DNA of 64,000 nucleotides from NCBI GenBank assembly GCA_017543335.1, contig JAFYGE010000042.1:51960-115959 (forward strand). Reading direction: 5' to 3'. The DNA comes from Ruminococcus sp. GTDB lineage: Bacteria; Bacillota; Clostridia; Oscillospirales; Ruminococcaceae. The number at the start of each line of letters is the position of its first letter. The first letter of the stretch is position 1. The position numbers were made by a program, and so were the translations under genes. Of the stretch, positions 1 to 64,000 are shown piece by piece. Under the pieces are notes generated by a model. The model ran no database searches. It saw nothing but the letters and a program-made list of their open reading frames with translations, and was not told the DNA's origin.

Positions 1-2113
1 CCTTTTCAATAAGAGCATCCAGCTTCATGAGAGCCCATTTATCAAGCTCTGTGAACTTATCATCAGAAACGCTGTCCTTATCAGGATCAAATCCTGCACC
101 GTTTCCGAGGTTACCGAGAATGAAACGAGCTGTATTTCTTATTTTCTTATATGCGTCAGAAAGCTGACTGAGTATCGGCTTGGATATTCTGATATCGCTG
201 TGGTAGTCTGAAGAAGCTACCCAAAGGCGGAGAATATCAGCACCGTACTGATTTATGATCTCGTCCGGAGCAATACCGTTTCCGAGGGACTTGTGCATTG
301 TCTTGCCCTCGCCGTCAACTACCCAGCCGTGAGTGCAGACAGCCTTGTATGGAGCAGTTCCTTTAAATACAACGGAAGTGAGAAGTGATGACTGGAACCA
401 GCCTCTGTACTGGTCAGCACCTTCAAGGTAGAGGTCAGCCGGCCATGTAAGGCTTGGGAAGTCCTCGCCTTCCATAACAGAAGCATGAGAAACACCGCTG
501 TCGAACCAAACGTCCATGATGTCGTATTCTTTAGTGAACTCGCCGCATCCGCAGTCGCACTTTACAGTTGAAGGAATGAACTCGGAAGCATCCTTCTCCC
601 ACCATGCGTCTGAGCCTTCCTTGCGGAAAAGTTCAGCGATAGCCTTGATAGTCTCGTCATTGAATATCGGCTTGCCGCAGTCCTTACAGTAGATAACAGG
701 TATCGGAACGCCCCATGTTCTCTGACGAGAGATACACCAGTCACTTCTGTCACGGACCATGCCTTTTATGCGGTCCTCGCCCCACTCAGGGATCCACTTA
801 ACGCTCTCTATAGCCTTTACAGCTTCGTCCTTGAATCCGTTTACTGAGCAGAACCACTGCTCTGTAGCTCTGTAGATGATAGGGCTGTTGCATCTCCAGC
901 AGTGTGGATACTGGTGGACGATCTTCTGAGTAGCGAGCATAGCTCCAAGCTCTGTGAGCTTTGCAGCGATAGCCTTGTTAGCCTCATCAGTGTCAAGACC
1001 TTCAAATTCGCCGGCTTCAGCAGTCTGACGACCCTTTGCGTCAACACATACGATGATGCCGATGTCATCATATTTCTTGCAGACCTCAAAGTCCTCTACA
1101 CCGTAGCCAGGAGCTGTATGAACGCATCCTGTACCGCTTTCGAGAGTTACATGGTCGCCGACGATTATCGGTGACGGACGGTCATAGAGAGGATGTTTAG
1201 TCTTCATGCCTTCAAGTTCAGCACCTGTGAAGATATGCTCTGTAGTATACTCAGTGATACCGGCAGTCTCCATAGTAGTCTTCACGAGCTCCTCAGCCAT
1301 AACGTAGTACTCATCGCCAACATGAACGAGAGTATAGTTATACTCAGGACCAAGGCATATAGCAAGATTTCCCGGGATAGTCCAAGTTGTAGTAGTCCAG
1401 ATAACGAAGTATATCTTTGAGAGGTCAAGACCGAGACCTGTGAAGATACCCTTGTCATCAGTAACATTGAATTTAACATAGATAGAGTAGCAAGGATCGT
1501 TTGAATACTCTATCTCAGCCTCAGCAAGAGCGGTATTACAGTCAGGGCACCAGTAAACCGGCTTTAATCCCTTGTACATATATCCTCTCTTAGCCATTTC
1601 TCCGAACACTTCGACCTGTCTTGCTTCGTATTCAGGGCGGAGGGTGAGGTACGGATAATCATAATCTCCAAGAGAACCGATCCTCTTGAAGCCTTTCATC
1701 TGGTTTGCGACCTGAGTCATAGCATACTCACGGCAGTGCTTTCTGAGAGCTGTCGGCGGGATAGCACCGTCCTTAACGCCGATAGTTTTCATAGCTTTCA
1801 GCTCGATCGGAAGTCCGTGAGTGTCCCAGCCGGGAACGTATGGGGCACAGAATCCGCTCATATTCTTATACTTTACGATAAAATCCTTGAGGGACTTATT
1901 AAGAGCGTGACCAAGGTGAATATCACCGTTAGCATAAGGCGGTCCATCGTGAAGAACATAAGGAGTCTTGCCCTTATTCTTCTCGATCATCTTATAATAC
2001 AGACGTTCACTTTCCCATTTTTCGAGAGTTTCAGGCTCTCTCTTAGGAAGATTTCCCCTCATAGGGAATTCGGTTTTCGGTAAATTTAAGGTATTATTAT
2101 AATCCTGTGCCAT
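1..2113 (-). CDS. ileS: Isoleucyl-tRNA synthetase, C-terminus cut by window edge
   Basis: Charges tRNA-Ile with isoleucine in the cytosol. The class I signature is visible near the N-terminus as PYANGDIHLGH, and a KMSKS-type loop appears as TMHKSLGNG near position 285 of the window. The start chosen is the ATG at 2113 (protein begins MAQDYNNTLNLP), with a GGGGG-rich ribosome site upstream; a second ATG at 2121 is out of frame. About 704 codons are present; the family is usually 920-950 residues, so the C-terminal anticodon-binding end lies outside the window. It is the last gene of the sepF-ylmH-divIVA-ileS order known from Bacillus. No T-box leader fits in the 93 bases before it. Confidence 0.95.
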   Translation of the reverse strand, partial: MAQDYNNTLNLPKTEFPMRGNLPKREPETLEKWESERLYYKMIEKNKGKTPYVLHDGPPYANGDIHLGHALNKSLKDFIVKYKNMSGFCAPYVPGWDTHGLPIELKAMKTIGVKDGAIPPTALRKHCREYAMTQVANQMKGFKRIGSLGDYDYPYLTLRPEYEARQVEVFGEMAKRGYMYKGLKPVYWCPDCNTALAEAEIEYSNDPCYSIYVKFNVTDDKGIFTGLGLDLSKIYFVIWTTTTWTIPGNLAICLGPEYNYTLVHVGDEYYVMAEELVKTTMETAGITEYTTEHIFTGAELEGMKTKHPLYDRPSPIIVGDHVTLESGTGCVHTAPGYGVEDFEVCKKYDDIGIIVCVDAKGRQTAEAGEFEGLDTDEANKAIAAKLTELGAMLATQKIVHQYPHCWRCNSPIIYRATEQWFCSVNGFKDEAVKAIESVKWIPEWGEDRIKGMVRDRSDWCISRQRTWGVPIPVIYCKDCGKPIFNDETIKAIAELFRKEGSDAWWEKDASEFIPSTVKCDCGCGEFTKEYDIMDVWFDSGVSHASVMEGEDFPSLTWPADLYLEGADQYRGWFQSSLLTSVVFKGTAPYKAVCTHGWVVDGEGKTMHKSLGNGIAPDEIINQYGADILRLWVASSDYHSDIRISKPILSQLSDAYKKIRNTARFILGNLGNGAGFDPDKDSVSDDKFTELDKWALMKLDALIEK

Positions 2114-2206
2114 TTTTCCATGATCCCCCGTAAACGACCTTATAGGGGATCCTCCTTTCAAACGATTTAGACTTATATATCGCACCTTCCGGTGCAGGAT
2201 TCCGGT

Positions 2207-2758
2207 TTATTCTTCTTCTGAAGCGATAGCAGCAGCGATCTCCTCTGCTGTCTGAGGCTCAGCACCGTCGACATCATCGAATGTTTCAGGCATAGAAGAA
2301 ATAAGTTCGAGGTGGCTCTTATACATATCGAAGAGGCTCTTCTTGAAATCAGCTACCTGCTGCTGAGCTTCGATAAGAGCTTCTTTTTCCTTAGCGATCT
2401 CCTGACGGTTACGCTCCATAGCCTCTGCGTGCTGACGTACAGCCTCATCCTCAAGAGCGTCAGCCTTAGCCTGAGCCTCAGCGATGATCTGATCAGCCTT
2501 TTCGTTAGCCTCGCTGATCACCTGATGTCCCTGCTTCTGAGCACCGAGAAGAGCGTCCTTGAGAGCGTCCTCATCACGCATATATTCTCTTACCTTATCA
2601 GCAAGCACCTGGATCTTATTGTTAGCCTCAGCACGTTCTCTCTCCATTTCGTCGAGCTCTGCCTCAAGCTGCTGGAAGAATTCATCTATTTCTTCCTGTT
2701 TATAACCGAAAGCAGCCTTTTCAAATCTTTTATTTCTTACGTCTTTTGAAGTTATCAT
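2207..2758 (-). CDS. divIVA: DivIVA-family cell pole/division protein
   Basis: A 183-residue cytosolic scaffold protein of the DivIVA/GpsB family, which binds curved membrane and recruits division or pole proteins. The N-terminus carries the DivIVA-type segment (KRFEKAAFGYKQEEIDEFF, about residues 10-28), followed by a long Glu/Ala-rich coiled coil to about residue 150 and an acidic tail. An AGAGGTG ribosome site precedes the ATG. It lies 12 bases downstream of the ylmH-like gene and upstream of ileS, the classical position of divIVA. The identification rests on family likeness and context together. Confidence 0.93.
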   Translation of the reverse strand: MITSKDVRNKRFEKAAFGYKQEEIDEFFQQLEAELDEMERERAEANNKIQVLADKVREYMRDEDALKDALLGAQKQGHQVISEANEKADQIIAEAQAKADALEDEAVRQHAEAMERNRQEIAKEKEALIEAQQQVADFKKSLFDMYKSHLELISSMPETFDDVDGAEPQTAEEIAAAIASEEE

Positions 2759-2770
2759 TTCAATTCACCT

Positions 2771-3529
2771 CTAAATATATTTACGAAGATTAATGTGTAT
2801 ACGGCCTTTTTTCGTTTCGCCGTCAATACCAGACAAAATAAATCTTCCGCTTCCTCTTATAGAGAGCACATCTCCTTCACGGAGCTCCGCCGAAACGGAT
2901 GAAGCGGTAAAGTGGTTTATATCGACCTTTTCGGAGCGGATCAGCCTTGCGGCATTTTCACGGCTCACCTTTGCTGCAAGACTGACTATGCAGTCGAGCC
3001 GCATTGAAGCAACAGTACCCTTTATATCCTCAAACTCCTGTTTCAGTTCAAGTTCAAAGGGGCGGTCATCGCTGACTTTAACGCCCACTCTTCCGACTTT
3101 TGAAACAGAACCTGTTATGACTTTTGCCGCTACATCGGTGACAAAAGTCTGTGCAGCTCCCTCAGTGACGATAATATCGCCTATTGTGTCTCTTTTCAGC
3201 ATCATTCCCATGAAAGTGCCGAGAAGGTCACGATGAGTGAGCTTATCCTCCTTGCGGAACGAAAAGGTCACGCACCGCATGGGGAACTCATCGAGGATAT
3301 ATTCCTGACAATACTCCGGATATATCGCCAGCATCCTGCGTCTTGCATCGGGATACCCGCCCCAGAGCACAGAGCAGAGTTCTCCCCTGTTCCTTGAGCA
3401 CCACTCTTCGGCAAGAGCACACTGACGCTCATCAAGGAATAAAGAGAATTGAGCACAGCAGTCTCTTTCGCATCTGCTCAGCATATCGCTGAGTTTTGCG
3501 TAAAAGAGCTTATCCTCCGGTTCGTTCAT
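2771..3529 (-). CDS. ylmH: YlmH-type S4-domain RNA-binding protein
   Basis: A 252-residue protein whose C-terminal third has an S4 RNA-binding fold (SRENAARLIRSEKVDIN, then REGDVLSIRGSGRF, about residues 180-235). The N-terminal part resembles the YlmH family, long placed in the division cluster. B. subtilis YlmH has been reported to act on obstructed 50S subunits in ribosome quality control; the same role here is inference. The ATG shares a base with the stop of sepF, so the two are translationally coupled. The bacillary ylmG, usually between sepF and ylmH, is absent. Confidence 0.88.
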   Translation of the reverse strand: MNEPEDKLFYAKLSDMLSRCERDCCAQFSLFLDERQCALAEEWCSRNRGELCSVLWGGYPDARRRMLAIYPEYCQEYILDEFPMRCVTFSFRKEDKLTHRDLLGTFMGMMLKRDTIGDIIVTEGAAQTFVTDVAAKVITGSVSKVGRVGVKVSDDRPFELELKQEFEDIKGTVASMRLDCIVSLAAKVSRENAARLIRSEKVDINHFTASSVSAELREGDVLSIRGSGRFILSGIDGETKKGRIHINLRKYI

Positions 3530-4011
3530 CAGATGAATACGCCGTTATTTTCAAGCTCGCCAACGAGGTCTTCACCGATGAAGCCAACGTTGTATGGAGT
3601 AATGATATATGTGAGATTAGCTACAGGCTTGAGGCTTCCGCCGTTTGCATAAGCCACACCAACGAGGAAATCGATAATTCTTCTCTTATTCTCTGGAGAA
3701 GCAGTTTCAAGGTTAAGAACAACAGTCTTCTTAGCGATGAGGTGGTCAGCGATCTGCTTTGCGTCTGTGAATGCAGAAGGCTTAACGAGTACGACCTGAA
3801 GCTGAGCAGTAGTCTGGATATTAACAACCTTATTTCTTCTGTTGCTTCCGCTGCTGATAGAGCTTTCGGAAGAAGATGAAGTTTCATCTGAGTCTGCTGG
3901 ACGGAAGCTTTGATGTTCGCTGCTTGTGTGGCGTACAGGCACATCAGCCTGATCGAAATCGTCTTCTTCAGGAGCGAAGAAGAACTCCTTGATATTCTCG
4001 AATAGTTTCAT
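3529..4011 (-). CDS. sepF: SepF cell-division protein
   Basis: A 160-residue FtsZ-associated division protein. The N-terminus (MKLFENIKEFFF) is a short amphipathic, membrane-targeting helix as in known SepF, followed by a Ser/Asp-rich linker to about residue 65. The C-terminal globular domain (about 70-150) carries the dimerising fold, with the conserved stretch KKTVVLNLE and the later RRIIDFLVGVAYANGGSL. A GGAG ribosome site sits seven bases before the ATG. In Gram-positive bacteria SepF bundles FtsZ and ties it to the membrane. Neighbours yggS, ylmH and divIVA support the call. Confidence 0.93.
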   Translation of the reverse strand: MKLFENIKEFFFAPEEDDFDQADVPVRHTSSEHQSFRPADSDETSSSSESSISSGSNRRNKVVNIQTTAQLQVVLVKPSAFTDAKQIADHLIAKKTVVLNLETASPENKRRIIDFLVGVAYANGGSLKPVANLTYIITPYNVGFIGEDLVGELENNGVFI

Positions 4012-4114
4012 TTTTTACTCCATTCTCCGCACTGTTTATATTTTTATATTTCTGCTATTTATGCACCGGAACAAATGCGGGATATTCCGTGCTGTTATCA
4101 GCATCCGCTGTGAG

Positions 4115-4801
4115 TTATTTGCTGTAATCTCTTGCACCGAAAAGACCTGTTCCGATACGTACAAGTGTAGAGCCGTATTTTACCGCCTCTGCGTAATCAT
4201 GGGTCATCCCCATAGAAAGCACATCGAAGGACTTTTCATCTGCATATTTATTATAGAGTTCCTGCATCCTTCCAAGGAACAGATCGCTGTCCCACGGAGG
4301 AGGGATAGTCATAAGACCTCTTAACTTTATATTTTCAAGTTCTGAAATCTGATCCATAAGCTCTTTGAGAGCATCCGGGCTTACTCCGCTTTTAGAGTCC
4401 TCACCGCCGATGTTCACCTCACAGAGAACGTCCGTAACAAGACCTTTATTCTTTGAAATACGGTCTATCTCCTGAGCGAGCTTAAAGCTGTCGACCGACT
4501 GTATCATGCTGACAGAACCGATTATATACTTTACTTTATTTGTCTGTAAATGCCCGATAAACTGCACTTCTGCACTTTTATCGTATTTATCTGCTTTAGA
4601 CTGGTATTCCTGCACACGGTTTTCACCAAGCAGATCGATGCCTAGTCCGATAGCATGATTTACAGCTTCCGGCGGAACCGTTTTTGTTACCGCCATGATG
4701 CGTACTATATCTCCGGCATTTCTGTATTTATCCATAGCTTCAGAGACATTGTCCCTGATACGGCGAAGATTCTCGTCAATATAGCTGAATCCGTCACTCA
4801 C
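4115..4801 (-). CDS. yggS: YggS/PROSC-family PLP homeostasis protein
   Basis: A cytosolic pyridoxal-phosphate-binding protein of the YggS/YlmE (PLPBP) family, a single TIM-barrel related to the alanine racemase N-domain. The PLP lysine is in the motif IMAVTKTVP near residue 36, and LLGENRVQEYQSKAD is also typical. Much longer reading is possible upstream, but I chose the GTG at 4801 (VSDGFSYIDENL): it overlaps the stop of the HlyD-like gene, has a GGAAGG ribosome site 11 bases upstream, and gives 228 residues, normal for the family. It is the counterpart of ylmE in the Bacillus sepF cluster. Confidence 0.92.
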   Translation of the reverse strand: MSDGFSYIDENLRRIRDNVSEAMDKYRNAGDIVRIMAVTKTVPPEAVNHAIGLGIDLLGENRVQEYQSKADKYDKSAEVQFIGHLQTNKVKYIIGSVSMIQSVDSFKLAQEIDRISKNKGLVTDVLCEVNIGGEDSKSGVSPDALKELMDQISELENIKLRGLMTIPPPWDSDLFLGRMQELYNKYADEKSFDVLSMGMTHDYAEAVKYGSTLVRIGTGLFGARDYSK

Positions 4802-6032
4802 CGTTATCAACACCTTCCAACAAAATATCGTCATACAGTGCAAGATAGCTTTTATCATCTTCATATATCTTAGAGAGAACGTAATCACTGCCCTCATAGA
4901 TAACGTCGATCTTCTTGAATTCTATCTGTTCGCCCTTGCGTATATACACGCCCTTATAGGACTTATCCTCATCGTTTTCTTTTCCTGTTTCCTTGACGCT
5001 GTCGGGAAGATCGCTGTAATCGATAAATCTTATAGCTTCTCTCGGAACTTTAAGTCCACGGAAATCCCCACGTATAAGCTCTACCTTTTCAGTTCTGTGC
5101 TGAACGAGGTCATAGCTGAACTGATCGCAGGAAAGGATAATGATGCTGTTTGAAGCATCTCCTTCATCACGGATATCATATATAGTAGCATCGAACACAT
5201 CAGCAGAAGAAGCTATCTTTATTTTTACATTTGTACCAATATGGTATTCTTTTCTGCTGTTATCAACAACACCTGCGAGATACCAGCAGTAGCCGTCTAT
5301 GAGCTTTCCGACTTTACTGCCGCTGACATCCTTATTATCTGTTATCTCATTTATCTGAGCGATAGTAAGCTTATCGAGAGTCTTACTGCTGAGCTTGTCC
5401 TCATAGCCGTCGCAATAGCTGACAAAGTAGGCAGAGGTATCTGATACTACCCTGTCTACCGGAGCAGAAGACCTGCGGCGTAGCTCATCAAGCTGACTAT
5501 TTATTGAGGCTATCTCCTCGCTGAAATCCTTTACCTCTCCGGTAATTATCTGGTAGGTACTCATCTGGACGAGCAGATTCTCCTTAGCGGCATCTATACC
5601 GCTGTGATCCTGCCTGTCACGGCACAGGATGAAATCTCTGTAATTCTCCTCTATAGAACCTGAAAGGCTTCCGGGCTGTACAGATTCCTGAGTTCCCGGA
5701 TTCTGTATCTTTTTAAGGATATCAAGCTCTTTATTCAGCTTGTCTATCTCACGGTTTATACTTATCTGCTCTTCGCTGTTATATACCTGAGCGATGACAG
5801 TACCTTTACCGATCTTGCCGCCGTCGGATATCTTATAATTCAGAACTCCGCCGCCTTTTGCAGATATAGGTGTTTCATCCCTTATGAAAACGCCCTTGAA
5901 CTCGACCGAAGCAGTAGCTTCCGAGATCAGAGCACTTACAGTATCACTTTCCCTGTTGCGGAAGTTATAAACAATGCTGACAGCTATCACAAGGAACAGG
6001 ACAAGCACCATATTCCGCAATATCTTGACCAT
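4794..6032 (-). CDS. HlyD-like membrane-anchored adaptor protein
   Basis: A 412-residue protein with one N-terminal membrane helix (about residues 5-22, MVLVLFLVIAVSIVYNF), then a biotinyl-lipoyl-like segment (GGVLNYKISDGGKIGKG, about 55-75), a long coiled coil (about 85-205) and a beta-rich C-terminus. This is the arrangement of membrane-fusion (HlyD-type) adaptors, but no transporter gene lies beside it. The ATG at 6032 is preferred over one ten codons earlier because GGAAGG lies seven bases before it. It overlaps yggS by eight bases, so it belongs to the sepF-divIVA operon. A role in envelope or division work is inference from context only. Confidence 0.75.
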   Translation of the reverse strand: MVKILRNMVLVLFLVIAVSIVYNFRNRESDTVSALISEATASVEFKGVFIRDETPISAKGGGVLNYKISDGGKIGKGTVIAQVYNSEEQISINREIDKLNKELDILKKIQNPGTQESVQPGSLSGSIEENYRDFILCRDRQDHSGIDAAKENLLVQMSTYQIITGEVKDFSEEIASINSQLDELRRRSSAPVDRVVSDTSAYFVSYCDGYEDKLSSKTLDKLTIAQINEITDNKDVSGSKVGKLIDGYCWYLAGVVDNSRKEYHIGTNVKIKIASSADVFDATIYDIRDEGDASNSIIILSCDQFSYDLVQHRTEKVELIRGDFRGLKVPREAIRFIDYSDLPDSVKETGKENDEDKSYKGVYIRKGEQIEFKKIDVIYEGSDYVLSKIYEDDKSYLALYDDILLEGVDNGE

Positions 6033-6072
6033 GACACTGCCTTCCGATTTAGTAAAGTGCATTCAGATCACC

Positions 6073-6312
6073 TTATTCGCTTTTTTCTGATGCGTCGAGT
6101 ATAGACACTGCTCTTGCAGGTATAATTGTTGAGATAGCGTGTTTATATACTAACTGCTGTTTTCCTTCGCAGTCAAATATAGCAACATAGCTGTCGAATC
6201 CTCTTACCATTCCCTTGAACTGGAAACCATTTGTAAGAATTATTGTAACCATTATTCTGTCTTTTCTGCATTGATTCAGGAAAACGTCCTGAAGATTGAT
6301 CGTCTTGTTCAT
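6073..6312 (-). CDS. hfq: RNA chaperone Hfq
   Basis: A 79-residue Sm-like protein that forms a hexameric ring and helps small RNAs pair with messages. The Sm1 motif ([20 protein letters not shown]) and the Sm2 signature [11 protein letters not shown] are both present and correctly spaced, and the length is normal. It lies directly downstream of miaA, a pairing shared by many bacteria. An extended -10 promoter lies between the two genes, so hfq can probably be read on its own as well as with miaA. Confidence 0.96.
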
Positions 6313-6380
6313 ACATCTTCTCCTATCTGAAATTACTTATGTCCAACATTTCTGCACTTATGCGGAAATACACACAATAC

Positions 6381-6409
6381 ATTATATCATATCTTCCAAT
6401 AATTTGCTA
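6381..6409 (-). promoter_or_regulatory. Probable hfq promoter (extended -10)
   Basis: On the minus strand TATAAT is preceded by TGA, giving an extended -10 element about 70 bases upstream of the hfq ATG and overlapping the end of miaA. The -35 at 17-bp spacing (TAGCAA) is poor, so the call leans on the extended -10. Confidence 0.5.
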
Positions 6410-7340
6410 TACATTTTTTAGATTTTTCTAAAATTTCATACAATTTATCAAATTCAGCTAAAATAATCCACTGAATCCGTTGATTTTTCCTAAACCACGT
6501 CAACTGTCTTTTAGCATAATGACGAGTTTCCTGCTTGACTTTGCTTATGCAGTCTTCAAGAGAAGCTTCTCCGCTGAAATACGGAATAAACTCTTTGAAG
6601 CCGATAGCATTGGCTGCTGTAGCCATTCCGCTCTCGTTCCAGAGCTCTCTTGCTTCATCGATAAGTCCGTTTTCCACCATTATGTCCACACGCCGGTCGA
6701 TGCGGTCGTAAAGGACGCTTCTGTCCTCATAATTAAGTCCCAGTATAAGGCTGTCGTAAGGACTTTCTATACTGCGGCTCTCAGCCTTTAATTCGCTGAA
6801 CTTTCTTCCTGTAACATGGCACACTTCCAGTGCTCTTATAACTCGCACAAGGTTATTCGGATGTATGGCAGCAGCGGCTTCCGGGTCAGCATCAGCAAGC
6901 ATCTGATGAAGAGCTTCATTTCCCTTCTCTTCCGCATATTTTCTGAGCTTTTCACGGTAAGCTTCATCGCTGCCGCCTTCTGAAAACTTTACATTTTCCA
7001 GCAGAGAGTCAATATAAAGACCGGTTCCGCCCACTATGACAGGCAATTTTCCTCTGCTGAGAACATCCTTTATTTTTTCATTTGCAAGTTTTACATAATC
7101 TGCCGCACTGAAGGTCGCACCTCTATCGAGAAAATCGATAAGATGGTGAGGTATGCCCTGCATCTCTGCAACTGTAGGTTTTGCCGAGGCAATATCCATC
7201 CCTTTGTATATCTGCATGGAGTCGGCGGAGATAACTTCTCCGCCATAGAGCTTTGCGAGCTCAACTCCAAGACCTGTTTTGCCGGAGGCTGTAGGTCCGA
7301 CAACAGCGAGCACTCTGGGTTTATTCTTTTGTTCCGCCAT
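6387..7340 (-). CDS. miaA: tRNA dimethylallyltransferase MiaA
   Basis: A 317-residue cytosolic enzyme that adds a dimethylallyl group to A37 of tRNAs reading UNN codons. The P-loop GPTASGKTGLG is at residues 15-25, followed by EVISADSMQIYKGMDIASAK and GGTGLYI, all diagnostic, and the C-terminus has the family's KRQLTWFRKN. Length is normal. The MiaB enzyme that later methylthiolates the same base is encoded about 10 kb upstream in the same transcriptional direction. Neighbouring hfq repeats the miaA-hfq order of many bacteria. Confidence 0.97.
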   Translation of the reverse strand: MAEQKNKPRVLAVVGPTASGKTGLGVELAKLYGGEVISADSMQIYKGMDIASAKPTVAEMQGIPHHLIDFLDRGATFSAADYVKLANEKIKDVLSRGKLPVIVGGTGLYIDSLLENVKFSEGGSDEAYREKLRKYAEEKGNEALHQMLADADPEAAAAIHPNNLVRVIRALEVCHVTGRKFSELKAESRSIESPYDSLILGLNYEDRSVLYDRIDRRVDIMVENGLIDEARELWNESGMATAANAIGFKEFIPYFSGEASLEDCISKVKQETRHYAKRQLTWFRKNQRIQWIILAEFDKLYEILEKSKKCIANYWKI

Positions 7341-7406
7341 TATTATCTCCAGCCTCCTTTATATTACTGTGATAATTACTGAAATTCTGATTGTTATAAG
7401 ATCTGA

Positions 7407-7667
7407 CTATTTCAGATATGCCCCATTTTTGTCATTATTTACGCTTTTCTCTTCACTGACAGTATTTATACCTGCCATTACTGTCTCATTTTCCTCTTTT
7501 TCGTCCCGACTCTTTTGGTTTGATGCACTGACAGCACTGATTATAAGCAATATAGCCACCAGACAGATGAGCACGATAGCCTTCAGTGAATTATCTCCGG
7601 CACGGAAAGCGTCCCAGATGTTGTCATACCTGTCATTATAAAGAGTCATTAAAGTCCAATAATGCAT
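7407..7667 (-). CDS. Small single-helix membrane protein, unknown
   Basis: An 86-residue protein I do not recognise. Residues about 29-46 (AIVLICLVAILLIISAVS) form one transmembrane helix; the N-terminal part has an aromatic-rich stretch (YNDRYDNIWDAFRAG) and the C-terminal half is polar and acidic. An AGGG ribosome site nine bases before the ATG supports it as a real gene. It sits 16 bases downstream of another small membrane protein gene and 66 bases upstream of miaA, so it is probably part of the mutS-to-hfq transcript. Confidence 0.6.
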   Translation of the reverse strand: MHYWTLMTLYNDRYDNIWDAFRAGDNSLKAIVLICLVAILLIISAVSASNQKSRDEKEENETVMAGINTVSEEKSVNNDKNGAYLK

Positions 7668-7683
7668 TTTCCCGATCCCTCAC

Positions 7684-7980
7684 TTATATCAATATATTTT
7701 TATCATTCTCCTCTTCTTCTGTTTCTTCCTCCTCCATAACTATCTCTTCTGTTTCAGAGGGGAAATATTTATTCCATACAGTCGTTATAGTTGCGGCACA
7801 AATCGATGCCGCCATAACTCCCGGAATAAACGCGATTGCGAACACAAAAAATGCTCTTAAATATCTGTTTTTACTTTTTACGATGTGTGGTTTCCATATA
7901 AACAAACTCATTACTACGATAAAAGCGATCATAAATGTCACTATTGCAAATTTTACTTTACCACTTAAATGAATATGCAT
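7684..7980 (-). CDS. Small two-helix membrane protein, unknown
   Basis: A 98-residue protein of no recognised family. Two hydrophobic helices are visible (about residues 8-28 and 44-67), followed by a very acidic tail (EEIVMEEEETEEEEND). A strong GGAGG ribosome site six bases before the ATG supports translation. It lies between mutL and the 86-residue membrane protein on the same strand, and the two small proteins may act together; that is inference from spacing alone. Confidence 0.6.
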   Translation of the reverse strand: MHIHLSGKVKFAIVTFMIAFIVVMSLFIWKPHIVKSKNRYLRAFFVFAIAFIPGVMAASICAATITTVWNKYFPSETEEIVMEEEETEEEENDKNILI

Positions 7981-8007
7981 ATATGTCCTCCAAGTAAATT
8001 AAATTGA

Positions 8008-10047
8008 TTATGTTCTTCCGAACTGATGCTCAATATTCGACTTAGTCATGGTGAACATCACCGGTCTGCCATGAGGACAATGCCTTATCCTCTCGTCATA
8101 GTACACCTGTTCTGCCAATGACTGCAATTCTTTGATATCATTTCTATCATTCCCCCTTATTGCAGATTTACAAGCGACAGTATGTAATATATCATCAAGA
8201 GCATGGGACTGAGGATCATGCAGACAAAGGCGGAAATTCTCCGCAAGTTCTGAAATGATCTCCTCCATATCAAGCTCCATAATGAACGTTGGAACTGCTG
8301 TTGCCACAACACATGGACGCTGGGAAAAATCAAATTCAAATCCAAGATCTCCCAGAAGTTCCTGATTAGCTTCAAGAGCACTGAACTCGTCTGCTGTAAG
8401 CAGAACTTTTACTCCCTGCATCAGCATCTGACTGTACTGACGGCAGTTGCGGCTTTTCAGTCTCTCAAATATTATCCGCTCATGAGCGGCGTGTTTATCT
8501 ATCATTATCATTTGTTTATCATCGATCTCAGCTATTATGTATACCCCGAAAGCTTCTCCGATGACTTTGATCTTTGGTTTCTCAGTCCACACCGAAACCG
8601 GTTCAGACGGCTTCTCCTCAGGGAGCTCCTTTTGCACAAAGGAATTGCTGTTCAGATACCTGAATCCCTCAACTGCGGCAGGTTTCTCCTCCGGCACAGG
8701 CTCAGCCTGAACTTCCGCTTTGACTGGCTCCGCTGTTTCGACAGGCTCTTCTGCTGCGACCGGCTTGATCTCGCTGACCGGAGCTGCCGGTCTGTCAAAG
8801 GCTCTTGAAGGCGGAACATCCACAGTTATCGGTCTTTCGTCGACTGCATGATGTACCGGCGGAGCTGTCAGAGGTTCTGTCTTTATCTCCGATATGGGAG
8901 CAATTCCGGACTCCTGCTCCTGCTGAGCGAGTTTTCGCTCAGTCTCTGCGATGTCCTTCACCGGAGTAAACATGAACTCCTGCTGCTTAATTTCTTCCTG
9001 CTCCGGAACAGGCTTATTCCAGTCCGGACGTGGTTTGAGCTCGAATTCATATATCAGTCCGTCGTTCATAAGAGCGTTCTTTACCGCATAATAAACAGCA
9101 TCAGAAACGGTCTTTTCATCTGTGAAACGGACTTCTGCCTTTGTCGGATGTATATTTACGTCCATTGCAGCCGGAGAGAGCTCCAGCATAAGCACGCAGG
9201 CAGGGAATTTTCCCGTCATTATCATATTTGTATAGGCATTTTCAAGTGCTGCCGAGCAAAGTCTCGTGCGGACATATCGTCCGTTCACGAAGAAATTCTG
9301 AAATGCCCTGTTGTTCTTGGAATAAAGAGGCTTCACGGTAAATCCGCTGACTTTTACTCCGTTATAGTCGTACTCAACAGGAATGAGGTCACGGGCGAAA
9401 TCACGTCCGTACACAGCATATACTGCCGAAAAGAGTTCACCGTCACCGCTGGAGTTGAAATCCACACGGTTATCACGTATGAACTTGAACGCTATATCGG
9501 GGTGAGACATCGTTATTTTCTGAAGTATCTGACTTACCGCATTAGCTTCGGTAACGTCCTTTTTCATGAACTTCTGTCTTGCAGGGACGTTGTAGAAAAG
9601 GTCACGGATAATAATAGTCGTGCCGTCAGGACAGCCTCCCTTTTCGTGAGACTTCTCCTCACTGCCTTCTATATTATAAAGAGTGCCGTAGACCGCATCC
9701 TTTTGTTTTGTCATCAGCTCCACTCTTGATACAGCCGCAACAGAAGCAAGAGCTTCGCCACGGAAACCGAGAGTAAGGATATTGTCGAGGTCCTCTTTAA
9801 GATTTATCTTGCTGGTAGCGTGACGAAGAAAAGCCTTTGGGACGTCCTCAAAAGACATACCGCATCCGTCATCTGTGACACGCATATATGTACTTCCGCC
9901 GTTTTTAAGCTCGACAACTATATGTCTTGCTCCGGCATCAATAGAATTCTCAACAAGCTCTTTTATGACCGAGGAAGGACGCTCGATGACTTCGCCTGCG
10001 GCTATAAGCTCCGAAACTTCCTTGCTCAGCAAATTTATCTGCGGCAT
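8008..10047 (-). CDS. mutL: DNA mismatch repair protein MutL (endonuclease type)
   Basis: A 679-residue GHKL-family ATPase that links MutS mismatch recognition to repair. The N-terminal ATPase motifs ELVENSIDAGA, DDGCGM and GFRGEALAS are present in the first 110 residues. A Pro/Glu-rich linker runs from about 365 to 480. The C-terminal domain has DKHAAHERI, ACKSAIRGND and CPHGRP, the metal-binding signatures of endonuclease-type MutL found in bacteria without MutH. It lies downstream of mutS with one small gene between, as one operon. Confidence 0.97.
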   Translation of the reverse strand: MPQINLLSKEVSELIAAGEVIERPSSVIKELVENSIDAGARHIVVELKNGGSTYMRVTDDGCGMSFEDVPKAFLRHATSKINLKEDLDNILTLGFRGEALASVAAVSRVELMTKQKDAVYGTLYNIEGSEEKSHEKGGCPDGTTIIIRDLFYNVPARQKFMKKDVTEANAVSQILQKITMSHPDIAFKFIRDNRVDFNSSGDGELFSAVYAVYGRDFARDLIPVEYDYNGVKVSGFTVKPLYSKNNRAFQNFFVNGRYVRTRLCSAALENAYTNMIMTGKFPACVLMLELSPAAMDVNIHPTKAEVRFTDEKTVSDAVYYAVKNALMNDGLIYEFELKPRPDWNKPVPEQEEIKQQEFMFTPVKDIAETERKLAQQEQESGIAPISEIKTEPLTAPPVHHAVDERPITVDVPPSRAFDRPAAPVSEIKPVAAEEPVETAEPVKAEVQAEPVPEEKPAAVEGFRYLNSNSFVQKELPEEKPSEPVSVWTEKPKIKVIGEAFGVYIIAEIDDKQMIMIDKHAAHERIIFERLKSRNCRQYSQMLMQGVKVLLTADEFSALEANQELLGDLGFEFDFSQRPCVVATAVPTFIMELDMEEIISELAENFRLCLHDPQSHALDDILHTVACKSAIRGNDRNDIKELQSLAEQVYYDERIRHCPHGRPVMFTMTKSNIEHQFGRT

Positions 10048-10070
10048 TGGCTTTTCTCCTTTCTATAAAA

Positions 10071-10391
10071 TCAGATACCGAGTATAGTAAACATTCCGTA
10101 TTCCTTAAAAGCTTCTCTGACCCATTCGTCAGCCTCAGCTAAAGCTCCGGTCGCATCGGGACCCGCTTTCTTTTTTATAGCATCCCAGTCATCGGGATAG
10201 ATCTCTGTAGGGTCATACGGGGAATAATCCGGAAGTGAAAGACTGAGCGTATGTCTCAGACCGGTATCTCTGAAAACGTCGTCATATATGTAAATAGACT
10301 CGTCATTCCAGAACCGCTGATCCCACTCTCCTTTAAAAAATTCATGACAATCAGTTCCGTGCAATTCATCCTTGGTACAAAAATACTGCAT
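10071..10391 (-). CDS. Small acidic protein between mutS and mutL, unknown
   Basis: A 106-residue soluble protein with no recognised family. It is acidic and rich in aromatic residues (FFKGEWDQRFWND, SIYIYDDVF, DPTEIYPDDWD), with no signal peptide or membrane segment. The GGAGG ribosome site eight bases before the ATG is excellent. It lies 31 bases downstream of mutS and 23 bases upstream of mutL, so it must be co-expressed with the mismatch-repair genes, though nothing in the sequence itself shows a repair role. Confidence 0.7.
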   Translation of the reverse strand: MQYFCTKDELHGTDCHEFFKGEWDQRFWNDESIYIYDDVFRDTGLRHTLSLSLPDYSPYDPTEIYPDDWDAIKKKAGPDATGALAEADEWVREAFKEYGMFTILGI

Positions 10392-10422
10392 CTGTTATTC
10401 CTCCGTTTCCATATATATGATA

Positions 10423-13047
10423 TCAGACATTATGTATTGCTTTCAGCATATCTTTTAATAATTCTCTGCACTCAGCATCGGAAAGCTCGTCAATGTTGGT
10501 CTTTTCGAGCATATCAAGTGCATCCTCACGGCTCACTGCTCCGAAGCTCATCTGTCCGGACTCTTCCTTTACCGGCACACTGCTGCCTGACTTGTGAGCT
10601 TTTTCCATTTCATCCAAAAGCTCTCTTGCACGGCTGACTACCTTCGCCGGAAGTCCGGCAAGCTTTGCAACATCAACGCCGTAACTCTCGTCAACTCCGC
10701 CACGGACTATCTTTCTGAGGAATCTTATAGTTCCGCCATGCTTGTTAACGGCTATACTATAATTTTTTACTCCTTCAAGTTCATTTTCAAGTCCGATAAG
10801 CTCATGATAGTGAGTAGCAAAGAGTGTTTTGCAGCCAAGCTTTCTGGAATTACAGATATGCTCCGCAACTGCTCTTGCGATGCTTACTCCGTCGAAAGTG
10901 GAAGTACCTCTGCCGACCTCGTCGAGTATTACAAGACTATTTGGAGTTGCATTTTTGAGTATATCCGAAACTTCACTCATCTCCACCATAAATGTGGACT
11001 GTCCGGCAGTAAGGTCATCGGAAGCTCCGACACGAGTGAATATCTTATCAACAACTGATATTCTTGCTGAGTCAGCCGGAACAAAGCTTCCTACCTGTGC
11101 CATGAGGACTATAAGTGCAGTTTGTCTCATATATGTGGATTTACCAGACATATTAGGTCCTGTTATTATGGACATCCTGTCTGACTTTGTATCGATGTAA
11201 ACATCATTCGGCACAAACATCTCGTCCTGAAGCATAAGCTCAACAACAGGATGTCTGCCGGCTTTTATGTCGACAGCACCGTCTATGGTGATGTCAGGCT
11301 TTACGTACTGATTTTTCAGTGCAACATCTGCAAACGAGCAGAGCACATCAACTGCTGCGACCGCCGAAGCTGTTTTCTGTACCGCTTCAAGCTTAGTTGC
11401 GAGAAAGTCTCTTACTTCAGAGAAAATATCAGCTTCAAGTGCGAGGGCTTTGTCCTTTGCACCGAGTATAGCGTTCTCGGCATTTTTCAGTTCCTCAGTT
11501 ATAAATCGCTCAGCGTTTGCAAGAGTCTGTTTACGAATCCAGCCTTCCGGAATGAGGTCATAGTAAGAGCGTGTGACTTCGAGATAGTAGCCGAAAACTC
11601 TGTTGAAGCCTATTTTCAGGTTCTTTATTCCGGTAGCTTCCTTTTCACGCTGTTCTATCTCGTCGATGATGCTCTTGCCGTTGTTCATTATGTGACGCAG
11701 ACCGTCAAGTTCCTCATTGAAGCCGTCTTTGATAACTCCGCCGTCCTTTACGGATATTGGCGGTTCTTCTATTATTGCATTCTCCACAAGACGGACTATC
11801 TCGTCAAGAGTTGATATTTCACTGTTATACTTTGCGAGCAGCTTTGAGTCCGAGAGCTTTTCAAGCTCCGCTTTAAGTGCAGGCAACTGCATCGCTGTTG
11901 CAGAAAGAGACCTCAGGTCACGGGGATTTGCACTCTTGTACATGACCTTTGTCATAAGTCTTTCAAGGTCATACACTCTGTCGAGAAGCTCCTCCATATC
12001 TCCGAGCACAACGCTTTTCCTTGTGAGTGCCTCGACAGCATCAAGTCGCTCGATTATCCTTGCCGGACTTTTGAGCGGCTGTTCTATCCAGTTTTTGAGA
12101 AGTCTTCTTCCCATTGAAGTCTTTGTGGAGTCAAGCACCCATAACAGCGAGCCTTTTTTCTCTTTGCTGCGTAAAGTCTCAGTGAGTTCAAGATTGCGTC
12201 TTGCATTGAGGTCAAGACCCATATAGGCTTCGCCGTTGAGTATATCTATAGAAGTGAAACGTGAAACGGAGGTTTTCTGGGTATCGTTTATATAGTCGAA
12301 AAGACCGCATACTGCCGCACAGTCTGCACCGTCCTCGCTGATACCGAGTTCAGCCATTGAAGAAGCTCCGAACACTTTGGCAGTCGCCGCTCTCTTTTCT
12401 GACGGTGAAAAGCACACCGCATCCCTGAGTGTGACTGCACATTTAAGTCTTATCTTTATAAAGTCAGCAACATTTTTCAGAGCAAGAAAGCTCTCAGGGA
12501 AAATTATCTCAGCCGGCTGACAGCGTGAAAGCTCGTTGATTATGCCGGACTCCATGTCCTTGCCCTCATAGAAGCTCAGTGCTGCCTCACCTGTTGAGAT
12601 ATCCGCAGAAGCCACTCCGCAGGTCTTTTCGTTCTCGTCATAGAAAATGCTGCAAATATAGTTATTTCTGCCGTCATCGAGCATACTGGTCTCTGTGAGC
12701 GTTCCGGGAGTTACAACACGTATAACGTCCCTTACTACTATTCCCTTTGTCTCCGCAGGGTCAGTGAGCTGCTCACACACAGCGACCTTGAATCCAAGGT
12801 CGATAAGCCGCTTGATGTACATATCAGCTGCATGATAGGGTACTCCGCACATGGGAGCACGTTCTTCAAGTCCGCAGTCTCTGCCCGTGAGGGTAAGTTC
12901 AAGTGCCTTTGACACTACGACCGCATCGTCAAAGAACATCTCGTAAAAGTCTCCCAACCGGAAAAACAGGACACAGTCCTTATACTTATCCTTAACTTCA
13001 AGATATTGCTGCATCATGGGAGATATTTTACTTCTGTCGATCTCCAT
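10423..13047 (-). CDS. mutS: DNA mismatch recognition protein MutS
   Basis: An 874-residue ATPase that binds mispaired bases. The mismatch-reading motif FYEMF lies near residue 36 in the N-terminal domain. The ATPase domain has the Walker A GPNMSGKSTYMRQ, followed by STFMVEMSE, the Walker B VILDEVGRGTSTFDG and ATHYHEL. Length is normal for MutS1. An AAAGGAG ribosome site lies ten bases before the ATG. Together with the downstream endonuclease-type MutL it gives a MutH-independent mismatch-repair pathway. Confidence 0.98.
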   Translation of the reverse strand: MEIDRSKISPMMQQYLEVKDKYKDCVLFFRLGDFYEMFFDDAVVVSKALELTLTGRDCGLEERAPMCGVPYHAADMYIKRLIDLGFKVAVCEQLTDPAETKGIVVRDVIRVVTPGTLTETSMLDDGRNNYICSIFYDENEKTCGVASADISTGEAALSFYEGKDMESGIINELSRCQPAEIIFPESFLALKNVADFIKIRLKCAVTLRDAVCFSPSEKRAATAKVFGASSMAELGISEDGADCAAVCGLFDYINDTQKTSVSRFTSIDILNGEAYMGLDLNARRNLELTETLRSKEKKGSLLWVLDSTKTSMGRRLLKNWIEQPLKSPARIIERLDAVEALTRKSVVLGDMEELLDRVYDLERLMTKVMYKSANPRDLRSLSATAMQLPALKAELEKLSDSKLLAKYNSEISTLDEIVRLVENAIIEEPPISVKDGGVIKDGFNEELDGLRHIMNNGKSIIDEIEQREKEATGIKNLKIGFNRVFGYYLEVTRSYYDLIPEGWIRKQTLANAERFITEELKNAENAILGAKDKALALEADIFSEVRDFLATKLEAVQKTASAVAAVDVLCSFADVALKNQYVKPDITIDGAVDIKAGRHPVVELMLQDEMFVPNDVYIDTKSDRMSIITGPNMSGKSTYMRQTALIVLMAQVGSFVPADSARISVVDKIFTRVGASDDLTAGQSTFMVEMSEVSDILKNATPNSLVILDEVGRGTSTFDGVSIARAVAEHICNSRKLGCKTLFATHYHELIGLENELEGVKNYSIAVNKHGGTIRFLRKIVRGGVDESYGVDVAKLAGLPAKVVSRARELLDEMEKAHKSGSSVPVKEESGQMSFGAVSREDALDMLEKTNIDELSDAECRELLKDMLKAIHNV

Positions 13048-13074
13048 GTACTCGATACTCCTTTCGTGATCTCA

Positions 13075-13674
13075 TCATCTAAATACCAGTCTTAAAAATA
13101 CACATACTATCAATGCAAATGCCAATATTCCCAAAAAAGATATTAAAAATCTCTTTCCTTTTGACATATCGCTGTCGCTGGTCATTTTAATGGGAATATC
13201 GTAAAATTTAGCCCATTTTATCAATTCATCGCTGCATTTTACGCCCATTCCCAAACTAAGAATCTTTTTGCCGCACGAATAAACATATATATAATTTCGT
13301 CCATATACTATAATGCGTTCTATTTCATCATATGACCAGTTTTTTCCTTTGATATTCAGGTATTTATCTTTGACCGAAGCCTTTTTATTATTTGAAAATA
13401 ATGCACCAAGAACCACAATCGTCATTAAAAGAATTATCGTCAGAAAGCATACCAGCAAATAGCCGTCCGCGGCACAAGCCGCTATTCTTTCAAGACAAAC
13501 CGCAATTACTGATAAATAGACATATGGAAGATATGCCAATCCGTGTTCTTTGACTATAATGCTGAACTCCGCTCTCGGAGCATATTTATTGCTTGAATCA
13601 ATTATCCGCATAATATTCTCTGTTCTTACTTCAGCAGATTCAATATCATGCTTAATATCATCATAAGAGAACAT
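13075..13674 (-). CDS. Membrane protein, possible YcxB/PH-like
   Basis: A 199-residue integral membrane protein. Two adjacent hydrophobic stretches occupy about residues 50-95, a charged cytosolic segment follows (about 96-165, including GKNWSYDEIERIIVYGRNYI), and a final helix lies at about 175-198. The helix-helix-soluble-domain order is reminiscent of YcxB-like proteins with a bacterial PH-type domain, but I am not sure of that. It sits between the RicA-like gene and mutS on the same strand; in Bacillus the equivalent place is taken by cotE. Confidence 0.6.
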   Translation of the reverse strand: MFSYDDIKHDIESAEVRTENIMRIIDSSNKYAPRAEFSIIVKEHGLAYLPYVYLSVIAVCLERIAACAADGYLLVCFLTIILLMTIVVLGALFSNNKKASVKDKYLNIKGKNWSYDEIERIIVYGRNYIYVYSCGKKILSLGMGVKCSDELIKWAKFYDIPIKMTSDSDMSKGKRFLISFLGILAFALIVCVFLRLVFR

Positions 13675-13744
13675 AATACTTCCCCCTTTAATCCACTAAG
13701 CATCTTTTTCAGAGCAGCCCCCATATTTTGCTCTAAAACTTATA

Positions 13745-14152
13745 TCAGCCGCATCCGCCGCAGGTAGCACAGCTTCCCGAGCATCCGCCTGTAGGAGGCT
13801 GACAAGTCTCAGGGTCCTCACCGTTAGCACACATAGAGATTATCTGGTTGATATTTGTAACGAGGTTTTCAAGAGCAGTCTGAGCTGACTGGAAAACTAT
13901 CATGTTCTTATTGCTCATTATCTTCTGATAAGTTGACTTTATGTCCTCATCGAGCTGCTTGATGAGATCTGTATCCTTATCCTCTGCACTCATAGCAGTT
14001 GTGAGGTCCTGACGGAGCTTGCTGAACTTCTCAATGTCATCATTGAGCTCCTTGTCGTTGTCATTTGCCTGCTTTGCGAGGGTGTAAGCGATAAATCTGT
14101 CGTCGTTCTGGAGAGCCTTTCCGAGCTCTCTTGTCATTTCTATAATATCCAT
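13745..14152 (-). CDS. YlbF/YmcA-family protein, RicA-like, Cys-rich tail
   Basis: A 135-residue, mostly helical protein of the YlbF/YmcA family (MTRELGKALQNDDRFIAYTLAK at the N-terminus, and a second helical half ending QTALENLVTNINQII). The C-terminus carries five cysteines in CSGSCATCGGCG plus CQPP just before. In B. subtilis YmcA, YlbF and YaaT form a complex with iron-sulphur clusters that supports RNA processing by RNase Y and development. The position between miaB and mutS matches Bacillus ymcA, so RicA is the likelier match. That the cysteines bind a cluster here is inference. Confidence 0.8.
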   Translation of the reverse strand: MDIIEMTRELGKALQNDDRFIAYTLAKQANDNDKELNDDIEKFSKLRQDLTTAMSAEDKDTDLIKQLDEDIKSTYQKIMSNKNMIVFQSAQTALENLVTNINQIISMCANGEDPETCQPPTGGCSGSCATCGGCG

Positions 14153-14194
14153 TGTAGGTTACTCCTTAAAATTAATTATATAGTGAACATCAAA

Positions 14195-15463
14195 TTACTC
14201 TTGTAATTGACTGTAATCATATGACTGAACAGGTTCGGTCACTGTTTCCGGATCAAACAGCTCAGGGTTCTTATACTTGCCCTCTTCAAGAGCTTTTACG
14301 CTTTCATCGCTAAGATCATTATCACGTCCGAGAGAATACTGCTCATTGGTCGTATACTTATCGATGGTGTTGTAGTAATCGTCCTTGCTGATTTTGACAC
14401 CGTTCATTTTATAGAACACCTCATCCTCGCTGCCGTCAGACTCAACAGCACCGGAATTCTCCATATAATTGAGGTCGAGCTGCAATTTATTACGTTTAGT
14501 AAGAGTTATGCAGGCTCCGGAGGTATATCCCATACTCTTATTGCTTGTATGTATCACTTTGGTATTCTTATCAAAGCTTATACTGCCGTAGCTGCCAAAT
14601 TTACCGATAGCTCTCAGACCGTCGTCATAAGTCAGCATTATAACGCTTGAAAAAGGCGACACACCGTCACTTATGAAAAGTTCCGGAACATCATCGTCAT
14701 TTATATCCAGTAATGAAAATGCGATGCCTTCCTCGAAGCCTTTATCCTGTACGCTTGAAAGATAAGCGGCATAGGCTTTTTCATAGCCGCCGTTTTTATC
14801 AAATACTGCATTTATCTCCTTATCATTAAGGGCGAAATCAAATCCGAGCTCCTTAGTGAATCCCTCACCAAGACTGCCGGTCTTAGAGTTATATTCATCC
14901 TCATCAACTTCTTCGCCGTCGATAAAGTAAGTGTACTCTTCTTTGTTGTCGACCAATTTGAATGCGTTGCGTGCAGAAAGTATCGTATTGTAATTATTTC
15001 CGGATGAGATATAGTCCGTATAATTCTCATCAGCTTTTTCGTCATAGCCAAACCGCAGCAAGACGCCATTTTCATTCACGCACCATAAAGAAGTGTCATA
15101 TTCCGCAACATTTACAAGTTTGCCGTCTTCACACTGAAAGATCTGACTCTTCATGTCATTATCGTTTTTGGTATTCACAATAAGCTCCGGACAGCCGTCG
15201 TTATTTATATCATATACCGAAAAATAGATGTTTTCTTTATACTCCGGACTATCCTTGAGACTGAGCACTTTTTCCTTGTATACTTCACGCCAGCTTTCAT
15301 CAGCGGCATTCTTTTCATACTCATCATCTGAAACTGCCGAAGCAGCCTCAGTTACCGGAGCAATATCTTTAGATTCAGAAGAGCTCTCTTCGCTGCTGCT
15401 CTTTGAATTGCTGCATCCGCAAAGCAAAGCTGTAAAACATATTAATGCTATGAGCTTTTTCAT
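14195..15463 (-). CDS. Putative lipoprotein with repeated D-N-D-PEL motifs
   Basis: A 422-residue predicted surface lipoprotein. The signal peptide ends in the lipobox LLCGC, followed by a Ser/Glu-rich linker. Two halves each contain the pattern YDINNDGCPEL / LDINDDDVPEL, an Asp-rich, possibly calcium-binding turn common in secreted proteins of gut Firmicutes. The second ATG at 15463 is preferred because the AGGAG site is too close to the first. A second lipoprotein gene lies immediately upstream, 15 bases away; both are placed between miaB and the RicA-like gene. The ligand or function is unknown. Confidence 0.75.
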   Translation of the reverse strand: MKKLIALICFTALLCGCSNSKSSSEESSSESKDIAPVTEAASAVSDDEYEKNAADESWREVYKEKVLSLKDSPEYKENIYFSVYDINNDGCPELIVNTKNDNDMKSQIFQCEDGKLVNVAEYDTSLWCVNENGVLLRFGYDEKADENYTDYISSGNNYNTILSARNAFKLVDNKEEYTYFIDGEEVDEDEYNSKTGSLGEGFTKELGFDFALNDKEINAVFDKNGGYEKAYAAYLSSVQDKGFEEGIAFSLLDINDDDVPELFISDGVSPFSSVIMLTYDDGLRAIGKFGSYGSISFDKNTKVIHTSNKSMGYTSGACITLTKRNKLQLDLNYMENSGAVESDGSEDEVFYKMNGVKISKDDYYNTIDKYTTNEQYSLGRDNDLSDESVKALEEGKYKNPELFDPETVTEPVQSYDYSQLQE

Positions 15464-15478
15464 CATTATCTCCTGATA

Positions 15479-16540
15479 TTATTTAAGTTTATTTATATTA
15501 TCACTGTTGACTTTTACAAATCCCGGGTCAACAGTACCGCCGCTTATATACTGAGATACCCAATTCTCATACTCTGTATAGTCGAGCGGAAGTACTTCCG
15601 TAACACCGTCAGGCATCATGTAATATACTTTTCCGGAACCGCTTGTATCAGCTTCCTCAGGATATGTAAAAGGAGCTTCAAGACCTGCTTCCGCAGCTTC
15701 CTGTGCATATCTTTCAACCTCAGCCTTGTCAAGAGCTTCAACTGTACCTATCTTCTTGTATTTTCCTGCACCGTCCGGCTGATAGAGCTCGAAAGCTTTG
15801 AAGTCGCCGCCCGGACGGCTCTGACTCTCATACTCAGCCTTAACTATACCATTGCTGTAGAATGTAACGTCAGCAGAGCAGCTCAGCTTTTTATACAGAC
15901 TTCCGTTTCCATTCACTCCGTATATCACAGTCATTCTGCTCTCAGGAGCAGCTGCGATTATACGTGAGATAAGCTCAGGCTTGCCGTCGCCGTCCATATC
16001 TGATACGCTGAATTCATTCTCCTTTATATCGTACTCACCGGAGCTGTCCTTAACAGAACCTATCTCCGGAAGCTCACCGCTGCCGATGAGGCTGTTGAGC
16101 ACTCCTCTGTATATCACCTGTTCAGACAATTTTACAGGCTCTGTAGGCTTCGCCGGCACCGGAGTATTATTATTCGGCTCAACAACAGGCTCCTGATTAG
16201 TTTCCGTCTGTTCTGTCCTTGTTCTTGCCGGTGGTTTTACCGGTTTAGGGATAGAAGTCTGAGTCGGAACGCTGTGGCTTATTCTTCTTCCGGCTGTTTT
16301 CTTTGTAGTTACCGGCTCACGCTCATCCTTATGAGCTTTGTCTTCCGGTTTATACTTATCTGACTGTGCTTTTGAACTTGAAGTCGGCTCGATCTCCTCA
16401 TCGACTTCTCCCTCGGTAGCAGCTATCGTTCCTCCTGTTATGACAGGTCCGGATTCGGACTCGCTTGCTTTTTCGACTTTTCCGCAGCCTACAAGTACTG
16501 CCATAAGGCAGATGATAGGCATTATCTTCTTCATATCCAT
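15479..16540 (-). CDS. Putative lipoprotein with Pro/Thr-rich linker
   Basis: A 353-residue predicted lipoprotein. The signal peptide ends at LVGC; residues about 25-135 form a long Glu/Thr/Pro-rich, low-complexity linker such as a cell-wall spacer would need. A C-terminal globular part (about 140-350) contains VSDMDGDGKPELISR, the same Asp-rich PEL pattern as the neighbouring lipoprotein, suggesting that the two are distant relatives. GTG at 16543 and ATG at 16540 are both possible starts; the ATG is better spaced from AGGAG. Function unknown. Confidence 0.72.
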   Translation of the reverse strand: MDMKKIMPIICLMAVLVGCGKVEKASESESGPVITGGTIAATEGEVDEEIEPTSSSKAQSDKYKPEDKAHKDEREPVTTKKTAGRRISHSVPTQTSIPKPVKPPARTRTEQTETNQEPVVEPNNNTPVPAKPTEPVKLSEQVIYRGVLNSLIGSGELPEIGSVKDSSGEYDIKENEFSVSDMDGDGKPELISRIIAAAPESRMTVIYGVNGNGSLYKKLSCSADVTFYSNGIVKAEYESQSRPGGDFKAFELYQPDGAGKYKKIGTVEALDKAEVERYAQEAAEAGLEAPFTYPEEADTSGSGKVYYMMPDGVTEVLPLDYTEYENWVSQYISGGTVDPGFVKVNSDNINKLK

Positions 16541-16567
16541 CACTTCTCCTGAAAATTATTATATATA

Positions 16568-17938
16568 TTATTTTATGATATGTCCTGCAACAGCCCAGTT
16601 CATAGCGTCTGTTATCTTCACATCCACGAACTGACCTATAAGTGAGGCATCTCCCTCAAATTCAACTATGATGAACTCATTGCTCTTGCCGGTGAGGTAT
16701 CCCTCACGCTTCTTTGCATGATCGTCAACCAGAACACGCATAGTCCTTCCAATAAAGCGTTTATAATGCTCCGAGGAGATCTCACGCTGAGTTTCAAGCA
16801 AAGTTCTCATCCGCTTACTCTTTGTCTCGTCCGATATTGCATCAGGCATTGCCGCAGCTTTAGTGCCGGAACGCTTTGAGTATATAAACGAGTAGATGTT
16901 ATCATACCTGACTTTTTTTATAAGTTCAAGCGTAGCATTGAAGTCCTCATCACTCTCATCCGGAAAACCGACTATAAGGTCGGTAGTCAGTGAGAAATCG
17001 GGAGCTTTGCTGTATATATAGTCAACTGTCTCAAGATATTTTTCGACAGTATAATTGCGGTTCATTCTTTTCAGCACATCGCTGCTGCCGCTCTGTACCG
17101 GAAGATGAAGATGTTTTGCGACCTTTTCACATTCAAAAATAGCATCTATCAGTTCACGGGAAGCATCTTTAGGATGCGACGACATGAAACGGATGATAAA
17201 CTCGCCTTCTATTTTGTCGAGTTCTCTGAGAAGCTGCGGAAAGCTCAGACCGTCTTTGAGGTCTTTTCCGTAGGAGTTCACGTTTTGTCCGAGCAGCATT
17301 ATTTCCTTATAACCGGAAGATACGAGCTCCCTGACTTCTTTGATGATGTCCTCAGGATCTCTGCTTCGCTCTCTTCCACGGACATACGGCACAATGCAGT
17401 AAGTACAGAAATTATTGCATCCGAACATTATCGGAACAGAAGCCTTGAAATTGCTCTCACGCACCTGTTCGACCGCTTCTGAGAAATCGTCATACTCTGA
17501 GATATCCGCAGAGAACTTCTTGCCTTTCAGACTTTCCAGCAGCAGTGACGGCAAGGCACTTATAGCGGACGTACCAAGTACTATCTCCACCTGCGGATAT
17601 GATTTTTTTATCTTTTCCGCAATATGCTCCTGAGCGGTCATGCAGCCTGCAACACCGATTATCAGTGAAGGTTTGGTCTCTTTGAGTTTTTTCATACTTC
17701 CGACAATGCCGAAAACTCTGTCCTCAGCCGATTCACGCACTGCACAGGTATTTAGTATGATAAGGTCAGCCTTATTCTCGTCGTCCGTAAATGAATACCC
17801 CATTTTCCGGAGCAGTCCCTTTATTTTTTCGCCGTCTGAGACATTGAGCTGACATCCGAAACTGCGTACATACGCATATTTTTCACTATCTCCGAATATC
17901 TGTCTGATCTCATTTATAACAGCCGTATTGTCTTTCAA
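16568..17938 (-). CDS. miaB: tRNA methylthiotransferase MiaB
   Basis: A radical SAM enzyme that adds a methylthio group to i6A37 of tRNA, completing the modification begun by MiaA. The N-terminal cluster cysteine lies in SFGCQLN; LNTCAVRE and GVAGCMT supply others; the radical SAM motif is CNNFCTYCIVP; the C-terminal TRAM domain ends the protein. I place the start at TTG 17938 (456 residues, family-typical), with GAGGG seven bases upstream, because a consensus-like promoter lies within the longer reading that begins at 18007. Confidence 0.95.
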   Translation of the reverse strand: MKDNTAVINEIRQIFGDSEKYAYVRSFGCQLNVSDGEKIKGLLRKMGYSFTDDENKADLIILNTCAVRESAEDRVFGIVGSMKKLKETKPSLIIGVAGCMTAQEHIAEKIKKSYPQVEIVLGTSAISALPSLLLESLKGKKFSADISEYDDFSEAVEQVRESNFKASVPIMFGCNNFCTYCIVPYVRGRERSRDPEDIIKEVRELVSSGYKEIMLLGQNVNSYGKDLKDGLSFPQLLRELDKIEGEFIIRFMSSHPKDASRELIDAIFECEKVAKHLHLPVQSGSSDVLKRMNRNYTVEKYLETVDYIYSKAPDFSLTTDLIVGFPDESDEDFNATLELIKKVRYDNIYSFIYSKRSGTKAAAMPDAISDETKSKRMRTLLETQREISSEHYKRFIGRTMRVLVDDHAKKREGYLTGKSNEFIIVEFEGDASLIGQFVDVKITDAMNWAVAGHIIK

Positions 17939-17978
17939 ATCGCAGCCCTCGCATTCACTTAATTTCCTGTAATATTTA

Positions 17979-18007
17979 ATTATAACATGAAATTCTTTAT
18001 TTTTCAA
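17979..18007 (-). promoter_or_regulatory. miaB promoter
   Basis: On the minus strand TTGAAA and TATAAT are separated by exactly 17 bases, about 40 bases upstream of the TTG start. The -35 box coincides with the longest possible miaB start codon, so that start would fall upstream of the transcript. Confidence 0.75.
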
Positions 18008-18175
18008 GTATTTGCATGATACAGCTTATATTATTATATAATTTACAAAACAGGACAGAATTTTTTGTACTCCGTACATATGACGGAATATTTTCAGACT
18101 CCGGCTCCTGATTTTTGGGATTCTTTCCTATTATTATAATAGCACACTTCGGTCAATAAATCAATATAAACACAT

Positions 18176-18203
18176 AAAAAAGTCTCCGCATCATGCAGAG
18201 ACT
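18176..18203 (-). terminator. Intrinsic terminator overlapping a stop codon
   Basis: On the minus strand a nine-pair stem (GTCTCTGCA with TGCGGAGAC, one G-U) is followed by six T. The left arm contains the last codons and stop of the 166-residue membrane protein gene. Confidence 0.8.
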
Positions 18204-18691
18204 TTTCCGGACTTTCGTCTTTTACGTATTATAATGTCAGCAATAGTCAGAGCAGCCGAAAGCAGAGCGAGTACCATAAAGATATAAGCTCCGGAATCAG
18301 GCCGCAGGTTGATAGCTTTACGGGTGTATATCTCGCTGAGTTCATCGTTGGCATACCGGCAAAGCACTCCGAACGCAGCCATTGTCCCGGCTGCAAGCAG
18401 CGAGGGTATCCAGCTGAAAACCGGAAGCAGGAGTCCGGCAGCTGCAAGGATAAGTGCAGCAGTTATAACAGCCGAAGCTGTCTCAGCACCCTTATACATA
18501 GTTTCGTCGGTATATTCTCCGCAGTCAACATCGTCCTTAATGTCAGCTATAAGATAGACTCCGGTGAAATTCTTTGAATGACCGGAAATTATCTTTATAT
18601 CAGCTTTAGCAAATGACATAAACAAACTCAGAATACTCAGAAAAATGAGCAGTTTACCGCTCCAGAAAAAAACTGTTCTCTTGCCGTTCAC
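18191..18691 (-). CDS. Four-helix membrane protein, unknown
   Basis: A 166-residue integral membrane protein with about four hydrophobic segments, the first right at the N-terminus (SGKLLIFLSILSLFMSF), and a short basic C-terminal tail (IRKRRKSGK). It resembles small membrane proteins common in Ruminococcaceae but I cannot name a family. The start is taken as GTG 18691, with GAGGGG about seven bases upstream; a longer reading to 18751 would begin on the -35 box of a perfect promoter. It has its own promoter and terminator, so it is a one-gene unit. Confidence 0.65.
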   Translation of the reverse strand: MNGKRTVFFWSGKLLIFLSILSLFMSFAKADIKIISGHSKNFTGVYLIADIKDDVDCGEYTDETMYKGAETASAVITAALILAAAGLLLPVFSWIPSLLAAGTMAAFGVLCRYANDELSEIYTRKAINLRPDSGAYIFMVLALLSAALTIADIIIRKRRKSGKVSA

Positions 18692-18722
18692 AGACATCCC
18701 CTCTTTACAAAAAGCTATTGGT

Positions 18723-18751
18723 ATTATACACCTGTACCGAGGAATTGTCAA
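18723..18751 (-). promoter_or_regulatory. Consensus sigma-A-type promoter for the membrane protein
   Basis: On the minus strand TTGACA and TATAAT are both perfect with 17-bp spacing, giving a leader of about 25 bases before the GTG at 18691. Confidence 0.85.
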
Positions 18752-18764
18752 TTTATGCAGCGGA

Positions 18765-19673
18765 TCATTTTTTCAGGTCAAGATATTTTTCAAGTTCGTT
18801 TATATAGACTTCTCCCATTTCGCTGAGAATGATGTTTTTCTTGGTAATATAGCCGATCTCCATGATACTGTCATCGTCAGCAAGGGGCACGGCAGTATAG
18901 TCCGAACCGTTAAGACTTCCGCAGATTATTCCGGAACAGAAAGTATAGCCGTGAAGTCCTTTCATGAGATTCAGCATAGTTGAACGGTCACAGGCTTTGA
19001 TAACACGCTTTATATCGTGGGTGCTGAATATCTCCTCGGCAAAATAGAGCGAGCTTTTATCTCCCTGTTCAAAAGTGAGGCACGGATACTCTTCGAGTGC
19101 TGAAAAAGGTATAGACTTCTGGTCGGCAAGCGGATGACCTTTCCACAGATAAGCATAAACACCGCATTCTATGAGTTTATGGAATTCAAGTCCGTTCGTA
19201 CTGAAAAGGCGGGTCATCATATTCCTGTTAAAATCACTGAGATAAAGCACTCCTATCTCGCTGCGTAGGGTGCTTACGTCCTCAATGACTTCAGCTGTTC
19301 TCGTTTCACGTATTGCGAACTCGTAACCGGAAGTTCCGAACTGCTTGACCATTTCAACAAACGCTTTTACTGCAAAGGAGTAGTGCTGTGCGGATACACC
19401 GAACTTTTTCTTTACCTTTCCTCCAAGATACTTATCCTGCAAGGTCTCATACTGCTGATAGACCTGTCTTGCGTATGTTATGAACTCAGCACCGTCATTA
19501 GTAAGTGAAACTCCCTTTCCGCTGCGGTTGAATATAACTACTCCTATTTCCTTTTCAAGCTCCCTGACCGCACTTGTCAGGGAAGGCTGAGCGATATAAA
19601 GCTGCTCGGCAGCTTTGTTCATTGAACCTGTCTCTGAGATAGTTATGACGTAATGTAATTGCTGTAAAGTCAT
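18765..19673 (-). CDS. LysR-family transcriptional regulator
   Basis: A 302-residue DNA-binding regulator. The N-terminal winged helix has the typical LysR pattern MTLQQLHYVITISETGSMNK with AAEQLYIAQPSLTSAVRELE as the recognition helix (about residues 18-40). A periplasmic-binding-like effector domain covers about 90-295. The AGAGG ribosome site is well placed. It lies 66 bases downstream of an aminotransferase gene on the same strand and may be co-transcribed with it, which suggests amino-acid metabolism as its target; the effector is unknown. Confidence 0.9.
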   Translation of the reverse strand: MTLQQLHYVITISETGSMNKAAEQLYIAQPSLTSAVRELEKEIGVVIFNRSGKGVSLTNDGAEFITYARQVYQQYETLQDKYLGGKVKKKFGVSAQHYSFAVKAFVEMVKQFGTSGYEFAIRETRTAEVIEDVSTLRSEIGVLYLSDFNRNMMTRLFSTNGLEFHKLIECGVYAYLWKGHPLADQKSIPFSALEEYPCLTFEQGDKSSLYFAEEIFSTHDIKRVIKACDRSTMLNLMKGLHGYTFCSGIICGSLNGSDYTAVPLADDDSIMEIGYITKKNIILSEMGEVYINELEKYLDLKK

Positions 19674-19739
19674 TTATTACCTCTTTCTTCCGGAATATAC
19701 TGTACCGGACTTTCTTTCATGCACTATGTACAGAACTCG

Positions 19740-20909
19740 TTATTTTCTATATGGCATCTTCTTTCTTATGTCATTGAGTCTCTCAAGTGCTGCATTAAGT
19801 GTTTCGTCCTTTTTAGCAAAATGGAAACGTATATAGCGATTTTCCGGCTCTTTGAAGAAGCTTGAACCCGGTACAGCTCCTACGCCGACTTTTTCTGCAA
19901 GGAGCTCGCAGAATTCGAGGTCGCTCTCAAAGCCGAATTCAGATATATCAAGGAGTATATAGTAAGCTCCCTCAGGAACAGTATGAGATATACCGATATC
20001 GTCCAGACCTTTGAGGAAAAGGTCACGCTTATGAGTATACTTATCCTGAAGCCACTTATAGTAGTCGTCACCGAAATTAAGTCCGGTAACAGCAGCTTCC
20101 TGCAATGGTGCAGCAGCTCCTACCGTGAGAAAATCGTGTACTTTCTTGACAGTGTCGATAACTTCCGGAGCAGCAGCAACGTAACCGAGTCTCCAGCCTG
20201 TTATGGAGTATGTTTTAGAAAGTGAATTGCAGAGGATAGTCCTCTCCTTCATGTTAGGAAGAGTTGAAAAATATGTATGTACGTGAGGAGCATACAGGAT
20301 ATGCTCATATACTTCGTCAGTGATAACAAAAGTATCGTATTTTTCTGCAAGCTGAGCAATAATGAGCAGCTCGTCACGAGTGAACACCTTTCCGCATGGA
20401 TTTGAAGGGTTGCAGACAATTATTGCCTTCGGATGCTGCTTGAATGCTGCTTCGAGTACATCTGCATCAAATTTGAACTCCGGAGGTATCAGCGGAACAT
20501 ATATAGGCTCAGCTCCGGAAAGAATAGTGTCAGCACCGTAGTTTTCATAAAACGGAGAGAATACTATAACCTTGTCTCCGGGGTCAGCTACGCTCATCAT
20601 AGCAGCCATCATAGCTTCTGTACTGCCGCAGGTAACGACTATTTCAGAATTAGGGTCGAGCTTCTGACCGGAAAAATGCTCATGTTTACGTGCAAGAGCC
20701 TCACGGAAATTCTGAGCTCCCCATGTAATGGAATACTGGTGGTAGTCCTCTTTAGTTACCTGTGCAAGACGGTCGAGTATCTCCTTTGGCGGCTCAAAAT
20801 CCGGAAAGCCCTGCGAAAGGTTTACTGCACCGTATTTATTTGAAACTCTTGTCATTCTTCTGATAACAGAATCTGTGAAAGTTGCTGTTCTGCCTGAAAG
20901 TTTAGGCAT
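19740..20909 (-). CDS. Class I/II PLP aminotransferase
   Basis: A 389-residue fold-type I aminotransferase. The PLP-binding lysine is in NSLSKTYSITGWRLGY near residue 235; NPSNPCGKVF and ITDEVYEHI provide the cofactor-contact Asn and Asp, and a C-terminal Arg (YIRFHF) binds the carboxylate. The N-terminus (NLSQGFPDFEPP) is like the kynurenine/methionine/aspartate-type enzymes, but the substrate cannot be told from sequence. It has its own consensus promoter, back to back with that of a FadR-type regulator, and is followed by a LysR gene. Confidence 0.92.
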   Translation of the reverse strand: MPKLSGRTATFTDSVIRRMTRVSNKYGAVNLSQGFPDFEPPKEILDRLAQVTKEDYHQYSITWGAQNFREALARKHEHFSGQKLDPNSEIVVTCGSTEAMMAAMMSVADPGDKVIVFSPFYENYGADTILSGAEPIYVPLIPPEFKFDADVLEAAFKQHPKAIIVCNPSNPCGKVFTRDELLIIAQLAEKYDTFVITDEVYEHILYAPHVHTYFSTLPNMKERTILCNSLSKTYSITGWRLGYVAAAPEVIDTVKKVHDFLTVGAAAPLQEAAVTGLNFGDDYYKWLQDKYTHKRDLFLKGLDDIGISHTVPEGAYYILLDISEFGFESDLEFCELLAEKVGVGAVPGSSFFKEPENRYIRFHFAKKDETLNAALERLNDIRKKMPYRK

Positions 20910-20985
20910 ATTTTATCCCTCCTGAAATTAGTATAATTCTTTATATCTCACCATTACCTATCGGATTAATAGTCATTGCTTTTTC

Positions 20986-21014
20986 ATTATAGCACTCAAA
21001 ATTTATATTGTCAA
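20986..21014 (-). promoter_or_regulatory. Consensus promoter of the aminotransferase gene
   Basis: On the minus strand TTGACA and TATAAT are both perfect with 17-bp spacing, leaving a leader of about 70 bases before the ATG at 20909. Confidence 0.85.
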
Positions 21015-21071
21015 TAGCTTTTTCGACATTTTGCAATCTCTTAAACACCCCTTTTTTCTCTCTTATCCCGA

Positions 21072-21101
21072 TTGACTTTGCTGATATCGATGTGGTATAA
21101 T
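21072..21101 (+). promoter_or_regulatory. Promoter of the FadR-type regulator gene
   Basis: TTGACT and TATAAT with 18-bp spacing; the -10 is extended (TGG before it). It lies divergent from, and 58 bases away from, the -35 box of the aminotransferase promoter. Confidence 0.8.
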
Positions 21102-21127
21102 AAAATTATTAATGTACCACCTGTACA
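21092..21127. promoter_or_regulatory. Candidate operator around the regulator's promoter
   Basis: Two inverted patterns are visible: GTGGTA at 21092-21097 with TACCAC at 21115-21120, and a perfect TGTAC-N5-GTACA at 21113-21127. GGT/ACC half-sites are common in FadR-family operators, so autoregulation by the adjacent gene is plausible. No binding data; this is inference. Confidence 0.4.
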
Positions 21128-21146
21128 GTGAAAGGAGCGGATGGAT

Positions 21147-21818
21147 ATGGAAAATTTAGAATTTCAGAAGACCTTAAACTACATTTTTGAACTAATAGAA
21201 AGCGGCATGGTACGTATAGGCGACCGCCTTCCGACTGAACGTGAGATCTCCGCTAAACTCGGAGTAAGCCGGAATTTTGTACGTGAAGCTATCAGAAGCC
21301 TTGAAGCTCTCGGTCTTGTTGAATGCCGTCAGGGGTCGGGCAACTATCTCACCGACAATATCAAGGACTCTATCGCAAAAGCGGTGAACCTCATGCTGCT
21401 CATCAACAAGATAACCCGTGAAGAAGTTTCTTCGTTCAGAAGAACTATGGATAAGTCTATATGTAATTTTCTGATACAGAGGGGTATATCTCCGGATAAT
21501 AAACAGAAAATAACTGATGCACTTAAAAAAATGGAGGAAGCTGATTCATCCTCTGAATACATCGATGCCGATAAGGAATTGCATTATGCAATGATCTATG
21601 CAACAGAAAACCGCCTTTGGATAACATTGCTCGAAGCTGTTTCGCAGACGTATCGCAAATGGATGGATTACTGCTCTATGGCGGCAGACAATGAGATCTC
21701 ACAGCAGCTCCTCGGCATACACGAACAGATCGTTACAGGTATATTTGAAAAGAATATCCCTGCCTGTATGAACGCTATCGATGCTCATTATGACATTACC
21801 GATGACATCAGTATATAA
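21147..21818 (+). CDS. FadR-subfamily GntR transcriptional regulator
   Basis: A 223-residue DNA-binding regulator. The GntR winged helix occupies about residues 5-70 (GDRLPTEREISAKLGVSRN then VREAIRSLEALGLVE), and an all-helical FCD ligand-binding domain covers about 85-215, with ELHYAMIYA and a late HEQI segment as likely metal-contact positions. ATG 21147 is preferred over ATG 21141 because AAAGGAG is only three bases from the latter. It diverges from the aminotransferase gene and has inverted repeats at its own promoter. FCD proteins usually sense small organic acids; the ligand here is unknown. Confidence 0.9.
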   Translation: MENLEFQKTLNYIFELIESGMVRIGDRLPTEREISAKLGVSRNFVREAIRSLEALGLVECRQGSGNYLTDNIKDSIAKAVNLMLLINKITREEVSSFRRTMDKSICNFLIQRGISPDNKQKITDALKKMEEADSSSEYIDADKELHYAMIYATENRLWITLLEAVSQTYRKWMDYCSMAADNEISQQLLGIHEQIVTGIFEKNIPACMNAIDAHYDITDDISI

Positions 21819-21897
21819 AAAATAACAGACTATTATTCTTACCGCAATATGTTACAAATAAAAATGTGTAAAAATGATGAAAGCTGTTGGCGGATAC

Positions 21898-21926
21898 TTG
21901 AAATATCCGCAAATAAATGATATAAT
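21898..21926 (+). promoter_or_regulatory. Promoter of the nfeD-SPFH pair
   Basis: TTGAAA and TATAAT with 17-bp spacing, about 65 bases upstream of the NfeD-like ATG. Confidence 0.8.
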
Positions 21927-21992
21927 ATCATCGTAGATCTTTTACATGATATAGGAGATTCTGCAATATAAATTCAGAAAGGGGGATCCTTT

Positions 21993-22442
21993 ATGGAAGT
22001 AATTATCTGGGCAATAGCTTTTGTTATCTTCGTGATCGCAGAAATAGCAACAGTTCAGCTTGTCTCGATCTGGTTCGCAGTAGGTGCGATAATTACATTA
22101 ATATTATCCGCACTATTCAACCTCGGTCTTGCCGCACAGCTCGGAGTGTTCATACTCTCATCCGGAGCTTTTCTGCTGATAACACTTCCTCTTGTCAAAA
22201 AATACCGCAAAGCCGGTTTTATCCCGACTAACGCAAGTCTGGATATCGGCAAGTCGGCTAAGGTCATAGAGGAGATAAGCATTGACAAAGGCACAGGAAG
22301 AGTAACTCTCAGTGGGGTCGATTGGAGAGCTGTTCCGGAAAAAGAAAATGACATTATTCCGGAAGGAAGTATTGTCACGGTCAAGGATGTTCAAGGTGCA
22401 AAACTCGTAGTTTCACTGAAAAACGAAACTAAAAACAACTAA
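21993..22442 (+). CDS. NfeD-like membrane protein
   Basis: A 149-residue short-form NfeD protein: about three membrane helices in the first 70 residues (IIWAIAFVIFVIAEIATVQL, then IWFAVGAIITLILSAL and an AAQLGVFILSSGAFLLI segment), then a small beta-barrel (OB-like) C-terminal domain about 80-145 (GKSAKVIEEISIDKGTGRV, GVDWRAV). NfeD proteins partner SPFH proteins in membrane microdomains. The partner gene follows 29 bases downstream, so the two form the usual operon. An AGGGGG ribosome site precedes the ATG. Confidence 0.9.
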   Translation: MEVIIWAIAFVIFVIAEIATVQLVSIWFAVGAIITLILSALFNLGLAAQLGVFILSSGAFLLITLPLVKKYRKAGFIPTNASLDIGKSAKVIEEISIDKGTGRVTLSGVDWRAVPEKENDIIPEGSIVTVKDVQGAKLVVSLKNETKNN

Positions 22443-22471
22443 TTTTTTCTATATTTCAGGAGGTAAATACC

Positions 22472-23443
22472 ATGGAAGCAGCAGAACTTATTATTTTAGG
22501 ACTTATTTTATTGTTATTATTTATATTCATCAGAGGTTTCAGGATCGTTCCTCAGGCTCAGGTATACGTTATAGAGCGTTTCGGTTCGTTCAGATGTGAA
22601 TGGCAGACTGGTATCCACTACCTTTGCCCGTTTATCGAGCGTATAGCAAGCAAAGTCTCACTTAAAGAAAAAGTCGTTGACTTTAAGCCTCAGCCGGTTA
22701 TCACTAAAGATAACGTTACAATGCAGATCGATACAGTCGTATTCTATAAGATCACTGACGCTAAACAGTACACTTACGGCGTTGAAAGACCTCTTCAGGC
22801 TATCGAGAATCTTTCAGCTACAACACTCCGTAACATAATCGGTGAACTTGAACTCGATGCTACTCTTACTTCAAGAGACGTTATAAACTCAAAAATCACA
22901 TCTATCCTTGATATGGCTACAGACCGCTGGGGTATCAAGGTTGAGCGAGTAGAGCTCAAGAATATCCTCCCTCCTCGTGAGATCCAGGACGCTATGGAAA
23001 AGCAGATGAAGGCTGAGCGTGAAAGACGTGAAAAGATCCTTCAGGCTGAGGGTGACAAGAAGTCACAGATACTCGTTGCAGAAGGTGAAAAGGAGTCTCA
23101 GATACTCCGTGCTCAGGCTAAGAAAGAAGCTCAGATACTTGAAGCAGAGGCTGAAAAGCAGGCTCTTATCCTCAAGGCTGACGCTGTAAGAGAGCAGAAG
23201 ATACTTGAAGCTACCGGTGAAGCTCAGGCTATTGAAATGGTACAGCAGGCTGTTGCAAACAGTATCGTAAAACTCAACAGTGCTAATCCTAACGAGAAAG
23301 TCATCCAGCTCAAATCACTCGAATCCTTTGCAAAGGCTGCTGACGGAAAAGCTACAAAGATCATTATCCCAAGTGAGATACAGGGTCTTGCAGGTCTCGC
23401 AGCTGGACTTAAAGGCATCGTAGAAAAAGACAATCAGAACTAA
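22472..23443 (+). CDS. Stomatin/paraslipin-type SPFH protein
   Basis: A 323-residue membrane-anchored SPFH (stomatin-prohibitin-flotillin) protein. One N-terminal helix (about residues 4-22), then the SPFH domain (FRIVPQAQVYVIERFGSF onward to about 180) and a long Glu/Ala/Lys coiled coil with repeated QILxAEGEK-type units (about 180-265). Such proteins form rings or scaffolds at the inner membrane together with NfeD. An excellent AGGAGG site precedes the ATG. It ends just before a small hairpin and the R1 repeat. Client proteins are unknown. Confidence 0.92.
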   Translation: MEAAELIILGLILLLLFIFIRGFRIVPQAQVYVIERFGSFRCEWQTGIHYLCPFIERIASKVSLKEKVVDFKPQPVITKDNVTMQIDTVVFYKITDAKQYTYGVERPLQAIENLSATTLRNIIGELELDATLTSRDVINSKITSILDMATDRWGIKVERVELKNILPPREIQDAMEKQMKAERERREKILQAEGDKKSQILVAEGEKESQILRAQAKKEAQILEAEAEKQALILKADAVREQKILEATGEAQAIEMVQQAVANSIVKLNSANPNEKVIQLKSLESFAKAADGKATKIIIPSEIQGLAGLAAGLKGIVEKDNQN

Positions 23444-23449
23444 TATCAG

Positions 23450-23469
23450 GCTCCCCGGTTTCGGGGAGC
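23450..23469 (+). terminator. Weak hairpin after the SPFH gene
   Basis: GCTCCCCG pairs with CGGGGAGC over a short loop just after the stop codon, but no T-run follows, so it may stabilise the message end rather than stop transcription. The clear terminator is about 290 bases further on. Confidence 0.4.
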
Positions 23470-23487
23470 TGCTCGTATATAGCGATT

Positions 23488-23628
23488 TATTGCTCCCTCA
23501 ATTAAACTTTGCCAAAAAGGCGAAGGAAAAAGAACGCAGGAATGCTTACACATTTCAAGTTTTTCTGACGCTGTGAAATTTTCTTTATGACGAGAATTGG
23601 TTGGAAAGGTTTAGTTTGGGGAGCAATA
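23488..23628 (-). repeat. R1 repeat, copy 1 (MITE-like)
   Basis: A 141-base non-coding element with inverted ends (TATTGCTCC at the left, GGAGCAATA at the right), extending inward as imperfect AACTTTGCC/GGTTTAGTT-like arms. Its reverse complement matches the R1 copy at 32903-33064 over nearly the whole length, differing by scattered substitutions and lacking about 20 bases near one end. No coding capacity. The inverted ends and two dispersed copies suggest a miniature inverted-repeat transposable element; no matching transposase is in the window. Confidence 0.75.
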
Positions 23629-23730
23629 TTGAATATTAATGATAATCAAAGGGGATATAGGGGTATATTCGGTTTGTGTAAAGGTCAGTTTAATGTGCAC
23701 TGCAATGCTTGCTGCCATAACTGCTTATAA
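23629..23730 (+). CDS. Possible 33-residue Cys/His-rich peptide (doubtful)
   Basis: A short open frame starting with TTG at 23629 and ending 10 bases before a strong terminator. The C-terminal end reads FNVHCNACCHNCL, with four cysteines and two histidines in ten residues, as in a metal-binding knuckle or a cysteine-rich peptide. The GGGGAG before the TTG belongs to the end of the R1 repeat, so the ribosome site may be accidental. No ATG start and no recognised family; it could equally be a decayed gene end or chance. Confidence 0.15.
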   Translation: MNINDNQRGYRGIFGLCKGQFNVHCNACCHNCL

Positions 23731-23740
23731 ATGATACTCG

Positions 23741-23776
23741 CTCCCTGTATCCGTTTACAGGGAGTTTATTTTTTCT
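23741..23776 (+). terminator. Intrinsic terminator before the TIR operon
   Basis: CTCCCTGTA pairs with TACAGGGAG over a short loop and is followed by TTTATTTTTT. It insulates the TIR operon from the nfeD-SPFH transcript. Confidence 0.8.
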
Positions 23777-23793
23777 AAAAATGATAAAAAATA

Positions 23794-23822
23794 TTGAAAA
23801 ATATGTACGATTATGGTATAAT
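23794..23822 (+). promoter_or_regulatory. Promoter of the TIR-SPFH operon
   Basis: TTGAAA and TATAAT with 17-bp spacing and an extended -10 (TGG before it), about 40 bases upstream of the first ATG. It lies directly after a terminator, so the four-gene unit is probably transcribed independently. Confidence 0.82.
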
Positions 23823-23861
23823 AGTATAAATCTTAAAAAATAAACGGGAAAGAGGTACAAT

Positions 23862-25418
23862 ATGTCTGTTTTCAAATGTAAAATGTGCGGAGGTACACTG
23901 AACGCCGATGCCGGAAAAAATATATGTCAGTGTGAATATTGTGGAACTCTCCAGACCCTTCCCCATACAAGAGATGAAATAATCGCAAATCTCTTTAATC
24001 GTGCAAACGCTCTGAGAATAAAAAGTGACTTCGATAAAGCTCTGGAGGTATACGAAAGTATAGTCGAGAAAACTCCCGATGACCCTGAGGCTTACTGGGG
24101 TATGGTACTCTGTAAATTCGGTATAGAATACGTCGATGACCCTGCGACCGGAAATAAGATCCCTACCTGCCACAGAACTCTGCTTGAATCTGTGCTGACC
24201 GATGTCGACTACGCATCTGCCTTGCAGTATGCAGAGCCGCAGTCCCGTGAGCTTTATGAATACGAAGCCGCTGAAATAGACCGCTTGCAGAAAGAGATAA
24301 TTAATATAGTCCGTTCAGAAGAGCCTTTCGATGTTTTCATCTGCTACAAGGAAAAGGATGAAAACGGCAAACGTACTAAGGATAGTGTCATCGCCAATGA
24401 CATATATTATCAGCTGAACCAAGAGGGCTTCAAGACCTTCTATGCGGCTATAACTCTTGAAGATAAGCTCGGAAAAGAGTACGAACCTTACATATTCGCC
24501 GCACTCCAGACCGCAAAGGTGATGCTCGTTATAGGAACTCAGCCGGAATATTTCAATGCTCCGTGGGTGAAAAATGAGTGGAGCAGATACCTTAAAATAA
24601 TAAAAGCTGACAGAAATAAGCTCCTCATTCCGTGCTATAAGGATATGGACGCTTATGACCTTCCTGAGGAATTTTCACATTTGCAGGCTCAGGATATGTC
24701 CAAAATCGGCTTCATGAACGACGTTATAAGAGGTATCAAAAAGCTCGTATCCGCTGACAATAATATCAGCGAACGCATTGCAGTCCCAAAACGCAGGTCT
24801 TCTTCCTTTGACGAGGATAAAATGCTGAAACGAATAAATATTTTCCTCGGCGACCATGACTTTGAAAGTGCTGAGGAATACTGCGAAACTATCCTTGATA
24901 ATGACCCCGAATGTGCTCAGGCTTATTTGGCTAAATTCCTTGCAGAATACAGCTGCTCTCAGCCGAGCGAGATATACTCTGAAAAAAATATCGATTTCTT
25001 TGCCAATAAGTACATACAAGGCTTTGGCACTCATATTGATGATAACGAGCTGTTTACCACCCGCATGGGCTATATCCTCGGAAACAATATGAAAAATGCT
25101 CTTATTTTCTCAAAAGGCAACGAGCATACAGAGATAGCTCATATCAATGACGGTATCATAATCATGGTTAGAAATGCAATAGGTCAGATCGAAAAACAAC
25201 AATTAGACTATGAATATCAGGTCGCTTCTAACGCTCTTGAACAGCATAAAGAGGAAGAACGTGCACTAAAAAAGAAAAAGCGAAAAAAGAAACTGTTCTT
25301 ATTTGCTTTTATCTGCTTCATTCTGATGCTCATTTTTGCAGGAAGCGATTCATCAAGCAGTGCAGGTTTTTCATTGATCCTTTTCTTCATCTTGTTAATT
25401 ATGGGATTTTTAGCCTAA
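23862..25418 (+). CDS. Zinc-ribbon/TIR-domain membrane protein 1
   Basis: A 518-residue protein. A zinc ribbon opens it (Cys6, Cys9, Cys24, Cys27), then a TPR-like helical stretch (about 40-75) and a segment shared with the next gene (GIEYVDDP and PTCHRT). The TIR domain starts at FDVFICYK (residue 156) and runs to about 290; Glu200 in TLEDKLGKEYEP sits four residues before a Gly, the place I recall for the catalytic Glu of TIR NADases. A second helical repeat follows, then a Lys-rich stretch and two membrane helices (about 475-518), so the TIR is probably cytosolic and tethered. NAD cleavage is inference. Function unknown. Confidence 0.85.
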   Translation: MSVFKCKMCGGTLNADAGKNICQCEYCGTLQTLPHTRDEIIANLFNRANALRIKSDFDKALEVYESIVEKTPDDPEAYWGMVLCKFGIEYVDDPATGNKIPTCHRTLLESVLTDVDYASALQYAEPQSRELYEYEAAEIDRLQKEIINIVRSEEPFDVFICYKEKDENGKRTKDSVIANDIYYQLNQEGFKTFYAAITLEDKLGKEYEPYIFAALQTAKVMLVIGTQPEYFNAPWVKNEWSRYLKIIKADRNKLLIPCYKDMDAYDLPEEFSHLQAQDMSKIGFMNDVIRGIKKLVSADNNISERIAVPKRRSSSFDEDKMLKRINIFLGDHDFESAEEYCETILDNDPECAQAYLAKFLAEYSCSQPSEIYSEKNIDFFANKYIQGFGTHIDDNELFTTRMGYILGNNMKNALIFSKGNEHTEIAHINDGIIIMVRNAIGQIEKQQLDYEYQVASNALEQHKEEERALKKKKRKKKLFLFAFICFILMLIFAGSDSSSSAGFSLILFFILLIMGFLA

Positions 25419-25439
25419 AACACAGCTGTGGAGGTAAAA

Positions 25440-27560
25440 ATGGCTGTATATAAATGTAAAATGTGCGGAGGTGCTCTGGAGATCGGCGAGAATATGACTG
25501 TTTGCCGATGCAGCTACTGCGGTACAGAGCAGACTCTGCCTAAACTTGATAATGAAACCCGGAATCGTCTTTTCGACCGTGCTAACTATTACCGCCGCAG
25601 CAGCGACTTCGACCGTGCGGCTGCGGTATATGAGGATATATTGTCGGAAGCTCCTCAGGAAGCTGAAGCTCACTGGGGACTCTGCCTGTGCAACTATGGT
25701 ATAGAATATGTCCGTGACCCACGCTCCGGAAAAATGCTCCCGACCTGTCACCGTACTCAGTTCCGCTCGATACTGGAAGACAGCTCTTTTCTGCTCGCAC
25801 TAAAGTATTCTGACGGTGCTGCTCAGTCTCTGTACAGACATGAGGCAGCCTACATAGACAAGGTGCAGAAACGCATACTCTCAATATCCGGTCAGGAATC
25901 GCCTTTCGACATATTCATATGCTATAAGGAAACTGAGTCATACGGCGAGCGTACTGCCGCCAGCGTTGAGGCTCAGGAGATATATGACGAACTTACAGAA
26001 AGAGGCTATAAAGTCTTTTTCTCACGAATAACACTCGAAGATAAACTTGGTCAGGAATATGAACCTTACATCTTTGCTGCTTTGCAGAGTGCGGAGGTCA
26101 TGCTCGTTGTAGGCAATAAACCGGATCAGTTCACATCTGTATGGGTCAAAAATGAATGGAGCCGCTTCCTGAGCCTTATGTCTCAGGGACAGCATAAATA
26201 CATCATCCCCTGCTACAAGGACATGAATCCATATGATCTTCCGGAAGAGCTCATCTCCTTTCAGGCTCAGGACCTTTCAAAAATGGGTGCTGTGCAGGAT
26301 CTCGTAAGAGGCGTCGAAAAGCTGATAGGCGGAGGTCACGCCAATACCGCTGTATCAGCTGCAAATCCGGATTCTCTGCTCGACAGAGCTTACCTATTTC
26401 TCGAAGACAAAGATTGGAAAAATGCAGATGTTTACTGCGAAAAGGCTCTCGATGCCGACCCAAGAAACTCGAAAGCTTATCTCGGAAAACTTTTAGCTTC
26501 ACTGAAAAAATCTTCCGTAAAAGAACTATCTACATTAAATATCAAGATCAGTAAATATGATAATTTCCAGAAAGCTCTGAGATTTGCAGACAGCTCCGAG
26601 AAAAAAGCTCTTGAAGAGCTGGATATTCAGTGCAGACTTAACCGTGCGGCTGAGTCAATAGACAACTGCTATTTCCCTTCAGATGCAGAAAAACTGATAA
26701 GCGACTTGAAGGAACTCGGCAATTTCGGGAACGCTGCCGCACTCATTACTGCTGCCGAACGCAAGTGGGATGAGCTAAGGCAGAATTCTATAATGGATGC
26801 CGAGCGAATGATAGATCCTACCAGAAAAGGAAAGGATATATTAGCCGGACTTAAACTCCTTGATGAAGTAAAGGATATGCCGGAAGCTGAGATACTCCGT
26901 GAAAAGGCAGTCGGTATGCTTGAAAGCCACTATCAGAAAGCCTGTGCCGCAATGGAAAGCGGTGACAACAAAAAAGCTGTGGAGTACTTCCGCTGGCTCG
27001 ATAACTATAAGGACTCGTTAAGAAAAGGCATAGAATGTGAGGAAAAACTGCAAAAACAGCTCACTGCGGAGAGGATCGCCGCTGAGGAAGAAGAAAGACT
27101 CCGCATGGAAGCTGAGGCAATAGAACGCAGCCGACAACTTCAGGCAACTCTAAAGTCCAAGAGCAAAAGCAGAGTAACTTTCACGATCGTTTTTGTATTG
27201 ATAGCAATTTTTTCTGTAATGACCGTATTAAGATGCTACTCTATAGCTTGGGAGCACGAAATGGTAATGGCAGAAAATTACAGATTAAAAACTCTCATAG
27301 CTTCACCGCTGTTCTGCTTCGCTATGATATATATGCAGATGAGACATGACGGAAGTTTGTCCAAAAACTCGCTGTTTGCTTTCAGACCTATAGCCGTACT
27401 TATCGCTGTATTGACAACATTCTTTATGAATCAGGCAGGATATAACGCTATATTGCTGCTAATGGTCATTGCTCTGCACGTCGGTGCAATGATAGCAGCC
27501 TACAGATTCGGAAGCATAGCTCATAAATACTACTACGGTGAAAATAACAACAACTTATAA
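25440..27560 (+). CDS. Zinc-ribbon/TIR-domain membrane protein 2
   Basis: A 706-residue paralogue of the preceding gene, with the same zinc ribbon (Cys6, Cys9, Cys24, Cys27), TPR-like stretch, GIEYVRDP and PTCHRT segment and TIR domain (about 155-290, Glu200 in TLEDKLGQEYEP). It then diverges: a long helical region (about 310-565) with a Glu-rich coil, and about four membrane helices near the C-terminus instead of two. ATG 25440 is chosen because GGAGG is seven bases upstream; an in-frame GTG at 25428 is less likely. It follows the first TIR gene by 21 bases and precedes the SPFH gene by 14, so all are one operon. Confidence 0.85.
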   Translation: MAVYKCKMCGGALEIGENMTVCRCSYCGTEQTLPKLDNETRNRLFDRANYYRRSSDFDRAAAVYEDILSEAPQEAEAHWGLCLCNYGIEYVRDPRSGKMLPTCHRTQFRSILEDSSFLLALKYSDGAAQSLYRHEAAYIDKVQKRILSISGQESPFDIFICYKETESYGERTAASVEAQEIYDELTERGYKVFFSRITLEDKLGQEYEPYIFAALQSAEVMLVVGNKPDQFTSVWVKNEWSRFLSLMSQGQHKYIIPCYKDMNPYDLPEELISFQAQDLSKMGAVQDLVRGVEKLIGGGHANTAVSAANPDSLLDRAYLFLEDKDWKNADVYCEKALDADPRNSKAYLGKLLASLKKSSVKELSTLNIKISKYDNFQKALRFADSSEKKALEELDIQCRLNRAAESIDNCYFPSDAEKLISDLKELGNFGNAAALITAAERKWDELRQNSIMDAERMIDPTRKGKDILAGLKLLDEVKDMPEAEILREKAVGMLESHYQKACAAMESGDNKKAVEYFRWLDNYKDSLRKGIECEEKLQKQLTAERIAAEEEERLRMEAEAIERSRQLQATLKSKSKSRVTFTIVFVLIAIFSVMTVLRCYSIAWEHEMVMAENYRLKTLIASPLFCFAMIYMQMRHDGSLSKNSLFAFRPIAVLIAVLTTFFMNQAGYNAILLLMVIALHVGAMIAAYRFGSIAHKYYYGENNNNL

Positions 27561-27574
27561 AGGAGGAAATATAT

Positions 27575-29038
27575 ATGTTCAACACCCATAAGGATGAACC
27601 TAAGACACCAGATCACGGTCTTGCCAGCGTTATTGTGTACGAGGGAGATAACCAGACCCTTGTGTACAAACACCCGATACAGAACTTCAATCTTGGTTCA
27701 CAGCTTATAGTACATGAATCTCAGGAAGCTGTATTCTTCCGTGACGGTCAGGCTCTTGACCTGTTCGGTCCCGGCAGACATACTCTTGAGACACAGAACC
27801 TTCCGATAATCAACAAAGCATATAAACTCCCGACAAATGCCGATACTCCATTCCACTGCGAAGTTTACTACATAAACAAGACTGTACAGATGGGTATAAA
27901 ATGGGGAACAGATTCAAAGGTTAGATTTATTGAGCCTGAATCCGGACTTCCCATTGAAATAGGTGCTTGCGGACAGTTCAATCTGCGTGTGAACGATGCA
28001 AGAAAGCTCCTCATAAAACTTGTCGGTACGGCAAGCGAGTTCACTCAGGCTGACGTTGTTGACGGAAACTTTGGTCTTAAACCTACTATAGCTAAATTCA
28101 AGGCTATGATAATCACCAAAGTCAAAAGCAGTCTCGCACGTATCATCAAGGACAACGGCATAAATATCCTTGAAATAGACGAGCATCTTGATACTATCTC
28201 CGGAAGTCTCTGCACCGTTCTTAACGATAATATCAAAGAATACGGCCTCATTATGCCGGAGTTCTTTGTCGAGACTATCATTACTCCGGACGACGACCCT
28301 AATTACAGAAGATTAAAACAGCAGCGTGCTGACCTCTACCTGAAAGTACGTCAGGAAGAGATACTCAAAGCTGAGGCTGAAAAAGCTCGTGAACGTCAGG
28401 CTGTTGAAGCTGAGACTGCTGCACAGCTCAAAGTCATTGGTGCTAAGGGAGAAGCTGACGCTCTCGTAGTAAAGGCAGCTGCTGAGGCTGAGGAAATGAG
28501 AATGAAAGGCTTCACCTACCGTGAGCAGACTGCCCGTGAAGTCGGTCTGGGAGCTGTTCAGAATATGGGCGGCTCAGGCGGAGGCTCTGTAGGCGATATC
28601 GCCGGTCTCGGAGTTGCTCTCGGTGCTATGGGCGGAGTTATGGGCATGACTAAAAATGCTATGGACCCGATGCTGAATATAAACTCTCCGAGCGGACTTC
28701 CTGCCGGCGGCTGGGTATGCTCATGCGGAAACACTGTATATTCCGGAGGATTCTGCAATATATGCGGAAATAAGCGTCCGGACACAGTAGGAAGCTGGGA
28801 TTGCAGCTGCGGAAACAGAGGTATCATCGGAAACTTCTGCAATGTCTGCGGAGCTAAAAGACCTGCTGCTCAGACTGCATGGGACTGCTCATGCGGAAAC
28901 AAGGGAATAATCGGAAACTTCTGCACTAACTGCGGAGCTAAAAAGCCTGATTCCAACGATGTATGGGATTGTTCCTGCGGTGAAAAAGGAAATACAGGCA
29001 ATTTCTGCCGTAACTGCGGAAAGAAGAAGGGAGAATGA
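27575..29038 (+). CDS. SPFH-domain protein with four tandem zinc ribbons
   Basis: A 487-residue soluble or peripheral protein. An SPFH domain of the 'virion core protein'/YdjI type spans about residues 20-250, followed by a Glu/Ala-rich coiled coil (about 250-315) and a Gly/Met-rich stretch (about 325-365). The C-terminus holds four 28-residue zinc ribbons, each WxCSCGN...GxFCxxCGxK. B. subtilis YdjI, a relative, acts in a membrane-stress complex; the same here is inference. No membrane helix, so it probably docks to membrane partners. The zinc ribbons echo those of the two upstream TIR proteins. AGGAGG precedes the ATG. Confidence 0.85.
   Translation: MFNTHKDEPKTPDHGLASVIVYEGDNQTLVYKHPIQNFNLGSQLIVHESQEAVFFRDGQALDLFGPGRHTLETQNLPIINKAYKLPTNADTPFHCEVYYINKTVQMGIKWGTDSKVRFIEPESGLPIEIGACGQFNLRVNDARKLLIKLVGTASEFTQADVVDGNFGLKPTIAKFKAMIITKVKSSLARIIKDNGINILEIDEHLDTISGSLCTVLNDNIKEYGLIMPEFFVETIITPDDDPNYRRLKQQRADLYLKVRQEEILKAEAEKARERQAVEAETAAQLKVIGAKGEADALVVKAAAEAEEMRMKGFTYREQTAREVGLGAVQNMGGSGGGSVGDIAGLGVALGAMGGVMGMTKNAMDPMLNINSPSGLPAGGWVCSCGNTVYSGGFCNICGNKRPDTVGSWDCSCGNRGIIGNFCNVCGAKRPAAQTAWDCSCGNKGIIGNFCTNCGAKKPDSNDVWDCSCGEKGNTGNFCRNCGKKKGE
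28712..29035 (+). repeat. 84-base tandem repeat encoding zinc ribbons (3.9 copies)
   Basis: In-frame units at 28712, 28796, 28880 and 28964, each opening with TGG and encoding two CxC/CxxC pairs. Units 2 and 3 are the most alike. The last unit is cut short by the stop. This suggests recent amplification of one zinc-ribbon unit. Confidence 0.85.
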
Positions 29039-29040
29039 TC

Positions 29041-29727
29041 ATGAAAAAGGTTAGACCTCATGTTGTTGCTATACTCGTTGTATTGGCATTTGCTTTTACT
29101 GCGATCGCTTTTCTCGCACCATTTGAACACGGCTTCAATTTCATAGTAGCTTATGCAGCAGGAATGCTCGCTATTTTACTTCAGATACCGGTATTCAAAC
29201 TTGCTTATCCGCCTGAAACTCCGCTGAAGAGTCAGGTACTCGGCTACCCTATTCACAGAGTCGGAATACTCTACATGATAATCCAGACTATACTCAGCTT
29301 GGTTATCTTTAGTGTAGGCGACAGTGCTCCGCCACAGTTTACCATTTTGCTATGCATATTAGTACTTGCAGGTGCTCTCGTGCTCGGACTTACTGCTAAA
29401 ATGGCAAGAGAGGCTATCTCAAATATGGAGACAGTGAAAAACGCTGACACCAGACTTATGAAGTCTCTCGCACTCAGAGCTGAGGCTCTCACTACACGTA
29501 CATCTGACCCTATGCTCGCTCAGGAGATAAAAAAGCTCGCTGAAAATATCTCATACAGCGACCCTGTAAGCAGTACTGCTATTGCTGAACAGGAATTCAA
29601 GCTCGCTGAACTCTTCGGACAGCTTGAATCTGCTGTAGTGGGTAATAATCCGGGAGCTATCGACCTTTGCAGAAACGTTAACATCGCTCTTGAAGACAGA
29701 AATATCGCCTGCAAAGCAAATAAATAA
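29041..29727 (+). CDS. Four-helix membrane protein of the TIR operon
   Basis: A 228-residue integral membrane protein I do not recognise. Helices lie at about 8-27, 33-50, 72-90 and 100-118, and a cytosolic, helical, charged C-terminal half (about 120-228) follows, including a EQEFKLAELFGQLESAV helix. It is the last gene of the operon, and a first in-frame ATG at 29035 overlaps the SPFH stop; I prefer ATG 29041, which is seven bases from the GGGAG site. It may be the membrane anchor for the SPFH/zinc-ribbon assembly, judged only from its place in the operon. Confidence 0.75.
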   Translation: MKKVRPHVVAILVVLAFAFTAIAFLAPFEHGFNFIVAYAAGMLAILLQIPVFKLAYPPETPLKSQVLGYPIHRVGILYMIIQTILSLVIFSVGDSAPPQFTILLCILVLAGALVLGLTAKMAREAISNMETVKNADTRLMKSLALRAEALTTRTSDPMLAQEIKKLAENISYSDPVSSTAIAEQEFKLAELFGQLESAVVGNNPGAIDLCRNVNIALEDRNIACKANK

Positions 29728-29940
29728 AAAGATAACCATAATAAGGGATTCCAAAGGGTTTTCAACCCTTTGGTCAGGTCAAGGGCTGAAAGCCATTGTG
29801 GGGTGTGGGGCAAAGCCCCACATATAGCCGCAAAACGCTCTGCAAGGGGTGAATTCAAAAACAGTCCGGTGGACTGTTTTTGAAGAGGGGACGCTCTGCA
29901 CGAGAGAGCGTCCCCTAAAGAATTAATACTTTTTCAACAG
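29724..29940 (+). repeat. R2 repeat, copy 1 (multi-hairpin element)
   Basis: About 217 non-coding bases containing a row of perfect hairpins: CCAAAGGGTT with AACCCTTTGG, TGTGGGGC with GCCCCACA, CAGTCC with GGACTG followed by T, and a 12-pair stem AGGGGACGCTCT with AGAGCGTCCCCT. It ends TTTTTCAACAG. A central stretch of about 73 bases is identical, inverted, in copy 2 at 33109-33290, and nearly identical in copy 3 at the right edge. Three copies with structured modules mark a dispersed repeat family. Copy 1 begins right at the stop codon of the last operon gene and probably serves as its 3' end. Confidence 0.8.
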
Positions 29941-29945
29941 ACCGT

Positions 29946-29975
29946 CAGGGAAGCGTGATGCTTCCCTGTTTTTTC
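29946..29975 (+). terminator. Intrinsic terminator after R2 copy 1
   Basis: CAGGGAAGC pairs with GCTTCCCTG over GTGAT and is followed by six T. It separates the TIR operon and R2 from the GH9 gene. Confidence 0.85.
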
Positions 29976-30100
29976 ATATGAAAAACTGCCGAAAAATCTG
30001 CCTTAGCTGTTAGGAAATATAGTTTAAAACAGAGTTTAATTTTATGCAAATGTAAAATTTCCGTGTATTCTATTTACATAGTCCCAAAAAAGTATTAAAG

Positions 30101-30106
30101 TATAAT
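30101..30106 (+). promoter_or_regulatory. Possible -10 box of the GH9 gene
   Basis: A perfect TATAAT about 43 bases upstream of the GH9 ATG in an AT-rich stretch; no good -35 at the usual distance (TTTACA lies 22 bases away), so an activator may be needed. Confidence 0.35.
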
Positions 30107-30148
30107 ATGGTAAATATTAATGGAGCTTATACAGGAGGTATTTTTTAT

Positions 30149-32899
30149 ATGAGTAAATTTAGGCAGCTCAGAAATAAAAGTCTGTCTGCAATGGCAGCTT
30201 TGACTCTTACTGCAAGCATCATTGTTCCGGCAGGTGCTCAGCTTATCCCTCTGAAAGCTGATGCCGGTCAGCAGCTTGGTCAGACTAACTTCGATGAAGG
30301 TGTCGGACTTCCGTGGCATATCGTTGAATCAGCTCCGGCTGAAATGGAGTTCGAGCTAACTGACGGAAAATATAAAGTGAAAATAGTTAAACCAGGTGGA
30401 GCTTCTGCCGGCGGTGAGGACAGATGGGACTGTCAGTTCCGCCATAGAGGTCTGAAAATCGTTTCCGGACATAAATATGAGGTGTCCTATGAGATAACTC
30501 CTACCCAGAGCGGTAAGTACTACACAAAGATCGGTGACGCTGAAAATAATGAAGTCTGGCATAATGAAATGGACGACAACGGTCCTGACCTCGGCTCGAC
30601 ATGGGAACCTATACCGATAAATGCTAACGAGACAAAAAAGGTAACTCACACATTCACCGCTTCACAATCTATTGATGTTGCTGAGTGGGCTTTCCACCTC
30701 GGCGGTGACGGTCAGTATACTCCCGGCGGATGCTTCCCGGCAGGTACTGAGATAACTTTCGACAATATGTCGCTGAAAGACCTCACAAGTGATGAAAATA
30801 ACTACAAAGCTGCTCCGAAGTGGAAACGCTCTCCTATCATGATAAATCAGGTCGGATATTTTGAAAACAGAGCTAAAAGAGCTACTCTCGTGAGCGACAG
30901 CAGCTCCGGTATCGACTTCGATATAATCAACGAGGACGGCGACAAGGTCTATTCCGGTACTTCCAAACCTTTCGGCGAGGATAAGGACTCCGAGGACGAA
31001 GTTCATATCATCGACTTCACCGATTTTAACGACAAGGGCACTTTCTATATTGAGACCGAAGACGGCGACAGAAGCTACGAATTCACTATCGGCGACAACG
31101 AGCTTTACTCCGGTATTCTCTATAATTCGCTAAATTATTTCTATCAGAACCGCAGCGGAATAGAAATAGAAAGCAAATATATATCTTCCGGCGACACTTC
31201 AAAACTCGCAAGAGCTGCCGGACACCCTAACGATTCCGCTGAAATAATGTCAGACTGGGAAAAAACTGACAGCACCGGAAAGTCCATTGATGTTACCGGT
31301 GGTTGGTACGATGCAGGAGATCACGGAAAATACGTCGTAAACGGCGGATTCTCGCTCTGGATGCTGCAAAATCAGTACGAAACTGCACTAAAATACGGCT
31401 TTGATGATGTTTATGCCGACGGAACAATGCTCATACCTGAAAATAACAATAAAGCTCCTGACCTCCTTGACGAAGCTCGCTGGGAAATGGAATGGATGCT
31501 CAAAATGATAGTCGAAGACGGCGAATACAAGGGAATGGCTTACCACAAAGCTCATGACGAAAAATGGACCGGTCTTGCTATTGCTCCGGCTGATGACCAG
31601 ATGCGTAGAATAGTCAAGCCGCCGTCAACAGCTGCTACTCTCAATCTTGCTGCCTGTGCAGCTCAGGCTTCCAGACTCTGGCATAAGTACGACGAGGACT
31701 TCGCAGACAAGTGTCTCGATGCTGCAATAGAAGCCTATGAAGCTGCTAAAAAAAATCCGGACGTTTACGCTCCGCTCGACAGCTCAACAGGCGGCGGTGC
31801 TTACGGCGATGACAATGTAGATGATGAATTCTACTGGGCAGCCTGCGAGCTATTCCTCACTACCGGCGACGACAGCTATTATGAGGATATGAAAGATTCC
31901 GATTTCTTCCTTGAACTCCCGACTTCACTCGGCGGCGGCGAGAGCGTCGATACCGTAGGAAGCTTCGACTGGGGAAATACAGCGGCTCTTGGTACTATGA
32001 GCCTTTCTCTCGACGAAAAACAGGTCCCAGACTCTGACTATAAGAAATTAAAGGAGAATATCATCTCTGCCGGAGATCATTACATAGAAATTGAAGACGA
32101 GCAGGGCTACGGTGTGCCATACGGTCAGAGCCAGCTCAGCTACAATGACAGCGATAAGGGCTATATATGGGGCTCAAATTCACTCGTAGCCGACAATGCT
32201 GTTGTACTCGCTTATGCTTATCTTCTCTCAGACGATGATGCTTACCTCGACGGTGCTATTGGCGGCATGGACTACCTCCTCGGAAGAAATGCAAATGAGT
32301 ACTCCTATGTTACAGGATACGGTTATCATGCTGTAGAGAATCCTCACCACCGCTACTGGTCACATCAGGTAGATGAAACATTCCCTGAAGCTCCTGCGGG
32401 AGTAATGTCCGGCGGACCGAATTCCGGTATGCAGGACCCTTGGGTAAAGGGCTCAGGTTGGAAAAAAGGCGAGATAGCTCCGCAGAAGTGCTATATGGAC
32501 CACATTGAAGCTTGGTCTGTAAACGAGTGTACTATCAACTGGAATGCTTCACTCGCATGGCTCTCAGCATTTACTGCTCAGGAAAACGGCGGTATACAGA
32601 TAGGTGTAACAAGTACTACTGATAAGAGTGCTTTTGCAGACCTACAGCCTGCCGAAGAAACTGAGGAGATAACTGAGGAAAAAGAGGACGAGACTAAAGA
32701 GTCTATCCGCAAAAGCACTAAAACAAAGTCCGATGACGACGATGAAGTAAAAACTACCAAGAAAAACAAGGACAACGATGATGACGATGATGAGGACAGC
32801 AACCTCGGTATGATAGCTATTATAGCCGGAGCTGCGGTCGTTGGTCTTATTTCTATCGAATTGTTCGTCTATAAGATAATCAAGCTTAAAAAGAAGTAA
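30149..32899 (+). CDS. Membrane-anchored GH9 cellulase with N-terminal CBM-like domain
   Basis: A 916-residue secreted endoglucanase-type enzyme. Signal peptide (about 1-35, ending near PAGAQ); a CBM4-type domain (about 45-220); an Ig-like N-domain (about 230-325, SPIMINQVGYF); and the GH9 catalytic domain (about 330-815). Catalytic-region motifs: GGWYDAGDHGKYVVNGG (near 384), ENPHHRYWSH (near 732) and NECTINWNASLAW with the acid Glu (near 790). Then an acidic, repetitive linker and one membrane helix (about 885-908) followed by KLKKK. No dockerin and no CBM37, so the enzyme is probably held on the cell surface. AGGAGG precedes ATG 30149. It is bracketed by inverted R2 repeats. Confidence 0.93.
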   Translation: MSKFRQLRNKSLSAMAALTLTASIIVPAGAQLIPLKADAGQQLGQTNFDEGVGLPWHIVESAPAEMEFELTDGKYKVKIVKPGGASAGGEDRWDCQFRHRGLKIVSGHKYEVSYEITPTQSGKYYTKIGDAENNEVWHNEMDDNGPDLGSTWEPIPINANETKKVTHTFTASQSIDVAEWAFHLGGDGQYTPGGCFPAGTEITFDNMSLKDLTSDENNYKAAPKWKRSPIMINQVGYFENRAKRATLVSDSSSGIDFDIINEDGDKVYSGTSKPFGEDKDSEDEVHIIDFTDFNDKGTFYIETEDGDRSYEFTIGDNELYSGILYNSLNYFYQNRSGIEIESKYISSGDTSKLARAAGHPNDSAEIMSDWEKTDSTGKSIDVTGGWYDAGDHGKYVVNGGFSLWMLQNQYETALKYGFDDVYADGTMLIPENNNKAPDLLDEARWEMEWMLKMIVEDGEYKGMAYHKAHDEKWTGLAIAPADDQMRRIVKPPSTAATLNLAACAAQASRLWHKYDEDFADKCLDAAIEAYEAAKKNPDVYAPLDSSTGGGAYGDDNVDDEFYWAACELFLTTGDDSYYEDMKDSDFFLELPTSLGGGESVDTVGSFDWGNTAALGTMSLSLDEKQVPDSDYKKLKENIISAGDHYIEIEDEQGYGVPYGQSQLSYNDSDKGYIWGSNSLVADNAVVLAYAYLLSDDDAYLDGAIGGMDYLLGRNANEYSYVTGYGYHAVENPHHRYWSHQVDETFPEAPAGVMSGGPNSGMQDPWVKGSGWKKGEIAPQKCYMDHIEAWSVNECTINWNASLAWLSAFTAQENGGIQIGVTSTTDKSAFADLQPAEETEEITEEKEDETKESIRKSTKTKSDDDDEVKTTKKNKDNDDDDDEDSNLGMIAIIAGAAVVGLISIELFVYKIIKLKKK

Positions 32900-32902
32900 T
32901 AT

Positions 32903-33064
32903 TATTGCTCCCCCAACTAAACCTTGCCAACCAATGCTTGTCATAAAGAAAATTTCTCAGTGTCAGAAAAACTTGAAATGCGTAAGCATTTCTGCGTTTT
33001 CCTTCCTTGATAAATTTCCTTTCTGCCTTCGCCTTTTTGACAAAGTTTAATTGGGGGAGCAATA
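32903..33064 (+). repeat. R1 repeat, copy 2 (MITE-like)
   Basis: A 162-base element with inverted ends (TATTGCTCCCCC and GGGGGAGCAATA), starting four bases after the GH9 stop codon. It is the inverted partner of R1 copy 1 at 23488-23628 and carries about 20 extra bases near its right end. Non-coding. Confidence 0.75.
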
Positions 33065-33071
33065 TAAAATC

Positions 33072-33106
33072 GACCTTCTGTGATTTTTTCTCACAGAAGG
33101 TCTTTT
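33072..33106 (+). terminator. Terminator hairpin, duplicated copy a
   Basis: GACCTTCTGTGA pairs with TCACAGAAGGTC over seven bases and is followed by TTTT, a likely terminator for the GH9 transcript. An identical 35-base sequence recurs at 33298-33332. Confidence 0.8.
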
Positions 33107-33108
33107 AG

Positions 33109-33290
33109 CTTGTCGAAAAAATATTAATTCTTTAGGGGACGCTCTCTCGTGCAGAGCGTTTTGCGGCTATATGTGGGGCTTTGCCCCACACCCCACAATG
33201 GCTTTCAGCCCTTGACCTGACCAAATGGTTGAAAAACCCTTTGGAATCCCATTATTATAGCTATCTTTTTATTATATAGTTTTTCAACAG
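33109..33290 (-). repeat. R2 repeat, copy 2 (inverted)
   Basis: About 182 bases, reverse complement of R2 copy 1 with short inverted ends (CTTGTCGAAAAA at the left, TTTTTCAACAG at the right). Relative to copy 1 it lacks about 56 bases that in copy 1 lie between two direct ACGCTCTGC words. It sits between two identical 35-base terminator hairpins. Confidence 0.8.
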
Positions 33291-33297
33291 ACTGAAA

Positions 33298-33332
33298 GAC
33301 CTTCTGTGATTTTTTCTCACAGAAGGTCTTTT
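33298..33332 (-). terminator. Terminator hairpin, duplicated copy b
   Basis: Same 35 bases as copy a; here it lies against the stop codon of the minus-strand kinase gene and can act as its 3' end hairpin, although the following T-run on that strand is weak. Confidence 0.6.
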
Positions 33333-34321
33333 CACTTTTTCTCAAAAGCCGAATAAATGATATTTATAATATCCTCTCCGTACTGAATGAACATCCCAAG
33401 CTGTCCGAGGAGCTCGTTTGCACGTCCGAGGCACTGTGCCGGAGTTTTCCCCTTGAAATAGCCGTCTTCACTGATATAGTCAATAAGGTAGCGTATCGCA
33501 AGCTCTCCGGTAACATAGAGTATACCGTAGTACAGCGAATCAGTTTCATCAGAACTGAGTACGCCTCTCAGACCAGCAGCAAAACCTCTTGTAGCGTCAC
33601 GGATAACATTCATATCCGCAGCTTTCCCCTTGCAGACCGAGCGAATAAGGTCGCCATAATCAATTGCAGCATATCCGGGCATTGCAGTATCAAGGTCGAT
33701 GATAGTCACACTCTCGCCTATTATTACGTTATCTGTTTTAGCGTCATTATGTACATTTCTGCGTTTGAAATCGGCAGTAAAAACCTGTTCAAGAGTGTCT
33801 TTGAGATTGCCAAGTTTTGTAATAACAGTGCTGTCGATTTTTTTCAGTCCGGAATTTGCGGCGAGATTAGTCAGAGTTGAAAAATATCTGCCGAGGTCGT
33901 GAAAATTGGTTATAGTAGGATTCAGTTTCACGCCCTTTGCGTTCACAGCACGTATAAAAGTGCCATAAGCAAGTCCCGTACTGTAGGCTGAGTTTGTCAG
34001 CGGAGAAACTTTCTCCGGTATGTATCTGTACATCCTCCACGTCTGACCGTCCGCAGCAGCAAACAGCTTTTCACCGCAATGAATGTACTCCGGAATCGCT
34101 ACACGCTCATCTTCAAGCATCTCAAAAGCAGATACTATCTTACCGACGTTATTCATCACACGCTCCGGAGAACTAAAAACATCATTGTTAATGGATTGCA
34201 TGATATAGTATTTATCACTGCAATGGCAGAGATAGGTACGATTTATGTGACCGTTATTGATCTCCTCTACAGATTGCACATCATCAATGCCGAAAAGTTT
34301 CGGGATATCATAAAGCTCCAT
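33332..34321 (-). CDS. Phosphotransferase (APH/NahK-like sugar kinase)
   Basis: A 329-residue cytosolic kinase of the aminoglycoside-phosphotransferase/choline-kinase fold. The catalytic loop is VHNDAKTDNV (near residue 192), followed by the metal-binding TIIDLDTAMPG (near 207). The N-lobe opening EEINNGHINRTYLC and the paired NDAKTDN/DLDT resemble N-acetylhexosamine 1-kinases of gut bacteria more than resistance enzymes, so a sugar kinase is the likelier role; the substrate is not certain. GAGG precedes the ATG. It lies five bases downstream of an acetyltransferase gene, one transcript. Confidence 0.82.
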   Translation of the reverse strand: MELYDIPKLFGIDDVQSVEEINNGHINRTYLCHCSDKYYIMQSINNDVFSSPERVMNNVGKIVSAFEMLEDERVAIPEYIHCGEKLFAAADGQTWRMYRYIPEKVSPLTNSAYSTGLAYGTFIRAVNAKGVKLNPTITNFHDLGRYFSTLTNLAANSGLKKIDSTVITKLGNLKDTLEQVFTADFKRRNVHNDAKTDNVIIGESVTIIDLDTAMPGYAAIDYGDLIRSVCKGKAADMNVIRDATRGFAAGLRGVLSSDETDSLYYGILYVTGELAIRYLIDYISEDGYFKGKTPAQCLGRANELLGQLGMFIQYGEDIINIIYSAFEKK

Positions 34322-34325
34322 ACAT

Positions 34326-34787
34326 TCACCTCAATTTCTTTGACATAGAGTCAAAGCATAAAAAATCGCCGTTATGTGTTTCGATTTTGTTGTATTCAGT
34401 GAATATATAGCCTTTTTTGAGATATATCCCCTTAGCCGGAAATGACGAATCCAGCACAGCTTCCTCATAATTTTCTGCAATGAGAGCTTCAGCAAAGCTC
34501 AGGAGTTTACTTCCGTATCCTCTGCCCTGATATTCCGGCAGCACAAATAAGCGTCCGATATCATTATGACGCACTGTCACAGTACCTGCCGCAGTTTCAG
34601 CATCATCAAAAAGCAGATAGACTATACCCTCTGAAATGTCATTTCTGATATTAGAATCGCAGTGATGTTCAAGAAAGAAATCTACAGCTCCTTTGGGATA
34701 GTAAGCCGGATAGACCGCTTTGATTGTATCGTGAGTGATTTTTTTAATTGTAGAAAAATCACTTAAAGTCGCAGGGATGATCTTCAT
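34326..34787 (-). CDS. GNAT-family N-acetyltransferase
   Basis: A 153-residue acetyl-CoA-dependent acetyltransferase. The acetyl-CoA pocket motif reads RLFVLPEYQGRGYGSKLL (about residues 77-94), the typical QGxGxG/A of GNAT motif A, and the C-terminal GIYLKKGYI is also characteristic. ATG 34787 is preferred to the GTG three codons earlier because AAAGGTG is seven bases upstream of it. It is co-transcribed with the downstream sugar-kinase-like gene. Substrate unknown. Confidence 0.88.
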   Translation of the reverse strand: MKIIPATLSDFSTIKKITHDTIKAVYPAYYPKGAVDFFLEHHCDSNIRNDISEGIVYLLFDDAETAAGTVTVRHNDIGRLFVLPEYQGRGYGSKLLSFAEALIAENYEEAVLDSSFPAKGIYLKKGYIFTEYNKIETHNGDFLCFDSMSKKLR

Positions 34788-34810
34788 ATTATTCACCTTT
34801 TATAAGAGAT

Positions 34811-34831
34811 AGGGCGGAGAATCTCCGCCCT
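34811..34831. terminator. Hairpin between acetyltransferase and membrane-protein genes
   Basis: AGGGCGGAGA pairs perfectly with TCTCCGCCCT around a single A. It follows the stop codon of the 92-residue membrane protein gene; T-tract weak. Confidence 0.55.
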
Positions 34832-34840
34832 TTAATGATT

Positions 34841-35119
34841 TTATGCAAATATCTTCTTGACAGTTATTACTATAAGCAATATTGCAACTACCATAAATGC
34901 AAGTGAATAAAGCTTATGCTTTTTCCAGTCACGTATGCTCTGTCCGGCAAGCATAACCGCCATCGCAGGATTGATTATGTACATTGCATCGACTTTATCC
35001 GAGAATATACCTGCTAAGTCGAGAAGTGCCAGAAGTGTCACAACAGCGGCAGCAATGAGCTCTGCGAGAAATGCGGTTTTTTCGATCGGTCTGATCTCTT
35101 GTGATTTGTCTTTTGCCAT
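34841..35119 (-). CDS. Small three-helix membrane protein, unknown
   Basis: A 92-residue integral membrane protein with a polar N-terminus (MAKDKSQEIRPIEK) and about three hydrophobic segments (about 16-38, 44-58, 70-88). I recognise no family. It lies downstream of the UPF0210 gene, 60 bases away on the same strand, and ends in a perfect GC-rich hairpin. Its linkage to the neighbours may be only positional. Confidence 0.65.
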   Translation of the reverse strand: MAKDKSQEIRPIEKTAFLAELIAAAVVTLLALLDLAGIFSDKVDAMYIINPAMAVMLAGQSIRDWKKHKLYSLAFMVVAILLIVITVKKIFA

Positions 35120-35179
35120 AAAAAATCCCTCCGTTTTAGAAGATAATATATTTATGCAGATATTCCCTGCATATTGAGC

Positions 35180-36538
35180 TTAGTTTTTAAGACTCTGCAT
35201 AGGAGCCGGGATACGTCCTCCACGGTTTATGAACTTAGCCGGTGACTTCTCTCTTACAGGCATTACAGGACCGCTTCCGAGAAGTCCGCCGAATTCAAGA
35301 GTTTCTCCCTCTTTTTTGCCGATTGCAGGTATAAGACGTACAGCTGTGGTCTTTGAGTTGACCATGCCTATAGCTGCTTCATCAGCGATAATAGCTGAAA
35401 TAGTCTCAGGAGTTATATCTCCCGGAACAACTATCATATCAAGACCAACTGAGCATACAGCGGTCATAGCTTCGAGTTTTTCAAGGCTGAGCACACCTGC
35501 AACAGCAGCATCTATCATACCTGCGTCCTCAGAAACAGGGATGAAAGCACCTGAAAGTCCGCCGACTGTTGAAGAAGCCATAACTCCGCCCTTCTTTACA
35601 GCGTCATTGAGCATTGCAAGACAAGCTGTAGTACCGTGAGTACCGCACATTTCAAGTCCCATTTCCTCAAGGATATGAGCAACACTGTCTCCGATAGCCG
35701 GAGTTGGAGCGAGTGAGAGGTCAACTATACCGAAAGGTACTCCAAGAAGCTCAGAAGCTCTTGCTCCGACAAGCTGACCCATACGTGTTATCTTGAATGC
35801 AGTCTTCTTGATAACGTCAGCGATCTCGTTTATAGAAGCGTCAGGGTATTTTGTAAGTGCAGCACGGACAACTCCCGGACCGGATACACCAACGTGTATT
35901 TCACAATCAGGCTCGCCCACACCGTGGAAAGCTCCTGCCATGAACGGGTTATCCTCAACAGCATTGCAGAAAACGACGAGCTTAGCAGGTCCGATACAGT
36001 CTCTGTCTGCTGTTCTTTCTGCGGACTCCTTGACTATCTGACCCATTATCTTTACGGCATCCATATTTATACCGGACTTTGTAGAACCGATATTTACAGA
36101 TGAGCATATATTCTGAGTAATATCCAGAGCCTCCGGAATGGACTTGATAAGTGCCATATCTCCGGCAGAGAATCCCTTGTGTACAAGAGCTGAATATCCG
36201 CCTATGAAGTTTACTCCGCAAGTATCAGCCGCTTTCTGGAGTGCTTTTGCAAATTTTACAACATCGCCGTTCGGGCAGGCAGCTGCAAGCATAGCGATAG
36301 GTGTAACGGAAATTCTTTTGTTTACTATCGGTATACCATATTCTTTCTCGATCTGCTGACCTACAGCAACAAGATTTCCAGCCTTGGAAACGATCTTGTT
36401 ATATACCTTCTCACAAGCCTTGTCTATATCGGTATCGATACAATCGAGAAGTGAGATACCCATTGTGATAGTTCTTATATCAAGACATTCATCCTGAATC
36501 ATCCTGATAGTTTCGAGTATATTATAAACGTTAAGCAT
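35180..36538 (-). CDS. UPF0210 (PFL/DUF711) family protein
   Basis: A 452-residue cytosolic protein of the UPF0210 family, a glycyl-radical-fold-related group annotated as 'PFL family' with no proven reaction. Typical stretches are [22 protein letters not shown], and [23 protein letters not shown] precedes the ATG. It follows a small ACT-domain (UPF0237) gene by 33 bases; this pair is conserved in many Firmicutes and suggests that the ACT protein senses an amino acid for it. The pair has no known pathway. Confidence 0.9.
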
Positions 36539-36571
36539 CAGTGACTTCCTTTCGGTAATATCTTAAATGAC

Positions 36572-36841
36572 TCATATGCTGTGCATAGAGTTGAAAATAT
36601 CCTCGTGCATTGTGTGGATAGAGAGTCCGAGTTCAGTTCCGAGAGCGGACATTCTATCTACCAATTCTGAGAAATCACCCTTTATAGCAGAAACATCCAC
36701 CAGCATTATCATAGCGAACATATCCTGTAAAACGCTCTGAGTTACCTCTATTACATTAACATTGTATTCAGCACAGATACCGCTTACTTTATGAAGTATG
36801 CCAACGGTGTCCTTACCTATAACAGTAATAACTGCTCTCAT
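36572..36841 (-). CDS. ACT-domain protein, UPF0237 type
   Basis: An 89-residue protein consisting of a single ACT domain (MRAVITVIGKDTVGILHKVSG opening with the typical beta strand and turn, then IMLVDVSAI). ACT domains bind amino acids and usually dimerise. It is the first gene of a pair with the UPF0210 gene, the usual arrangement in Firmicutes. An extended -10 element lies upstream. Confidence 0.92.
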   Translation of the reverse strand: MRAVITVIGKDTVGILHKVSGICAEYNVNVIEVTQSVLQDMFAMIMLVDVSAIKGDFSELVDRMSALGTELGLSIHTMHEDIFNSMHSI

Positions 36842-36894
36842 ATTGATTACCTCCGTTTAATTGTTCAGCGGAAAGCATCCGCATTATTGATACA

Positions 36895-36903
36895 ATTATA
36901 ACA
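36895..36903 (-). promoter_or_regulatory. Possible extended -10 of the ACT-UPF0210 pair
   Basis: On the minus strand TGT precedes TATAAT about 55 bases upstream of the ACT gene ATG; no good -35 is visible in the AT-rich stretch. Confidence 0.4.
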
Positions 36904-36971
36904 CATTATTATAAAAAAATAAAGTCCTATATTTAATTTTATTTTTTTACAGAATATTTTTGTGAAAACAG

Positions 36972-37000
36972 TGGAAAAACCATTGTCAATGTGGTATAAT
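36972..37000 (+). promoter_or_regulatory. Promoter of the PHP-lrp-aminotransferase-ispE operon
   Basis: Extended -10 (TGG before TATAAT) at 36995-37000, with a weak -35 (TGGAAA) 17 bases upstream. It lies about 37 bases before the PHP-protein ATG. Confidence 0.6.
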
Positions 37001-37036
37001 AATATAATACGTTTTATTTATGAAAGGTCGTGGAAT

Positions 37037-37885
37037 ATGAATCTTATAGACTGCCATACTCATACTCAGTTTTCTGTCGACTCAGAAGCCGATATCATCG
37101 GGATGATCGAACGTGCCCGTGAGCTCGGACTGGCGGCATATGCCATAACCGATCATTGCGAATGCAACCGCTGGTACTCCAAAGAGCATTACTCTAATAC
37201 GGATATTTACCCTTATTTCGACTTCGGAGCTGATTTCGAGAACTCCGTATCTGCTGTCACAGAGCTTAAAGAGAAATACGAGGGCAAACTCAACCTTATC
37301 TGCGGTACTGAACTTGGTCAGGCTACTCAGGAACTTGAGGTCGCCGAACGTGTCGCCGGTGATAAAAGGCTCGACTTCATACTCGGTTCAGTACATCAGC
37401 TGCCGGATATGGACGATTTCTGCTTCCTCGACTACAATTCCTACACAGAAGAAGGTATCTATGATCTCTGCCGCAGATATTTCGATGAGATATATAAGCT
37501 CTGTAAATTGGGTAAATTCGACATTCTCTCACATCTCACCTATTTTCTGAGATACATAAAAGGCGGTTTCGGCATTGATGTCGACATAAGCAGATATGAC
37601 GAGATCATCGCAGAGTCCTTCCGTCTGCTCATACTCGGCGGTAAGGGCATTGAAATAAATACATCAGGTCTTAGACAGAATTACGGAGATACATTCCCGT
37701 CAATGAAGTACATTAAGCTCTATAAGGAGCTTGGCGGAGAATTACTGTCAATAGGCTCAGATGCCCATACCATAGAAGACCTCGGCAAAGGCATCGCAGA
37801 GGGAGCTGAAATGGCAAAGGCTGCCGGTTTCAAAAGTCTGTGCTACTTTAAAAAAAGGAAACCATACTTTATCGATATAGACTGA
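37037..37885 (+). CDS. PHP-family histidinol-phosphatase-like protein
   Basis: A 282-residue metal-dependent phosphoesterase of the PHP (HisJ/HisK) type. Metal-binding motifs are HTHTQFS near the N-terminus, ITDHCE, GTELG, GSVHQ, LSHLT and GSDAH near the C-terminus, as expected for a trinuclear site. It would hydrolyse histidinol phosphate or another phosphoester; no other his gene is nearby, so the substrate is open. ATG 37037 follows AAAGG; a longer in-frame reading runs through the promoter and is rejected. It starts a four-gene operon. Confidence 0.85.
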   Translation: MNLIDCHTHTQFSVDSEADIIGMIERARELGLAAYAITDHCECNRWYSKEHYSNTDIYPYFDFGADFENSVSAVTELKEKYEGKLNLICGTELGQATQELEVAERVAGDKRLDFILGSVHQLPDMDDFCFLDYNSYTEEGIYDLCRRYFDEIYKLCKLGKFDILSHLTYFLRYIKGGFGIDVDISRYDEIIAESFRLLILGGKGIEINTSGLRQNYGDTFPSMKYIKLYKELGGELLSIGSDAHTIEDLGKGIAEGAEMAKAAGFKSLCYFKKRKPYFIDID

Positions 37886-37909
37886 TAATCACTGAAAGGA
37901 TTTGATATT

Positions 37910-38389
37910 ATGAAAAACAAGATCATAAGCATATTACAGCAGAATGCCCGCATCTCCAATGTTGCACTCGGAGAGATGCTCGGCATAAGTGCGGATGAAG
38001 CAGCGGCTGAAATAAAGAAACTCGAAGACGACGGTATCATCCGTGGATACAGCGTTATCCTCGACGAGGATAAGTACGATAAATCCACTGTTTACGCTAC
38101 TATAGAACTGAAGGTCACTCCGCAGAGAGACTGCGGATTCGATGATATTGCTAAAACTATAATGATGTATGACGAGGTTGAAAGCGTCAGCCTTATGTCG
38201 TCAGGTGCATACGACCTCGCTGTCGAGGTAAAGGGCAATAACCTTAAAGACGTTGCATTCTTCGTTTCCGAGAGACTCGCTACTATTGACGGAATACTCT
38301 CAACTTCAACTCATTTCATTCTCAAAAAGTACAAGGAAAAAGGCATTTTCATCGACGGTGAAGAGCCTGACGAAAGGGGACTCTGTTAA
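37910..38389 (+). CDS. Lrp/AsnC-family transcriptional regulator
   Basis: A 159-residue DNA-binding protein: an N-terminal helix-turn-helix (about residues 8-45, ISNVALGEMLGISADEA) and a C-terminal RAM/ACT-like domain (about 65-145) with GAYDLAVEV, which in the family binds amino acids and builds octamers. It lies two bases upstream of an aminotransferase gene and probably regulates it according to amino-acid level; that is inference from context. Confidence 0.92.
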   Translation: MKNKIISILQQNARISNVALGEMLGISADEAAAEIKKLEDDGIIRGYSVILDEDKYDKSTVYATIELKVTPQRDCGFDDIAKTIMMYDEVESVSLMSSGAYDLAVEVKGNNLKDVAFFVSERLATIDGILSTSTHFILKKYKEKGIFIDGEEPDERGLC

Positions 38390-38391
38390 AC

Positions 38392-39573
38392 GTGATAGAC
38401 TACGAAAAAGTTCTTTCCAATAAAATAAAGAATATCAAGCCTTCCGGAATAAGAAAATTCTTCGATATTGCCGGAACTATGGAGGATGTTATCAGTCTCG
38501 GCGTTGGTGAGCCTGATTTCAGCACACCTTGGGTAATTAGAAAAGCCGCTATAAACGTGCTTGAAAGAAAGCACATCGTTTATGGTCCGAACAAGGGACT
38601 TGCTCCGCTCAGAAACGCTATTTCCGACAAAATAAATAAAAAGCACGGTGTAAGATACGATGCAGATAAAGAAATGATAGTGACAGTCGGCGGCTCTGAG
38701 GCTATAGATCTCGCTTTAAGAGGTATCATCGATCCGGGTGATGAAGTCCTTGTAGTTGAGCCATGCTTCGTATGCTATGCTCCGCTCGTTGAGCTTGCAG
38801 GCGGAGTTCCGGTGTCAGTCCCCACAAGAATAGAGAACAATTTCAAGCTTACTCTTGAAGATTTCAGAGACAAGGTCACAGAACGTACAAAAATGATAAT
38901 AATGCCATTCCCTAATAATCCTACAGGTGCTATTATGACCCGTGAAGACCTTGAACCTATTGCAGAGTATCTCCGTGACACCAATATAATGGTCCTCTCT
39001 GACGAAATATATTCAGAGCTTACTTACGGAAGAAAACATTTTTCTATTATAGAACTCGACGACATGAGAGAACGTACTATTTACGTAAACGGATTCTCTA
39101 AAGCTTATGCTATGACAGGCTGGAGACTCGGCTATGTTGCTGCTCCCGAACCTATAATAACTCAAATCGCAAAGATACATCAGTACGGCATCATGTGCAG
39201 TCCTTACATAAGTCAGAATGCTGCTGTAGAGGCTCTTACTTCCTGTGATGCAGAAGTAGCAAAAATGGTCGATGAGTACAACGTCCGCAGACGCTATCTC
39301 GTCAGCGAGTTCAACCGACTCGGACTTACCTGCTTTGACCCTGAAGGTGCATTCTATGTGTTCCCATGTATAAAGAGCACAGGACTTACAAGCGAGGAGT
39401 TCTGCGAAAGACTCCTTTACGAGGAGAGAGTTGCAGCTGTTCCGGGAAGTGCATTTGGTGACAGCGGTGAGGGTTATATGCGTATCTCATACGCTTATTC
39501 ATTGAAGCACCTCATGGAAGCTATGCACCGCATAGAGAAGTTCCTGAAGAAATTAGAGGCTGAGAAGAAATGA
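38392..39573 (+). CDS. Class I/II PLP aminotransferase
   Basis: A 393-residue fold-type I aminotransferase. The PLP lysine is in NGFSKAYAMTGWRLGY (near residue 235), with PFPNNPTGAI and LSDEIYSEL for the cofactor ring and a late Arg (YMRISYAYS) for the substrate carboxylate. The opening FDIAGTMEDVISLGVGEPDF is like PatA/aspartate-type enzymes. The start is GTG at 38392, with AAAGGGG upstream. It follows the Lrp gene by two bases and overlaps ispE by four. The amino acid used is unknown. Confidence 0.92.
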   Translation: MIDYEKVLSNKIKNIKPSGIRKFFDIAGTMEDVISLGVGEPDFSTPWVIRKAAINVLERKHIVYGPNKGLAPLRNAISDKINKKHGVRYDADKEMIVTVGGSEAIDLALRGIIDPGDEVLVVEPCFVCYAPLVELAGGVPVSVPTRIENNFKLTLEDFRDKVTERTKMIIMPFPNNPTGAIMTREDLEPIAEYLRDTNIMVLSDEIYSELTYGRKHFSIIELDDMRERTIYVNGFSKAYAMTGWRLGYVAAPEPIITQIAKIHQYGIMCSPYISQNAAVEALTSCDAEVAKMVDEYNVRRRYLVSEFNRLGLTCFDPEGAFYVFPCIKSTGLTSEEFCERLLYEERVAAVPGSAFGDSGEGYMRISYAYSLKHLMEAMHRIEKFLKKLEAEKK

Positions 39574-40442
39574 AAATTAAAACTCCCGCTAAGATAAATC
39601 TGGCTCTTGATGTCACAGGCAAACTCGAAAACGGCTACCACACCATTGAAAGCGTGTTTCAGACCGTCGGGCTTTACGATGAAATTGAGGTCACACTAAA
39701 TAACTCCGGCATAAATATCACTTGTGAGCTTCCGGCTGATTTTGCTAAAGCTGACCCTATCCCCTGCGATGAAAGAAATATAGCCTTCAAAGCTGCAAAG
39801 CTTTTTTCCGAGACTACAGACTATTCCGGAGGATGTGACATACATATCATTAAAGGCATCCCCTCTCAGGCAGGAATGGGCGGCGGAAGTACCGATGCAG
39901 CAGCTGTACTTTACTGTATGAACTCACTTACCGGCAGTAAACTCGAAAACATCGAGCTTGCTGCAATGGGCAAAAAACTTGGAGCCGATGTTCCGTTCTT
40001 CTTCACAGGCGGCACAGCTTATGTGGAAGGTATCGGAGAAAAGATAACTTCGCTCCCCGATTATTCGGGACGTGTACTCGTTATCGCCAAAGGAACTGAG
40101 GGAGTTTCTACTGCCGAAGCCTACGCAAATATAGACGCTCTCACTTCACCTTTGCATCCGCCCGTTCACCAACTCGTAAATACTCTTAAATCAAATAGTG
40201 AAGATGCCTATAAGTATTTCGGCAACCTTTTTGAACAGGCTGTTCAGCTTAAAGAAGTTGACAAAATAAAATCAGTGATGACCGATAACGACTCTTTACA
40301 AGCTGTTATGACCGGCAGCGGTTCTGCCGTGTTCGGACTCTTCAGTTCGACTGAAAAGGCTAAAGTATGTGCAGAAAAACTCAGAGAAAAAAGTTACTTC
40401 GCAGCATTCTGCATGACGGTCGCTGATACATTCTTAGAATAA
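39570..40442 (+). CDS. ispE: 4-diphosphocytidyl-2-C-methyl-D-erythritol kinase IspE
   Basis: A 290-residue GHMP kinase of the MEP isoprenoid pathway; it phosphorylates CDP-methylerythritol in the cytosol. The N-terminus has KINLALDVTGKLENGYH, the ATP-binding glycine loop is PSQAGMGGGSTDAAAVL (near residue 92), and the C-terminal GHMP motif is MTGSGSAVFGLF. Length is normal. Its ATG overlaps the aminotransferase stop (ATGA). It is the last gene of the operon and is followed at once by a strong terminator. Confidence 0.96.
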   Translation: MKIKTPAKINLALDVTGKLENGYHTIESVFQTVGLYDEIEVTLNNSGINITCELPADFAKADPIPCDERNIAFKAAKLFSETTDYSGGCDIHIIKGIPSQAGMGGGSTDAAAVLYCMNSLTGSKLENIELAAMGKKLGADVPFFFTGGTAYVEGIGEKITSLPDYSGRVLVIAKGTEGVSTAEAYANIDALTSPLHPPVHQLVNTLKSNSEDAYKYFGNLFEQAVQLKEVDKIKSVMTDNDSLQAVMTGSGSAVFGLFSSTEKAKVCAEKLREKSYFAAFCMTVADTFLE

Positions 40443-40480
40443 AAAAAGTCTCCTATGCCGAAACATAGGAGACTTTTTTG
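40443..40480 (+). terminator. Bidirectional terminator between ispE and a minus-strand gene
   Basis: AGTCTCCTATG pairs with CATAGGAGACT, flanked by A-run and T-run, so it works for ispE and, in the other direction, for the convergent zinc-ribbon protein gene. Confidence 0.9.
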
Positions 40481-40492
40481 TTATCCAATTAA

Positions 40493-41287
40493 TTAATAAT
40501 AACCATATTCATCATCATCTTTGAATTTATCGATCAGGAATGTAAGCAGACACAATACAAGTCCGATTATCATAAACGTCATGCATAGTACAAATCCGTA
40601 ACGATAATCAATATCGAGGAAATTCTCAATACTTATACCAGAATCCTTATTATCACCCTCAACATACCTTTCAACGAAATTAGACTTGAAGATCAACAGA
40701 CATATTATTCCGGCAAGACTAAGTGCTGCTGACACAAGCGGCAGCCATACCTGTCTCTTTATAAACAATACCACACAGCCGACTGCACAACATATAACTA
40801 CTGCTATAAGCCAGCCATTTGTTTTTTCGTCCTTGGCATTTTTGCCGCTGCTCTTTTTAGATGATCTTGATTCAGATTCGCTGTCTTCATCTTCATCGTC
40901 ATTATCTTTCGATTTATCAAATCCACTGCTTAATTCAGCATTGTCTTCGTCTACTGTAGAAGGGAAAATAAAATTATAACCTTTATACGTAACCTTCATA
41001 CTATAATCTTCATCAGTATCATTAAATGAATTCATATAGCCACTTGCGTCACAGGATATTGATACAAACGGAAAAGCAAAGCATATTATAGCGGCAAGTA
41101 AAGCTATTTTTGCTATAAGCCTTGTAGGAACTCTTTTCATAACATTTGCAGCATTTCCTATTTTCTCTTTTACAGGCGAGTCGTTAAACGAGCTCCCGAT
41201 ATTGCTCTGAATCATAGTACTTTTTCCACATTCAGGACATATCGTAGAACCATCCGGAATATTTTTTCCACAGCTTGAACAATACAT
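40493..41287 (-). CDS. Zinc-ribbon membrane protein, unknown
   Basis: A 264-residue protein with an N-terminal zinc ribbon (CSSCGKNIPDGSTICPECG, residues 3-21), one membrane helix at about 55-77, an acidic Ser-rich extracellular loop (about 80-155) and three further helices. The zinc-ribbon-plus-membrane layout is common among Firmicute proteins of unknown function. A good GGAGG site and its own promoter support it. It stands alone, convergent with ispE. Confidence 0.75.
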   Translation of the reverse strand: MYCSSCGKNIPDGSTICPECGKSTMIQSNIGSSFNDSPVKEKIGNAANVMKRVPTRLIAKIALLAAIICFAFPFVSISCDASGYMNSFNDTDEDYSMKVTYKGYNFIFPSTVDEDNAELSSGFDKSKDNDDEDEDSESESRSSKKSSGKNAKDEKTNGWLIAVVICCAVGCVVLFIKRQVWLPLVSAALSLAGIICLLIFKSNFVERYVEGDNKDSGISIENFLDIDYRYGFVLCMTFMIIGLVLCLLTFLIDKFKDDDEYGYY

Positions 41288-41317
41288 ATCGTATCCTCCT
41301 ATATATCATGATAATTC

Positions 41318-41346
41318 ATTATATCACAAAAATTATATTAATTCAA
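41318..41346 (-). promoter_or_regulatory. Promoter of the zinc-ribbon membrane protein gene
   Basis: On the minus strand TTGAAT and a perfect TATAAT are separated by 17 bases, about 30 bases upstream of the ATG. Confidence 0.75.
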
Positions 41347-41421
41347 CAATAATCTTATATTTTTGTATACAACTACAAACAATTATAATCATAATTATCT
41401 AAAATCCCCAATGCTGCCAAA

Positions 41422-41459
41422 TAAAAAAGCACTTATGACCGCCAAAATCATAAGTGCTT
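41422..41459 (-). terminator. Terminator of the PP2C gene
   Basis: On the minus strand AAGCACTTATGA pairs with TCATAAGTGCTT around nine bases and is followed by a T-run; it starts 16 bases after the stop. Confidence 0.85.
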
Positions 41460-41475
41460 AATAATCATATTAAAT

Positions 41476-42390
41476 TTATTCCTCATCTTCGGAATCATCT
41501 TCGATCTCAGATGTTCTCAGTTTATCCTCACAATTAAGGAGCATCTCGGAGTCATAGATACCCGCACACGAAACATCGTCACCGCTTCCAAGTCTTGAAA
41601 GCTCCGGAAGGAAGGCGGTCAGCTGATTGAAGCCCTCATCCAGACCATTCTGACTAAGATCAAATGCAAGTCCCTTATAGAAATCCCAGAGCTGCTGACG
41701 ATCCCAATAAGAATTATCGATACCGTCCGTACCTAAGAATATAGCCGCAGGAATATCGTCACCTGCAAAGAATGCACATCTTGCAAGTTTTTCGGCTTCG
41801 TCCTGACACATAGATGTAGTGATATTATCGTGACATCTTTCATCCTTTGGGACAGGTTCTTCTGCATCGCCGTCCTTAGTTATGATAACGCAAGTGCCGT
41901 CACCTATCTGCATACAAAAAGCGTAGCTTTCAGTCACTACAGCAAAAGCGAGCGTAGTTCCGTAAGCGTCCTTATACTCACCTGACATATAAGTTTCACG
42001 ATAATAGCTATATCTTTCAGGTATACGCTCCAGTTCTTCACCGGTAAAAGGATGCTCATTGAAGTCCTCATATATCAGCTCATTCCAACGGTCGACAACG
42101 TTTTTCCAGAGTTGTTCAAACAAAGAAAATCTTTTTTCAGGGTCAGCAAGAACATCCTCAGCTCCTTTGAGACTTTCAACAAATTCTTCTGAACATTCAT
42201 ATGCAGCCTGAACAGCGAATTCTGAGCCTTTTTCGGTTCTGAGGTATTGTTGACTTCCATGTCCGTCAGCTGTAGACGCAAACACAAAGTCATCGTTATT
42301 TGATTCACCAGAATAGTCCTGACATATAAGCTCACGAGCCATATGTGAAGCACCCGTACAGGTGCATGAGAAGGACGAATATTTATCCAT
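41476..42390 (-). CDS. PP2C-type protein phosphatase
   Basis: A 304-residue metal-dependent Ser/Thr phosphatase. The metal-binding motifs STADGHGS (near residue 38), QIGDGTCV, FLGTDGIDNS and GSGDDVSCAG (near 275) are all present. There is no membrane segment and no partner Ser/Thr kinase in the window. ATG 42390 is used rather than GTG 42399 because AGGGTG is well placed before it. It is divergent from a GH3 glycosidase gene, with promoters back to back. PP2C_2-type proteins of this kind are often regulators of uncertain target. Confidence 0.82.
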   Translation of the reverse strand: MDKYSSFSCTCTGASHMARELICQDYSGESNNDDFVFASTADGHGSQQYLRTEKGSEFAVQAAYECSEEFVESLKGAEDVLADPEKRFSLFEQLWKNVVDRWNELIYEDFNEHPFTGEELERIPERYSYYRETYMSGEYKDAYGTTLAFAVVTESYAFCMQIGDGTCVIITKDGDAEEPVPKDERCHDNITTSMCQDEAEKLARCAFFAGDDIPAAIFLGTDGIDNSYWDRQQLWDFYKGLAFDLSQNGLDEGFNQLTAFLPELSRLGSGDDVSCAGIYDSEMLLNCEDKLRTSEIEDDSEDEE

Positions 42391-42429
42391 TTTTTTCACC
42401 CTGAAAGAAGCAATATGATCTATACTAAT

Positions 42430-42458
42430 ATTTTACTCCAGTTCAATTGATTTGTCAA
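42430..42458 (-). promoter_or_regulatory. Promoter of the PP2C gene
   Basis: On the minus strand TTGACA and TAAAAT with 17-bp spacing, about 40 bases upstream of the ATG at 42390. Confidence 0.8.
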
Positions 42459-42545
42459 GATAAAAAATTGAAACAAACGATCATATTTCAAAAGCAAACC
42501 ATTTTACAAAGCAATATAATTTAATCATATATTTTTAATATCTAA

Positions 42546-42574
42546 TTGACATATAACGACAAAAATGTTAAAAT
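42546..42574 (+). promoter_or_regulatory. Promoter of the GH3 gene
   Basis: TTGACA and TAAAAT with 17-bp spacing, about 38 bases upstream of the ATG. It diverges from the PP2C promoter, and the two -10 boxes are alike. Confidence 0.8.
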
Positions 42575-42611
42575 GTAAAATAGATAAATAACAAAAGAAT
42601 GGAGCTTTAAT

Positions 42612-43907
42612 ATGTCTGGATCTGCAAAAAACGGATCACTTTTCAAATTTCTTACTCTGATTTGCATTGCTGCACTTTTCCTTGTGATAGCTGTTGGATT
42701 TTATTTCATAAAAAATTCCGATAAAAGCAGCAGCAACACTAATTCATCAGAAGTTCAAAATAATGCAGAATCTGAAACTGCTGCATCTACGGAAGCTGCT
42801 ACAGATGAGGTAACGACCTCTGCCGATGAGGTTGAACCTACTGAACCTGTTGACCCCGAATCTGACAAGATCGATAATATCATCGCTAATATGAGTCTTC
42901 GTGAGAAACTGTGTCAGATGTTCATAATAACTCCGGAGTCACTTACAGGCTTTGATGCTGTCACAGCGTCTGGTGATACTACTAAAAGCTGCCTTACCGA
43001 ATATCCTGTAGGCGGACTTATCTATTTCAGCATCAACCTTGAAGACGTTGAACAAACACGTTCGATGCTTCGTGATGCAAAGGCTATCGAAAAAGAAATA
43101 GGCTGTATCCCATTGTTCTATGCAGTTGATGAAGAGGGCGGCACTGTTGCAAGATGTGCAGAAAAGCTCGGTACTACCGCTTTTCAGCCTATGTTCACTT
43201 ACAAAGATCAGGGCGATGCTGCCGCATACAGCAACGCTTATACTATCGCAAAGGATATATCGGAACTCGGTTTCAATCTTGACTTTGCTCCCGTTGCTGA
43301 TACATGGACAAACCCTGAGAATACTGTGATAGGTCAAAGAGCATACAGCAACGATTTCAAGGAAGCTGCAAAGCTTGTATCGGCTGCCGTAAAGGGATTC
43401 AATGAAGGCGGTGTATACTGCTCACTCAAACACTTTCCCGGTCACGGAGATACCATTGAGGACACCCATGTAAGTACAGCTACATCAGCTAAAACTGCAG
43501 AAGAACTGAAAAATAACGAGTATCTCCCATTTGTAAGCGGAATTGAAGCCGGTGCGGACATGGTCATGGTAGGTCACATATCAATGACAGCTTTCGACTC
43601 CGTACCAGCATCAATATCAATATCCATGATAACTGACGAACTTCGTGGAAAGCTTGAATATGACGGTGTGGTCATTACAGATTCACTCTCTATGGCAGCC
43701 GTAGCTAAAATCTATCCTCCGGATGAACTTGCGGTAAAGTCGGTCTTAGCCGGAGCTGATATACTCCTTATGCCGGAGGACTTCAAAACTGCACTCACCG
43801 GTCTTGAAAACGCAGTACAATCCGGACAAATATCAGAAGAACGCATAAATCAAAGCGTAAAACGAATACTCGAATTAAAGTCCAAAAGACTTGAACTGAA
43901 TAAGTAA
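42612..43907 (+). CDS. GH3 glycosidase, NagZ-type beta-N-acetylhexosaminidase
   Basis: A 431-residue surface-located glycoside hydrolase. An N-terminal membrane helix (about residues 12-35) is followed by a Ser/Thr/Glu-rich linker (about 36-85), then the single-domain GH3 fold (about 90-425). The catalytic His-Asp loop KHFPGHGDT with DTHVS is diagnostic of NagZ-type enzymes, and FYAVDEEGGTV and DSLSMAAV are further family motifs. NagZ enzymes release N-acetylglucosamine from muropeptides; the surface anchor suggests wall turnover or recycling. Divergent from PP2C and convergent with aroC. Confidence 0.92.
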   Translation: MSGSAKNGSLFKFLTLICIAALFLVIAVGFYFIKNSDKSSSNTNSSEVQNNAESETAASTEAATDEVTTSADEVEPTEPVDPESDKIDNIIANMSLREKLCQMFIITPESLTGFDAVTASGDTTKSCLTEYPVGGLIYFSINLEDVEQTRSMLRDAKAIEKEIGCIPLFYAVDEEGGTVARCAEKLGTTAFQPMFTYKDQGDAAAYSNAYTIAKDISELGFNLDFAPVADTWTNPENTVIGQRAYSNDFKEAAKLVSAAVKGFNEGGVYCSLKHFPGHGDTIEDTHVSTATSAKTAEELKNNEYLPFVSGIEAGADMVMVGHISMTAFDSVPASISISMITDELRGKLEYDGVVITDSLSMAAVAKIYPPDELAVKSVLAGADILLMPEDFKTALTGLENAVQSGQISEERINQSVKRILELKSKRLELNK

Positions 43908-43911
43908 AGAA

Positions 43912-43950
43912 AGCTCCCGAAACGGTCGTATGATCGCTTTCGGGAGCTAT
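43912..43950. terminator. Bidirectional terminator between GH3 and aroC
   Basis: AGCTCCCGAAA pairs with TTTCGGGAGCT in the short gap between the convergent GH3 and aroC genes. Confidence 0.75.
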
Positions 43951-43963
43951 ATTTATATAATGA

Positions 43964-45064
43964 TCAATTTGTCTCAGCAAGCCAGTCAGTACCAAAACGG
44001 AGTGCAAGCTGGTCGCAGAGTACGAGTGCCGCAGCACTGTCGAGCACGACTCTTGCTCTGTGGATGATAGCAGGGTCGTGACGGCCTTTTATCTGTAAAG
44101 TAGTATCAGTCATGTCACGCATATCGACGGTCTGCTGCTCTTTATATATTGAAGGTGTTGGCTTTATGGCAGTTCTGAATATTATAGGCATTCCATTTGA
44201 TATGCCGCCGAGGATACCTCCGCTATGATTAGTCTCAGTGTGAACATTTCCGTCGCTGCTGCGGAAAGAGTCATTTGCCTGACTTCCCTTCATATCAGCA
44301 AGTCCAAAACCATCACCGAATTCCAGTCCCTTTACAGCAGGTATACTGAATATCATATGCGAAAGCACACTTTCAAGAGTATCGAACCACGGCTCGCCAA
44401 CTCCTGCCGGAAAGCCGTACACAGCAGTTTCAAGTCTGCCGCCGACGCTGTCTCCGTCATTTCGAGCTGCATCTATCTTCTCTATCATCGGAGCTTTTAC
44501 AGTTTCATCAAGAACTGCAAAATCTGAATCTCCAAGTCTTACTATCTCATTTTTCAGGTCAGCTGAAAAGCTTCTGTCAAAAACTCCGCCGCAGGAAAGG
44601 ATATGAGTACCAATGTATATACCCTTATTTTTCAGAGCCTTTATTGCAATTGCTCCGGCAGCTACAAGTCCGGCTGTTATGCGTCCGGAGAAATGTCCGC
44701 CGCCACGAAAGTCCTGAAATCCGTGATATTTCATAAATGCGGTATAGTCAGCGTGTCCCGGACGTGCCTTATATGCAAGCTCGCCGTAGTCCTTGCTGTG
44801 CTGATCCTGATTTTCTATAATCATAGTTATAGGAGTACCGGTCGTTTTTCCATTGAATACTCCGCTCACTATCTTCACCTGATCTGCTTCACGTCTTGCA
44901 GTAGAAATGCTTCCCACAGCCTTACGCAGCGACATCTGATGAGCAATAAATTCCTCATCTACATCTATTCCCGGAGCTATTCCGTCAAGGACTGCTCCTA
45001 TCATAGCTCCGTGACTTTCTCCAAATATAGTCACAGAAACACTTGAACCAAAGCTATTTTTCAC
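43964..45064 (-). CDS. aroC: Chorismate synthase AroC
   Basis: A 366-residue FMN-dependent enzyme making chorismate from EPSP at the end of the shikimate pathway. The N-terminal FGESHG, the middle RPGHADYT and FRGGGHFSGR, and the late ATG-like IIHRARVVLDSAA are family signatures. Start GTG 45064 has AAGGAG nine bases upstream and begins KNSFGSS; ATG 45073 is too near the ribosome site, and TTG 45154 falls on the promoter -35. It stands alone in the window, without other aro genes. Confidence 0.95.
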   Translation of the reverse strand: MKNSFGSSVSVTIFGESHGAMIGAVLDGIAPGIDVDEEFIAHQMSLRKAVGSISTARREADQVKIVSGVFNGKTTGTPITMIIENQDQHSKDYGELAYKARPGHADYTAFMKYHGFQDFRGGGHFSGRITAGLVAAGAIAIKALKNKGIYIGTHILSCGGVFDRSFSADLKNEIVRLGDSDFAVLDETVKAPMIEKIDAARNDGDSVGGRLETAVYGFPAGVGEPWFDTLESVLSHMIFSIPAVKGLEFGDGFGLADMKGSQANDSFRSSDGNVHTETNHSGGILGGISNGMPIIFRTAIKPTPSIYKEQQTVDMRDMTDTTLQIKGRHDPAIIHRARVVLDSAAALVLCDQLALRFGTDWLAETN

Positions 45065-45125
45065 GCCAGTCATCTCCTTGTAATAACAATAAACAAAATC
45101 TGTTATCTTTACGATCACTTTATTA

Positions 45126-45154
45126 ATTATATCACAGAGATATTTCCGTGTCAA
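45126..45154 (-). promoter_or_regulatory. Consensus promoter of aroC
   Basis: On the minus strand TTGACA and TATAAT, both perfect, with 17-bp spacing; leader of about 55 bases before the GTG start. Confidence 0.88.
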
Positions 45155-45237
45155 CAGAATAATTTAACGATTTGCAGATTCAAAGTAATAAAGCAAGAAC
45201 AAAGGCAGGTAAACTTTCAAAATTACCTGCCTGTTTA

Positions 45238-45489
45238 CTATTTATCATTATTGTTCTGTTTCATGAGTTCTGCAAGCTGCCTGTTATAGACATTGCGAGT
45301 TATCTCGCCATTGCTGAAACTTGCATTGAGCTTGTCCATAGCAGCAAGTCTTTCAGCTTCCGGTCTTAGCCTTTCTGCCTCTTTTGCAGCCTTACGGCGT
45401 GCCACTTGCTTATCAAAAGCATTTTCCGCACAGTACAGAAGAAAAGCTACAACAAGCATAATTCCCAGAACAATGAACATCGTCTTCAT
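45238..45489 (-). CDS. Small membrane protein with SHOCT-like tail
   Basis: An 83-residue protein. One N-terminal membrane helix (about residues 4-21, FIVLGIMLVVAFLLYC), a charged Ala/Arg/Glu helix (about 30-55) and a short end (LNASFSNGEITRNVYNRQLAEL) whose G-E-I-T pattern is like the SHOCT short oligomerisation motif. ATG 45489 is preferred to the GTG at 45507 because GAGG lies six bases before it. No partner gene is evident. Confidence 0.6.
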   Translation of the reverse strand: MKTMFIVLGIMLVVAFLLYCAENAFDKQVARRKAAKEAERLRPEAERLAAMDKLNASFSNGEITRNVYNRQLAELMKQNNNDK

Positions 45490-45559
45490 CTCATACCTCA
45501 TTTCCACCTGCTTCCCGTGCTGCTAATGTGGACATTTATACTTCTTATTTAGGGAAAGT

Positions 45560-45615
45560 CTTTGGAAAGGGGTTCGGGGAAGATCCTTTCTTCAGAAAGG
45601 TTTGCCCCGATAAAA
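45560..45615. repeat. Imperfect hairpin region after pyk
   Basis: A bulged inverted repeat (CGGGG..CCTTTC with GAAAGG..CCCCG) lies between pyk and the small membrane protein gene. It could be a transcription end or a decayed repeat; the rest of this 163-base gap holds nothing I can name. Confidence 0.35.
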
Positions 45616-45652
45616 AGCTTAAATGTCACTGTACAGCACGGATACAGCAGGG

Positions 45653-47077
45653 TTATTTTCCGATTTTTTCAACTTTCATAAGGTTAGTCGTACCTGAAAC
45701 GCCGAGAGGTACTCCGGCAGTAATAGCAACGAGGTCACCGTCCTCAACAAGTCTATGTGACTCAGCAGCTGAAACAGCAGCAGCAAAGAGATCGTCCGTA
45801 TTAGTTTTTTCGTCGATTATGAACGGTATAACGCCCCAGCTCATATTCATCTGACGGCAAACTACTTCGCTCATAGTGCAGCTTATTATCGGACAGCTCG
45901 GACGATACTTGGATATAAGTCTTGCAGTCTGTCCGCCGAGAGATACGGTTATTATCGCCTTTGCGTTGAGGTCGTGAGCGGTAGTTACTGTAGCGTGGGC
46001 GATAGCTTCGGCAACGCTTCCATTCTGCTCTGCACGTCTTGAAGAAAAACGAGCTTTATAGTTGATATTATTCTCTGTAGTCTCAGCTATAAGAGCCATA
46101 GTCTTTACAGCTTCAACCGGATAAGCTCCGGCAGCAGTCTCGCCTGATAGCATTATAGCACTTGTGCCGTCATAGAGAGCGTTTGCAACGTCGGTGATTT
46201 CAGCACGGGTCGGACGTGGATTTGTAATCATAGATTCAAGCATCTGGGTAGCAGTAATTACCTGTTTTCCTGCGTTATATCCCTTTTTGATGAGTGACTT
46301 CTGTATAGCCGGAATCTGCTCGAAAGGTATCTCGACGCCCATATCGCCTCTTGCGACCATGATACCGTCAGCAGCTTCGAGTATCTCGTCGATATTCTCA
46401 ACTCCGTCGGTATTTTCTATCTTAGCGATTATACGTACATCGAACCAGCCAAGACTCTGAGTGAACTTTCTGAGGTAATTTATATCAGCTGCGGTACGAA
46501 CGAAGCTTGCAGCGATAAAATCGAATCCCATTTTAGCTCCGAATTCAAGGTCATCCATATCTCTTTCGCTCAGATATGGCATTGAGAGCTTTACTCCCGG
46601 AACATTTATGCCCTTATTATTTGAAATGACACCGCCATGTATTACTCGGCAGATTATTTCAGTATTAGTAACCTTTTCAGCAAGAAGCTCGATAACGCCG
46701 TCGTTTATGAGGATACGAGTACCCATGCTTACATCACGGGGGAGCTTCTTGAAGCTTATACTTCCCACTTTATCTGTACAAAGCACATCTTCTGTAGTAA
46801 GAGTATACTGATCGCCGTCATGTATCTCAACAGGCTTATCGTCCACGAAACGTCCGAGACGAATCTCCGGACCTTTTGTGTCGAGCAGAGTAGCTATCGG
46901 AAGATCGAGTTCTTTTCTCAGTCTCTCTATCTGTCTGAATCTCTTTTCATGAGTTTCATACTCACCGTGAGAGAAGTTGAATCTTGCTACGTTCATTCCG
47001 GCGAGCATCAGCTCACGCATTATATTTTCGTCGTCAGTAGCAGGTCCTATGGTGCATACTATCTTAGTTTTACGCAT
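45653..47077 (-). CDS. pyk: Pyruvate kinase
   Basis: A 474-residue glycolytic enzyme making pyruvate and ATP from phosphoenolpyruvate. The start MRKTKIVCTIGPAT, the substrate-binding KIENTDGVENIDEIL and MVARGDMGVEIP, and TATQMLESM are diagnostic. The length matches the short form; the C-terminal phosphohistidine-like extension found in Bacillus is missing. It follows pcrA by 29 bases on the same strand and may share its transcript. Confidence 0.97.
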   Translation of the reverse strand: MRKTKIVCTIGPATDDENIMRELMLAGMNVARFNFSHGEYETHEKRFRQIERLRKELDLPIATLLDTKGPEIRLGRFVDDKPVEIHDGDQYTLTTEDVLCTDKVGSISFKKLPRDVSMGTRILINDGVIELLAEKVTNTEIICRVIHGGVISNNKGINVPGVKLSMPYLSERDMDDLEFGAKMGFDFIAASFVRTAADINYLRKFTQSLGWFDVRIIAKIENTDGVENIDEILEAADGIMVARGDMGVEIPFEQIPAIQKSLIKKGYNAGKQVITATQMLESMITNPRPTRAEITDVANALYDGTSAIMLSGETAAGAYPVEAVKTMALIAETTENNINYKARFSSRRAEQNGSVAEAIAHATVTTAHDLNAKAIITVSLGGQTARLISKYRPSCPIISCTMSEVVCRQMNMSWGVIPFIIDEKTNTDDLFAAAVSAAESHRLVEDGDLVAITAGVPLGVSGTTNLMKVEKIGK

Positions 47078-47106
47078 ATAAGCAGCTCCTTACTAATTGG
47101 GATAAA

Positions 47107-49467
47107 TCAAAGTTTTTTCAGCTTGGCAAAATTAGCCATTATCTTTTTTGTACCTACTTTATCAAATGCTATTTCAAGCATTGAATCGTTAGCCATTTTC
47201 TTAACTGAGAGAATAGTACCCTCTCCGAAAACGTTATGGGACACTTTTTCTCCGGCAGTATATGTAACAGCTTCTTTCGGAGCTGTACCGGCATGGAGTT
47301 TATTTCTGGCAAGCTGCTGCTGGAGTGTTGTAGAGTGGACCTCAGTAACGGAATTATCCTTCTCATTCATCTGGCTTCTCATGGCAGCTGCATTGTCATG
47401 CTTCTCCATAAGCTCGCTTCCTACCTCACGCATAAAACGTGAAGTAATATTTCTCTGTGTCTGACCGAACAGCATTCTCTGACTTGCATTTGTGAGGTAA
47501 AGTCGCTTTTTTGCACGAGTTATAGCAACATAAGCAAGTCTGCGTTCTTCCTCCATATCCTCTTCACTGTCGAAGCTTCTGGAGCTTGGGAAGATACCGT
47601 CGTCCATACCGATAACAAAGATATTCTCGTATTCAAGTCCCTTTGCGGAGTGAACTGTCATGAGGGTAACTTTATCGTCAGTACCGTCATCACGGTCAGC
47701 CTCGGTATAGAGTGCGACTTCTTCAAGGAATCCGCTGAGAGAAGGTTCGTCAGCTTCCTGCATATATTTAACCATTGAAGAGCGGAGCTCCTCAACGTTT
47801 TCTATTTTTGTATCGCCGTTTTCAAGAGTTTTCAGATATTCAAGGTAACCGGTCTTATCAAGAAGAAGGTCAAGGAATTCATCAAGCGGAAGCTCCTCAG
47901 ACTTCTCTGTGAGCATTTCAAACATTGCATAGGCATTTTTGAGAGCAGTTGTCTTCTTTGCAAGCGGAGCGTACTCATCACAAGTCCTTAGAACATCGAA
48001 CGGAGAAAGCTTGAGGTCACGGCTTATATCATCTATAAGAGCCAATGTGGAGTCACCGATTCCACGCTTAGGCTCATTTATTATTCTTCTGAATCTGAGC
48101 ATATCGTTATGGTTATTGATGAACGCAAGATAAGAGGTAACGTCCTTTATTTCCTTGCGGTCATAGAATCTCATACCGCCGTACACACGGTAAGGGATAC
48201 CGCACTTCACGAACATCCGCTCAACAGCGTTGGACTGTGCATTCATACGGTAGAGCACAGCACAATTTGAGTAATGTCCTGTCTCTTTATAGTGAGCCAG
48301 AACAGTATCGGCTACGAATTTTGCCTCGTCAGTTTCATCAACAGCCTTATACCAGTATATCTTATCGCCCTTATCGCCGGAAGTCCAGAGTGACTTCTCC
48401 TTGCGTCCGGTATTATGTGATATAACGGAATTTGCCGCATCGAGTATTGTCTGAGTAGAGCGATAATTCTGTTCAAGGCGGATAACTGCCGCACCCTTGA
48501 ACTGAGACTCGAAACCGAGTATATTCTCGATATTAGCTCCTCTGAACTTATAGATACTCTGGTCATCGTCACCAACTACGCAGAGATTTCCGTGAGCCTG
48601 CGAAAGAAGCGAAACGAGCTTGAACTGAACATGGTTAGTATCCTGATACTCGTCGACCATTATGTACTTATAGCGTTTCTGATACTTTTCAAGTACCTCC
48701 GGAAACTGTTCAAAGAGTTCTACAGTAAGGCAGAGTATATCATCGAAATCTACTGCATTTGCAGTTCTCATACGCTGCTGATAAAGCTCATAAAGACGTG
48801 CTATGAGCTTTTTCCGGTAGTCCTGACCTGCACTTGCTTTCATCTCATCCGGAGTTATCATCTTATCCTTTGCAAAGCTTATCTCGCTGAGCACTGTTCT
48901 CGGAGCAAGCTGCTTTTCAGAAATATCAAGGTCACCCATTGCAGCTTTTATCATACGCTGACTGTCGTCAGAATCGTATATAGTAAAGTCTCTGCTATAG
49001 CCGAGTGTCTCTATCTCGCTTCTCAGAATACGCACGCAAGCAGAATGGAATGTTGACGCATTAATATTCATGCCGTCCTCGCCCAGCATAGCAGAGAGTC
49101 GGTCTCTCAATTCTCCGGCAGCCTTATTGGTGAAAGTAATGGCAAGAATATTCCAAGGCTTAATTGGGTCAACAGCAACAATATCCCTTAGGGTGTCCAT
49201 ATCATCTGTCTTTCCCTCGGCATAGTCGTTGAGGAAGCTTATATCCTCGTCACTGCCCTGACGTGTATCATCAAAGTAAGCGTTGCCGAAGTTTATCATA
49301 TTTGCAATACGGTTTATGATAACTGTAGTCTTACCGCTTCCTGCTCCTGCAAGTACGAGCACAGGACCGTTTACTGTAAATACAGCCTGCTGCTGCATCT
49401 CATTCATACGGCTGAAATATTTTTTCAGTGCAGCCTGTTTTGCTTTAATGAATAAATTCTTGTCCAT
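47107..49467 (-). CDS. pcrA: UvrD/PcrA-type DNA helicase
   Basis: A 786-residue superfamily 1 ATP-dependent 3'-5' helicase for repair and removal of plasmid or replication obstacles. Helicase motifs: GAGSGKTTVI (motif I, near residue 40), LAITFTNKAA, STFHSACVRILR, MVDEYQDTNHVQ, VGDDDQSIYKFRGA, LEQNYRST, VTLMTVHSAKGLEYENIFV and YVAITRAKKRLYL. The C-terminus has the PcrA-type basic tail. ATG 49467 has GGAG eight bases upstream. PcrA is favoured over UvrD because this is a Firmicute. Confidence 0.95.
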   Translation of the reverse strand: MDKNLFIKAKQAALKKYFSRMNEMQQQAVFTVNGPVLVLAGAGSGKTTVIINRIANMINFGNAYFDDTRQGSDEDISFLNDYAEGKTDDMDTLRDIVAVDPIKPWNILAITFTNKAAGELRDRLSAMLGEDGMNINASTFHSACVRILRSEIETLGYSRDFTIYDSDDSQRMIKAAMGDLDISEKQLAPRTVLSEISFAKDKMITPDEMKASAGQDYRKKLIARLYELYQQRMRTANAVDFDDILCLTVELFEQFPEVLEKYQKRYKYIMVDEYQDTNHVQFKLVSLLSQAHGNLCVVGDDDQSIYKFRGANIENILGFESQFKGAAVIRLEQNYRSTQTILDAANSVISHNTGRKEKSLWTSGDKGDKIYWYKAVDETDEAKFVADTVLAHYKETGHYSNCAVLYRMNAQSNAVERMFVKCGIPYRVYGGMRFYDRKEIKDVTSYLAFINNHNDMLRFRRIINEPKRGIGDSTLALIDDISRDLKLSPFDVLRTCDEYAPLAKKTTALKNAYAMFEMLTEKSEELPLDEFLDLLLDKTGYLEYLKTLENGDTKIENVEELRSSMVKYMQEADEPSLSGFLEEVALYTEADRDDGTDDKVTLMTVHSAKGLEYENIFVIGMDDGIFPSSRSFDSEEDMEEERRLAYVAITRAKKRLYLTNASQRMLFGQTQRNITSRFMREVGSELMEKHDNAAAMRSQMNEKDNSVTEVHSTTLQQQLARNKLHAGTAPKEAVTYTAGEKVSHNVFGEGTILSVKKMANDSMLEIAFDKVGTKKIMANFAKLKKL

Positions 49468-49553
49468 ATCTCTATCTCCATTGCTAAGTAGTATCAAAAG
49501 TGATATAACATATCACCGCATATCTAAATCACTATTTTATAATTTACATAGTA

Positions 49554-49582
49554 ATTATACCACACTTTTAATCACTTGAAAA
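49554..49582 (-). promoter_or_regulatory. Promoter of pcrA
   Basis: On the minus strand an extended -10 (TGG before TATAAT) with a modest -35 (TTTTCA) 17 bases upstream; leader of about 85 bases. Confidence 0.65.
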
Positions 49583-49625
49583 GACCTATAATATTTTTTA
49601 ATTTTTTATATTATACATAATAGCA

Positions 49626-49657
49626 TAAAATATCCGGAACTAAAACGTTCCGGATAT
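49626..49657 (-). terminator. Terminator after glgP
   Basis: ATATCCGGAAC pairs perfectly with GTTCCGGATAT around six bases and is followed on the minus strand by TTTT. Confidence 0.75.
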
Positions 49658-49723
49658 CTATTTACCACAATTTATAGAGTTATCTGCCGCAGACAGCAAA
49701 TGTCCGTCTGTAAGCCTTGACTA

Positions 49724-52069
49724 TCACTTTATATTCCAGATATTCTCAGCATAGTCTGCGATAGTACGGTCAGAGCTGAACTTTCCTGCATTGCACATAT
49801 TAAGCCACTGTTTTTTAGCAAAAGCAAGTCTGTCGGAGGAATAATCGCTGACGCAGCGAAGCTTAGTCTCGACATAGCTCTCCATATCGCCAAGGAGATA
49901 GTAGTGATCGGGAGCGTGCCAGCTCGCACCGTCAAGAAGTGACATATAAAGCTCACGGAAATCACCGCTTCCGCCGTCTGAAACAGTACCGTCTATAAGT
50001 GAGGATACTACTCTGCGTATCATATCATTTTCAGCGAATAACTTACGGCTGTCATAATCAGGAACTATCTTTTCAAGCTCCTCGACTTTAGCTCCGAAGA
50101 TATAGTTATTATCCTCGCCAGCTTCCTGAACTATCTCGATGTTAGCACCGTCATATGTTCCGAGTGTGACTGCACCGTTGAGCATCAGTTTCATATTACC
50201 TGTACCGCTCGCTTCTGTTCCGGCTGTTGAGATCTGCTCTGAAACATCTGCTGCTGCAACAAGCTTCTCTGCATATGAAACATTATAATTCTGTACGAAT
50301 ACAACACGGATAAGGTCCTTTGTATCGGGATCTGAAGATACTATCCTGCCTATTTCGTTGATGTATTTGATTATTGCTTTTGCTCTCCTGTATCCCGGAG
50401 CAGATTTAGCTCCGAAAATGAATGTTGTAGGAGTGAAATTCTTTATACTTCCGTCCTTGATGCCGTAGTACAGCCAGAGTATAGAAAAGGCATTGAGCAG
50501 CTGTCTCTTATACTCATGCAGACGCTTTATCTGAATATCAAATACTGAATCAGTGTCAAGCTCTGTTCCCTCACGCTCCTTGATAAACTCGGCAAGCTGA
50601 GTTTTCTTGGACTGTTTTATATCTATGAATCTTCTGAGTATAGCCTCATCATCCGCATACTTTGTAAGTTCTTTAAGGCGGTCAAGGTCGACTACCCAGT
50701 TATCGTCACCGAGAAGTTCAGTTATCAGTGAAGAAAGCTCCTTATTGCACAGTGCTATCCAGCGACGCTGAGTTATACCGTTAGTCTCGTTTCTGAAACG
50801 CTCCGGATATAGCTTATACCAATCCGCAAGTACGGAATCCTTGAGTATCTGAGTGTGTATCTCAGCAACTCCGTTTATATGACTTGATGCATAGCAAGCC
50901 ATGTCAGCCATGTGGATGAGGTCACCTTTTATTATCTTCATGTCGTTGATAGTCTTTTTCTGTACGTCCTTTGAATACAGTTCAGCTATCAGAGCTTCAT
51001 TTATCTGAATAATTATCTCGTAAATTCTCGGAAGGACTTCTTCAACAAGACCAATATACCACTTTTCAAGAGCTTCCTGCATTACTGTGTGGTTGGTGTA
51101 GTTGAATATCTTTTTAGCCATTTCAAGAGCTTTTTCAAAGGAATATCCCTCGTTGTCAACAAGCTGACGGATAAGCTCCGGAATCGATATTACCGGATGA
51201 GTATCATTGAGCTGTATAGAGATATAGTCAGCGAGGTTATCAAGAGTGCCGAAGCGAGCCTTATGTTTTCTGATAATGTCCGTGAGTGACGCACAGCTAA
51301 AGAAATACTGCTGCTTCAGACGAAGCTTCTTACCCTCGTCAGTATCGTCATTAGGATAAAGAACACGGGAGATGTCCTCAGCATATATCTTTTCTTTTGA
51401 AGCTTCAAGGTAGTCCTGCTTGTTGAATGTATCGAAGTCGAACTCCTTTACAGGCTCAGCCTGCCAGAGACGCAGAGTTCCCACATTTTCGGTCTTGCAT
51501 CCGAAAACCGGCATATCATACGGTACTGCCTTTACAGTCTGACCATTATACTCGATGAGTACTGTCTCGTCGTCGCAGCGTACTGACCACGGATCGCCGT
51601 ATTTAGTCCAGTCATCGATGTCCTCTTTCTGAAATCCGTCAACTATAGACTGCTTGAAAAGTCCGTACTTATAGCGGATTCCATAGCCGTCCAGAGGAAG
51701 TCCGAGAGTTGCGGCACTGTCGAGGAAGCAAGCTGCAAGTCTGCCGAGTTCGCCGTTGCCGAGAGCAGCATCCTCTATACATTCAAGGTCAGCAAGGTCA
51801 ATGCCAAGTTCACTGAAAACCTCGTTTACTTCGTCATATATTCCGAGACAGAGAAGGTTATTATACACAGCTCTGCCCACAAGGAACTCCATTGAAAGGT
51901 ATGCCGCACGACGCTTTGAGAGGTGCTCCTGACGGCTGTTATTCCAGCGGTCAGCGTAGATTTCCATTATAGTCTCGCCGAGTGCATTGTGTATTTTTTC
52001 CGGTGATGCAGACTTTATATCCTTTGGAAGTCTGCCTGTGAATTTCTCTGTAAATAGCTTCTTATCCAT
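49724..52069 (-). CDS. glgP: Glycogen/maltodextrin phosphorylase
   Basis: A 781-residue PLP-dependent enzyme that releases glucose 1-phosphate from alpha-1,4-glucans. The PLP lysine is in EASGTGNMKLMLNGAVTLGT (the family signature); the N-terminal YLSMEFLVGR, LGNGELGRLAACFLDS and QLNDTHP are also diagnostic. Slightly shorter than the 800-850 typical. ATG 52069 has GGAG eight bases upstream, preferred over ATG 52087. It lies 26 bases downstream of malQ; together the two degrade glycogen or maltodextrins. Confidence 0.96.
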   Translation of the reverse strand: MDKKLFTEKFTGRLPKDIKSASPEKIHNALGETIMEIYADRWNNSRQEHLSKRRAAYLSMEFLVGRAVYNNLLCLGIYDEVNEVFSELGIDLADLECIEDAALGNGELGRLAACFLDSAATLGLPLDGYGIRYKYGLFKQSIVDGFQKEDIDDWTKYGDPWSVRCDDETVLIEYNGQTVKAVPYDMPVFGCKTENVGTLRLWQAEPVKEFDFDTFNKQDYLEASKEKIYAEDISRVLYPNDDTDEGKKLRLKQQYFFSCASLTDIIRKHKARFGTLDNLADYISIQLNDTHPVISIPELIRQLVDNEGYSFEKALEMAKKIFNYTNHTVMQEALEKWYIGLVEEVLPRIYEIIIQINEALIAELYSKDVQKKTINDMKIIKGDLIHMADMACYASSHINGVAEIHTQILKDSVLADWYKLYPERFRNETNGITQRRWIALCNKELSSLITELLGDDNWVVDLDRLKELTKYADDEAILRRFIDIKQSKKTQLAEFIKEREGTELDTDSVFDIQIKRLHEYKRQLLNAFSILWLYYGIKDGSIKNFTPTTFIFGAKSAPGYRRAKAIIKYINEIGRIVSSDPDTKDLIRVVFVQNYNVSYAEKLVAAADVSEQISTAGTEASGTGNMKLMLNGAVTLGTYDGANIEIVQEAGEDNNYIFGAKVEELEKIVPDYDSRKLFAENDMIRRVVSSLIDGTVSDGGSGDFRELYMSLLDGASWHAPDHYYLLGDMESYVETKLRCVSDYSSDRLAFAKKQWLNMCNAGKFSSDRTIADYAENIWNIK

Positions 52070-52095
52070 TAAAAAAACTCCGTTCATAGATAATA

Positions 52096-53568
52096 TTATC
52101 TGTTATAAAGCCTGTTAAGCTTCTTTATAGTCTTTGCCAGTTCGGGAGTAAAGTCCTCAGACTTTGTGCGGAACTGCCAGTTGCATCCGAGTGTCGAAGG
52201 TGTATTCATCCTGCCCTCTTTCGGACTTTCAAGGAAATCCTGTATCTGTGCTGATGCGACCTCTGCAATGCTCCCCCACGCAGCTCTTATCACAGCCATA
52301 GGTATCTCCTTTTTCTTTTTCACATTGAGGTACTGCTTTGCAAATTTAAGAGATTTTTTATCAAGTCCCTCTACCCAGCCGTTGAGAGTCTCATTATCAT
52401 GAGTTCCGGTATAGGCAAAGCAGTTGGAAGTCTTGAAGTTATGAGGGAGATATTCGTTCTCTCCGTCTGAAAATCCGAACTGAAGCACCTTCATGCCGGG
52501 ATATCCACATTTTTTCAGCATTTCTCTTACCTCAGGGGTAAGGAATCCAAGGTCTTCGGCTATTATATTAAGTCTGCCGAGTTTTTCTTCGGCAAGCTCA
52601 AAAAGTTCGCAGTCAGGACCTTTTTTCCACTCACCAACGGTAGCGTCCTCGTTGCCGTAAGGAATGGTATAGTAGCTTTCAAATCCTCTGAAATGGTCTA
52701 TACGGACTATATCATAAAGCTCGGAAGCTTTTTTGATACGTCCTATCCACCATTTATAGCCGGTCTTTTTGTGATAGTCCCAGTCATAAAGAGGATTTCC
52801 CCAGAGCTGTCCGGTCGGAGAGAAATCGTCAGGCGGACATCCTGCCACACATACCGGACGGCGTTTGCGGTCAAACCAGAACAATTTATGGTCTGCCCAC
52901 GCTTCAACGCTGTCGAGAGCACAATATATCGGTATATCGCCTATTATCTCTATACCGTTATCGTTTGCATATTTTTTCAGTTCACTCCACTGACGGCTGA
53001 ATTCATACTGTATGAACTTATAGAATCCGATTTCTTTTTTGAGTTCTTTTTTTGCCTCAGCTACAGCCTTTGGCTTGTGCATAGCGAGGTCATTTTCCCA
53101 TTCATACCATGCTTTTCCGTCATTTTTGAACTTCAAAGCCATGAAAAGTCCGTAATCTTCGAGCCAATCTTTATTGGCATCGCAGAACTTCTTATAGTCC
53201 GGAAATTTTGAGGGTTTGAATCTTGAATATGCAACTCTGAGCACATCAAAACAATGGTCGTAAATGATGCTGTAATCGACTTTATCAGGCTGACTTTCCC
53301 AAGTTATTGAAGCGAACTCGTGATGTTCAAGGAGTCCGTCACCTTCGAGCACATCAAAATCGATAAAATATGGATTTCCCGCATTTACTGAAAACGACTG
53401 ATATGGTGAATCGCCATAGCTTGTCGGTGAAAGCGGAAGTATCTGCCAGCACTTAACTTCTGCTTTTTTCAGAAAATCGACAAATTCAAATGCGTGTCTG
53501 CCCATTTTTCCTATACCGTACTCGGAAGGCAAACTTGATATATGCATTAAAATGCAGCTTTTTCGCAT
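52096..53568 (-). CDS. malQ: 4-alpha-glucanotransferase (amylomaltase)
   Basis: A 490-residue GH77 enzyme that transfers maltosyl units between chains and frees glucose. Family motifs present: MHISSLPSEYGIGKMG, YGDSPYQSFSVNAGNPYFID, IGDIPIYCALDSVE, VRIDHFRGFE (with the nucleophile Asp), IIAEDLGFLTP and YTGTHDNETL. AAAGGAG precedes the ATG. It is followed by glgP. The gene opposite it, 74 bases away, encodes an unrelated membrane protein. Confidence 0.97.
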   Translation of the reverse strand: MRKSCILMHISSLPSEYGIGKMGRHAFEFVDFLKKAEVKCWQILPLSPTSYGDSPYQSFSVNAGNPYFIDFDVLEGDGLLEHHEFASITWESQPDKVDYSIIYDHCFDVLRVAYSRFKPSKFPDYKKFCDANKDWLEDYGLFMALKFKNDGKAWYEWENDLAMHKPKAVAEAKKELKKEIGFYKFIQYEFSRQWSELKKYANDNGIEIIGDIPIYCALDSVEAWADHKLFWFDRKRRPVCVAGCPPDDFSPTGQLWGNPLYDWDYHKKTGYKWWIGRIKKASELYDIVRIDHFRGFESYYTIPYGNEDATVGEWKKGPDCELFELAEEKLGRLNIIAEDLGFLTPEVREMLKKCGYPGMKVLQFGFSDGENEYLPHNFKTSNCFAYTGTHDNETLNGWVEGLDKKSLKFAKQYLNVKKKKEIPMAVIRAAWGSIAEVASAQIQDFLESPKEGRMNTPSTLGCNWQFRTKSEDFTPELAKTIKKLNRLYNR

Positions 53569-53642
53569 AATCTTTAACTCCTTTAACTCTGTATATGTTA
53601 CGATAATATTCAGATAATATTATATGAAACGAGGTGAAAAAA

Positions 53643-54062
53643 ATGAAAATACATCAATATTTCTTTACATTTCTTATGGGTTTTTTTCTCTATGCTCTTG
53701 TCGAAATGACCGGACGAGGCTACACTCACTGGACTATGTGCATAACCGGAGGAATAGTCATGTCTACTCTCTATCACATAAACCGCAGGAACACCATGAC
53801 CTTGATAAAAAGCTGTTTTCTCGGCTCTGTTATCATAACCTCCATAGAACTTCCCGTCGGGATATTCGACAATATTATTATGCACTGGGATGTATGGGAT
53901 TACTCGGACCTGCCGCTGAATTTTATGGGACAGATATGTCTTTTCTTCTCGATATACTGGTTCATACTATGCATCCCAGCATTTTTCATATGCCGTATGA
54001 TACGTGAACGTTTCGAGGCTCAGAAGCCCTGCTCTTTAAGCTCAGATACAAGCTTGACATAG
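53643..54062 (+). CDS. Four-helix membrane protein, ABC permease-like (CmpB type)
   Basis: A 139-residue membrane protein with about four helices and the conserved GSVIITSIELPVGIFDNII and MHWDVWDYSDLPLNFMGQI segments. These resemble the family annotated as putative ABC-transporter permease (COG4905), which has no proven transport role. ATG 53643 is preferred to GTG 53634, since GAGG is eight bases upstream. Its last 43 bases overlap the convergent lipase-like gene. Confidence 0.72.
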   Translation: MKIHQYFFTFLMGFFLYALVEMTGRGYTHWTMCITGGIVMSTLYHINRRNTMTLIKSCFLGSVIITSIELPVGIFDNIIMHWDVWDYSDLPLNFMGQICLFFSIYWFILCIPAFFICRMIRERFEAQKPCSLSSDTSLT

Positions 54063-55354
54063 AACTCACGAACATCGAAATCATGAATGTTGTCACGCAT
54101 CAGGTCAGCAATATCTCCGTGACTTATTCCTCTGTCACCAGCACTTCTCAGAAGTGTGTATTTTTCTCCATGCTGTGCAGAGCCTTCCCATACAAGACCG
54201 TCATTAGGTCCGTTAAGCTTATTAATGATAAGATACCCTACTTTAAGCGGCAGGAATCTTGCAGAATCCGCATTACTCATCAGTGTCATGATACTTCTGT
54301 ATGATACCTTCGGAGAATCCGGCATAAGCTCATCATAGGTCTTGGCTTTTTCAGCACTGAGGTCATGAACTCCGGCTAAAAAGTCCGGAGACTCATCTCC
54401 GAGTTTATGGAATGTATAGTTATAGTCTCTCTCCAATATCTTTACTATACCGTCAGGAACTCTTTTCAGCAAAAAGTCCACCATATCACAGCCCTTATGA
54501 GGTGTATTTATAGTTGTGAGAGTAGCAACATATTTATCCATTCCGAGACAGCTTATAGCATAACGTGAATCAAGTCCGCCCTTAGAATGAGCTATTATGT
54601 TCACCTTCTCTGCACCTGTCTCTGCAAGCACCTTTTCTATAGCCTCCTTAACTTCCTGAGCACTGTCAGCTATAGCAAGTGACGATTGCTGTTTACCGTA
54701 AAAGACCTTAGCACCGTTTCTTTCAAGAACTTTCGGTATTCTTCCCCAGTAATTGAAATACTGCCAGTCACGGAAGAATATGCCGTGCACAAGCAATATC
54801 GGATATTTCGTCTGACAGACTTTGCTTGCTTTCCTTGAGTTTTCCAGTTCCATTCTGTCCGATTCTTCTATATACTCACGGACGGCAGTACGATAAAAAT
54901 CTCGCACCAAAAAAATATTAGCTATCGGCACCCACCAGAATAGCATAAATAATAGATAACGTTTTATCCTTATCTGTCTGCTGTTTATAATAAGATGTAT
55001 CATAGACGAATACAAAACAGCTGCCAGACCTATCATAGGTACAATTATACCCGTTATTTTTATAGCTGCACCGCTTTCAGTCTTCATAAGCCACAACAGT
55101 ACTATAATAGCATCTATAGCCGCAGATATTCCGACTATATACAGAGTATTTATAGCTCTGTTCAACTTGACCAGCCGTCCATTTCCGCCCTCTGCGTCAA
55201 CCCCTTTGAGTATAACAAGGATCCACTGTACAAGTGATGCAGCTGTGTACACGGCTTTTATTATCCAATGTACATCTACTTCAACCCACAATATCGTAAG
55301 ATTCGCAAATATAATCAGCAATAAAATAACTGGTACATACTTCATTATTCTCAT
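54020..55354 (-). CDS. Membrane-embedded alpha/beta hydrolase (lipase-like)
   Basis: A 444-residue protein with two parts: about five membrane helices in the first 165 residues, then an alpha/beta-hydrolase domain (about 180-440). The oxyanion-hole strand is PILLVHGIFF, the nucleophile elbow is AHSKGGLDSRY, and a late ISHGDI supplies a plausible catalytic His. This resembles the triacylglycerol-lipase/PGAP1-type hydrolases. Esterase activity toward lipids at the membrane is inference. GGGG lies eight bases before the ATG. Its 3' end overlaps the plus-strand membrane protein gene. Confidence 0.8.
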   Translation of the reverse strand: MRIMKYVPVILLLIIFANLTILWVEVDVHWIIKAVYTAASLVQWILVILKGVDAEGGNGRLVKLNRAINTLYIVGISAAIDAIIVLLWLMKTESGAAIKITGIIVPMIGLAAVLYSSMIHLIINSRQIRIKRYLLFMLFWWVPIANIFLVRDFYRTAVREYIEESDRMELENSRKASKVCQTKYPILLVHGIFFRDWQYFNYWGRIPKVLERNGAKVFYGKQQSSLAIADSAQEVKEAIEKVLAETGAEKVNIIAHSKGGLDSRYAISCLGMDKYVATLTTINTPHKGCDMVDFLLKRVPDGIVKILERDYNYTFHKLGDESPDFLAGVHDLSAEKAKTYDELMPDSPKVSYRSIMTLMSNADSARFLPLKVGYLIINKLNGPNDGLVWEGSAQHGEKYTLLRSAGDRGISHGDIADLMRDNIHDFDVREFYVKLVSELKEQGF

Positions 55355-55391
55355 AATTAATTCCCCATAAACATATTTAGCTAAAATAAAT

Positions 55392-55422
55392 CAGGCTGTT
55401 CCGTATTTACCAGAACAGCCTG
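55392..55422 (-). terminator. Terminator of the coiled-coil/zinc-ribbon gene
   Basis: CAGGCTGTTC pairs with GAACAGCCTG around eleven bases, followed on the minus strand by a T-rich stretch. Confidence 0.7.
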
Positions 55423-55431
55423 TACTTTTGC

Positions 55432-55866
55432 TCAATAATTCTTATTTGAATCTGCGTTGAAGAAATTGTTGCTGCTTTCGGTATAATAATCGTTTGCTTC
55501 AAGCGACATAAAATCCTCATCTTCAATATCAGGAAGTCTTGCACCGCAGCGGCCGCAGAACTGGAAGCGTTCATTTACCTCTGCATCGCACTTAGGACAT
55601 ATCTTATATCCTCTGATCTGATTCAGCTCATATCTCATTTTCTTGATTCTTCTGCGTCTTGTATCTATATCATCGCAGAGCACTTTAAGTGCAGCCGGAT
55701 CCTCATTAGGATTCTTATAATACTTCTTTCCGATATCTGTAAAGATCTCAACGATCCTTTCTTCCTCATAAAGGATCTTTCTCTTCAGGTTATTACCCTC
55801 AGAGATATTTTTGGTCTTTTCAGAAACCCCCTTGCTGACGTCATTGAATTTATCGAGAATACCCAT
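55432..55866 (-). CDS. Coiled-coil protein with C-terminal zinc ribbon, unknown
   Basis: A 144-residue soluble protein: an amphipathic N-terminus (MGILDKFNDVSKGVSEKTKN), a helical charged middle (about 30-85), and a zinc ribbon (CPKCDAEVNERFQFCGRCG, about 90-108) with an acidic, Asn-rich tail. ATG 55866 is preferred; GGAG lies ten bases upstream. The family is seen in Clostridia next to varied genes, without known function. It has its own terminator. Confidence 0.7.
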   Translation of the reverse strand: MGILDKFNDVSKGVSEKTKNISEGNNLKRKILYEEERIVEIFTDIGKKYYKNPNEDPAALKVLCDDIDTRRRRIKKMRYELNQIRGYKICPKCDAEVNERFQFCGRCGARLPDIEDEDFMSLEANDYYTESSNNFFNADSNKNY

Positions 55867-55991
55867 TTTACCATCACTCCTGTACGACATTTTTCTCGTA
55901 AAACACTACAATTATTATACAACATTGCTGCGATTTCTGTCAAGCGTTTTCCAAAATAAAATTAAGTAAACAAATTATTTTTGTTTACTTT

Positions 55992-56426
55992 TTACATTTC
56001 AGCTATATCATTTTCGGTAAGCTGAATAATTCCGCCTCTGGTAAGGGCATTAGCGGCATTTTCGTTATCGTCAACTCTTATAACAAATGACACTGCTTTA
56101 TCTGAAGCACCTGTAAACGCATAAAGGTATTCTATGTTAACATTTTCTGAACCGAGTATATCAAGCACTCTGCTGAGCTGTCCCGGAGCATCAGGTATAG
56201 AGATAGCAAGTATCTCTGTTACTGCTACTGCATAGGATGCATCCTTTAGTACGTCGACTGCTTTTTCTGTGTCATTTACTATCATTCGGAGTATGCCGAA
56301 ATCCTTTGTATCGGCTACACTGAGGGCACGGATGTTTATTCCGCCGTTTTTCAGTATTGCCATTACTCCTTTGAGCTGATTAGGTCTGTTATCTAAAAAT
56401 ACTGATATTTGTCTTACATTTGACAT
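55992..56426 (-). CDS. Tandem ACT-domain protein (COG4747 type)
   Basis: A 144-residue protein of two ACT domains (about residues 1-68: QISVFLDNRPNQLKGVMAIL; about 70-142: ILAISIPDAPGQLSRVLDI). It has no catalytic domain. Such proteins are commonly encoded next to phenylacetate-CoA ligase genes and probably sense an aromatic or branched amino acid. Here paaK is two genes upstream on the same strand. GGAGG lies six bases before ATG 56426. Confidence 0.88.
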   Translation of the reverse strand: MSNVRQISVFLDNRPNQLKGVMAILKNGGINIRALSVADTKDFGILRMIVNDTEKAVDVLKDASYAVAVTEILAISIPDAPGQLSRVLDILGSENVNIEYLYAFTGASDKAVSFVIRVDDNENAANALTRGGIIQLTENDIAEM

Positions 56427-56442
56427 AATATTCCTCCTTTGC

Positions 56443-56658
56443 TCATTCATCCTCGTACATTACTAAAGCGGAGAAGTCCTGAATGTACTCATTAACGTGT
56501 GTCTGTGCATCATGGCACATACCTTCAGCAGAGCTGTACTTAATGTCAATTACCTTTACGTTCTTGATGAACTGATTGATGTCGTTCTCAAAAGCTGCAA
56601 ACTTTTCGTACTTTTCCTGCTCAGGCATAAAACTTGTTGAAAATATCTTCACTTTCAT
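56443..56658 (-). CDS. Small Cse60-like protein
   Basis: A 71-residue protein with alternating strands and one helix (MKVKIFSTSFMPEQEKYEKF then NVKVIDIKYSSAEG and DFSALVMYE). The order is like the sporulation-linked Cse60 family, but the match is by eye. ATG 56658 has GAGG eight bases upstream. It lies between paaK and the ACT gene, 16 bases before the latter, so it belongs to the ior-paaK transcript. Confidence 0.6.
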   Translation of the reverse strand: MKVKIFSTSFMPEQEKYEKFAAFENDINQFIKNVKVIDIKYSSAEGMCHDAQTHVNEYIQDFSALVMYEDE

Positions 56659-56712
56659 TATTAACACCTCTAAAATAATATATTCAGACAGTCTCCGCTG
56701 CCGTTGGATACT

Positions 56713-58032
56713 TTATTTTGCCGGATTGTCTATAAGTTTACGCTTATCAATAACTCTTACAGCCTTTCCTTCACTTCTTGTGATGGACTTAGGTGATACA
56801 AGATGAACCTTAGGATTGATACCGAGCATTGTCTTGATAGCAACAGCAAGAGCTTTCTCCTGATCCTGCATATCCTTTACCTTATCAGAGAACTGATCCG
56901 GATTCATCTCAACGCTTATATCAAGAGTATCTGTATTGTTCTTACGGTCGACCTCGATGAGGTAGTTTGGTGAATATCCCTGTTCAATGAGAACAGTTTC
57001 TATCTGGCTCGGGAACACATTAACTCCACGAATTATCATCATATCATCGCTTCTGCCCATTGGCTTAGCCATTTTAACAAGTGTACGTCCGCAAGAGCAC
57101 TTCTTTCTGCTGAGTACGCAAAGGTCACGGGTGCGGTATCTGATAAGTGGGAATGCTTCTTTTGTGATGCTTGTGAATACAAGCTCACCTACTTCTCCCT
57201 CAGGGAGCACCTCTCCTGTATCAGGATTGATTATCTCGGCTATAAAGTTGTCCTCATTGATATGCATACCGCTCTGCTCTGAGCACTCAAAAGCAACTCC
57301 CGGACCGCTTATTTCTGTAAGTCCGTAAATATCGTAAGCCTTTATACCGAGAGACTTCTCGATAGAACGTCTCATTTCCTCTGTCCAAGGCTCTGCACCG
57401 AAGATACCTGCTTTGAGCTTCAGGTCATCAGGTGTAAGTCCCATTTCATGGACAGTCTCACCTATGTAAGCTGCATATGAAGGTGTGCAGCAGAGGATAG
57501 TCGAACCGAGGTCACGCATGAATGTTATCTGACGCTCTGTATTTCCTGATGACATAGGAAGTGTGAGACAGCCTACTTTATGTGAACCGCCGTGGATTCC
57601 GGCACCGCCTGTGAACAGTCCGTATCCGTAAGCTACGTGACATACATCCTCGTCTGTGCCGCCTGCTGCTGTGATAGCTCTTGCAACGCAGTCTTCCCAC
57701 ATATCAACGTCATTCTGAGTATAGAATGCAACTACTCTCTTGCCTGTAGTACCGCTTGTGGACTGTATTCTTACGCAGTCGCTGAGAGGCTTTGCAAGGA
57801 GTCCGTAAGGATATGCCTCACGAAGGTCTGCCTTGCTGAGGAACGGGAGCTTATAAAGGTCGTCAGTACCCTTGATATCCTCCGGCTTTACGCCTTTTTC
57901 GTCCATAAGGTCACGGTAGTACTTAACGTTCTCATAAACGTGCTTTACCTGAGCAACAAGACGTTCATCCTGAAGCTTTTTCATGTCCTCACGGGACATA
58001 CATTCGATTTCTTCATTCCAATACCTTTCCAT
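56713..58032 (-). CDS. paaK: Phenylacetate-CoA ligase
   Basis: A 439-residue adenylate-forming enzyme that makes aryl-acetyl-CoA from ATP, CoA and an arylacetate. The P-loop SGTTGKRV (near residue 92), YGLTEISGPG and the hinge GRSDDMMIIRGVNVFPSQIE are all present. AAAGGAG precedes ATG 58032. Together with iorAB, which makes the aryl-acyl-CoA from aryl-pyruvate, it fits interconversion of aromatic acids and their CoA esters; aromatic amino acid fermentation or synthesis is the likely setting. Confidence 0.93.
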   Translation of the reverse strand: MERYWNEEIECMSREDMKKLQDERLVAQVKHVYENVKYYRDLMDEKGVKPEDIKGTDDLYKLPFLSKADLREAYPYGLLAKPLSDCVRIQSTSGTTGKRVVAFYTQNDVDMWEDCVARAITAAGGTDEDVCHVAYGYGLFTGGAGIHGGSHKVGCLTLPMSSGNTERQITFMRDLGSTILCCTPSYAAYIGETVHEMGLTPDDLKLKAGIFGAEPWTEEMRRSIEKSLGIKAYDIYGLTEISGPGVAFECSEQSGMHINEDNFIAEIINPDTGEVLPEGEVGELVFTSITKEAFPLIRYRTRDLCVLSRKKCSCGRTLVKMAKPMGRSDDMMIIRGVNVFPSQIETVLIEQGYSPNYLIEVDRKNNTDTLDISVEMNPDQFSDKVKDMQDQEKALAVAIKTMLGINPKVHLVSPKSITRSEGKAVRVIDKRKLIDNPAK

Positions 58033-58084
58033 TGGGATCAATTCTCCTTTAAACAAATTTGATTCTGTATTATCTCAGTACGCT

Positions 58085-58864
58085 TTACTCAGGCTGTTTG
58101 GCTGCGAGGAATACATTGAAATAGACCCTTCCGTCGGACTCGGAAATATAAGTTCCAACTCCTATGCCGGCTACTATATCGTCTTTTATGATATTCCATG
58201 CTGAAGGATTATCAAGCAGAGACTCTGAAAAATTCTTTGCAAGAGTTTCAGTATCGATATCAGTTATAGTAACTTCGCCGTCAAGGTCAGTTTCGGTCAT
58301 AAATGAGCGTCCCCGCATTTCTGCAAACATATCATAGCTGTCGTAAAATTTTCCGTCGAAAGCTGTAGCTACAGCCGCTTTCATTTTATCATTATCCTGC
58401 ACATAATCAGAAGCTGTTTGTTCTGCACGGATAATACTGTATTTATCGCCGCCTTCGAGACGTGTGAGCGGAGCTTTACCGTCAGCTTCACGGTAGAAGT
58501 TTATCCAGTTATATACATATCCTGCTATAAGAGCTTCATTCTCAGCCTTTTCCATAGCCTTATATGATGCCGGCAGCTCACCTGCCTTTATGAGATACTT
58601 CTGCACAGCAAGTGCATCCATATTTGATACACCGTCGCCACGTTCATGCACATCTGCATTTGAAGCTCCACGTACAGTCAGGCTATACTCATCAGGATTA
58701 GCAACGCTCTGCATTATGCGGACAGCATCGTTCATTCTTACTTCTCCGCTGCAATCGGCATCTCCGAAAAGGAGAGCCGGAACTTTCTCCGCCGCCATGC
58801 CTGTAAGTCCCATTGCACCATAGGTTAACACTGCTGCTGCCAATGCTGACATAAATTTCTTCAT
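58085..58864 (-). CDS. Secreted dockerin protein with CAP-like domain
   Basis: A 259-residue exported protein. Signal peptide about 1-25; an N-terminal type I dockerin (about 30-95) with two Ca-binding repeats, GDADCSGEVRMNDAVRIMQ and GDGVSNMDALAVQKYL; then a CAP/SCP-like domain (about 105-255), recognised from NPSAWNIIKDD, IGVGTYISE and VYFNVFL. The CAP histidines are not in place, so it may be inactive. Dockerins bind cohesins of the cellulosome. It lies between iorB and paaK, with which it has no metabolic link. The CAP call is by fold pattern only. Confidence 0.75.
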   Translation of the reverse strand: MKKFMSALAAAVLTYGAMGLTGMAAEKVPALLFGDADCSGEVRMNDAVRIMQSVANPDEYSLTVRGASNADVHERGDGVSNMDALAVQKYLIKAGELPASYKAMEKAENEALIAGYVYNWINFYREADGKAPLTRLEGGDKYSIIRAEQTASDYVQDNDKMKAAVATAFDGKFYDSYDMFAEMRGRSFMTETDLDGEVTITDIDTETLAKNFSESLLDNPSAWNIIKDDIVAGIGVGTYISESDGRVYFNVFLAAKQPE

Positions 58865-58899
58865 TTTCCCAGCTCCCTTTCATCGAGTTAATATTACTC

Positions 58900-59475
58900 T
58901 TATTTTGCGTTCTTTCCGAGCTCGAAAGCCTTCTTGTTGAGTTCAAGGAACTTAGGCGGCACGCACTGTTCAAGAGCCTTCTGCCAGAGTTCTTCCGGGA
59001 AGTCAGTACGTGAAGCGAGAACTCCCATGAGAACTACGTTTGAAGCCTTTGAAGTACCTGCCTGCTCTGCAAGTGAAAGTGCGTCTACAGCTACGAGTTC
59101 TACACCTGCATCGCTGAGTTTCTTTTCAAGGTCCTCAGGGTACTGTGCAGCACCTGTGATGACCGGCATCGGGTCTATCTTCTGTGTTGATGTTATGAGC
59201 TTGCCGCCCTTCTTGAGATATGGCAGACATCTTGCTGCCTCAAGAAGCTCGAACGAGATAACAGCGTCAGCCTCGCCCTTTTCGATAACAGGAGAATATA
59301 CCTTATCACCGTACTTTACGTATGTAACAACTGAACCGCCACGCTGGCTCATTCCGTGTACTTCACTTACTTTTACATCATATCCCTGTGCAAGAAGCAC
59401 ATTTCCAAGAAGTCTTGAAGCGAGCAGTGAACCCTGTCCGCCTACGCCGACTATCATTATTGATCTTGTTTCCAT
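58900..59475 (-). CDS. iorB: Indolepyruvate ferredoxin oxidoreductase, beta subunit
   Basis: A 191-residue subunit of the enzyme that turns aryl-pyruvates into aryl-acetyl-CoA with ferredoxin. The N-terminus MIVGVGGQGSLLASRLLG and SEVHGMSQRGGSVVTYV are diagnostic of the pyruvate-oxidoreductase gamma-type domain, and ISFELLEAARCLPYL follows. Normal length. The alpha subunit gene iorA lies 1.6 kb upstream, separated by three unknown genes and a repeat. AAGGAG precedes the ATG. Confidence 0.95.
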   Translation of the reverse strand: METRSIMIVGVGGQGSLLASRLLGNVLLAQGYDVKVSEVHGMSQRGGSVVTYVKYGDKVYSPVIEKGEADAVISFELLEAARCLPYLKKGGKLITSTQKIDPMPVITGAAQYPEDLEKKLSDAGVELVAVDALSLAEQAGTSKASNVVLMGVLASRTDFPEELWQKALEQCVPPKFLELNKKAFELGKNAK

Positions 59476-59526
59476 AGCAATTTACTCCTTAATATTTTTT
59501 GTCACTATTGCTTATTTCGATACGCA

Positions 59527-60204
59527 CTAAAATTTCACATTCTTCTTAACAGCACTCTTCATAAGCGATACTGTTCCGAGGGCAGCTGAGATATAGCTCT
59601 GTATGAGGTCACCGTAGTAAGCCTTTGTCATATTGAGCTTACCGAGTATCCTGTGGAAATGGATAAAACAGTCGCTGAAATCTCCCCTTGTGAAACCATA
59701 GGTGCGATTGAGTTCATAATTGATATAATTTTCGATTATATGATCCGGAACATCCGGATGTTCTTCTTTTATTTTTTGTGTAACGCTTAGCCGCATGACC
59801 TTTATAGTCTCCTCAAACGAGTCTGTCATTAGCCATGATAGCGTTATCCGCTGAGCAAGATAAACAGTTCCCGCAATTATGACAGTACATATAAATACTC
59901 CCACGATAACAGGTATCTTATTTTTACGGGTAAATCTCGAATAACTCTTTACGCTTCCTGCTGCGAGAAAAAAGCCTACGATAGCAGAGCGTATCCTGAA
60001 TTTTCCAAGAACTATCCATATTATCATCCCCGGAAGTGCTCCGAGAAGAGCTCCCCAGAAGCCTTTAAGAAGTGTAACTGACTTTTTTTCTTTCAGCGGC
60101 TCTTCGTAAGCCTCACCGAAATACTTTTTCAGGTCAACTATTTCTTCCTCTTCTGTCGTTCTGACTGCCGGTACTTCTGTCTCAGATCCTGCGATCCTGC
60201 TCAT
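59527..60204 (-). CDS. Membrane protein, unknown
   Basis: A 225-residue protein. An acidic cytosolic N-terminus (about 1-40), then about three hydrophobic helices (about 45-70, 72-85, 95-118), and a soluble helical C-terminus. I recognise no family. The gene follows the 141-residue protein gene by four bases, and that one overlaps the zinc-ribbon gene, so three unknown genes form one unit placed between iorA and iorB. Confidence 0.65.
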   Translation of the reverse strand: MSRIAGSETEVPAVRTTEEEEIVDLKKYFGEAYEEPLKEKKSVTLLKGFWGALLGALPGMIIWIVLGKFRIRSAIVGFFLAAGSVKSYSRFTRKNKIPVIVGVFICTVIIAGTVYLAQRITLSWLMTDSFEETIKVMRLSVTQKIKEEHPDVPDHIIENYINYELNRTYGFTRGDFSDCFIHFHRILGKLNMTKAYYGDLIQSYISAALGTVSLMKSAVKKNVKF

Positions 60205-60207
60205 AAT

Positions 60208-60633
60208 TTAGTTCTCCGGTTTATAGAGGATATTCAGTTCTCCGTCAACGAAACCGATACCTATTCCCTCAGCTCCGAGGAGGATATTTTTATACTTACC
60301 GCTTTCAAGATACTCGCTGCACAGCTCGGTATAGACCGTAACGACACGCTTCTCGTCCACGTTCTCCTCATCGGAGAAATCAAGAGCGAACAAGTCCTCT
60401 TCCGAAGACCATACCTCATAGCAAGCCCATTCACCGGACTCGTCATCAGGATCAAATCTATCTGATGCTATGAGCTGCAATGTGAACAAAGTCTCGCCTG
60501 TTTCGTCAGAGTGATCCTCATAGATGTTGAAATTGAAAGCTCTGGTATCCTCTGGCATATCGTTCTGTTCGAGAAGTATATCGAGCCACTTCTCAAATCC
60601 CTCATATATTTCCATCTGTACCATATCTGTCAT
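60208..60633 (-). CDS. Acidic protein, unknown
   Basis: A 141-residue soluble, acidic protein (NFNIYEDHSDETGETLFTLQ, FDPDDESGEWACYEVW, ENVDEKRVVTVYTELCSEY). It has an alpha/beta pattern reminiscent of small accessory or immunity-type proteins but no family is recognised. It overlaps the upstream zinc-ribbon gene by four bases (ATGA) and is followed four bases on by a membrane protein gene. Confidence 0.65.
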   Translation of the reverse strand: MTDMVQMEIYEGFEKWLDILLEQNDMPEDTRAFNFNIYEDHSDETGETLFTLQLIASDRFDPDDESGEWACYEVWSSEEDLFALDFSDEENVDEKRVVTVYTELCSEYLESGKYKNILLGAEGIGIGFVDGELNILYKPEN

Positions 60634-60830
60634 CCTTTATTCTTTTTATATTTGAAAAATTCCAGTTTATTGCAGGAAGGACATTCATATATGCTGACTG
60701 TCAAAGCTCCTGAGAGCCAGTGTTCAAGGTGTTCAAAGATAATATTGCTTTTTCCGAGCTGTATTTTCTCGGTGCCTCTGTATTTCATTGGAATATTACA
60801 ATACGGACAATTGATCTGTCTTACTTTCAT
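60630..60830 (-). CDS. Small zinc-ribbon protein
   Basis: A 66-residue protein with two cysteine pairs, CPYC near the N-terminus and CPSC near the C-terminus (about residues 8-11 and 50-53), and a basic tail (FKYKKNKG). The pattern is that of the PF20097-type single-zinc ribbons in Firmicutes, though that is recalled from general pattern. ATG 60830 has GGGGG eight bases upstream, preferred over ATG 60845. It overlaps the next gene by four bases. Confidence 0.65.
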   Translation of the reverse strand: MKVRQINCPYCNIPMKYRGTEKIQLGKSNIIFEHLEHWLSGALTVSIYECPSCNKLEFFKYKKNKG

Positions 60831-60909
60831 GATTATTTCCCCCATTTAATATCGAATAATTAGTACGTTTATTGTTCCTTACCTGCTATAAAAGAAATTA
60901 TTTCGCCGG

Positions 60910-61050
60910 TCAAGCCGAGGGGAGCAATGCGGACGGTTCGTACAGCGTTGCTTCGCTCGCTGTACTGCTCTTCAGGGGGAACTCTGTTCCCCCTCATACA
61001 CCCCCTTGCCAAAGGGTTAATAAACCCTTTGGAATCCCTTTATGCGGCTT
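60910..61050 (-). repeat. Hairpin-rich region related to R2
   Basis: On the minus strand it opens like R2 (GGGATTCCAAAGGGTT with its perfect partner AACCCTTTGG) but then differs, with its own hairpins AGGGGGAA/TTCCCCCT and GTACAGCG/CGCTGTAC. It occupies the 235-base gap after iorA, whose transcript it probably ends. Confidence 0.65.
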
Positions 61051-61065
61051 CGCCTTTTTTATTTT

Positions 61066-62796
61066 TTACTGTATAGCCCCCACTTTACACTGCTCCTGAC
61101 ATATGCCGCAGCCTACGCACTGTGTATGGTCGATAACAGCCTTACCGTCTCTCATAGAAATTGCAGGACATCCGAGCTTCATGCACATCTTACATCCTAC
61201 GCACTTGTCAGCATTTACTTTAAGCGGAGGATTGTGCTTTACATATTTCAGCAATGCACATGGACGGCGTGAGATTATAACTGATGCTTCATCAGCTGCA
61301 AGCTCTTCCTTTACAGCCTGCTCACATTCAGCAAGGTGATAAGGGTCAACTACTCTTACTCTCTTTATGCCGATAGCCTTACAGAGTGCTTCAAGGTTGA
61401 CTGCTGCTGCCGGGTCACCTTTAAGGTTCTTACCTGTTGTAGGGTTCTGCTGGTGACCTGTCATACCTGTTATTGAGTTATCGAGTATGATAACTGTTGA
61501 ATTTGAATCGTTGTATGCAATATTTACAAGACCTGTCATACCGCTGTGCATGAATGTTGAGTCACCAATAACTGCAACTGTCTTGTGCTCAGATTCAGCT
61601 CCTCTTGCCTTATTGAAGCCGTGAAGTCCCGAGATAGAAGCTCCCATACAGATAGTTGTATCAACTGCGAACAGAGGTGCAACTGCTCCGAGAGTATAAC
61701 ATCCGATATCGCCTGAAACTGTAACGCCAAGCTTCTTTAAGGTATAGAACATACCTCTGTGAGGACATCCTGCACACATTACAGGAGGTCTCATCGGGAT
61801 ATTCTCTTCAAGCTCAACGAACTCCTTCTTCTCTCCAAGAAGCTTCTCAGCTATTACTGACTGGTGTATCTCACCGATATATCCGAATATCTCCTTGCCC
61901 TTTACGTTATTTACACCGATATTGCGGCAGTGTTCCTCTATGATACCGTCGAGTTCCTCGATAACGTATATCTTTTCGTACTTAGCTGCAAAGTCCTGTA
62001 TTAGCTTTACAGGGAGCGGATTTACCATACCGAGTTTGAGTACAGAAGCCTTGTCTCCGAGTGCTTCTCTTACGTACTGATAAGCTGCACCATTTGTTAT
62101 AACACCGAACTCAGCCTTATCAGATATTTCAACTCTGTTGAGAGGTGATGTCTCAGCATATTCTATGAGCTTCTTTGTACGCTCCTCAACAAATACGTGA
62201 CGTCCCTTTGCATATGCAGGCATCATTACGAATTTCTGCGGATTCTTTTCATATGGTTTCAGTTCAAGCTCTTTTCTGTCTTCCATTTCAACAATGCTCT
62301 GTGAATGAGCAACTCTTGTCGACATTCTTACTATGAACGGAGCATCAAACTGCTCTGAAAGCTCAAATGCAAGTTTTACGAATTCCTTTACTTCACCAGA
62401 ATCTGATGGTTCGAGCATAGGTACTTTTGATGCGATAGCGTGATGACGGCTGTCCTGCTCATTCTGTGAAGAATGCATACCCTGATCGTCAGCAACAGCT
62501 ATTACCATACCTGCATTTACTCCTGTATATGCAGCTGTGTAAAGCGGGTCAGCAGCAACATTGAGTCCGACGTGCTTCATTCCGCAGAAGCTTCTTGCAC
62601 CTGCTATTGAAGCTCCGAGAGCTGTCTCCATAGCTACCTTCTCATTTGGAGCCCACTCTGCGTAAACCTCGTCATATTTAGCTACCTCCTCTGTTATCTC
62701 AGTTGAAGGTGTACCAGGATAGCTTGATACTATCTTACATCCTGCCTCAAATAAGCCTCTTGCAAAGGCTTCGTTTCCTAACATAAGCTTGTTCAT
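61066..62796 (-). CDS. iorA: Indolepyruvate ferredoxin oxidoreductase, alpha subunit
   Basis: A 576-residue TPP- and iron-sulphur-dependent subunit. Order: pyrimidine-binding domain (about 1-170, SYPGTPSTEITEEVAKYDEV), central domain (about 240-330), TPP-binding domain (about 345-500; GDSTFMHSGMTGLVN, the Mg-diphosphate motif) and two 4Fe-4S clusters at the C-terminus (CVGCKMCMKLGCP and CVGCGICQEQC). It makes aryl-acetyl-CoA from aryl-pyruvate with reduction of ferredoxin. AAAGGA precedes the ATG. It follows a HAD gene by 30 bases. Confidence 0.97.
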   Translation of the reverse strand: MNKLMLGNEAFARGLFEAGCKIVSSYPGTPSTEITEEVAKYDEVYAEWAPNEKVAMETALGASIAGARSFCGMKHVGLNVAADPLYTAAYTGVNAGMVIAVADDQGMHSSQNEQDSRHHAIASKVPMLEPSDSGEVKEFVKLAFELSEQFDAPFIVRMSTRVAHSQSIVEMEDRKELELKPYEKNPQKFVMMPAYAKGRHVFVEERTKKLIEYAETSPLNRVEISDKAEFGVITNGAAYQYVREALGDKASVLKLGMVNPLPVKLIQDFAAKYEKIYVIEELDGIIEEHCRNIGVNNVKGKEIFGYIGEIHQSVIAEKLLGEKKEFVELEENIPMRPPVMCAGCPHRGMFYTLKKLGVTVSGDIGCYTLGAVAPLFAVDTTICMGASISGLHGFNKARGAESEHKTVAVIGDSTFMHSGMTGLVNIAYNDSNSTVIILDNSITGMTGHQQNPTTGKNLKGDPAAAVNLEALCKAIGIKRVRVVDPYHLAECEQAVKEELAADEASVIISRRPCALLKYVKHNPPLKVNADKCVGCKMCMKLGCPAISMRDGKAVIDHTQCVGCGICQEQCKVGAIQ

Positions 62797-62826
62797 CTGT
62801 TTATTTTCCTTTCATATATATTATGT

Positions 62827-63645
62827 CTATTGACTTTTTAGCCAGTTCGCTACTCCGTCCTCGGAGTTTGTACCTATTATAATGTCAGCCTCTTCCTTTA
62901 CTTCCTCCCTCGCATTTCCGACCGCTATTTTCAGGTCAGCCTGTGCGAACATCGGAAGGTCATTAAGATTATCACCGAATGCAGCTATTTCATCAAAGCC
63001 GTATCTCTCACGGAGAAAGGCAAGTCCATTTGCTTTCGATGCCTTGTGCGAAAACACCTCAAGATACCACGAGTTATTATATACATCGAGATAAAAGGCA
63101 TGATCTACTCCTTTTATCTTCTCTACTTCCTCCTTTACAGGATAAAGCTCCTCATATGGTCCGGTAGTGGTGAAATATACCGTATACTCATCAGCGTGAT
63201 CTTCAAGCCGGCATTGTACAAACGGCTTCTTGTAGTTGCTCTTCCTGACTTCGGCAAAGCTTCGCATTACCTTTGATGTGAGTTTGGAATAATAGCAGGT
63301 CAGTATCTCTTTGTCTATGCGATACATGAAGCACTGCACTCCATGACGTGCAAAAGCACTCAAAACTGCCGCAGAATCAGCAGGTTCTATGAACTCATTC
63401 TTTATGTAGCACTCGTTTTTTATGTCGTAGATGCTCACCCCGTTCATGAGTATGCATGGAACATTTATGTCAAGTGCCGCAGTTATGGGTATTGCCGAAT
63501 ATATCGACCTCGCTGTAGCAAAGGTGAAGTTCATGCCTTTTGCTGTGAGTCCGTTTATTATCTCTGCTGTTTTCTCAGTTACAGCAGGCTCCGGACTTAG
63601 CAGTGTGCCGTCCAGATCAGATATGTATAACGTCCTGTTCCCCAA
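62827..63645 (-). CDS. HAD-superfamily (Cof-type) phosphatase
   Basis: A 272-residue sugar-phosphate or nucleotide phosphatase. Motif I is SDLDGTLLS near the N-terminus, motif II threonine follows in NFTFATARS, motif III lysine and motif IV AAFGDNLNDLPMF (near residue 225) complete the set; the cap domain is type IIB. Start TTG 63645 has AGGAGG seven bases upstream and begins GNRTLYISDLDG; longer readings lack a good site. It lies 30 bases upstream of iorA and may be read with it. Substrate unknown. Confidence 0.9.
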   Translation of the reverse strand: MGNRTLYISDLDGTLLSPEPAVTEKTAEIINGLTAKGMNFTFATARSIYSAIPITAALDINVPCILMNGVSIYDIKNECYIKNEFIEPADSAAVLSAFARHGVQCFMYRIDKEILTCYYSKLTSKVMRSFAEVRKSNYKKPFVQCRLEDHADEYTVYFTTTGPYEELYPVKEEVEKIKGVDHAFYLDVYNNSWYLEVFSHKASKANGLAFLRERYGFDEIAAFGDNLNDLPMFAQADLKIAVGNAREEVKEEADIIIGTNSEDGVANWLKSQ

Positions 63646-63782
63646 TATTTCACCTCCTGCTGCTGTACACATAGGTACTCATAGTATAATTATAACACAT
63701 AAGTTAAAAAAAGTGAAGAAGTTATTTCACGATTCACGCATATTTGTTAAATTTGCATAATAGATACGGTGGGTTTTTGACG

Positions 63783-63814
63783 TAAAAAAGCCTGCCTCAA
63801 AAAGAGACAGGCTC
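63783..63814 (-). terminator. Terminator of a gene beyond the right edge
   Basis: On the minus strand GCCTGTCTC pairs with GAGGCAGGC around TTTTT and is followed by six T. A minus-strand transcript arriving from the right would end here. Confidence 0.65.
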
Positions 63815-63817
63815 AGA

Positions 63818-64000
63818 GTGTTGAAAAGCTATAAAATAAAAGGCTAACCATAATAATGGGATTCCAAAGGGATTATTATCCCTTTGGTCAGGTCAAGGGC
63901 TGACAGCCCTTGTGGGGTGTGGGGCAAAGCCCCACATATAGCCGCAAAAACGCTCCGCAAGGGGTGAATTCAAAAACAGTCCGGTGGACTGTTTTTGAAG
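63818..64000 (+). repeat. R2 repeat, copy 3 (cut by window edge)
   Basis: Starts TGTTGAAAA and matches R2 copy 1 through the CCAAAGGG hairpin, the TGTGGGGC/GCCCCACA hairpin and the CAGTCC/GGACTG hairpin. In the GGGCTGACAGCCC stem it pairs fully where copy 1 is imperfect. The right end is outside the window. Confidence 0.8.

Follow-up and report, generated by a model that had tools for sequence, protein, structure and literature searches.

We describe a four-gene operon of Ruminococcus sp. that encodes two TIR proteins with membrane anchors, an SPFH protein and a protein with four transmembrane (TM) helices (4TM protein), a gene set that reappears as a module in gut bacteria well outside this locus. 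The module as a whole probably serves in immunity or stress, and we consider it reasonably likely that it operates as a membrane-scaffolded TIR alarm system. The term window denotes the whole 64,000-nucleotide stretch of DNA that was analysed.

Operon layout and protein architecture

All four ORFs are present at the locus and are collinear on the + strand; the gaps are 21 nt (TIR1-TIR2), 14 nt (TIR2-SPFH) and, when the 4TM protein is counted from the ATG at 29041, 2 nt (SPFH-4TM). The features are as follows:

23740..23765, +, terminator-like hairpin 5' of the operon
23794..23822, +, promoter match, sigma-70-type, TTGAAA-17-TATAAT, with TG ahead of the second hexamer
23862..25418, +, TIR1, 518 aa
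24327..24716, +, TIR domain in TIR1, residues ca. 156-285
24483-24485, +, Glu208 codon of TIR1
25440..27560, +, TIR2, 706 aa from ATG
25911..26285, +, TIR domain of TIR2, residues 158-282
26061-26063, +, Glu208 codon of TIR2
27575..29038, +, SPFH protein, 487 aa, Band_7_1 (Pfam)
29035..29727, +, 4TM protein, 230 aa
29946..29968, +, terminator-like hairpin 3' of the operon

The promoter match has 11/12 matching positions and ranks top of 14 sites, where shuffled sequence yields 11.3 sites; 7 hairpins were detected, compared with 5.7 in shuffles. The order and gaps of the genes, and the promoter directly behind a terminator, bear out what an earlier sequence-only reading had proposed, as do the architectures of the four proteins.

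TIR1 runs from a zinc ribbon through TPR and TIR to helical repeats, a long helix and two TM helices (residues 478-496 and 500-518), and TIR2 from a zinc ribbon through TPR and TIR to further TPRs and three TM helices (residues 579-597, 645-663 and 670-688), all TM helices being assigned by hydropathy. Pfam matched the TPRs, as well as TIR_2 in both proteins (E 3.4e-11 and 1.4e-10; 44.1 and 42.1 bits, above the curated cut-off of 28); both have the TIR fold, which is shared with known NADase TIRs, among others, and neither contains a sensor domain. The SPFH protein matches Band_7_1 (E 1.2e-38; 133.3 bits vs. a cut-off of 24), a family to which YdjI presumably belongs, and we take it to be of YdjI type; its C-terminus holds four zinc ribbons, visible as CxC/CxxC pairs in the translation and counted on the near-identical relative L033. 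The 4TM protein shows four TM helices by hydropathy and a helical tail with YSDPVS and RN..CK motifs, and has no significant Pfam family. No NCBIfam model scored above cut-off on the four window proteins, and PADLOC gave a single weak match on them (PDC-S66, 7.9e-4, on TIR1). The window operon contains no cargo genes.

Recurrence, exchangeable tails and cargo

The co-occurrence of these genes exceeds chance in a co-occurrence test, which answers the earlier concern that they might rarely be found together elsewhere. The module foreseen by the sequence-only reading is real, but a pair of TIR genes is not a constant of it: module loci hold one to five. Complete SPFH-4TM-TIR operons occur in relatives such as L124 and L055. 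The relatives number at least 559, and the distribution of the module is patchy. TIRs without SPFH/4TM are common, since 32/113 loci with a core gene held TIR alone and the TIR lies within 3 kb of an end of the sequence analysed for that locus in only 12 of these 32; there are also TIR-less versions, in which the same SPFH-4TM pair is accompanied by the zinc-ribbon protein DUF6591. A profile built on the N-terminal ribbon of the TIR proteins matches 12 non-TIR proteins (E<1e-3) among 1675 proteins, all of them drawn from module loci, and 9 of the 12 directly adjoin a core gene; on this evidence the N-terminal zinc ribbon seems to be a docking part that different proteins share, in line with what had been suggested.

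The first 300 residues of the TIR proteins are constant throughout the family, whereas the C-terminus is variable: in some members, those of the window included, it provides membrane anchors, and in others it carries sensor-like domains such as LRR, RCC1 and DUF6273. These tails are swapped within loci. Because a TM helix is missing in 17/40 DUF6273 TIRs and in 11/19 RCC1 TIRs, not all sensors can be external. Operons of relatives enclose defence- or effector-type genes (SIR2, FRG, DUF2971, RES, HEPN, and also TIR families), a cargo whose count is inflated because cargo genes themselves served as queries; SIR2-like genes adjoin several relatives. The SIR2, RES and TIR families are tied to NAD chemistry. 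The exchangeable sensor-like C-termini, the defence-type cargo and the TIR-less versions had no place in the sequence-only reading.

We found no match in 72,556 plasmids or in 50,697 phages and one match in viral contigs; many mobile defence systems differ in this respect. The surroundings give no sign of a defence island, since the outer flanks hold mostly housekeeping genes (Pfam; among the first 25 of 114 and of 129 families) and PADLOC families are more numerous for far than for near genes (143 for 110 far genes vs. 53 for 110 near genes).

Candidate catalytic glutamate, proposed mechanism and alternatives

Glu200, earlier put forward as the catalytic position, is indeed present in both window TIRs, but it occurs in 127/137 proteins of the filtered TIR set, whereas E208, the first residue of helix 208-217, is the family's invariant Glu (137/137); E206 occurs in 75/137, and W235, N238, E239, W240 and R242 are each found in 137/137. 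The Glu of flax L6, an indicator of the catalytic position after the BB loop, aligns with E206, not E208, in a weak HMM alignment (E 0.7). The TIRs combine an invariant acidic residue with a fold like that of known NADase TIRs, among others, and are probably NAD-cutting.

In the alarm system that we favour, the SPFH and 4TM proteins would form a platform on the inner membrane face, as suggested by the need of YdjI for membrane partners to reach the membrane; the zinc-ribbon/TPR/TIR proteins would dock on this platform through their N-terminal ribbon and act as exchangeable sensor-effectors, with their sensor-like domains facing either the exterior or the cytosol. Clustering of the TIRs would presumably be set off by phage or by envelope damage; the clustered TIRs would cleave NAD+ using Glu208, as fold and invariance suggest; and NAD+ depletion or an ADP-ribose signal would make affected cells cease growth, while the SIR2, FRG, DUF2971, RES and HEPN products of relatives may add to, or receive, the signal. 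The idea of a membrane-scaffolded TIR response to infection or envelope damage, already raised from the sequence, is partly supported, and the effector-type cargo in relatives favours defence over envelope damage.

The best surviving alternative, which we nevertheless regard as unlikely, is a YdjI/Psp-type envelope-stress module, in which the SPFH and 4TM proteins stabilise or repair the membrane, the TIRs sense stress and either lower NAD+ or keep the complex together, and phages are not the target. The Band_7_1 assignment, the TIR-less versions that keep the SPFH-4TM pair, the SHOCT-like helix pair that ends two SPFH relatives (L053 and L101, by eye), the absence of plasmid and phage matches and the mostly housekeeping surroundings all fit such a role. 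YdjI is described in PMC8581546 as likely soluble, in need of the membrane proteins YdjG/YdjH and binding PspA. The pspA-ydjGHI operon of Bacillus subtilis likewise encodes its SPFH protein alongside membrane proteins, and the zinc-ribbon partner of the TIR-less versions recalls YdjG, which seems, from its primer (PMC8581546), to be such a protein; here, however, TIR proteins fill the zinc-ribbon slot and the 4TM protein belongs to no Pfam family. The defence-type inner cargo, the exchange of tails within loci, the patchy distribution and the lack of a Pfam PspA match in any of the four window proteins argue against this alternative. Still less probable is a purely structural role, in which the TIRs would do no more than polymerise or hold the parts of the complex together, and the C-terminal domains would recognise ligands of the cell wall or surface for adhesion or surface sensing: the invariance of E208, W235, N238, E239, W240 and R242 goes beyond the apparent needs of a scaffold, and the inner genes include families with the NAD tie noted above. 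A chance neighbourhood of unrelated genes in Ruminococcus, for which nothing was seen to speak, can practically be dismissed, given the co-occurrence test, the recurrence across many families and the ribbon proteins beside core genes.

Relation to known systems

The system shares with Thoeris its TIR proteins, a presumed NAD+ chemistry and, in several relatives, neighbouring SIR2-like genes, but it is built on an SPFH/4TM core; the four window proteins include no ThsA (SIR2-SLOG or equivalent), and the type III ThcB4 model scores 18.4 and 23.1 bits, far under its cut-off of 220. Pfam found neither APAZ nor PIWI (SPARTA TIR-APAZ/short Argonaute) nor DUF4062 (Swarozyc) in the four window proteins. 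The SPFH fold is probably similar to that of the MVP shoulder. In Swarozyc, a DUF4062 TIR-like NADase acts in antiphage defence, and a TIR-like NADase also occurs inside a protein shell (TEP1 in the vault; PMC13174449); the likeness lies in the TIR-like NADase, NAD+ cleavage by the window TIRs being putative. In Dictyostelium, RCC1 repeats occur together with two TIR domains in TirE, and the NADase TIR of TirC is tethered via an N-terminal TM helix (PMC13142454), so neither TIR+RCC1 nor a TM-tethered TIR is unique to this family; these proteins are eukaryotic, and the passages on them mention neither a zinc ribbon nor an SPFH or 4TM partner.

We tentatively raise the possibility of a receptor-type innate immunity in bacteria, with surface and internal TIR receptors, cassette-like exchange of binding domains (C-type-lectin-like, beta-propeller, InlB-like, LRR) behind an unchanging cytosolic zinc-ribbon/TPR/TIR part, an SPFH/4TM anchor and NAD-consuming co-effectors: a functional counterpart of Toll-like receptors, either independent of or ancestral to the TIR-receptor idea. 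The bacterial TIR systems SpbK (PMC12847820), a capsid-sensing system (PMC11312562) and Swarozyc (PMC13174449) are not described as membrane receptors in the passages concerned. If true, a recurrent family of membrane TIRs that are encoded beside an SPFH/4TM pair and whose ectodomain-like tails, among them LRR, can be exchanged would amount to receptor-like innate sensing in bacteria and connect SPFH platforms with NAD-based immunity, and the question of a bacterial Toll-type receptor would become testable in gut Clostridia, e.g. Ruminococcus flavefaciens. The Toll-like receptor plan is a single-span LRR-TM-TIR protein (PMC7075850, PMC8635717). Two relatives, L063_06 and L124_10, have TIR, one TM helix and then LRR, a layout that resembles an animal Toll receptor back to front, with the TIR predicted inside; we do not claim common descent of the receptor plan. 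The order is reversed, the TIR being N-terminal; the LRR is of BspA type; and the family has an extra zinc ribbon and TPRs as well as SPFH/4TM partners. The window TIRs, with two and three TM helices and no LRR, depart from the plan of cytosolic TIR, single TM helix and external LRR, and in another relative, L128_03, the LRR lies behind three TM helices.

Operon structure and recurrence of the module

In the window, the two TIR genes, an SPFH gene and a gene for a protein of four transmembrane (TM) helices (4TM) form one operon, flanked by promoter and hairpin matches whose overall count is about at chance level.

Features of the operon in the window
23740-23765, hairpin upstream of the operon
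23794-23822, best promoter match, 3′ of that hairpin
23862-25418, + strand, TIR1, first of four genes
25440-27560, + strand, TIR2, second gene
27575-29038, + strand, SPFH gene, third gene
29035-29727, + strand, 4TM gene, fourth gene
29946-29968, hairpin downstream of the operon

Pfam identifies TIR_2 in TIR1 and TIR2 (3.4e-11 and 1.4e-10), plus TPRs, and Band_7_1 in the SPFH protein (1.2e-38), and gives no significant match for the 4TM protein; no NCBIfam model scores above cut-off on the operon proteins, and PADLOC yields a single weak match among them (PDC-S66 to TIR1, 7.9e-4). TIR proteins with TPRs are already described from actinobacteria (PMC7075850). The window genome has Ruminococcus sp. 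and R. flavefaciens as nearest named relatives among the matches listed, and its 85.9% complete assembly holds no third TIR-family match.

The TIR, SPFH and 4TM genes are a recurrent module: the sequence-only reading proposed them as a candidate module, and they recur together beyond the window. Across 393 evenly sampled Clostridia genomes, 23 carry the TIR family, 32 carry the 4TM family and 17 carry both (Fisher p=1.8e-16, the TIR and 4TM samples being treated as identical genomes on their matching handles), and the two genes lie on the same contig within 10 kb in 16 of the 23 TIR genomes. A census of 120 loci, minus 6 duplicates (114, of which 113 hold a core gene), found all three genes in 63, TIR only in 32, TIR with SPFH in 9, TIR with 4TM in 1, and SPFH with 4TM in 8, several of which were chosen for lacking TIR. 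Because TIR lies within 3 kb of an end of the available stretch in only 12 of the 32 TIR-only loci, most of these are not due to truncation. TIR ORFs, fragments counted, number one in 62 loci, two in 22, three in 10, four in 8, five in 3 and zero in 8.

The TIR family occurs in 22 of 60 relatives' genomes (the window's own included), and a scan of one genome per species over 84,980 species gave at least 592 pattern matches, at least 559 of them relatives. The best 80 of these yielded 79 loci, with an SPFH relative in 55 and a 4TM relative in 48, contig ends cutting many loci. The next gene after SPFH is 4TM in 67 of 80 cases, and in 64 of these 67 at most 20 nt separate the two. The distribution is patchy (within one family, 11 of 200 genomes); in the collections searched, no plasmid or phage record carries a match, and one viral contig does.

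G037, a genome of 1.6 Mb, has 10 TIR-family matches, some at contig ends, reflecting local expansion or fragmentation. Two relatives' loci, L127 and L128, represent a divergent TIR branch with other neighbours, one in L127 being trypsin-like by sequence. Small proteins that by eye resemble ribbon-helix-helix proteins lie just 5′ of core genes (L061_01, L065_04, L068_08, L072_07 and L165_07, i.e. gene 1 of locus L061, and so on) and are possible operon regulators; L068_08 also belongs to the Pfam-scanned cargo set described below.

Exchangeable tails of the TIR proteins

The C-termini (tails) of the TIR proteins are exchangeable between relatives. In five pairs of same-locus neighbours, the first 300 residues are near-identical and the tails are unlike.

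Neighbouring TIR proteins and identity over the first 300 residues
L061_02 (zinc-ribbon end) and L061_03 (RCC1), 96.3%
L071_09 (TM at end) and L071_11 (DUF6273), 94.9%
L092_11 (three TMs) and L092_13 (one TM), 93.2%
L043_04 (RCC1) and L043_05 (other tail), 91.6%
L124_10 (LRR) and L124_11 (DUF6273), 89.2%

Among the first 25 of 40 Pfam families in 94 tails, DUF6273 occurs in 36 and RCC1 in 20, and InlB-like repeats, BspA-type LRR and MORN in one each. Motifs and hydropathy sort 135 TIRs (one entered twice, and one InlB-like protein placed under RCC1) into DUF6273 (40), RCC1 (19), C-terminal zinc ribbon (3), LRR (3), several TM helices (28), one TM with another tail (23) and TM-free with another tail (19). 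The rare LRR form (3/135) comprises L063_06 (TM at 536, LRR from 634), L124_10 (TM at 564, then InlB-like repeats, then LRR) and L128_03, of the divergent branch (three TMs, then LRR). In receptor-binding proteins of phages, others have modelled DUF6273 with a C-type lectin fold (PMC10743442), and Dictyostelium TirE, like the RCC1-tailed relatives, joins TIR and RCC1 in one protein (PMC13142454).

The N side of the TM helix is the more basic flank in all 56 single-TM proteins scored; by this rule of thumb, the TIR domain should lie inside and the tail outside. The TM helix is absent from 17 of 40 DUF6273 and 11 of 19 RCC1 proteins, so these domains also serve intracellularly. The reading of the TIR proteins as membrane sensors with external binding tails rests on the relatives, not on the window's TIRs. 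These have membrane anchors only (a membrane hairpin in one, a three-helix anchor in the other), so that in the window sensing may fall to the membrane itself or to the SPFH/4TM pair.

The proposed SPFH/4TM platform, the cargo and a possible mechanism

YdjI of Bacillus subtilis is of the Band_7_1 class. Its authors consider it likely soluble, and it needs YdjG and YdjH to reach the membrane (PMC8581546); by analogy, the 4TM protein would be the natural membrane anchor for the SPFH protein here. The model of the 4TM protein (pLDDT 92.1) shows four TM helices plus a helical tail, and no match stands out in a PDB comparison. In four TIR-less loci, the SPFH-4TM pair is followed by a DUF6591 protein that carries a similar zinc ribbon, and the TIR ribbon profile matches all four proteins (E 6e-9 to 2.4e-8); the third slot can thus be described as "ribbon plus something", TIR being one filling. 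By eye, the 4TM protein L113_07 carries an extra TM and TPR-like repeats and finishes in a DUF6273-like part; this ties a sensor domain to the platform and suggests that the 4TM protein, too, may bear the sensor tail.

Thirty-five genes (cargo) sit between core genes of relatives' loci. After two doubtful ORFs were dropped, 9 of 33 matched DUF2971 (4), SIR2_2, FRG, HEPN_RiboL-PSP, DUF4365 or TIR in Pfam, all families linked to defence; PADLOC candidate families match cargo genes too. Ten further proteins, chosen by eye, gave SIR2_2 four times (two under the Pfam cut-off; one from L161, on the same contig as L064), GmrSD twice, FRG, RES, a weak HEPN (24.0 bits vs the 26.6 cut-off) and one unmatched protein. 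Within the first 25 of 69 families listed, a further 44-gene set has SIR2_2 (3), RES (1), FRG (1), DUF2971 (1) and DUF6591 (4), along with transposase and other ordinary families. When all genes of the loci were searched with 20 cargo examples, matches came from 19 of the 56 inner genes, 5 of the 151 adjacent ones and none of the 838 lying farther out; the queries had been taken from the first two groups, which inflates the count for inner genes, and the informative part is the absence among the 838. The outer flanks look ordinary, with no defence-island signal beyond the operon in Pfam or PADLOC; this, like the near-absence from plasmid, phage and viral records, speaks against the mechanism proposed below.

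The genes, linkage, fold, invariance, tail exchange and cargo are established. In the mechanism we propose, TIR proteins would dock via their ribbons and cluster, and the clustered TIRs would cleave NAD+, leading to growth arrest.

Long 4TM proteins are encoded in L113 (5518-7167, 549 aa) and L114 (5960-7603, 547 aa), and a short form of 142-148 aa, the TM part alone, in L121 (6767-7213), L122 (5355-5786) and L123 (6782-7210), with TIR and SPFH alongside. In 19 of 51 SPFH relatives, including those of L041, L046, L055, L061, L065 and L107, six CxxC-type motifs form an additional array at the N-terminus, which the window's SPFH protein does not have. Just 3′ of the operon, window positions 30107-32899 encode a large cellulase-like protein, probably of family GH9, with a hydrophobic helix at its C-terminus. 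Just 5′ of the operon (21993-23443) are two genes, one NfeD-like and one of Band_7 (stomatin-type), a pair also found immediately 5′ of the module in the nearest Ruminococcus loci (L033-L036).
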